NCBI RefSeq assembly: GCF_021134715.1
Contig: NC_060028.1
Span: 1,448,501 to 1,512,500 of the forward strand
DNA: 64,000 nt
Source of the DNA: Daphnia pulex
Taxonomy: Eukaryota > Arthropoda > Branchiopoda > Diplostraca > Daphniidae
Direction: 5' to 3'
Made by a program: the position numbers and the translations under genes. How positions within the stretch are numbered: position 1 is the stretch's first letter; each line of letters begins with the position of its first letter. A model generated the notes under the pieces. That model had not been told where the DNA came from and searched no databases. It worked only from the letters and a program-made list of their open reading frames with translations. Of the stretch, positions 1-64,000 are shown one piece after another.

Positions 1-2265
1 TCTTGAGTGGAAGTTGGTGTGAAAGGGGTAAGTGTGGTCCAGCTGATGCTACAGGCTGTATTTTCGTTTATATAAATGTCGAGGAGAAGGTTTGTGTCTT
101 GATTTCGTCCTCTGGTGTCATGAAATAAATGCTGGTCGTCTTTTATTATCTGGAAAGAGTATCAAGATTCTTGTGTCTCGAATGTGGCAACAAAGGCAAT
201 ACATTAAAAGGAATGCAATAACGAGGGTGCACCATGTGATTGTGGGTAATGTTCCTGTGAACCAACTGAAAAAAATTTTGAGTTGAGATGCCTCTTTCTT
301 ATAAATGATAATAGGGGATATTGAGTTAATATCGTCTGTTTTCATATAGGCATTAGTTCGCGGATAATGTTAATTTTATCAATTTCTTTTGAGTGAAAGG
401 AGGTTTTGAGATTGTGGGGGTATTGAGCTTCATTAATGAAGCTGAAGTAAACAATTGTTTACTGTTTCTACGAAATGGGTTTTTAGTCCAGTGGAGGCAA
501 TTGTGATGTTTGTTTATTGTTTTAATAAGGTGCCAAGTGTTGTTTACAAATTCATAAGTTTTTATTTGCGTTTATATTGGAAAGACCATTGCTCCAAGAG
601 GAAGGGGAGGAATGGTCTGTGGGTATATCCGTCACTTCATCCTAAGGTACATTTTTATCCCGTTTTGGTTCCCAGCCGCATTTGATTCTCTTTGCACCTA
701 GTTTTACTGTTTCTTGTTTGCATTGTTGAATCAGCATTATTTGACCGTCTGCTTGCATACGCTGGCAAGTACAGGCATAACAGTATGCCTGCTAGCATAT
801 AGGGCTTGATTATGCTTTTGTCATACGTGTTTCGTATTTCGTCATTAAGGGTGTTAGAGATGTCGATAAATGTTCCCGAATTGTATTGATGTTGGCTAGG
901 TTCATCGGTGATTAAGTCTGAATCGTCTGCTTGAAATTCGTCCTCTTCAGTTTCTACTTCTTGTAATTTCCATTTTCCGTGAATTGGCGCTGAATTTAGT
1001 TGTATGTTATAATCGACGTTTTTGCAGTCTATTTTATACTAATTCTCATATTTTTGGCTCTAGGTTTTTCGAAACAATAATTGGTGAAATCGTTGGAAAT
1101 GAGGAAATTTGTGTCTCTGATTATTGTCTTTTTAAAGGAGTAGCGGATAAATGTATCGCCTAATCCTCGTGCTTTGTAAGAGTTTTTGAAATTACAAATG
1201 TTTTTGGGAGATCAATGAATATGTATTCTATAGTTGGTTTTGTTTGTATCTAATGTGTTAAACAGCAAAGTTTGAACTATTGTAAAGATGAGAAGCTTTT
1301 CCTTTTTAGTAATTGCAGTGAGAGGTGGGAGCTACTGGTTTTTCTCAAATGTTAGTAAAGTATTGTTTTCTGTGGGAGGGTATGTTGTTATAACAGTTTC
1401 AGTTGAATTTGATTAAAAAATGGACAGTTTTACTCATGAATATGTCAAGACATCCAGATTCTACTGACCACTCCAACACTTGTTTTCGCCGTTGAGTGGA
1501 AGTTTGTTTCAAAAGAGTGTCAATAGAATTGTTGAAAGGTTCACTTGATTTCTCGTAGATCTCCAATATTTTTGCAAGATTCGATGTGTCAAACAATTTA
1601 ATTTAAAATTTCAGCATTACAGTTACCATTTCTTTCACGTGTGGCTGTAGGGCCAATGTTTTAAGACTTTTCTGCTTTTGATCTGCCATTTTCTATGTTC
1701 CCCATAAACTCACTCCTTTTCCTCTGCATTTTTTTTAACTTGAAGATTAAATCATTCTGGAAATAGAAAGTTAAATAAATATTGTTCCATAATTGATAAT
1801 AGCAGTACGTGTACGATGCTCAGGTGATTTTAATTTCGTCAAGTGTGGGTACTGGTTCAGAAGTTGAGTAACCACATTGTTGAATTCAAAAGCAGTATAT
1901 GTAAGTGTAGTTTTGCAAAGAGTTTGTGACCTCTCTTAAAATGGCAGACTGGTGTTTCAAGATGATACCAGAAGTTGGATTGTTTCAGAGATCCTGTAAA
2001 TCTGGTCTAAACCGGTTGGGAAATTTGAATGATGAAGGTATTGGTTTGGCGTAAGGCATGGCAGTGATTTGTTTCTGAACATTCCGCATGCACTTTCTCT
2101 TGGCTGGTGTCCCTTGTTCAACGACTATAAGATCATTTTCATGAGATGTGATGAAAATCACTTGTTCTTGAAGTACTGCTTCATCAGTTTCTTCATCAGT
2201 GGTAGTGGCAGATTGAGAAGAACCACTGCCTGGTTTTTCAGATTGTGAAGACATAGAATTGTTTT
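1..2265. other. No supportable gene; AT-rich stretch
   Basis: No complete gene is visible here. On the minus strand there is a short hydrophobic frame (118-345) with one membrane-like segment, and an acidic 89-codon frame (1985-2254) of unknown identity. Both lie on the same strand as the retroelement remnant at 2270-3420 and could be trailing parts of the same old insertion, but I cannot show this. Confidence 0.4.
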
Positions 2266-2269
2266 ACGA

Positions 2270-3420
2270 GTATACTTCGTCAATGGCTACTTTAACTGTT
2301 ACTGAGATTTTGCGTTTTCTGTTATTGAGAAAGGTTAGGGATCTTCCGTAAAAGATCAAGCCAGTTTCTTGGATAAAGTCGGTACCCAAATTGCAAACGC
2401 ATGAAACAACGTACAAGTTAAGCTTTTTCATGATGGCATATGGGACTGTACTGTTACTGGCATACGAAATATCCTTGGATTTTCAGGGAATTATTAGACG
2501 CGGTTGTTAAATTTGTTGCCCCTAAATCTATTTTCTGAACAAAGAGAAGATTAATAAAAGCAAGGTTAATCAGAAATTATACTTTCTGATATTGTTAGTG
2601 TATACACTGACTTTTCTCCAGTGTCTACAACAGCTAAAATTGCCACATTACCTATTTCTTTTTCCAGCTTAATAACATTAAGCGTATGACTATTATAAAA
2701 AAATAAAATAGGTTTTTTGTCAGATTTTAATTGAGAGATCCCCTGTCTCTGAGTGAAACACTACATTATGGTCGTATGTGTTCTCGTAGGCCACAAAGGA
2801 AGCAATAGACTGTATACCCAATTACGGGGAAGGCGATGGTGGATGTTTGTAGAGTTCTCTGAGTAAGGTGTGGGAGAAAAAAATGTTGTTGGGTTAGGTT
2901 AGTTGGACGGCCTGGTGATGGTGAATTGCAGTTGAATTGATTGGGAGAATTACGCAAATTAGGTTGCGATGGTAATGGTGTTTGATAGTGGTGTATTTTA
3001 GGATTGTGATAGTTTCCAGGAGTACATCTGGGATTCTGAGATCGATTGATATGGTGGGGTCTTTCTTTGCTTATTAAACGGTCTCTGGAAGAGCGGTCGA
3101 TACTGGAAGAACATTCTCTGCTCAAGGAGCGGTTGAGTGGGCGGTCTTGTCTATACGGGTTACTATTTTGACTATCTCTGTTGTATGGACTTGTCGATCG
3201 CTCTCTGTTGTACGGAGAGGATCTATCGTTGGAACATCTTCTTTTGTTATTTCGAGTGCCTTGTGGAAATCGTACTGCTTTGGCGATCACTGATAGGTTA
3301 AAGGTACCTGTGTCTTTGGAGAAACGTGTATATCCTACAGAGTTTTCGAAGCGTTGGTGGATGCTATAGGGAAAATGGACGCTCCGTCATCTTGTTTCCT
3401 AGATCCAAAAAAGGAAGATT
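2270..3420 (-). mobile_element. Decayed LTR-retroelement remnant (gag-like and protease-like)
   Basis: The minus strand at about 2766-3380 encodes an Arg/Ser/Pro/Asn-rich stretch with repeated SPYNR-type motifs that ends in a CFLCG..EH motif resembling a gag zinc knuckle. Further along the same strand, around 2300-2600, is a region that reads like a degraded retroviral-type aspartic protease. This order fits the gag-pro part of a Gypsy-like element. No LTRs, reverse transcriptase or integrase were recognised. It is clearly broken, with several breaks, and looks old. The family assignment is tentative. Confidence 0.4.
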
Positions 3421-3867
3421 TCATTTCCTAAAACTGATGTCGTTTCAAGCTTTCTACATCAGATGTGAGAATTTCTTGGTGTAGGGAAATTCCGCTAATC
3501 GTGGAATCACTTTTTTGGATTTTGACTGGGACATTTTTCTATTTCCTAGTACAGTATCCTACAAGAAACCTGATACTGTTGTCACCTGACAACGCTGACA
3601 AACCTGTCAGCTTTTTCTGCAACATACTGTACACTATTGCTGTGACGTAAAAATACCATTTAATAATTTCTTATTCAATGTATAGCTAGGAAAATTTGCA
3701 ATAGTTGACTTGGCTGTTCACGATGTCAACGAGGAAAGGATAGACAGTATCCTGGCCCAAATTGGACATCTTGGCCAGCAGTTCACCGCAGAAATTTTGG
3801 TATTTCATTATTTGTTTTGACAATGCATTTCATTTTCTGTGACCAATTATCTATTGTTGTTTTGCAG

Positions 3868-5940
3868 ATGATTATACTTCTGGAAGGGAATACGTGAACA
3901 CTACAGCAAAGAAGACTGACATTGAGTCAGCACATGAATCTGAAAGAGGAAAAGGGAAAAGAAGCAAGAGACCTCCAGCACGATATTCACCAGGCTATGT
4001 GAACTCTTCAGATAATGACAGTAATGAAGAATTAACTTCTCGAATTGGACTGTTATATGATTTACCAAAGCCACCTCCCACAGTTGGTAACTGAATATTT
4101 GAGTTGTTAACAGGAAAATTTATCGTAGCACATCAATAATGTATTTTCTGTTATTTAGGAGGGCAACTATGGAAATATAGTGCTGATCAGTCTCATCCAT
4201 ATTCAACGAAGCAACCTCACACTATTGGTAAGTAGTTACCTAAAAATTGTTCTTCCCATTTTTATTGCCAAAATGTGCTGCATGATAGCACATCAGTCAC
4301 TTTAATTTGTTGTTATTTATTGTACAGGGAGCCAAGCTTTTCAAGATCTGAGTTTTTCAACATCCACACCGAACATTGACGACGTCCCTTCTCAGAACTT
4401 GAATATTGGTGAAGCAGCAATCCCTACTCAGAACTTGAATATTGGTAAAGCAGCAGCAACGTCGAACGATTTCCGATTTTTAAGGTGTAACCTAGGTATA
4501 AATGAATTGTTCTACACTACAATAATTGGGAACATGTTATCAATATTGGTTCATTTTCTTCTAGGTGATGAGGATTCGCATTGCTCATGGGCGATGATAG
4601 CAGTGAAACTTCTGCTTCTGAAACAACAGAAACTGTGGACGGGGAAATCAGTAACCCACAATTTGGAGTGAGTGCTCTTTACCCTACTCAATCTGGAGCA
4701 AGTGCTGTTCACCCAACTCAATCTGGAGCAAGTGCTGTTCACCCAACTCAATCTGGAATGAGTGCTGTTTACCCAACTCAATCTGGAGCAAGTGCTGTTC
4801 ACCAAACTCAATCTGGAATGAGTGCTATTTACCCAACTCAATCTGGAGCATGTGCTGTTCACCCAACTCAATCTGGAATGAGTGCTGTTTACCCAACTCA
4901 ATCTGGAGCAAGTGATGTTTACCCAAGTCAATCTGGAGTCAGTGGTGGTTATCCAACGCATTCTGGAAGCTGTGCTGCATATCCACCAGCTAAAAGGTCT
5001 TCACGTGGTGCTGTTAGCAAAACTCAGCCCGGTCGCCGTAGAATTTTGTCTCCACAACCTGGTGGCAGTAGTGTTAACACCAAAAATTCAAGAGTTGACA
5101 CAGAACATGGAGTCTTATCATCGAAAACAGTGGATGGAGTTCAGAAAAGGCATGCACAACCTGAGTTAAATGCTACGATGCCACTGAGAAAGATTACTGA
5201 CCGCACGCATATAACGCAGAATCACAATTTAACATCGCTTGAGTCTCTCCCTCTTCCCAATAAGGTTGATGATGGTGTTCTGAAAATGTTCTTCAAATGT
5301 ATGGAAGAATTGAAAGCTATTAAGCAACATTTGCGTGACATCGAAGACAAAATTGAAGGAAATCAACTACAACAGATAGAACAAGTTGAACTTAACTAAA
5401 TTCCACTTACTAGTGTGGACGACTACATATCTTTCAATAACGAAGTTTCATCGAATGCTGGGAAATGTATTGCCCTTGTAAGTTTCTTAATTTTTTTAAC
5501 CCATTGCGAGATTTCATTCTGGATATTTTTATTAGGTTAAGTTTGTCAAATCGATTGACGGTGCCAATGGAAGAGATGCCATCAAGAGAGCTTGGTCCGC
5601 CTTAACAACAATCGAATGTAGAGCTTACTGCAACTGGCTCGGAATAAAAAAGGGGGCAAACCAAAAATATGGCTTAAAAGGCACAGCTATAGTTAAAGCT
5701 GTTCTTGGTAAGTTTTAAAAAAACTTGCTTCCAATTATTATGCTGGTTATAACTTCTATTTTTTTTTCTTTTTGCACAGATGGAATCAAACTAAATGCAT
5801 TGACTAAGGATATGACGCTGCAAGAGTTTGAATCTTCTACCAGCGCCTTTTTTGTTAGAGCTCCTGATTTACTAAAAAAAAGAAAAGAAAAGGCTGCTTT
5901 AAATGGAAGTCGTGACAGCGATGCTGAGAAAGATGGCTAA
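3868..5940 (+). pseudogene. DUF4806-like multi-exon gene, probably decayed
   Basis: I do not recognise a named gene. Hand-placed exons are about 3868-4086, 4159-4227, 4328-4495, 4573-5399 and then pieces to 5940. The first exons encode a basic, disordered stretch, followed by a Ser/Gln-rich decapeptide repeat region. After 5400 come pieces reading IPLTSVDDY, FVKSIDGANGRDA and CNWLGIKKG, which match the layout of DUF4806 (a leading LPL-type segment, a GG..D motif, a YNW.G motif). That domain is common in arthropod and cnidarian genes of unknown role. An in-frame TAA at 5397-5399 separates the repeat region from the domain, and I found no plausible splice that avoids it. It may therefore be a decaying copy, or two gene ends. 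No clear N-terminal exon with a good start was found; a candidate upstream exon near 3700-3810 reads in one frame only. Confidence 0.5.
4668..4975 (+). repeat. 30-bp coding tandem repeat
   Basis: About ten copies of a 30-bp unit encode the decapeptide PTQSGASAVH and variants. Units alternate between an ASAVH type and an MSAVY/MSAIY type, giving a 60-bp higher-order period in the centre. The outer copies (SGVSALY, SGVSGGY, SGSCAAY) are more diverged. The minus strand also stays open across the array, a by-product of the 30-bp period. Confidence 0.9.
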
Positions 5941-5944
5941 TAAC

Positions 5945-7990
5945 CATCCAGAAGAGTTCATCGTTTATCATTTGATCGTAAAATTTTCTATTTTCATTTA
6001 ATTATCCTGTGTTCTGATTGTCACATTCAGTACAAGGGTTGGCCAATGAAAATAAAAAGATTTTTGATTCACGAAAATTGTGCTTTATTCAATTACGTAC
6101 GTTTTATATACAGAAATGAATGGTGAGCATACAAATAACAACATTAGAGAGACATAAAAATGTATGTACTTTGTATGTTCAATGAACATACCAAGGGTAT
6201 TCAGAATAGAACTAGAATAGTATATTTTAAAGTCTCTGATTATTTATTTTTCTCTTTGCTTGATTTCAGATAAGTCTTGTTTGAAATACTAATTTTCTGC
6301 TGGATCTTTAAATTCTTAAATAATTATGTCTTTCCATTCTTCATAGGATAAGTTTTGTTGTGATCGATCGAAATCTTTTTGAAAAGCAAAGGAAAGATGT
6401 TTAAATCTTTTAGAAAAATTACGTTTCATTTGTCCTTTGGTCCAGTTACAACTTGTGGTGATGGATTCGGCTTCAGTGAACCAATCTTGGACACGGATGC
6501 CACACTTCATCAAGATCCTGTATAAAACGGAATTTTCTCTTTCTGGGAGAGAGAAAGGTATTATCCGAAGTCTGAAGTTGTGACGTTAGTCATGGTGGGA
6601 AAGTTAGTTGATGTATTAGCTGAAATTGCTTGTGCAACTGACGATAAAGTGTTGAGCGTAAATTTCGTTAATGGCGCCGAGAACTTGAGATCTGGCAGGT
6701 GTTGTTTAAAGTTTTTCTATTGTGTTGTTTATTTGGTGAATGATGTTTCTTAATTCAATTAAATCGACCCCTTTTTTTGCAAGTGTCTGCTTGGCCAACC
6801 AAAGTTCTGCGTCGCTATTTCAATGACTTGTTGTTCGACGATAGGTATTTTCTGTTGAAATAATTCTTCTTTTTGTTTTCCTATAGCAAAAGGTCTTGGG
6901 CTGATTTCTGGCACAACCCAAAATATTAACAATTTTAGACTGTTCAAATGCAAATTCCACAGAATCAAATTAAGTTTCACACCAATGGTTATGCCCGTGC
7001 GTTGTTCACGACAATGTGGAATTTAACGTCAAGTGAACCCGTCGAGTTCAAAAATCAGTTAATTAAGCTAAACTTTTACCATTTCATTTCCAGATATACC
7101 TCAACATAAAAGTTTTTTTTGCAATACAACAAATAAAAAAGACAAATAAAAAAAAGGTTTTGTTTTTTGTTGTAATTACAAAAAAAATTCACAATACTCA
7201 TAAAACAAAACAAAAACACTATGCATATGAAACCCAGATATTCACCGATATTTCCATCGCTTTCTTAGGCAAATTTACAAAACAAATTGTTATCAATTTT
7301 AGATTATTCAAATGCAAATTAGTGAAATTACGAAGAATAAAATAGTTTTCTTATAAGTCTCACACCAACGGTTAGGCTCATCCCGTTGTTCACGACAAAG
7401 TGTATATTAACGTCAAGTGAGCTCAAAGTTTAAAAAATCAGTTAGTTAAACTAGACTTTTACCATTTCATTTCCACACATACCTTAACATGGGCAAACTA
7501 GACCTAGATGTTGAAAACAGCCAATCAAAAGCTCTTTGGGGACATTCATCTTTAGGTACATGAACTTGAAATCTAACAGGTTATATTTCTAGCTAAGAAT
7601 TAATTGAAATAAACAATAAAAGCTAAACAAATTGAACGTAAACGAAAAACCAGTTCTACATCGTTGAAGATGTCATATGTTATTACTTGTGTAATCGCAA
7701 TTACACATCATTGGCACTTTTTTGGCACTTTTGTGCTATTGCTATTCGTTTATACTCTATGTGCAGCAGTAATTTTTTGTTACCTCCCTGTTACTGTAGG
7801 TTTTTTTTTTCCTTTGTGCTTTTAACACTTGGATAATCAACAGAGAATGGATTCGATGGAGAAAAACCCTGCTGTTGCAGCATGAAATGAGGAAGATTCG
7901 AACCGGGAAAAGATGGTATGAATAATTTTTAAAAATTTACACCAACGACCAACTTCATACACCAACTCCATATATATTTCTTTATTGTAT
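5945..7990. other. Intergenic; two diverged direct repeats
   Basis: No gene is supported. Segments at about 6985-7105 and 7365-7490 are diverged direct repeats of one another, sharing a core that runs from TCACACCAA through GTTGTTCACGACAA to TTTTACCATTTCATTTCC. Their origin is unknown; they could be ends of an old element. Two minus-strand frames (6316-6513, 6759-6980) have no recognisable family. Confidence 0.45.
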
Positions 7991-7993
7991 AGA

Positions 7994-8441
7994 AAAATTT
8001 GGCCCGTAGTAGTTCTCAAGATATTATTTTAATTGAAGAACTAATTGAAGAAAACAATGACTTAAAGGACAAAAACAAACAACTGGATCCACTGGCCAAG
8101 CAACAAAATGCAGTGAAAACTCTGGGAACACGTCCGTTGGTCCCCCGAAATCAGATTTGTTATGTCTACGACGTAAGAATTGCGCGTCATCGGAATGTTA
8201 AACAACCGTAAGAAAAATGTTTCGATCAGTACTATAAAAATGTTTATTAAGCCCAAATTCGATAAAGGGAACACCTGGAACATCCAAATCGCATCATTTC
8301 CGTGTACCAGAAGCTTCAGGAGTCCGGAGTTTTAGATCGCCTGGACACCTTGCGGAAAGTGACAATGCTTCAGGATTCTGCTATTTCAACAACGTAGTGT
8401 TGGCAGCCAAATATGCCATCGAGATCCATCAGCTAGAAAGG
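7994..8441 (+). pseudogene. Relic of FHA-HDAC gene exons 6-7
   Basis: This is a decayed duplicate of part of the intact gene at 12126-15138. The segment to 8208 matches the linker and first HDAC strand, with CYVYDVRIARHRNVKQP here against [17 protein letters not shown] in the intact gene. After an intron-like gap, 8280-8441 carries EHPNRI and [13 protein letters not shown]. It then jumps straight to sequence matching the end of exon 7 (the GFCYFNN part, then AAKYAIE), so the segment that should contain the catalytic GHH motif is deleted. Frame and catalytic residues are lost, so it cannot be an enzyme. The hAT element begins just downstream. Confidence 0.75.
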
Positions 8442-8627
8442 TCCACTCAAATAAATTTTTCAGCCAATTAGTTTACTAAACTGCCTTTCTACAATTTATA
8501 AGTTGACTGGGATTGATTGAGATTTTCGTCATGGGAAAGTTATTCCGGTGAGATGGGAAGAATGAGATGAGGTAACGTCAACAGTCAACACCACTAAGTG
8601 ACCTAAGAAGAGTCTTCTTAGGTCGAT

Positions 8628-10320
8628 ATGCGAGCAGTCTTGTTATTCATCGTGCGAGGTATGCACCCTTTGTCTCTAGTCGACAACGAGCACTTCATAA
8701 CTCTTGTTAAAGAGTTGGATCCAAGAATCAACCTGTCCTGTAGAACAACGCTCACAAATGTACTATTGCCGAAATTATATGAAGAAGCCAAAACTAAACT
8801 TCGAGAAGAACTCGCTTCGGTCAATCATGTAGCGTTGACGACAGATGGTTGGACCTCTAACACCGGCGATTCATACATTACGGTGACAGTCCATTACATC
8901 AACAGCCATCTCAAGATGATCACTCGCGTCCTAAACACATCATTTGTGCCCCAGGCACACACAAGTGAGAATATCTGTGATTTTCTTAAAGAAGTTGCCA
9001 ACGAGTGGAATATTGATGAGAAGATTGTTGCCATCGTAACCGACAACGCGTCCAACATGAAATTGGCCGTGACTCTCGGAGGATGGAAACATGTCTCATG
9101 TTTTGCTCACACTTTGAATCTTGCCGTGACGGATGCTCTAAAAAATAACTCTGAGTTGAACGGAATTTTAGCACGTTGTCGCTCTCTAGTTGCATTTTTC
9201 AAACAGTCCTCGAAGGCCAATTCTCAATTAAAAAAGATGGCTGTTTTGTCAAAAATCTCTATAACTACTTTAAAGCAAGAAGTTCCGACGCGCTGGAACT
9301 CCACTGTTATTATGTTAAGAAGTATTGTTAAGTTAGCTGATCCGATAGCTGCCGTTCTCGCATCTCTGAAGCGAACTGATCTCCTTTTAGAAGACGAGGC
9401 GATCAAGCTAATTTAGGTAATTTGTTTGAATAATGCACTTGTAGGCCTAAATTAATAATTTGTAACATATTTGTAGGGATCAGTTACAATTCTAGAACCT
9501 TTTGAAGAGGCCACAAAAGATCTCAGCTCCCAAAGCTATGCCTCACTCTCAAAAGTAATTCCAGTGGTGGCTCTTTTATTAAAGAGTCTGGAGTTTGATT
9601 TTGCCGACTATGAAGAAATACAGTTTTTCGTGTGTCTACAACTCCTTAAAGACGACCTAGAGGCAAATTTGAAAACTCGTTTTGGGAGAGACGAAGATGT
9701 GCAATCAAAAGCGCTCTCAACTTTCTTAGATCCAAGGTAACTCATTTGAAATTCTTTATTACTTTACATTTGTTAAATTTTCTCGTTTACATTTTCTTAG
9801 ATACAAAAAGGCGTATTTTAAAAAGGCGTCCACATCCGTGGAACATACTCTCGACAGAGAATTAAGAGAGCTGCGGAAAATGTCCAATCAAAATGCTCCA
9901 CAGCCGAGAGATCGACCAAGCCTAATAGATTCACAGCAAAAAAATATCTTTAAGCAACTGCACACCGAGACGGTGAAACAAAAGAATCTGGAAAGAAGAG
10001 GTGGTGAGAATACGGCAGTGAGCAACATTTTGCTTATTAAAGAATACAATGATTGGCCTCTCCTCGAAGATGTCGACCCACTCAAGTGGTGGAGACAACG
10101 TCTAGGAAACGGAGTGATGATCCCCCTAGTCAATGTTGTAAAAAAGATATTTTGTATACCAGCTACCTCTGTGCCTTCGGAGCAGATATTTTCGAAGGCT
10201 GGACTTCTTATTTCTAAACAAAGGAACGGTTTAAAGCCCTCAAATGTTGATATAGACAAGTTCCGGATGCTGAGTTGCACAACCGCTAAATTAGGATCGT
10301 GCGCCAACGTGTCCTTTTAA
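8628..10320 (+). mobile_element. hAT-superfamily transposase, N-terminally incomplete
   Basis: Three coding blocks (8628-9416, about 9479-9737, about 9801-10320) are separated by short introns. The first carries hAT catalytic-core motifs: LTTDGWTS, then IVTDNASNM, then CFAHTLNLAV, then VPTRWNST. The last carries the C-terminal dimerisation region: PLKWW, then ATSVPSEQIFSKAG and RNGLKPSNVD. This matches ZBED-like hAT transposases. The BED zinc finger expected upstream is missing, and the first block ends with an in-frame TAG right at the donor site (9414-9416), where related proteins would be expected to read through. It is probably inactive but not very old. Terminal inverted repeats and an 8-bp target duplication were not found. 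Confidence 0.85.
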
Positions 10321-10979
10321 CGTTGTGGGGATAGTAGAAAGCGGGTTTTTTATTATTTAAGCATAGAATTACTTATCTAATCTTAGAAATGTTCAGGATT
10401 ATCGTTGTTTAGAACATTCTGCTTTTTATAGAGTAATTTTAAATGTATAATTCAGCTTAGTTTACCCATTAAAATTAAAGAAAGTCCAAGCCTGGGATGC
10501 TGTTTAGTCTTTTCTTGTGTGTTTGAGCTTGTCACTTTTCAGTTTTCAATAACTTTTCAATAACTTTTCAAGATACTTTTCTTTTTCTTTTGGCACTAGT
10601 CCTTTCGCGTAGTCGGACAATTTAAAAAGGGTTAAAGTTTGCCCAAGTATTGGATCACTAGCATTAAGATCACCCATGTTATTATTTACATCTAAGATTC
10701 TAAGTATTAAACACAAGAAAAGACTAAACAGCATCCCAGGCTTGGACTTTCTTTAATTTTAATGGGTAAACTAAGCTGAATAATACATTTAAAATTACTC
10801 TATAAAAAGCAGAATGTTCTAAACAACGATAATCCTGAACATTTCTAAGATTAGATAAGTAATTCTATGCTTAAATAATAAAAAACCCGCTTTCTACTAT
10901 CCCCACAACGTTAAAAGGACACGTTGGCGCACGATCCTAATTTAGCGGTTGTGCAACTCAGCATCCGGAACTTGTCTAT
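10252..10979. repeat. Large inverted repeat of the hAT 3' end
   Basis: Positions 10252-10520 and 10711-10979 are reverse complements, 269 bp each, with one mismatch seen by eye (in the stretch after TTTTAAATGTAT) and a 190-bp spacer. The left arm contains the end of the transposase reading frame (MLSCTTAKLG region, stop and 3' flank). The right arm is therefore an inverted copy of coding sequence, not an ordinary terminal repeat. The near identity implies recent duplication. A transcript through both arms would fold into a long hairpin. Confidence 0.92.
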
Positions 10980-12125
10980 GCTGATTTTTTTAAACAAAAA
11001 TGTTTAAGTTTTGATTTCTTTTCGTTTCCGTTCCATTTCAATGTTGAGGAAATATTTCTGCCATTTTATATTTTTGTCACCTGACACAGTTTGTTTTTCA
11101 TTCCTTAGCCAAATTTGACGAAAATACAATTCCTACAAGGCTACATACCTATTACCTGCATGTATTTTTAATTAGCATTTTTTGTATCATGGCAATGTTG
11201 CATATCGAAAATATCGATATATCAGAAAACACAGATTTTTTTAATGATATATCGAAAAACGATATTTGATATAAATCGCCAGCTCTAAAGAAGACTCAGA
11301 GACTCAGTCACAGTACAGTAAAACAGTACACAGTAATGACAATCAACAGACCAAACACTAAACAGTTTTGTTCTAGAACAATCGCGACGGTGGCGTCACC
11401 AATATAGCGAATCGTGAAACTCTGATTACTGAACCAGTCCAGACCGTCTTTATCTATGCCCTACCACAGATAAAGACCACTGGTTTATGCTCTTCATAAG
11501 AAAATTAACATGGCCAACTGTCGCCAACATTCTTGCTACCCTTCCTCCGATTTCTCCAATCTTGGACTACTTGTCCTACCCTCTAGTGTACGTTTTCATC
11601 TCTACACTCTGCTTACTTCTATTCAATTGCAATGATTCAATTGATTTCTCTGCTTTTGTAATTAGCAAATGTCAAAATTAAATACAATTTGACTTCTTAA
11701 TAAAAAATTTTAAGGCAAAATTACCTAAAACTATTAAACGCCAGCAAAGAATTTTACCAAGACAGAAGGAAAACAATCTTCGTCTGCAAAACCCTTCGTA
11801 TCCTCGGTGCAGTTCAGTAATTTGTCCGCTAGAGGCACTACAAGCACTCCAAGAACTCGGGGTCAGTAGGGATAGGGCTAAAAGGATAGCACATGCGAAA
11901 CCAGTCTTCTTTATCTATGGCCCTACTATGCGCTGAGTGCTCAATCCGGCAACGCTGGAATCTTGGCAGACGCACCTAACACCCTCACCTAACATCATCA
12001 ACTCAAAGGAAACTTGGAAAGCTTTCCAAAATAAAAACAATTATTGCTTTTCTTTGTTTTATTGCGTTTGCAAAGTTTAATTCAAAATCCGGTTTAACCA
12101 AGGTGTTCTCTTCTAAAAACTCAGC
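10980..12125. other. Intergenic; imperfect hairpin near 11432-11486
   Basis: No gene is supported. AT-rich DNA near 11210-11280 contains several TATCGATA/ATATCG-like motifs. At about 11432-11486 there is an imperfect palindrome built on AACCAGTC...GTCTTTATCTATG and its complement, and part of it recurs near 11899-11925. It could be the end of a small non-autonomous DNA element; this is unproven. Confidence 0.4.
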
Positions 12126-35600: not shown

Positions 35601-37933
35601 TGACATCTCCTGGAGCGACGGGCACTGAAAAGGCTGTTGAGATGGCTGCGATCACCTGACTGATTATGTCCCGATTGAGTTGTGCTTGGGTTGCTGCCTG
35701 GTTTGCTGCCTGGGTTGCTGCCTGATGTTGGAGAATTTGGAGCATTCTTTCTCTGTCCTTCTCCCATTCTTCGTCATCTGCTTCCTTTTCGAGTTTGTCT
35801 AACCATTCTCTTCGTTTTTTCTTTAAGATGTGAATTTTGGCGACAATAACATCGTCCATTGTTTGGTACATGGTGTCGATGTCTGCATTGATCTCTTCTT
35901 GGTCTTCGCCTTCTTTGTACATTTCAGCCTGGACCCTTTTTGAGAATATCTCATAAGTTTTGTAGAATCCATCTAGCTTTTTTTCTAATTTTTCGACTTC
36001 GATAAACGCTTCCAACGTCATTTCTGTTGATTTGTACGTTTCGACGAGGTTAATGATACGGGTGATATGCTTTTTAATTAAAGTTCTTGCGTAATTTGGA
36101 GCCATTGTGAGTTGGAGGTGGCTCCTAAGGAGCTGCTGAGAGTACGAAAAGAAGATAATTAGTTTAAATTAATGTTTTGATTAAGTTGATTAGCCTTTTT
36201 GTTTGTTGTTCTGCTCGGTCTTCGGAGATTCGTGGTGCCGAATTAAATTCTGCTGTCTTTTCCACTTTCTTTGAATTCCTTTATGTGAAGATATCTGCAA
36301 AAACTGAATGATTTTGGAGCTAGGGTAATTTTCTAGCTCCTTACAATCCCACAAACGGCATAATAACAATTTTTAGGAAAGAGAATTTAAAGAGTTTTTG
36401 CCGCAAGACGGCGGTTTCTAATTCCCAATTTTGTGCTCAGAGGGCGCTTTGTGCCTTCTCAGAAAAAGAGAAAGATTTCCCTTTAAGCAAACAAAAAATG
36501 CAAGAGCGTAAGAGCGCGAGATTTGTTTCGAAATGGCGGAAGGCCTTTGTAAATAGAGAGAGAGAAAAAAAATTCAAGTTTTAATCACCCTAAGGCGCAC
36601 ACGAGGCGAACGCGTTGAAAGGGTAGAGAATTTTCCCGCGTTTTTTCCAGTTTAAAGGGGAAACCGGCCTAGCCCCCCAAAAAAGAGAATATTTTTCTGT
36701 CGTATTTAGAGAGATCGTTGTGCCTTCTGAGACAGAGAGAGATTTACCCAAATGATTGAATAACAAACAATGCAAATTAATTCAAAAAATGAGAGAGATT
36801 TGTTTTCGGGAAATGGTCTAAGGCCATAGCAAAGAGAGCGATAATTTATTTAAGTCTTTTCACCCTGGGGCTCACACGAGGCGAACTCATTGAAGGGTTA
36901 GAGAAGTTCCCGCGTTTTCCCAATCTAAGAGGTAGGGAAGCAAGCCCCCCCAAAAAAAAATTCTTGAAAGGAAAGAGATTCCCGCGTTATCCCATTTTTA
37001 AAGAACGGGCAGTGAACCCAATCAGCTGAGATTCGTTTTTACAATGCCGGGAGGCGTATCAAGAGATAGAGAGGGAATTTAACCTAAGGCTCACACGAGG
37101 TGAACACGTTAAAGAGGTAGGGAAGTTCCCAAGTTTGCCCAATCTTAGATATTGGAAAGCAATATCCCCCCAAAAAAAAAAAATTTGTTGAAAGGGAAGA
37201 GAGAATAATCAACTTAGGCGATGATAATTTACGTGACAAAAAAAGAAATCCCCCTTCAAAAATGATTTAGGAATCCTATTTTAATTTTAAGAAACTTTGA
37301 GGAAATATTTTAGCTTTAATTCAAGAGAGAGAAGAAAAATAATTTACTGTTTAGAGGGATCTATTTGCTTACTAGACCCCTGAGAACAAGTTAAACTCAG
37401 AGAGAGAGAAAAAGATTCTAATAAATGACTGACCTGCCATAATTAAACACAATTTTCTTTGATAAATGGCGGCAATGATTAAGCAAAAGGAGATAACGAG
37501 AGAAAGATTTGAGTGTGATAGAGCGAAACTAACTTAACACTGGTTGGAGAAAACTCCGGTTCGAAGGACCATGTTGGAAATGGAACTCTTGTTGGCGGTG
37601 TCGACCGTTCAACTTCCAAGATTGAGATAAGAGATGACACCTTTGTTGTTGCTAGTTCGTCCTTATATTTCACACTGCCGTATAATACAGCATTTTGGTA
37701 TTTCAATAGTTGGTTTAGGGTTGAGTAGGGTAGGGAACAATAGATTGAATGGGAAGAGAGGGTAAAATTGGGGCCCTCTGTTGAGGTCCCTACAAATTAC
37801 ACAGAATTAACAATAGCAATAATGTCGATCACTGTTGGGATGCAATAAATTCCCAACAGTGATTGTAGAGAGTGCCGATGTTGAAATTACGGCCAAGAGC
37901 AATCATTTTAATAGTATCGAGTTTGTTAAACAT
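29613..37933 (-). CDS. SNTX-like / FN3 / AIG1-type GTPase protein A, first exon interrupted
   Basis: The large exon is 33547-29613 (about 1310 aa). After RLWDPSDV comes the SNTX perforin-like region (ATHVVVAVTYGLEAFC) and helical and thioredoxin-like parts. Two FN3 domains follow at about residues 534-760. The GTPase domain has P-loop GATGSGKST at about 815 and DTPGFGDTRG. A long helical region precedes a cysteine cluster (C-x2-C-x3-C-x3-C ... C-x2-C-x-C) near 1105-1145. G4 is unusual, with TFAD in place of TKxD. The first coding exon, with the ALGRNFNIGTLYN signature, begins at 37933 and is split by the LTR element at 33692-37858; its two parts flank the element. This allele is probably not expressed as the full protein, though a downstream start could be used. 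The rest of the frame is fully open, consistent with a very recent insertion. Confidence 0.78.
33692..33978 (-). repeat. LTR, 3' copy of the gag-only element
   Basis: 287 bp, identical by eye to 37572-37858, flanked outward by GTGAT. A short purine-rich tract lies just inside (minus strand). Confidence 0.9.
34114..36105 (-). CDS. Gag-like protein of the LTR element
   Basis: One open frame of 663 codons. The N-terminal half is helical and charged (LEKKLDGFYKTYE, IFSKRVQAEMYKEG), as in the capsid-precursor N-termini of BEL/Pao elements. It is followed by an Ala/Gln repeat (AATQAANQAATQAQ) and a long disordered Ser/Pro region with a repeated EAPATPAEAP unit. No zinc knuckle, protease or polymerase was recognised. 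Confidence 0.6.
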   Translation of the reverse strand: MAPNYARTLIKKHITRIINLVETYKSTEMTLEAFIEVEKLEKKLDGFYKTYEIFSKRVQAEMYKEGEDQEEINADIDTMYQTMDDVIVAKIHILKKKRREWLDKLEKEADDEEWEKDRERMLQILQHQAATQAANQAATQAQLNRDIISQVIAAISTAFSVPVAPGDVNLSPTASQEPASQTNPVIESILKTLSTSQFAAVLVPNPTPLEVSSLTTTSCSFQNTPSYQSKENIQTEEKETGTASLPHPPKKGDSLSDSPDGPDGYPDKKRFERNEIKENNSFVSKLENSANLEGAEKIPSSNAKSCYSDQNVKSAQSKEVPMEKEPGTASLQQRPKKGLSISDIPVKSSGNKDEKRFEDELKATNLKFANLDGVDAVESKNLLSSSSNEKTACTLIIQEAPATPAEAPRPLIILEAPATPAEAPGTLNLQKAPANPAEAPHSLSHQETPTYQAEVPDTFNCLKTKDSIIRIPPAGSKEKDIPTFLFFPSGRPAASLETLNSFPSQLKQTNFSSSGNLSSSPEIQEASKENPQEAAAFVNSTNVESNQEIIPKFRSPCSQAAILPELANQQNSMKRKRLEPVKPAPKRISRLPSIEEHLINQLLFSYSLTQVPNKIVSHLLKNILVLKDIEEDSNTHQSVWDPGGKLPKSQPTLNRNQMEWTIN
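36480..37190. repeat. Leader-region repeats of the LTR element
   Basis: About three diverged copies of a roughly 250-290-bp unit occur near 36590, 36865 and 37080. Each contains CTCACACGAGG(C/T)GAAC, TTCCCGCG or similar, and a run of C then A (CCCCCCAAAAAA). They lie in the untranslated leader between the primer-binding site and gag. Confidence 0.7.
37572..37858 (-). repeat. LTR, 5' copy of the gag-only element
   Basis: 287 bp, identical by eye to the other LTR, flanked outward by GTGAT. The primer-binding-site candidate lies immediately inside at 37554-37571. Confidence 0.9.
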
Positions 37934-37938
37934 GATGG

Positions 37939-38537
37939 AAAACCGGTTGAGAACTGAGCATTTGCATTACGCTACGACAGACCACGAAATAATAAACTGA
38001 AATTACTGAATCCAACAAAATCAAACGTCAGATTTTGTTGTCGTCTGCCATCACGACACTTGTCACTAGCGGACCTTCAAAGAAACAACTTTTAGCGCTT
38101 GTTTAATTATTTAAAAAAACATTATAAAAAATTTGCACTCGTAATAGTTAAATTGCAAAATTTATCTATAAATAACATATAATCTATGGTTATTTCAAAA
38201 TCTTAATATTTTCTTGAGAAATTTCCTACGCACTAATTTCGCATTTCCTACTTTACTTTTATGACATAATTTTAGGACAATATCGACGAGTGATTAATTT
38301 TGAAAACTCTTCATTTTTACATCAGGAATTTGACAAGCAAACAAAATCACATAATATGCATAAATAGCTGTATTTTTCAACATTTCATAGTTAATCTCTT
38401 CTCTGTTTTCTTTTATATGGCAATTATATGGCTCTTTACAACCTTTACATAATAACCTCGAGATAATCTGTGAACGCAAAACAACAAGCAACAATAACAT
38501 TTTACCAAAATCTCACCAACAATGTACAATATGCCAC
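37939..38537. other. Intergenic between A and B
   Basis: Short AT-rich spacer containing the upstream region of A and the 3' flank of B. No gene seen. Confidence 0.5.
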
Positions 38538-41500
38538 TTAATCTTCATCGCGCCATCCAATCATGTTACCGGATGTCGCACCAACTTCAGGGTCTTCAGC
38601 AATCGGCGACAGCAGGCCGTCGCCTTCGTCATCATCGGCCGCCAGGTTTTCACCGCCATCCTTTCCATCTTCGCTAAACAGCGACTCCTTATTCTTGATT
38701 TTACTGGTAATGTCGGCCATTTGACGCAGCTTCTTCAAACTTTCAATCCGCTCCTTGAAGCCGAGACGTTTCTCCTGTTGCTCGGCGTCGATGATGAGGT
38801 CGATGTACTGCGGAGTCGAGAATGGATTCGGGCGGAGGGCGATCTCGTCCAGCCGCCGGATGCAGCGTGAAACCGTATTGACACGCTCCAGCACGGCCTT
38901 TTCGTTGTCGTCGAGATCCTTCTGCAGGATCTGGATCAGTTCGTGAGCCGTCAATTTCCTCTTCAGTTCCGCCTCGTATTTCTGCTTGATGGCGTTGGAT
39001 GAAGTGGCCTGCTGCTCGCTGACATACTCCCACTTGTACGGCTGGTTGGCATGCATGTTCCAGATGCAATTCTCCGGACAAACGCGGCAACTGCGAATTG
39101 ATCTAGGCATGCCATGATCCATGGCAGCACAATCAACTTTGTCGTCGTCGTTCTTGTACGCACACGGGTTATGACATGTGATGTAACATTTGTTGCAATT
39201 GGTTAAATATTGACCGGCTGGAATGTCCACTTTCTTGGGCACCGTTACTTCCACAACTATCTCGACATTTTCGTTGGCGTCGATTTGCGCTTGACAATTC
39301 GAGATCATTTGCTTCGTCTTCCGCATTTCTTCCATCTTGGACAAGCCGATTTTGATGAGCGGTTGGAGTCCGTCCACGGTGGCTTCCAGTCGCTTCCGCT
39401 CGTCTAAAACTTGTTTCGTTAGAGAAAGAGATTTGGTTTTCATTTTTCCCAGGCCGATAAAGAAAAGCTGGAAATTGTTCATGCCCATCTGCCAGAAGAA
39501 TCTGTTAAATTTGTCGACCGTGTATGTTGTGTTTGGACCGATTCCGGACTCGCGGCTGGAACAAAAGAAGCCAGAATTATTAAATTTGTGGTGAAGCGGC
39601 CTGCCAGTGTTGTCATCCGTCGGACAGGGAAGATCAGCCTCGGTGATGGCGCTCAAGATGGGCGGCACTTGGCTGTCGGCGAACGTCAATAAGAAATTAA
39701 TGTTCTCCTTGATGTCGTTACCGAAGATGGAAAGCACTGAATCAAAAATGTAAATTTGTGTGGGCGTCAACCGGGGCAAAGAGGCTTGCGCCACGAAACC
39801 AACCACGTCCAGCTCTTGAATTCCGCCCCTTTCTTCAAAAAATTTACGGACCATTTCGGTGATTTCTTGGTCCCTTTTGAGGCCTTTAGTGTCGCCGTAA
39901 CCGGGTGTGTCAACGATCGTAAGAGAATATGGAACCCGGAATCCCTCAACGTGATGTATGTCGTAGGCCGTGATGCGGCTGGTCTGACTGTCAACTTGGG
40001 AGCGGCCGGCTGTCTGCTCTTCAATCAACTGGAAGCGGAAGGTATCCTCCCATTGGACGTCAAAAATGAAATTAATCATACCGTTGATTAGTGTCGTTTT
40101 GCCGGAACCGGTTGCGCCCATCACCAAAATCGTTCTGTGCTGCATCTTCCCTTTGTGCAGGGCATCAGCTCTACCGAAGGCGAAGCGATCGGCCGTTGCT
40201 GCTGGCCCGGATAACTTGGTGAGCGGAACAGCAAATACATCCATCCCGTTGCGGTTGACAATTTTCTTGCATTTCTTCACGATCGTTTCGGCAAAACGCA
40301 TCTCATTGACTTCCGTTGTGAATCGGACGCTTGCACTTTGTCCACTTTCATCCTGGCCGTCAACGGCTACAACGATGACGAAATAAGTCGTGTTGGGCTG
40401 GAGTTCTTGTAAACGGCATCCGGTTTCTCCGACTTCCACTTCGCGAGCAGACGAAGGGGTTTGGCCGTCTCGCCAAAAACAAACGCGATACGATAAGCTT
40501 CCGGCATGAAAAGGAGCTCTCCAGGACAGCTCACAAGTGCTCTTGGTAACCAAATCCACTTCTAATCCAGTGGGGGGCTGCAACAGAAGTTTCTTCGCCC
40601 GTTGGGAAGGCTCTGCGGATGCTGATGCCCCCTGACGGCTGTCGGATATGCATAAATTTCCAGTCATCCAGTCCAGGTCGTCGCTAAGATCGGAATCGCT
40701 TAGATTAATAACGCCCAGTGCAGTCTCGGTGTCAATGACGTCACTGAACTCGCTGCGTCCTATGCAAGTGTCGGCGGCCACTCGAATTTCCAGCTCTGGT
40801 CCTCCACTGTTGTAGTTGAGGATCATTTGTTTCTCTCCGGACTTGGCCGTCTTCTGTTGACTCCAATGGTCGGAACTGTTCATCGGTCGAAACTCGACGC
40901 AAAAGTGACACGGATAACCTAAATCTTCATAGTCCCACGACAAAATAATGGATGGCGTAGTCTTCTTATTGGGTTTGGCGGGAGCGAGACGAATTTTCAA
41001 ATCAGTCGGGGGGACGGGCAGCTGGTCCAGGTTGTCCTTGAGTAGATTATCAGCTTCGTAGACGGAATAGCGACAGCCATCTTGACCTGGTTCTCCGGAA
41101 GTGATGTAAAACTGGACTTGATTCAACAAATGTTTGTTTTTCTCGACGTGATTGGCAAATTGCCGGATCTTGTCCATCACCTGTTTTGTCCTACGTGGAC
41201 CCATGTGCCACGGAAGTCTCTCTTCATCAATTTGATCATCTTCATCATCCGTGTCATCCTCAACTGCCACCAATTTGCTATAGTTTTCACAGTAGTATTT
41301 CATTTCTTCTAGGATCTCGTTGGCTTTTCCATCCAACGACGGAATAGTCAGCACCAAGGCGTATTTCTTTTCAAACGAATCGGCCAGTTTCTTTTCCAGC
41401 TGTTGTTTCCCGGATAAAAATAAAATTCCGTTGATGCCGGATATTTTACCGACCATCTCCGACTCGGAAACTTTGAAGCGGAGCCAACGTTCTAGTCGAA

Positions 41501-42887
41501 TTGGTTTGAACAGCCCGTGACTCTCGGCGATGCTGTTGACTCTTTCGACTTCGTCGTCATCACCATCGTCACTTTCCCTGGACCTAATGACGCCATTCTT
41601 CAGACTTTCCATCAGGAGATGTTTGTAGTCATTCAAAACGTCCAGGAAAGATTTCAGCGATGCTCGGTTGATTTTCTTGGCAGATGAGGAGGCTCGAATG
41701 GCTTCCGCTTTGTTCCGGATTTCTTCCAATTGAAGCCAGTTCCGGCACATTCGAGTTGTCACTTCGGAGTCGACATCGCGGAATCCAAATGACCGCCGTA
41801 ATCTTTCATCGGAAAGTTTCAAAATGAATTTCACCGGGCAGAGAAGGACTGTGATGGGGATAGCTTTGCTCTTGTTTTCTACATCTTCTTTGATTTGTCG
41901 TATCATTTTCAGGCAATGTGCGTAGACTTCAATGACGTTACACTCTCGAACAGCTAAAGATTGGAGGTCGGAGTAAAACCGACATTTCAAACGAGTGAGC
42001 TGGGCTTTTTCTTCTTTGGTGAACTGCTCCTTGAAATCAGGTAATTGGGCGTCAAAGTCGATGTCGCCTAATGCGTTCTCTAGTTTCGTTGCCAATTTTC
42101 CTATATTTTCTTCGGCTTCCTCGTGAGCTTCTTCGTCGGCTTCGTGGCTGCCAAGATCCTGGCTCAGGACGCAATAGGCTTCAGCTCCGTAGACGACCCC
42201 TACGACGACATGAGTGGCTTTTGGCAACTCCATTTCGGCATCAATTCTGTCAGGCAGACGTAAAGGGCTCATCTGTTGGAGAAGAGTTTGCACATCCAGA
42301 CGCTCCTTCCTGGACTTTGTGCGACACACAAGAGTTTGGGTGACTTGTGACGGGCTCGATGGATCGTTCAGGTAGTTGCTGGCTCCGCTGAATTTGTTGA
42401 TGAGACCAGTCACGATGCTGGCCTGAAGATGGTCGTCAAGACCCATGTGCTGCCACTTGTTACTAAAATTTGAATCGGGACGAATCAAGTTTATTTTGAA
42501 GCCGGTAGTGACATCAGTGGCATTCGCGAATTTGGATGAATCCCACCACAGTCGACAATCTAAAATACAAATGCATCTGCGTTATACTCGGCACTAAAAA
42601 TAACAAGTAAGAAAACATTTTAAAAATGTAGGGAAGATTGAAAGAGTTAAGTTACTCGGTATTTGAATTTAAGCAAATGAGAAAACACTTTTCTTAATCA
42701 TGGCTTGTATCACGAATTCTAAACTAAACTAAGCAGTGTGTTTTTTTTTAAATTCCGAAAGAAAATTTATAAAGATGACAAGAAATTATAATTTACTTGT
42801 AAGAATGTTATCAGTGTGATAATCATACAGATCTCCCATTTGAAAACGACGTCCCATCGCGGCCATCTTGGTAAAGTTATCTTCCAT
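38538..42887 (-). CDS. SNTX-like / FN3 / AIG1-type GTPase protein B
   Basis: Two exons (42887-42797, 91 nt; 42559-38538) give 1370 aa. Exon 1 has the signature MGRRFQMGDLYDYHTDNI; exon 2 opens with LWWDSSKF, as SNTX proteins have LWD here. The stonustoxin-like core is clear: ATHVVVGVVYGAEAYC, LKCRFYSDLQ, and ITVLLCPVKF against MKVWLVPLKKF in stonustoxin. It continues with thioredoxin-like sequence and two FN3 domains (about residues 520-760). The GTPase follows with GATGSGKTT and DTPGYGDTKG, then a coiled region and a cysteine cluster C-x2-C-x3-C-x3-C ... C-x2-C-x3-C-x4-H. It is the best-preserved full architecture in the window. A and B lie in tandem, and B is divergent from C across 640 bp. 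Role inferred: GTP-regulated pore-type effector in innate defence. Confidence 0.82.
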
Positions 42888-43527
42888 TTCTATCCAACCG
42901 TCTTCTTTTTCCGTTTAGATGAGAAACAGTTTTAGCTGGCTAATCACCTACCAAAATTATACGATTATACAATTGATATTTGTTACATCTTACATCCTCA
43001 ATTATTTGCAACAAAAGTCGGCAGATTTTCAATCAAAATGGGCAAATACCTCTTTTAAATTGTCGAAATTTCTATAAGAACTTGACTCGAATTCTCGTTT
43101 GACAGCAGTAGCAGCATACACGCTCGTATATGTCAAAAATACAAGTGCCAAGTTCGGGAAAATGGAAATGACAATCAGTGCAGTCGACGTTCTTCTGTTG
43201 ACTGATGAGTCATGATGGCAAAATTCATTATTGACACACAAGCAAGTACCAAGTTAGCCGTTGCGTCATATTGTGAAGCACAAAAAATTCTAAAAACGAT
43301 TTTAAAGTTGTAAAAAATAATAAAGTTGTGTAAAATTTGTTCACTTTCAAAATCTAAATGTTACGGCTTAGTTGTCTAATAGTTGGCAACGCTTATTTGC
43401 TTATTCCACACATCTGTTGTCTTATTTGCCGCTCAAATGAACAGCTAAAATTTCCTATCGCCATTCCGCATGTTGTTGGGGTCCACGGTTCAGTTGAGTC
43501 GAAATTTATTCACGGTGTTCTGTGTCC
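42888..43527. promoter_or_regulatory. Shared upstream region of divergent genes B and C
   Basis: B (minus) and C (plus) start 640 bp apart. Parts of this region (about 43050-43260) recur upstream of D at 46185-46400, including CAGTGCAG.CGACGTTCTT, so the promoter DNA was duplicated with the gene. No TATA box is obvious. Confidence 0.5.
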
Positions 43528-45655
43528 ATGGGTTCCCATCAAATTCGGTTATCTGCGCTTGGACGCGACGTGCAAGTTGGAAATGTTTATAACTATTATT
43601 CCGACGACATATTCAATTGTAAGTTCACCTACGTAATAAAGTGTTTATTTTTCATCAAGTGCTGATATTTATATCGTCTGCTTGTTTTTATTTATTACAT
43701 GATTTATCTTAAGCAAATCTTTTACAACGCTTATACAATAGTTGTGTATGTATTTAGCCACATATTTCGTTGACAAATCGTTTGTTGTGTCGATTTTCAA
43801 CAGGCAGAGTCATAGTGCCCCAGGAATCCATATCAATCAACAAGAAATTACCTGAAACAGCTAAGTGGTTTCATCTGCCTCAATCCATCCCTTTGAAGTA
43901 TGAACTCTACGAAGCCTTATGCATCAATTCGCACCTGCGCATCAGCATTGAAAACAAATTTGTGGACTTGAGCCAACTTTGGTTCGGTGATTTTCTGGAA
44001 TCAAACCAAGCAGCAGAAGAAGACAACAATGGAGCTCAAGTCAATTTCGTTTTCCGAGTCTGCCGACAAATCGAAGCTCTTTGTCCAAAATTCATCGACT
44101 CGAAACTGAACGAATACCAGTTCAGTGGCGGTTTAGTAACTCATTTGGTGGAGCAGGTTATCTACGGGGCCGAATTTATCTGTTCGCTGCAAAGAACCAT
44201 CGATCGCCAGCACGAAACGAAGGAGAAAGCGGAAAGAAACCTATACTTGGCAGCCGAAGAATACTTCAATATGATTTTCGGTCGGAACTCCGTTAGTCCA
44301 GATTTACCTGCAGCTTTAGACAAGGTTCAATGTAAAATCCTAAGCAGCCTCAATCCTGGCAAAGAAGTTGATGGATCTTTCCAGCAATCCATTCAGTATC
44401 TTATTGATGCGATAAGTTTTGATAAGGAAGACAGTCACTGGAGACCTGTTGAAATCACTTTACGAAATATCCCGGAACAAATGGAAGCTCGACGTCGGTT
44501 AGAAATGGAGAATGATGTCATCTGGAGATGCGATATGCGTGAAGTCACGTTTGATCGGATTTTGGATTTTGGAGCTGCTGCATTTAATGATCCTCATTTT
44601 AAAATATTTCCTCAATTCAACATTGTTATATCCCAGTTCTCTTGTTTGGTAGAACCACTTATGCGGAAAATTCAGAGACTTCACGAGACATTAATAACGA
44701 CGACTAATCCCGAACGAAACCTTGAAGAAAGACAAATCTCCAACTTACTCCGTGATATGTTGTATTGGATGTTTAACCTACGTTCTGAAATGGACAAGAT
44801 TTTTTGGCTAATCGAAGGCATCCAATTGAAAATGTTGGATTTGGCAAAGATTGAGATGCTTACGGCAACCAACAAACTAAATCGAGCCAAAGTGTTTGTG
44901 TTGAGAGCCGAATTCTATCCAAGTCCGCTAATTGAGTCCGTTTATGCATATATTGGTAATCCTTCGGCAATAATTGCCCCTCTTCCGGTCCTTCCGATAC
45001 TTTCGGGTGACAAAAGGCAACTCCAAAAAATTAGAGAAGAATTACAACAATTTTCTGCAGAAGCGCAAGCGAATTCTTTGCTGGATCAAGAGGAGCTGCG
45101 ACATCGCTACTATATTGGAATAACTTCTGAATATCCGCATTTGACTGACGGTACAATAATAACTTTTGGAGACTACAAGAAAGAAAATGATTCCCCGAGG
45201 AAACAACAACAAGGTAACCCCAATAATGTTCAATTCCCTAATAATTGCTCTAATTGTATAATTTTTTGTTTCAGGAACTGGAATTAAGCAAGAAAGACCA
45301 TTTTCAGGTGCTGAAGTGAATCTTTCTACCGAAGTTTGTCTATCCATGGAGCAAAGGTGTGAACATGATTAAGTTTTAGATTTTGCGTATTTATAACCTG
45401 TTTAATTTGTCTGTGTGTATTTTGAACAGAAACAACTCGATCGTTACGTCGCCGGAGTCGAGCGCCGACACGAAAGTCGTTCATCATCAGTCGTTGAAAT
45501 CGCCTCAAATGAATCAGGCTAGTGGACTGAACCAACCGGATGATGAAGGCCGTCTGGTTGACGAGGAAGATACGACATCTGAATTTTTAGTCGACTGCAT
45601 GCAAGCCCATTGTAGTGTAGGAGTTTTGCGTCGTTCTTCGTTCCCGAGATTTTAA
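43528..45655 (+). CDS. SNTX-like protein C, GTPase part lost
   Basis: Four exons (43528-43618, 43804-45213, 45275-45356, 45430-45655) give 602 aa. Exon 1 (91 nt) has SALGRDVQVGNVYNYYSDDI. Exon 2 carries the perforin-like and thioredoxin-like parts (THLVEQVIYGAEFICS, FVLRAEFYPSPLIES, YYIGITSEYPHL). The last exon follows D closely up to MQAHCSVG, then jumps to sequence matching D's extreme C-terminal tail (VLRRSSFPRF against VFRPSSFTRS) and its 3' flank. The whole GTPase and cysteine region was deleted in frame, leaving an intact short protein. Reading through the 61-bp intron after exon 2 also stays open briefly. Confidence 0.75.
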
Positions 45656-46746
45656 CGAGTGAGATGGTATCCTTCAACTTGGCCGACATCTAACTAGTCT
45701 GGTACAATTGCTTGGCGTTTATATTGTCTTTATTATTTTCAGAAATCTCAGTAAATTAATGTTTGCATAAAACAATTGTAAAAATGTCTTAAACCATCAC
45801 ATCGCAAATCGGAGCGGAACCTTCCGTATCGGAAGTCGGAACAAACGGAAAAGAATCTTAAAATAAAGTTACAAAATTGATTATAGTTGTTCGTTAGTTC
45901 CAGAGGTTATCAAATTATATCGAAATGAGATTTTCCATCCTCTGTAAATGTTCACCAAATGGGCAATGAGTTATTGTAAATACTTCATGGTTGCAAATGC
46001 AGTTTATTACAAGTTTATATATTACAACTGTTGGCCCTTTTTTTTACAACAGTTGGCTGGCAGCCAAGCACCTACCAAAATTATACAATTTAAATTCCTT
46101 ACACAGGGCCTCCATTTTTTACAAGAAAAACGGGCAGCTATTTTAACCAAAATGGGCAATAATTAATAACCTTTTGTAAATTGTCACAATTCCTATCACG
46201 TCGTCTATTCTATACTTCACTTGACTTCTCAGAGAAGAGTCTTACTGAGATATGAAATTCTCACTTACTCACGTTTGACATCTGCAGTCTCAGTTAACTC
46301 AAAAATACAAGGGCGGGACGCGGGATTGCGGGAAAACTATTTTAAAAAAGTTACGATCAGTGCAGCCGACGTTCTTATTGTTATTGATGAGTTATGACAC
46401 ACCATTGTTATGATAGCAAAATTAATTTTGTATTGACTGGCCACTAGCTAGCCTAGTTAGCCTGTTGCGTCATGTGAAGCATAAAAAATTTCTAATTCTA
46501 AATATAATTGCAGTTGTAAAAATAACAAAGTTGTGTAAAAATTTGTTCAATTTAAAAAATAATGTTACGTTAGTTGTCTGATAGTTGGCAACGCTTATTT
46601 GCTTATTCCACACATCATTGTCTTATTTGCCGCTCAAACGCACAACTATAAAATTTCTTATCGCCATTCCCAGCATTCTGCATGTTGTTGGTGTCCAGTT
46701 GAGTCGAAATTTATTCACGGTGTTCTGTGTCCACTGTCCATGGACC
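45656..46746. other. Spacer between C and D
   Basis: Contains the 3' flank of C and a diverged copy of C's upstream region (46185-46746). No other gene seen. Confidence 0.5.
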
Positions 46747-49700
46747 ATGGGTTCCCATCAAATTCGGTTATCTGCGCTTGGACGTGACGTGCAAGTCGGA
46801 AACCTTTACAATTACTATTCTGATGCCATATCCATTTGTAAGTTCACGTAGATAAAGTCTTATTTTTCATCTAGTAGTGTTCAGCTGATCTTATTCTGTC
46901 TGCTTGTCTTTATTTATTGTTTGACTTATCTTATTCGAACCTAAATTACAGTATTACATTGCTTGCACTAGTAAGTGGTCATATGTGTGTGTATATTTAG
47001 CTACATATATTCACAATTAACACAATTTGTTGTTCGATTTTGAACAGGCAATGTCGGAGTTCCCCAGGAATCCATATCAATCACCAAGAAATTGACACCC
47101 GAAACAGAGTGGTTTTATCTGCATCAACTGCCCCATTTGAAGTACGAAGCCCTAGGCATCAATTCACATCTGCACAACAGCATTAAGAAAAAATCTGTGG
47201 ACTTGAGTCAACTTTGGTTCGGCAATTTTCTGGAATCAAGCCAAGCAGCAGAAGAAGACATCAGTGTAGCTCGAGTCACTTTCTTCTTCCGAGTCCACCA
47301 ACGAATCGAAGTTCTTTGTCCAAAATTCATCGACTGGAAACTCAACGAATACCAGATCCAAAGTGGTGGTGTAGCAACTCATTTGGTGGAGCAGGTTGTC
47401 TACGGGGCCGAATTTATCTGTTCCCTACAAAGAACCATCGATCGCCAGCACGAAACGAAGGAGAACGTCGAAGGAAGACTCAACTGGGCAGCCAAAGATT
47501 ACTTCAATCAGATTTTCGGTCGGAATTCCGCTAATCCAGATTTACCTGCATCATTAAACAAAGTGGAATGTCAAATCCTCAGCAGCCTCGATCCTGGTAA
47601 TGAACTAGAGGGATCTTTCCAGCAATCCATTCAATATCTCATGGATGCGATGAGTTTTTATAAGGAAGACAGTCATTGGAGACCCATCGAAATCACTTTA
47701 AGAAATATCCCGGAACAAATGGTAGCTCGACTTCGATTAGATATGGAGAACGATTTCAAGTTTAAATGTGATGCGCATGTAGTCATGTTTAATTGGATCT
47801 CAAATGAAAGTAAGAACATGTGTGCCTACTTTGAAATGCTTCCTTGTTTCCAAAGCGTTTTGTGGCAGTTCAATTATTTGCTGGGGCCACTTGGGCAGAA
47901 AATTTGGAGATTTCATGAAGCACTTAACACGACCACTACCCCCGAACAAATCTTTATGGTCTCCAACTTACTCCGTGGTATGATGTATTGGCTGATTCAA
48001 CGACGTTCTGAAATGGACAAGATTTCTTGGCTAATCGAAGGCACCCAATTGAAAATGGAGACGTTTACGACATCAACCAAACAAAATCGCGAAAAAGTAT
48101 TTGTCTTGAGAGCCGAATTCTATCCAGATCAACTAATTCAGTTCATTTATACATTTACTGATAATCCTTCGGCAATAAGTGCCCCTCTTCCGAACCTTCC
48201 GATACTTATGGCTGACAAAGAGCGACTCAGAAATATTAGGGAAGAATTGCAGAAATTTTCCAAAGAAGCGCAATCGAGTTTTTTGCTGGATCAAGAGGAG
48301 CGCCATCGCTACTATATTGGAATAACTTCTGAATATCCGCATTTGACTGACGGTACAATAATAACTTTTGGAGACTACAAGAAAGAAAATGATTCCCCGA
48401 GGAAACAACAGCGAGGTAAACCCAATAATGTTTAATTCCTTAATGAGTGCTCTAATTGTATAATTTTTTGTTTCAGGATCTGGAGTTATGCAAAAAAGTA
48501 GATCACTTTCAGGCTCTGAAATAAATCCTTCTGCCGGATTTTGTCGATCAACTGAGCAAAGGTGTGACACTTAAAACCATGATTAACTTTTAGTTTTCTC
48601 GCATTTTTAATAACCTGCATCTTAATTTGCCGGCATTTTGAACAGAGACTATTCGATCAAACTGAAGCACATTGTATCTATTGCATCGCCGTCGGAGTCT
48701 AGGGCTGACATGATTTTGTCTACTGAGCAAAGGTATAACACTTACAACAACTTTTAGATTTTGCACAATTTTTAACCTGCATAATTTGTGTGTATTTTGA
48801 ACAGAAACAACTCGATCGTAACGTCACCGCAGTCGAGCGCTGACACGAGGGTCGTTCATTACCTGTCGACGAAATCGCCTAAAATGAAGCAAGCAAATCA
48901 ACTAAAACGACTGAATGAAGAAGACGGACGGGTTGAAGAGGAAGATACGAAATCTGGATCTTTAGTCGACTGTATGCAAGCCCATTGTAGTGTAGGAGAC
49001 AAACTGGACGAGAATGAGAACTGCATCACAGAAGAATCAGTTGACGACGTTGGTAATCAATCTGTCCAATTCTGGAACAGTACAATGTCAATCTCCCACC
49101 GTGAATTCCGTCATCATGAAACTTCCATAGACATGGACTGCGCTACTGAAACAACTCCGCCCGACGACATTGAAAATGATGACCAGCTCAACAACCAAAG
49201 AATTGCCGAATTTTTCGCCGATGAGAAAAACCGGTGCGCCAAACTAATCAAGAATGGACAACCAAATGTTTATTTGCTGAACGCTACGGACACGTCGGTG
49301 AGTGAAGATCTCCGGTGGTTTGACGTCGGTAGGCCTGTCCGGCCGACCTGTGGTATGAAAAATCACAAATTAATCATCTTGATGGGCGCCACTGGATGCG
49401 GTAAGAGCACCCTGATAAACGGAATGGTCAACTACATCCTCGGCGTCAAATGGAACGATCCGTTCCGCTTCAAATGTGTCCGGGAAGACGAAACGACCGC
49501 CCGGAACCAGGCGATTAGCCAAACGAGTTCAGTAACAGCCTACACTATTCGCCACCGTAATGGAATGGCAGTTCCTTATTCCATCACGATCATTGACACG
49601 CCCGGCTACGGAGACACGAGAGGAGTGAAAAGAGACAAGGAAATCACGCGCAACATTCAACAATTTCTGACTCAACAGGAAAGTCGAGTGGAAGAAATTC

Positions 49701-50872
49701 ACGCCGCCTGTTTTGTGGCCGCTTCCGGCGACAGCCGATTAACCGCCACCCAGAAATACATAATCGACTCTGCTCTTTCTATTTTTGGCAAGGACGTCAA
49801 GGAGAACATTCGTTTGTTGGTGACATTTGCAGACAATGCTGATCCTCCCGTCGTCGAGGCCTGCCGTGCAGGCAATTTCCCCGTGACATCCGCGTCGGCC
49901 GGAATTATTTTCAGCAAATTCAACAGCTCCGTCCTCTACGCCAGCAACGAACAACAAGAAGAAGATTTGTGTTTCGACGAATTATTCTGGGACATGGGCC
50001 AGGAGAATTTTGGCAAATTTTTCAGCATGCTGGAAGGAATGAACGGCCGGAACCTGGAATCCACACGAGAAGTCATCCAGCGTCGTACTTTGCTGGAAGA
50101 GTCATTGAAAGACATCGAGCAAGAACTGGAAGTCTGTCTGTTTAACATCGAAAACATCGAAACATTCCAAAGGAAAATGAAGGAATGCGGCCAGAAGATG
50201 GAGTCCAGCAAGAATTTCGTCTTTGAAAATAAGGAAGTATGTTATAGTCGCGTACCCTGCGAAAGCGACTGGTATGCCTACAACTGTCTCATGTGCCAAA
50301 AGACTTGCGAGTCGCCTATCCGCTCTACCAACCCGGCGAAACTTCGGAAAAATAAAGGACAGTGTCCACATCTGGCATGCCCCCACGATCCTTCTGAACA
50401 CGATTACGAAAACGTTGAAATCCGCCGAACTGTAAAGAAAACTAAAAAGACTCTCCTGGATATGAAGGCTAAATTTGAGTCGAGTTCCAACGAGAAAATG
50501 ACAAACGAACGACTTTTGGCTGATTGTTCGGAAAATCTGGAAATGGCCAAAGCCAAAGTGTTCAGCTTGCTCGATCAGGTGGGCGAGAATGTTCGTTCAC
50601 TGGAGTCGACAGCTCTTCGTTCCAACACTCTGAGTCCAACCGATTACTTGAGTCTGATGAGGAGTCGCGTTGCGGAAGAACAAAAGCCCGGCTACCAAAT
50701 TCGTATGGAGACCCTATCGGAATTACAGCAAAGTTTGGCCGACGATGAAGCGGCCAAGTCCCAATGGTTTTACCCCATCCAGACGTCTCAACTTGGAATT
50801 CGGGGCAGCAGCAGAGGATCGCGCCGCCGTGTTTTTCGTCCTTCTTCATTCACGAGATCTAGCAGCAAATGA
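46747..50872 (+). CDS. SNTX-like / AIG1-type GTPase protein D
   Basis: Exons are 46747-46837 (91 nt), 47048-48415, 48477-48561, an optional cassette 48646-48732 (87 nt), and 48805-50872. The predicted protein is 1232 aa, or 1203 aa without the cassette; both keep frame. The SNTX part has THLVEQVVYGAEFICS and the thioredoxin-like segment. A disordered acidic linker replaces FN3. The GTPase has GATGCGKST, DTPGYGDTRG and TFADNAD. The C-terminal helices carry a cysteine cluster (NCLMCQKTCESP ... CPHLACPHD) and end in an Arg/Ser-rich tail. C and D are tandem duplicates (unit about 3.2 kb), nearly identical in places. The cassette looks like a hybrid of the exons on either side. Confidence 0.8.
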
Positions 50873-51325
50873 GATGAACAACTTCCTTCCGCTTTCCTAG
50901 AAAGACATTCTTCAATTGGGCCTAAATTCAACTAGTCAATGTTTCAACATTCAACTAGGTAAAATTTGCTTGTTGTTTATGCTATCTCCATAAATCATTA
51001 ATTAATATTTGTATAAAAAAAATGTTATATGATCTATAAAATACGTTTCCAGTTCAGATACACTTTGGAGCCCATTATCTTTTATGGTTCGGTAATGATA
51101 TTTTTGTCGTTTTGCATGAATCCCCCGCTTGAGTTCAGATAGGTGAGATAGCTGCGTCAACAACAACACAAATAAAAGTTCATTTAGTAAGTTATGTCGC
51201 AGCTTCTGTTTGTTCCAGATCTAACACCGATAAGACTATTTTATAAAGCAAAAATTGGGTGCGTGTATAAAATCTTTTTTTCAATTTTCTAGAATTTTGA
51301 ATTTATGGTGCAGTTGAGATAAGCA
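50873..51325. other. Intergenic
   Basis: 3' flank of D, with nothing else recognisable before the tRNA. Confidence 0.5.
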
Positions 51326-51407
51326 GACGAGGTGGCCGAGTGGTTAAGGCGACAGACTGCTAATCTGTTGTGCTCTGCACGCGTGAGTTCGAATCTCATC
51401 CTCGTCG
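51326..51407 (+). tRNA. tRNA-Ser (anticodon GCT)
   Basis: 82 nt with acceptor stem GACGAGG/CCTCGTC, discriminator G, A box TGGCCGAGTGG, anticodon loop CTGCTAA with GCT, a long type-II variable arm (TGTGCTCTGCACGC region) and B box AGTTCGAATCT. No intron and no encoded CCA, as usual for eukaryotes. It reads AGC/AGU codons. Confidence 0.97.
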
Positions 51408-51730
51408 GAATTTTTAACTGTTTCATGTGAAACAATTATAAGATCACAAACGCTGCGGTTATGATTAGACTTTGCGACATATTTTATCTCAGTTTAGTAC
51501 GTTGAATTAATTGAACTTTCACTAGTAAACAGGAAAAAAAAGCCGTCTGCTTTGGAAACTTACAATCAACTGAGCAAAGTTGGTAAATTCAATCAATTGC
51601 TATTTCATAAAAATAGGCTACGTGGGAAAACAATATTTTATTGATCACTCCATCTAACAAATAATCGTAACATTTATGGTCTTAATTTAGGAATCGAGAT
51701 AACTTCTAATATGAACCCGTTCGCATTAGA
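51408..51730. other. Short spacer
   Basis: 3' flank shared by the tRNA and the minus-strand GT92 gene. Nothing else seen. Confidence 0.5.
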
Positions 51731-53588
51731 TCACCTGTAACCGTCATCATCCTCGTTAAGGAATCCAAGTTTCTTGAGCACTGCATCGACCCGAGAAATC
51801 AGATCTTCTTTATAGCGCCAGATTGTTGTGTCTTTGACCAGAAACTGTTTGAAATCCACGTCGCAGTTCTTCTTCGTCTGACAGTCACCTCGGTAATGTT
51901 GCAAATGAGCCGTTTCGGGCTCAACCCCGTGCGAAGTGCAGCCGCCGCCCAAACACGCAAACGGGAAATGATTGTGCAGCGTCATCACTCTTTGGACGTC
52001 GTGAAAACACTTGACGAACGCTCTAGGCTTTGTGTAATTGTAACTGCGGTAAACGTGCTGCATCATGTGCATGTGACGAGGAATGTCGTGATACCACGTA
52101 TGCGAATGCTCGGCGTCATCCCAGAAGTAAACGTTGCGGAAATTGTACGACGACGGAGATTTGTTGGACGGAACTTCGGCCAGGACTTTTTCCATCAGCT
52201 CCTTCCATGTCGACACTTCCCGGGGTATAATCACTTCGTCCGTGTCCAACAGAGCGATGTAATCGTAGCTGTAGAGATTGCGGTAGAGACAGTCGTTGTA
52301 GGGGATCAGCTCGTTCTGTCGCTTGTTGATAATTTTCGACTTGAGATACAAGTGACGCAATCCGGGTAGATTGGGCTGATCGCCCGGTAGCGAAATGGGC
52401 CTCAATTCAACTTGACCAGTCTCCTGGTAATGTTGCAAAACTTTCGATGCGTTCGGATGGACTTCCAGTTCGTACAGGAAAATTTTCTCGGCTCCGAGCA
52501 ATCCCAGCAATTCGATCCACTCGACCAGCCGGACACTCAAGTCCACCTGAAGAAAGTCGAGGCCTTTGACGCAGACGGCGAATCGTTTCTTTTCGGCCGG
52601 CACTTGATTGTTGATGAGCAGATTGTTAGTTGGCGGCTCGCATCCTTTTTCCGTCAATGAAACCGAGACTGGAATTTGATCAAGCTTGAAACCCTTGTCG
52701 ACGAGATCAGCTGGATTTGGCAAGTTACAGGTCATCAGATACGGTTGAAGAAGTCCTTGCTTGTAATTACCCCATTTCTTGTTCCAGACGTACTTGTACT
52801 CGACGATTGGCATCACCAAAGGATCTTTAGCTATGTCGTACCAAAACAAACAATTCGATTTCACGGTTGGCTCGAGCCGGTCGATCATTCCGAGAATTCG
52901 AACCACCGGCTGCTGGATAACCTTGCGATTGTCGTAATAAGCCCCGTACAAGTAGAAGGTTCCATTCGACGACCGAAGCGTTTGCCAATAACTAAATGAA
53001 CGATGTAATCAATTTTAATGACAAAATTTTAACAATAAGATGCGAGGATTTTTTTTAAATTTACTTGTTATTGAATCGGAGGTCGAAAACGCTCGGAAAA
53101 ATTGCGCATTTCGGTTTATTTTTGCTGCTGGAATTCTTAGCCTTTTCGTGCATCCAGTATTCGTAAGGCACGTTATGAGCTAATCCCTGAATGAAGGATT
53201 CCATGTCATTTTTGTCCTTTGATGTTTGCCGCTCTTTGATTTTGACTCTAGTTTGCTTGGCGATAATGTGCTGCTGATTCTTTTCTAGCAAGAATCGGGA
53301 AATTTCAGATTTAACTGCATTATACTATGATCAAATCAAAATTGTGATTACAGGTTGAAAAATACCAGCATTCCTTTCCTGGCTAATCCAAATGTGTAAG
53401 AGGCCATAGCAGAGACACACCCAAACGGCGAGAAGGTAAATGAAACGTTGACGTGGCCGCAATTTGCCACCGGTCAGCAGTGAAAACAATCTCGACCAAC
53501 CGTTGCAAATTATTAAACAGACGCGTTCCAATTTGCCACCGGCCAACAGCTCGTTCAGTCGGAAAGGACGACAGCACCGGGCACTCAT
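51731..53588 (-). CDS. GT92-family (DUF23) glycosyltransferase, paralogue 1
   Basis: Three exons (53588-53366, 53314-53065, 52991-51731) give 577 aa. A cytoplasmic N-terminus of about 48 residues precedes one signal-anchor helix (FIYLLAVWVCLCYGLLHIW, about 49-67), so it is a type II Golgi-type protein. After a stem, the GT92 catalytic domain has the DTD metal-binding motif in ALLDTDEVIIP, then NFRNVYFWDD and LQHYRGDCQ. C. elegans GALT-1 in this family adds galactose to core fucose of N-glycans, so a similar galactosyltransferase activity is likely. The N-terminus contains a repeated LL.GGKL.R motif absent from the paralogue. It is transcribed away from its partner at 54313-56051. Confidence 0.85.
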
Positions 53589-53761
53589 CGTGATCTGTAA
53601 AATGGCGTCCACCCACTGAAATAATTCTTTGGGTAACCAGCACCAAGTCGAGCAGTGTTATCTATCTTAAACGAACGTGACTTTCCATCATTTCTTTATC
53701 GCCCGTTATCGCCATCATTTACGACCACGTCTTCATTACAGTAGCACCGTAAAGACAATAT

Positions 53762-54004
53762 GGCGACGACACCAAGGTAATATTTGAGTCAGTTTGCGTC
53801 AAGTTCTTGTGTTGCTCAGTATACATTCTAATTTACGACTTTACAGCAACATTCAAAAGACTGATTAAATCGCCGGATTCTTCAAATGATGTCTGTCGAG
53901 AATTTCAGAACAATCAAATAGGCCTAATAAGCAGCTTATACATATCGCACGGTCAATTCGAAGGTAAAATCAATTTTAGACTGACCTCGTCCAAGTCTAT
54001 ATAA
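53762..54004 (+). pseudogene. Possible relic of a ubiquitin-conjugating (E2) gene
   Basis: A short exon-like ATGGCGACGACACCAAG is followed by GTAATA. After an acceptor-like TTTACAG there is sequence reading TFKRLIKSPDSS ... NNQIGLISSLYISHGQFEG. That loosely parallels the start of E2 enzymes of the UBE2A type (FKRL..DP, NN...W...I, FEGG.F.L). Frames do not agree across the junction and the catalytic Cys region is absent. Weak evidence; it may be chance. Confidence 0.25.
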
Positions 54005-54312
54005 TAGAAGACCTTCAACTAAAATTGTATTCTTTGACCTTGTTCTTAATTCTTTTCAACTCTTCAGTTCCCCTAAAAAGAAATTATACCGTATATGCCT
54101 GTATCTCTCTAAACTGTGAACAAGACCAGCTGTCTGTCTAGGGTTCAGTCTGTTTTGTACTTTGTACAGGGAACCTGCATTTTTAAAATGAACCGTTTGA
54201 GTTAATTCAGTTCATGGTGATAGTGATTCTTGAGTAATGAAAGTCTTTTAAAAGTTATAGGCTAATTTAAAGTATTTCTAGCACTAAACATTTGTGTGTG
54301 AACCAACTGAAA

Positions 54313-56051
54313 ATGGTTTTGAAATGTCGGCGATTTAAAACTTGTGTTCTAGTCCTCTGGATGTGTCTTTCTTTCGGTCTATTTCACATCTGGAGCACCG
54401 AGAATGTTGGAGGAGATCCACCAAAGAGTATAAGGTCTACCTACGACGACTTCCGGTTCTTCCTGCAAAAAGCCACCCAAGTGGCGCTGACGTCGACTTT
54501 ATCGTATAACGAAAAACGTAATCAGCCTGATAACAACCTAACCACCAATCAGCTGAGTGCAAGAGCAAATAGGAAGGAAGTAGTACCCAATGATAACGAG
54601 TCGTTCATTCAGAGCCTAGCGCCAAACGTGCCCTACGAGTTCTGGATGCGTGAAAAGTCTAAAATTTCCAGCGGCAAATTCAAACACACATGCGCTTACT
54701 ATCCAAGTGTTTTAGATCTTCAGTTCAACAACAAGTAAGTTATAACTATAATTATCTACAGTTTCAAATTCGAATTTAGCTGAAAACATTAAATGTTACC
54801 TGCAATTTTAGTTTCTGGCAAATTCTCCGGTCGTCGAACGGAACGTTTTTCTTGTACGGAGCTTATCACGATAACCGCACGGCCGTCCAGAAACCGACCA
54901 TTCGAATTCTCGGGATGATCGACCGGATCGAGCCGAAAGTGAAGACCCATTGTTTGCTGTGGTACGACGCTGCTAGAGATCCGCTGCTCACGCCAATCGT
55001 CGAGTACAAATACATCTGGAACAAAATATGGGGAAATTACAAACACGGAATCCTTCAGCCCTACCTGATGGCCTGTCATTTACCTAATCCGGCAGATCTC
55101 ATCGCCAAAAATTTCAAAATTGATCAAATTCCAGTCTCGGTTTCATTGACGGAAAAAGGATGCGAGCCGCCAACCAACAATTTGCTCATCAACAATCAAG
55201 TGCCGGCCGAAAAGAAACGATTCGCCGTCTGCGTCAAAGGCCTCGACTTTCTCCAGGTGGACTTGAGTGTCCGGCTGGTCGAGTGGATCGAATTGCTGGG
55301 ATTACTCGGAGCCGACAAAGTTTTCTTCTACGAACTGGAAGTCCATCCGAACATCTCCAGAGTCTTGAAATATTACCAGGAGATGGGGCGAGTTGATTTG
55401 ACGCCCATTTCGCTTCCGGGTGACCAGCCCAATCTACCCGGATTGCGTCACTTGTATCTCAAATCGAAAATTATCAACAAGCGACAGAACGAGGTGATCC
55501 CCTACAACGACTGTCTCTACCGCAATCTCTACAGCTACGACTACATCGCTCTGCTGGACACGGACGAAGTGATTATGCCCCGGGAAGTGTCGACATGGAA
55601 CGAGCTGATGGATAAAGTCTTGGCCAAAGCTCCCGCCGGCCAACCCTTTGCGTCGTACAACTTCCGCAACGTTTACTTTTGGGACGACGCCGAGCATTCG
55701 CGCAGTTTGGTGGCCAGCATTCCTCGTCACATGCACATGCTGCAGCACGTTTACCGCAGTGTCAACTACACCAAGAGCGGCCAATACGTCAAGTGTTTTC
55801 ACGATGTTCAAAAGATCCTTCTCCTCCACAATCACTACCCACTGGCGTGCTCAAAAGGCAAATGCACGTCGTACGCGGTCGACCCGCAAACGGCCCATTT
55901 GCAACATTATCGAAGCGATTGCCAGTTGAAGAAAACGAACTGCCAGGTAGAATACAAGCAACACCTGGTCAAAGATACCACCATCTGGCGCTATAATCAA
56001 GATCTGATTCCTCGAGTCAATGCAGTGCTTAGAAATCTCGATTTACTTTAA
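54313..56051 (+). CDS. GT92-family (DUF23) glycosyltransferase, paralogue 2
   Basis: Two exons (54313-54734, 54812-56051) give 553 aa. The ATG at 54313 is chosen because it opens a standard type II anchor (CVLVLWMCLSFGLFHIW, residues about 11-27). The catalytic domain has DTD in LLDTDEVIMP, YNFRNVYFWDD and LQHYRSDCQ. It shares long almost identical stretches with paralogue 1 in the middle of the catalytic domain (PVSVSLTEKGCEPPTNN, GDQPNLPGLRHLYLKSK), while the anchor, stem and parts of the C-terminus differ. Head-to-head arrangement with paralogue 1. Confidence 0.85.
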
Positions 56052-57981
56052 TTCATTTGTTTAACTTTTGCGCTCGATTACAATTGCTCATTGATTGCTT
56101 GTCATTAGTGGTTTATATTTGATTTCATTTGGAAACTCTTGCGCTTTTATTATACTAAACTATACAAGTTTATAGAACCGCGTTTGAAATAACTGTAAAT
56201 CAGGAAAGATTAGGAAGCGTATAAAACAATTGAAAGAGAAATCAAATATTTTAAACTAATAAAAAATGCGAAATGGAAAGAGCGTGGGTAAAATGACAGC
56301 GGAGACATTCAGCACCATATTTCTCACGTGCTTATATTACTGGCAGCACTAAGTATATGTGATAAAAGAGCGGCAATAAATTTTATTGCATCAATATTTC
56401 TATGCAATTCGTCCGCTATTGATACCGTATAGGATATTGCTATCCGCAATGCTGTTTGAATCGCTACGCGAAACGGTTACTATTATAATACCGATTGATG
56501 GTCATGCTGGCCGCATGAAATGACCTTACCTCATTCAATTCCCCAATATGATACACATTAATGATCTACCTTACATCCATCTTCATTTTGGAAACCTGTG
56601 AATATAGCAGATGAGATTAAGATATTCCAATCCGGTAATTAATTAAAAGTACCCATTACATTCTTCAGAATAATTATTGTTGTCCCCTACAGAGAGTATA
56701 AAGGCTGACAAAGGAGATTGTAATGGAATTGTTATCTCGCTATTTTAATTATCGCTAAATATGGAAACCTTATGCTAATCGGTTTAAACAAAAATAACTA
56801 AGAATTAAAAAAATAAGCTGTGATGCTTATCGTGCAAGTGTGCTGCACTACGCTTGGCTTATCATCTGAATTATAATGGTTAATTCCCTTGATGCTATGT
56901 GGGGTATAACGCAAATACCTTATGTAGCTGTAGCCTATATAAGCACGCAAAAGGTGAAACATAATATGAGTGAAACATATAATGAGGCTGAATTTTACCT
57001 GGAAAAACAAAATTTTCCCGCATTTAGAACGCCAACATTTGGTTTAGTATGCAGGGAAAACCACCATCTACTAAATTCTTCTTATATGTGCCCTCTTATT
57101 CTGCTTGTCTGAAGTGATATTCTCAGATATTAATTTTTATTTCTGCACTGCATTTTTAGCGGGTTAATAGCAGGGCAATAGCCTTCAGTCATACGACGTT
57201 ATACTCGTCCCATTTTGGGTAAGCTAAAATAACTTACTGCATAACGTTACCTTGTTTTATCGGCGATTTCTCTTTTCGGATAATTTACGACCTATACTGT
57301 CAGACGGTCACAGCCCTCAAGAAAATGCTTTTGAGAAAAGCACAGTCATCGGGGGATGAAACTAGAATGAACTGACCCGCTATATACCTTTTACTTTGTG
57401 TAGCCTATATATATCTAGCATAGATGTAACTTTCGAAAATGCCCCGAAGCATTCGTACCCTGGCACCACCTTTGCAAACGAGCCTATGCCTGCTAACCTA
57501 AGTAAACTGTAGTCTGACTTTCATGCCGTACGGTACCACCACGTACCACCTCGATGGCGCAAACAAGCAACAGCTGGTAACACACTATATTATGGAGTTA
57601 TATTGGTCAATTTTAAGTCTTAGCATAAACAAAATAGAACAGGAAATAGACGGAAGTGGTTTACTTGTTAGTTATTACATCTAAAACTGCGTATAATTTA
57701 CTTCAGCTGCTTTCATATAACTTTTTTTAGACAACAGTATATATACCGTCCGGTATAGTTAAGTTAAGCTATGTTAGTTAAACGTTGACTGGTAGGCGAT
57801 TTTAAGAATCAAAAATTTCGTGAAAATATTAGATTCGAATGGAATATCGAGAGAATTGGACACGACGATAAGAACAATTTATTTCGAATGAAGTAAAAAT
57901 ATACGTAGTTATAATGAAAGTATACAACTTTTGTTTTCAAAGCATTTTTAAAAATTGGAAATCTGAATTGATTGGTTTTTT
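56052..57981. other. Intergenic
   Basis: About 1.9 kb of AT-rich DNA with no supported gene. A 78-codon frame (56876-57112) lacks family features. Confidence 0.5.
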
Positions 57982-58932
57982 CTATTTGGTAGCGATTCCT
58001 TTGACGTGGGAACTATGAATAATCAAAATGGCATAAAGTCCTCCCTTCAACGGTGTCCTGAATCGCTGCTGGTCGACTTGCGAGAAGCCTTTGTCATTCT
58101 TGATCACTTCGTCACTTGTTCGGTTCAATTTGCAGCCAAAGACCAAATCGTAAAACGTGTAGGAAAACAAATGTTGAACGAAAAGGACTGATTTGTATTC
58201 CGCTTCGCGGATGTGCTCCCAATAATAATATTTTCCTCCCTTTTGGGAAAAATAATCCATTAAGAGTTCAATTTTAAAAATTCTGATACAATTAATTAAA
58301 AAAATTATTATCCTCACCGGAACCAAGACGCGCTGAATTTCCTTCAGGGCTCTTTCTATACTGCGGACAGAGCAGAGGACCATGGTGGAGACGACGATAT
58401 CGACGCTGTTGTCTTCGACGTCTTTCATATCCTCGGCGAATCCGACGATGAAGCGCTCCATTTTGATGTGCGGATATTGAGACTGTTGGGCGAAGAACTG
58501 CTTTTGGAAAAACGGATTGACTTCGGCCACTGTCAATTGGCTATTGGCTGGATAGAATTCGAAATTGTATCCGGGTCCGGGACCGATTTCAAGTATGCGA
58601 AGAACGCCCTTCTTCCTCAATTCCGGGTCGGCCGACTGCTGATTCTTCATCGAATCGAAATGTTGCCTTTTCAACTCGCGACACTCCTTGTGGTAGGCCG
58701 CCATCGCATTGTAGACGCTGGCGAAAAACCTGTCAACACACACAATTTTGACAATAATTTTGAATCGGTTTAAACTCTGCATTTAAAAAAGTTGCGCAAC
58801 TTGCAATGGCTGAATGTAGGAGCCTCCGAATTGGCGTAGTAGGAATAAAAGAGCGAATCCCAATAGCAGCAGAGCAATCCACGACTGGGATTTGTAATAA
58901 TTTTGGACTTCTACATAATGTTCGAATAACAT
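57982..58932 (-). CDS. METTL7/TMT1-like SAM-dependent methyltransferase
   Basis: A hydrophobic N-terminus (from ATG 58932, helix SWIALLLLGFALLFLL) precedes a class I methyltransferase fold. Motif I is LEIGPGPGYNFEFYP; the post-I region is VAEVNPFF; the VSTMVLCSVRS motif matches METTL7 (CTLVLCSVKN). The exon boundary at VLVP is followed, after an intron (about 58320 to 58237), by GGKYYYWEHI, which equals GGAFYFMEHV in METTL7. The C-terminus keeps the F.GCKLNR segment. Vertebrate TMT1A/B methylate alkyl thiols on ER or lipid-droplet membranes; the role here is inferred. The junction between the N-terminal exon (ending near 58801) and exon 2 (starting 58729) does not keep frame with the sites I can see, so that exon boundary is uncertain. 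Confidence 0.75.
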
Positions 58933-59982
58933 TTCCTGATTTTTACAGGTTTTTTTGTTTTCCTCTTTATCCTCGCGGAAGTAGGGAAATACCAACCAGC
59001 AGCGTCGTCGACAAAGTTCCAACTGAAAATTCGGAATCTCAGACTCAGAAAAGAGAAACGAAAACTCTTCAGAATATTACAAGACCTCAGGGGATAGTTA
59101 AACATTATTCTTCTTTGGGAAATGGGAGGAAAGCCATTTACTCAAGCCTTGGGCGTCTATGCCTAATATAATATAGCTACACACATTTTCTCCTTTACTT
59201 ATTAGGGTTTCTTACGCAACCTTTACCCAACGTCGTCTCTCTTTAATTTATGACTGTCACGTTTTTGTACTGCGTATGATGTTATGTAATACTTGTCCGG
59301 TTCCTGAATTCTGAAACCTTTACCTCTTATTCAATTAATGATTGAATAATTCGAATTTGTTTAAGATTCGGGAATTTTAAAAATAATGTATTGAAATGTG
59401 AGCGATAGAAATAACGACTTCAAATCGAAGATTACAACGAATGTCACAACGGAAAATGTTATATAACTAAGTAGGCGTCGGCCATAAATAGCGTCACGCT
59501 ATTGGAGAATGAACAAAGAAGCAATCACTCGTAGCAGATGAGATGTAACGTAAAATAAGAAGTGCAACAACACAGCTTTAAGAAACAATGATATTCTACC
59601 CTTCAGTTTTACTCGTCTATTGTTGTATAATATTATTGTTGTAATTTAGTTATAAAGTGATCGGCATTGCTGAGAAATATTCCACAGGTTTCCTGGTTTC
59701 CCATGGTCGTTGGCTAATCCCCTTAGAAATTTTAACTGCCTGTTTTGTTTCAAAATTGAAAATGATTAATGCTCCTTTAACCGGGTTCGTTTATTTCCTA
59801 GGTGAAAATTTTACTACAAAAATATTAAGTATGATAATGGTCAAAAATGTTAAAACAGCAATTGTCACATTTCAACCCACCCCAAAATAAGACCAAATAT
59901 AAATTATTTTGATTATGAAGACACGAAATACAAAAGTGGACGTGAGGCACAACAATTTTGATAATACTGCCTTTTTTCTTCG
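58933..59982. other. Intergenic
   Basis: About 1 kb, no supported gene. A 77-codon plus-strand frame at 59657-59890 is without features. Confidence 0.5.
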
Positions 59983-62900
59983 TTACATCTTCAAACTCTC
60001 CAGTCCATCTTCAAATCCGAGTTCTTTTAGCTGCTGTTCGGCGTCGTAGAGGACGTCGAAAACTTTTTGAGTCAAAAACGAGTTTCCGTGAAGGGCGATC
60101 TTGTTCAGCTGCTGGATGCATCGCCAGGTCGATTGGAAATGCTCCAGCATGATCGTTCCGTTTTCGACGAGGTCATTTTGCAGCACTTTCACCAATTCTT
60201 GCCCATTCGATCTGATTTTTTTCCACTTCATTTCAGCTTCGTATCTCTGATTGGCGGGGTTCGTGAAGTCCGTCGGCTCCTTTTTCACGTACACCCATCG
60301 GTAGGGCTGATTGGAGTGCATGCTCCAGCTGCATTTCCCAGGGCAAACGGAGCAGCTTTCCAAAACGATCGCCTCGGTGACGTCTGGGGAATAAACCTTG
60401 TCTTTCTTGACGAACGAATTGTGGCACGTGACAAAGCACTGATTGCAATTGATCATGTACTGGCCGGGCGGAAGTTCCACTTTTTGCGTCAATTCGACAG
60501 GGAAAGTTTCTTCGACTTCTGCGGTCGGAGGGATCTGCGCTTGGCAGAAAGTGATCATTTTCTTCGTTTTGTTGATTTCTTCCATCTTCACCGAAACGGT
60601 TTCAATGAGCGACTGGAGTCCATCCAGCATTGCTTCCATGTGTTTCCTCTCTTCTAAAACTTGTCTGGTGAGCGACAGCGATTTCGTTTCCTTCTTGGCT
60701 AGTGCGACGAAGAAACGCTGGATACCATCCTGCCATTTGCAATTATCGCCGAAATAATCCGTCGGCATCCAGCAGTTGTTGTTGTCTTTGACATCGTTGC
60801 CGAAGATAGACAGTAAGTAGTGTTGATTGCCGTCGGCCTCGACATGACAGATCATGTCCAGCTCTTGGACGCCTCCCTCGTCTTCGAAAAACTCGAGGAA
60901 CATTTTGGCTATATTCTGGTCTCTGAAAAGTTGAGAGTCATCGGAGTTGGCGTCGTAGGTGGGCATGGTGATGATTGTCAACGAATAGGTGACACGGAAT
61001 CCGCATGAGTGGTGGATGTCGTAGACCTTGATGCAGTTGCTCTGGCTGGCCGGCTCCTCCTCGACCAGCTGAAAACGATAGCTGTCATTCAGGTCGACGT
61101 CAAAGATGAAGTTGATGATCCCGTTAATAAATTTCGCCTGACTCGAACTGTTGGCACCCAACACCAGGACCGTCCGGTGCTCCGCGTGAGCATCGATTTC
61201 ACCGAAAACCATTCGCTGGAACGTTGACGTTGGCTCGATCGACTTCGTCACTGGAACATCGTACACATCTATCCCTTTTTGGTTGCCTATCTTGTTGGAT
61301 CGTTTGATTTGCTTCTCGGCGAAACGAACATCTTTGATCAAATCAGAGAATGTTACTGAGATATCGAAGGTGTCTTCTTCAACTGGTTGACGGCGTGAAA
61401 GGGGTCCCCATGGTCTACCATTTTTGAACGAGCCTCCTTAAAATAATAATAATGAAACTACGTAAATATATGTGGAAAACACAATAAATTCTGCATGAAA
61501 GTGAACAAAAATAACAACCGTTTCCGGCCTGTGGGTAGTTGAAAACATTGGTATCAGACGGTACTATCAATTCTTGCACAAAAGTTTCCAGAGAGCATTC
61601 CATTTCCGGCAATTCTTCGGTCTCATCACTCGCTGGATTGGTGTCCAGAGGCTCTACTATTTAAGACATAAACGAATTAGAATCTTAGTCATTAATATAA
61701 CGTTTTTCGGGTAAGGTCTGTAGTCATACCAACTAAAGGCACTTCATTTTCAGTATTTAGTAACGGCACTTGACTTTCAACATCAAGTAACGGCGGAGGC
61801 CCCAAAGATTCCAAATCAATCCTGTTTAACTCTGGAAAATCGGCATCATTAAATGTTTTTCATTTCTTTTGATAAAAATAATTACCTGATAATTGAACTG
61901 CCGACGAGTTACTTTCGGTGACGGAATCAATTAATTCCTGAATAGTTTCGCTGGTTTCACTGACGGATTTGCAAGGGACCGGAGCTCTTCGAGCTGCCCG
62001 TGCTTTTCTTCCTGGCCTTTTTGATTTGGCAACTGGCTTTTTGCACTTCTCCTTATGTCGTCGATTTGCGAACCAGACACGCACTACTTCAGTTTTCATC
62101 CGGAGAGATTCGGCCAGAGAAGTTATCGTCGCGAGTGATGGCTTGTGTTCCATGTAGAAGTGCTTCTCCAGCGCATCCTTGAGCGCTCCTTCGATCAGCG
62201 TCCGCTTCCTAGCAGGAGGGCTTGGCCAACTGGCGGAAGCAGTTTTAGCAGATGATGCCATCGATTCCTGCGCACGGTTTGGTTCTAGCGAATATTCCAT
62301 TTGAGACTGTTGACCTGAATGACTAGTTGGATTCGTGCCTAAATTTGTATTACATTTCGAAAGAAATAAAGATGCTAGAAATTAAAAAAAAAAGTCACTG
62401 TGCAGTAACAGGAGTTGCGAATGAGATATGTAAATACCATACCAACTATAGAAGTCCCATCGTGTATGTTGAATGTTCCGTCAGGGTGAAATGGTTCGAT
62501 AACAATTCCGACTGACCCTGCTTCAATAAATATAATTAGTAACGATTTTGTATCATCAATCATATGGCTTACCATTACTAGTAGACGAATTTCCAATTTC
62601 TTGTCGTGACTGTTTTGCATGCTTGTTTTCTAAAGTCATAACCGATGATGATTGTGATTCGGATGACGAGTCCGTGGTAGGACTTTCAGGACGCGATCTC
62701 TTTTGGCGCAGGCGGTAACCTGTTAATTGAGCAGTAGATGAGTTGTCCTGACTGACAGAATCAAAAAGCTTCTTAATAGAATCAGTGGATCCATAGATTA
62801 TTTCAGCACATTCCGGAATTTGTTTGGCTAACCGTGTCGTACTTCGCAAAGATACTTCATTACTACTCAGATCATCATCTAATAGTTTAGGTTTTGCAAC

Positions 62901-63138
62901 AAAAATTGAATAAAAACATTGTTTGATTATATAACTACCAAAAGTTAAGCAGGTTACAGTGACATGCAATTAAAAAGTTGTAATGGTTTCAAATTACCAC
63001 TTGAAGAGTTGTGAATATTTTTATGCCTCTGACGAGAAGTGGAGTGAAACAGAATGGGAGAATACTGGTCTTTTTCCTGTTTAGTACAAATATAGTAAGA
63101 AGAAAATATGCAATAAAAACCTGAAAATAGCTTACCAT
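59983..63138 (-). CDS. POU-type homeodomain fused to a GTPase-like pseudo-domain (gene E)
   Basis: Hand-placed exons are 63138-63136 (ATG), 63076-62998, 62878-62573, 62520-62443, 62338-61886, 61831-61730, 61656-61519 and 61436-59983. They total 2613 nt (870 aa plus stop); all introns after the second exon are phase 1. Residues about 199-255 are a POU-class homeodomain: [18 protein letters not shown], then KPSLATIT, then [15 protein letters not shown], with Ala where POU proteins have Cys before NRR. No POU-specific domain was found. A basic tail follows. From about residue 390 the sequence is paralogous to gene B after its FN3 domains, but the P-loop reads [10 protein letters not shown] (no GKS/T) and the DTPG motif is TMPTYD. 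About 50 residues including G4 are missing, so it should not bind GTP. The coiled region and most of the cysteine cluster (C-x2-C-x3-C ... C-x2-C-x3-C-x4-H) remain. Two separate genes is the main alternative. Confidence 0.7.
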
Positions 63139-63159
63139 TTCTTGGGAAACGTCTGTCTG

Positions 63160-64000
63160 ATAACATAAAAATCAAACTGGATATCAATTCTGTGCAGTGG
63201 GAAGGCAATTCAGAAAAATTCTATTTGTCTTCAACATTGAACATGTAACAAAACCAAATATTCACGTGGCGTCTGCATAAATATAACAAATGTAATATAA
63301 CATAGGAGTTAGGACACGTAATGATCGAATTACAGGTGTCAAAATTATCGTTTCTTCTAACTTTTCAATTGAAATAATTATTATTGATTATTTCAAGAAA
63401 AAAAATTCAATTAATAGCTGCACATTTATTTGCTGGACTGCAAAATATCAACTATTTTGAGCAAATTTAGCATAGCATTAACTGAACAAACTTGTTGATG
63501 TGGACAAGAAAACAAACAAATAAAATGCAAACGATGTCATGTATCACCCTCTGCCGACAAAATATGGCAATAGAAAAAACCAATGACGCGTCCCCTGCAA
63601 TGGCAACCTCGCGGCGGCCATATTTGGGATCACGTCGTTTTTCTATTCTGTGGATTCTTACGGGTTTTTGAGGGTCCCTTAGATTTTAGTCTGTCGTTTT
63701 ATTCTTGTTTATAATGGTAAATTTATGTTGCGCTAGTGAAATAGGGAATTGAACAGGAAATTTTTTCATGTATTTATTTTATTTTTCTGAATTCAATTTA
63801 TTTATTACCAATTATTTAGAAGTGTTGTTTACATTTTCCGGGGAATAATTGCGAGCCCGAAGGGGAAAGCTAATAATCGCATACGCAGAAAAAAAAACCA
63901 TGTCACCAAAAAAAAAACCATTACCGGACGTTTCGGCACCGACTCGTAGGTTTGTCACATTCGGCACTACCTACTACCATTTCGGCACTTTTTTTTTTAC
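63160..64000. other. Upstream of gene E; repeat-like right end
   Basis: No coding region is supported. A GC-rich patch (CCTCGCGGCGGCCATATTTG, about 63607) may be a promoter. At 63935-63992 the string TTTCGGCAC occurs twice, with a further TTCGGCAC between, beside A-rich and T-rich runs. This may be the end of a mobile element cut by the window edge. Confidence 0.35.

Follow-up and report, generated by a model that had tools for sequence, protein, structure and literature searches.

The fusion gene and its two parts

The window analysed here is a stretch of 64,000 nucleotides from the genome of Daphnia pulex (133 Mb on 13 contigs), corresponding to positions 1448501-1512500 of contig C12 (NC_060028.1). 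On its minus strand, between positions 59983 and 63138, eight exons splice into 2610 bases, which encode a POU-type homeodomain and a dead GTPase-like part in one frame of 869 codons plus the stop. All seven introns are of the GT...AG type and measure 54 to 119 bases; introns 2 to 7 are all in phase 1. Intron retention introduces in-frame stops in five cases and a frame shift in the other two. The exons are as follows (positions within the window):

63136..63138, minus strand: exon 1, start codon only; the D. pulicaria orthologue begins with the same residues
62998..63076, minus strand: exon 2 of the gene model
62573..62878, minus strand: exon 3, phase 1-1
62443..62517, minus strand: exon 4, phase 1-1 linker
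61886..62338, minus strand: exon 5, phase 1-1; homeodomain and a basic stretch C-terminal to it
61730..61831, minus strand: exon 6, phase 1-1 linker
61519..61656, minus strand: exon 7, phase 1-1 linker
59983..61436, minus strand: exon 8, coding for the dead GTPase-like part (483 complete residues) and the stop

An earlier, sequence-only reading had proposed that seven splice junctions keep the frame and join a homeodomain to a GTPase module, which the eight-exon model bears out; its count of 871 codons was off by one or two. Part of exon 3 is similar to the exon 5 stretch C-terminal to the homeodomain (29% across 59 residues; E 2e-6 when just these two sequences are compared) and is perhaps the remnant of a unit that lost its own homeodomain. 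Phage records contained no match to the 869-residue protein, and NCBIfam profiles matched it only below their cut-offs. The features of the two parts are as follows:

62046..62210, minus strand: POU-type homeodomain (W48 F49 A50 N51 R53), recognized by Pfam PF00046 and its PDB relatives
61129..61158, minus strand: site of the lost P-loop (G1), 10 residues; GxxxxGKS/T absent
60958..60969, minus strand: site of the lost G3 motif; TMPT replaces DTPG
60730..60780, minus strand: gap zone; about 50 residues, including the G4-like TFAD of the active paralogues, are missing
60535..60675, minus strand: first long helix of a predicted helical hairpin
60265..60501, minus strand: cysteine-rich insert separating the two long helices
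60097..60258, minus strand: second long helix of that predicted hairpin

PF00046 is the sole Pfam family above cut-off in the fusion protein (53.3 bits versus a cut-off of 22.9; E 2.4e-14; residues 198-252). Among the 28 PDB sequences found at E 1e-6, the best 22 are POU proteins, headed by those of class 3, and the other six are double homeobox proteins; the nearest relatives are 7xrc and 2xsd, in agreement with the POU type assigned earlier. The POU-specific domain (PF00157) has no match in the 869-residue protein; in the genome, it has seven matches at four loci (C12:1103k, C12:3783k, C7:8154-8155k, and C12:9556k). Identity to the homeodomain of an intronless gene at C12:1102572-1104281, which we take to be vvl-like, is 55% for the window homeodomain and 45-67% across the family described below. 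At two of the four POU loci the homeodomain is readable whole (those at C12:3783k and C12:9556k are not), and of these two the vvl-like one is the nearer in every family row. The window homeodomain has kept W48, F49, N51, and R53, which are DNA-contact residues of homeodomains.

The dead part has the paraseptin G-domain fold of AIG1/GIMAP-type GTPases and lacks the G1 P-loop, the G3 DxxG motif, and the G4 region, for which TFAD would be the equivalent in the active paralogues. The earlier assignment to a dead module of the AIG1/GIMAP kind stands, with the P-loop lost and TMPT at the DTPG site. None of the Pfam families AIG1, Septin, and MMR_HSR1 matched the fusion protein with the E limit set to 10, a setting at which most matches weaker than about 0.1 are removed by the filters of HMMER. 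Foldseek on its own produced no PDB match at E 0.001 or better. When the PDB sequences were searched with the alignment of the G parts (E 0.01), all 33 rows were homeodomain chains, found via the homeodomain-carrying rows of the alignment.

Paralogues with intact motifs lie about 9, 17, and 26 kb away, as had been expected of the active GTPases in the neighbourhood:

38538..42581, minus strand: 1347-residue frame with GATGSGKT and DTPG; fn3 and Septin above Pfam cut-off, AIG1 and SNTX-type below
29613..33560, minus strand: 1315-residue frame with GATGSGKS and DTPG; fn3, Septin, AIG1, and MMR_HSR1 above cut-off
48785..50872, plus strand: 695-residue frame with GATGCGKS and DTPG; AIG1, Septin, and MMR_HSR1 above cut-off

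Whereas the long active paralogues carry fn3-bearing N-terminal parts, the fusion has a homeodomain in the upstream position. The interval between the active paralogues holds two further open frames (509 residues at 43758-45287 and 463 residues at 47044-48435, both on the plus strand), neither of which has a match in Pfam at E values of 10 or less.

A family of fusion loci in Daphnia

The genome listing of PF00046 matches has 123 entries (150 of 175 candidates were scored). Ten of these homeodomains, distributed over eight loci, precede a dead GTPase-like part on its 5' side and share its strand. The pairing exceeds chance, for which about 0.04 such pairs are expected with rounded inputs (123 homeodomains, an assumed 40 GTPase loci, and 2 kb).

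C7:11285897-11287429, C7:11288753-11290267, C7:11292186-11293703, C7:11294832-11296238: tandem loci, one unspliced frame for both parts
The window locus, C12:1547438-1550630, C8:7559005-7561204, C7:11394693-11397007: spliced type, with phase-1 consensus donor and acceptor

At the four spliced-type loci, GT and AG sites in other phases are present too, and the loci on C8 and at C7:11394693 were considered without linker exons. The locus at C12:1547438-1550630, about 35 kb past the window, yields an in-frame model of 958 residues from six exons, with all five junctions in phase 1 and three POU-type homeodomains (Pfam; C50, G50, and A50) upstream of the dead GTPase-like exon. Elsewhere in the genome, a single frame of 2387 residues at C3:9246484-9249603, perhaps a zfh-type gene, contains four homeodomain matches.

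A protein search with the window model returned nine proteins, the first of which was isoform X2 of D. pulicaria LOC124349460. It comprises 869 residues, 863 of which are identical to those of the window model (six differences), and all junctions match. Isoform numbering in an annotation usually implies backing by RNA reads. In a second search, 13 of the 66 matches carried PF00046, including three from D. pulex and one from D. carinata; none of the named fish proteins among the 66 did. Predicted proteins with both parts, as the sequence-only reading had suggested looking for, thus occur in D. pulicaria (LOC124349460), D. pulex (DAPPUDRAFT_234300, LOC124198733, and LOC124198736), and D. carinata (LOC132087724). 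They belong to the same family and are labelled only as uncharacterized, hypothetical, or homeobox domain-containing. The fusion gene is not a one-off but a member of a lineage-specific family with eight loci in the D. pulex genome.

That both parts belong to one transcript had previously been a matter of inference; this doubt is largely removed because of the D. pulicaria annotation and because paralogues on C7 carry both parts in an unspliced frame. Two separate genes are ruled out by the D. pulicaria orthologue, the one-frame loci on C7, the phase-1 sites, and the 958-residue model on C12. A wrong joining of two neighbouring genes could be argued from the fact that the splicing of the window gene itself was placed by consensus splice sites, but it is highly improbable in view of the annotated orthologue, the one-frame paralogues, and the matching intron phases. 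As far as the sequence observation goes, the fusion is confirmed as a real and conserved Daphnia gene.

Constraint and divergence within the family

At each of the eight loci, the open frame is 469 to 560 residues long. Between the G exons of the window and of the locus at C12:1548k (478 codons), dS is 1.24 and dN is 0.28. Among the G exons of the eight loci, pN is well below pS in all 28 pairs. Where dS is defined (24 pairs; saturated in the other four), dN/dS lies between 0.19 and 0.41; values of dS >1 are imprecise, and the rows from C7, which run from stop to stop, also take in the homeodomain plus some bases ahead of the start. A pseudogene is ruled out for the G exon by a dN/dS of about 0.22 and the open frames.

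The regions of the GTPase-like part differ in conservation between the homeodomain clade (16 rows) and the active paralogues (11 rows). The P-loop (0.47 vs. 0.94) and the G3 site (0.58 vs. 0.92) are relaxed in the homeodomain clade, whereas the strands beta2-beta3 (0.79 vs. 0.73) and beta4 (0.86 vs. 0.71) are conserved. The cysteine-rich insert reaches 0.43 vs. 0.69, and the two long helices reach 0.59 vs. 0.68 and 0.59 vs. 0.58. With the nucleotide pocket relaxed and the sheet conserved, the dead tail was therefore kept for something other than GTP. By the same values, the canonical G interface would not be the first choice for the binding face of the tail, and as the surface that was retained, the sheet has better support than the hairpin of helices.

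The 10 homeodomains of the family all share R5, L16, F20, P26, L34, A35, W48, F49, and N51. Variation in the stretch from 42 to 57 is concentrated at positions 42, 47, 50, and 54 (entropies of 2.52, 2.05, 2.45, and 1.69; all others ≤0.92); over the 53 positions from 5 to 57, position 50 ranks 3rd, position 47 ranks 14th, and position 54 ranks 22nd. Position 50 is occupied by A (twice), G, C (three times), S (twice), Y, and K; it is C in both readable Daphnia POU homeodomains and in the three PDB alignments inspected. Positions 47, 50, and 54 are base-contacting in known homeodomains. The odds that these are the top three variable positions of 43-57 are 1 in 455, and that they fall within the top four of 42-57 are 4 in 560, as calculated by hand and post hoc for related sequences and for positions chosen for their known role in base contact. 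The pattern looks like altered specificity on a preserved scaffold, judged from a small set of related homeodomains and with a test picked after the data.

Proposed role of the fusion proteins and possible reuse of their tail

Each part of the fusion has known counterparts. Its homeodomain is like that of POU class 3 factors such as vvl, Brn2/POU3F2, and Oct-6/POU3F1 (7xrc, 2xsd; 55% to the vvl-like homeodomain), but the fusion differs from them in the lack of a POU-specific domain, in having A rather than C as residue 50, and in the added GTPase-like part; compared with the AIG1, GIMAP, Toc34, and septin (paraseptin) GTPases, it has lost G1, G3, and the G4 region. Septin pseudoGTPases, as described in the abstract of Hussain et al. 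2023 (PMC10731463), have a related fold, have lost GTPase activity, and sometimes show changes in the pocket; there they are subunits of septin oligomers with no mention of a DNA-binding domain, whereas the fusion carries a homeodomain. Homeodomain regulators with an added domain and pseudoGTPases are thus known kinds of proteins, but their combination and the pattern of changes were not found described. A literature search that covered few subscription journals listed no paper on a homeodomain–dead GTPase fusion among its matches, in line with the earlier remark that no described protein is known to have this pairing; members of the family exist as automatic predictions. Look-ups of the terms in the main text of a crustacean homeobox survey (PMC5968366) and in a POU survey (PMC4245813) returned neither Daphnia nor GTPase.

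Starting from the directly computed fusion, family, motif losses, constraint, and residue pattern, we favour, with somewhat better than even confidence, the interpretation that the fusion protein is a DNA-bound adaptor with a nucleotide-independent interaction module. The POU-type homeodomain would bind DNA alone, without a POU-specific domain. The GTPase-like part would have given up both nucleotide binding and hydrolysis, its beta-sheet and C-terminal helical hairpin serving as a fixed module for protein interaction or dimerization. The protein would thereby act in the nucleus as a sequence-specific regulator without a nucleotide switch. Copies of the gene would have spread through duplication, the symmetric phase-1 exons would allow multiplication of the homeodomain from one to three per gene, and divergence at the base-contacting positions 47, 50, and 54 may direct the paralogues to different sites.

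The sequence-only reading had suggested that the protein could sit on DNA as a partner of the active GTPases or as their decoy; its dead G domain would then pair with an active paralogue via the shared G interface and hold it at the chromatin or out of action. Paralogues with intact motifs are encoded in the same window, septin pseudoGTPases are retained as subunits of hetero-oligomers (PMC10731463), and GTP hydrolysis by GIMAP2 is reported to be promoted by GIMAP7 (PMC8201404). A decoy acting via the usual G interface is nevertheless less supported: the elements that by analogy with the septin and GIMAP literature would form the pairing face (G1, G3, and the G4 region) are lost or show the lowest conservation, while for beta2-beta3 and beta4 conservation equals or exceeds that in the active paralogues; this reading is unlikely, although partnership via other surfaces is compatible with the data. 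It is likewise unlikely that the homeodomain, POU-type and lacking PF00157, occupies the sites of the vvl-like factor and dampens its action: its closest match among the two POU homeodomains readable whole is vvl-like in every row, but position 50 is not C, the vvl residue, in seven of the 10 copies, which would shift the sites. Even less probable is a homeodomain that is a mere passenger of a working G-like tail, or a family in decay. Such a reading would accommodate the dead GTPase motifs and the D. carinata protein LOC130685830, which has no homeodomain, but conflicts with the invariant DNA-contact residues, the dN/dS values given above, and the uninterrupted frames at every locus.

Beyond the adaptor function, it is conceivable, but so far only a tentative proposal, that the family represents a new class of homeodomain regulators in Daphnia, that is, a duplicating set in which dead immune-type GTPase tails provide one nucleotide-independent assembly module, positions 47, 50, and 54 diversify on a fixed scaffold, symmetric exons multiply the homeodomains, and the tail can be reused with different heads, such as the other Cys/His-rich N-terminal module of sister copies. 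The classes of homeodomains are mostly old and common to animals. If the reading is true, the family would be an example of a new regulator class arising, with a dead enzyme reused as a scaffold, and a tractable one, in a genus for which there are reports of both gene disruption and RNA interference (PMC4239399, PMC4228505).

The sister copies of the dead clade are free of homeodomains and have Cys/His-rich frames upstream:

C12:987671-990781
C12:1438511-1441055
C10:15450642-15453131

By eye, the cysteine/histidine-rich N-terminal module looks common to all three loci, and the two on C12 share a similar coiled-coil-like linker; the module has no Pfam match. Its pattern is FLYWCH-like by eye, but this label was rejected, as Pfam gave no match and the three FLYWCH matches of the genome lie elsewhere. 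The sole match of a protein search, D. sinensis GHT06_013859, combines this Cys/His-rich module, the linker, and a dead G part in one predicted protein, and the dead tail may accordingly be a module that is reusable with different N-terminal parts. The D. sinensis protein runs on into a cytochrome P450 (PF00067), an extension that is probably an annotation misjoin. In D. carinata LOC130685830, which has a dead GTPase-like tail, an AT-hook-like stretch, recognized by eye and unmatched in Pfam, takes the place of the homeodomain. Beside the sister locus at C12:988k, a shortened extra copy of the N-terminal module with a cysteine-rich remnant, perhaps decayed, is located at C12:992604-993500.
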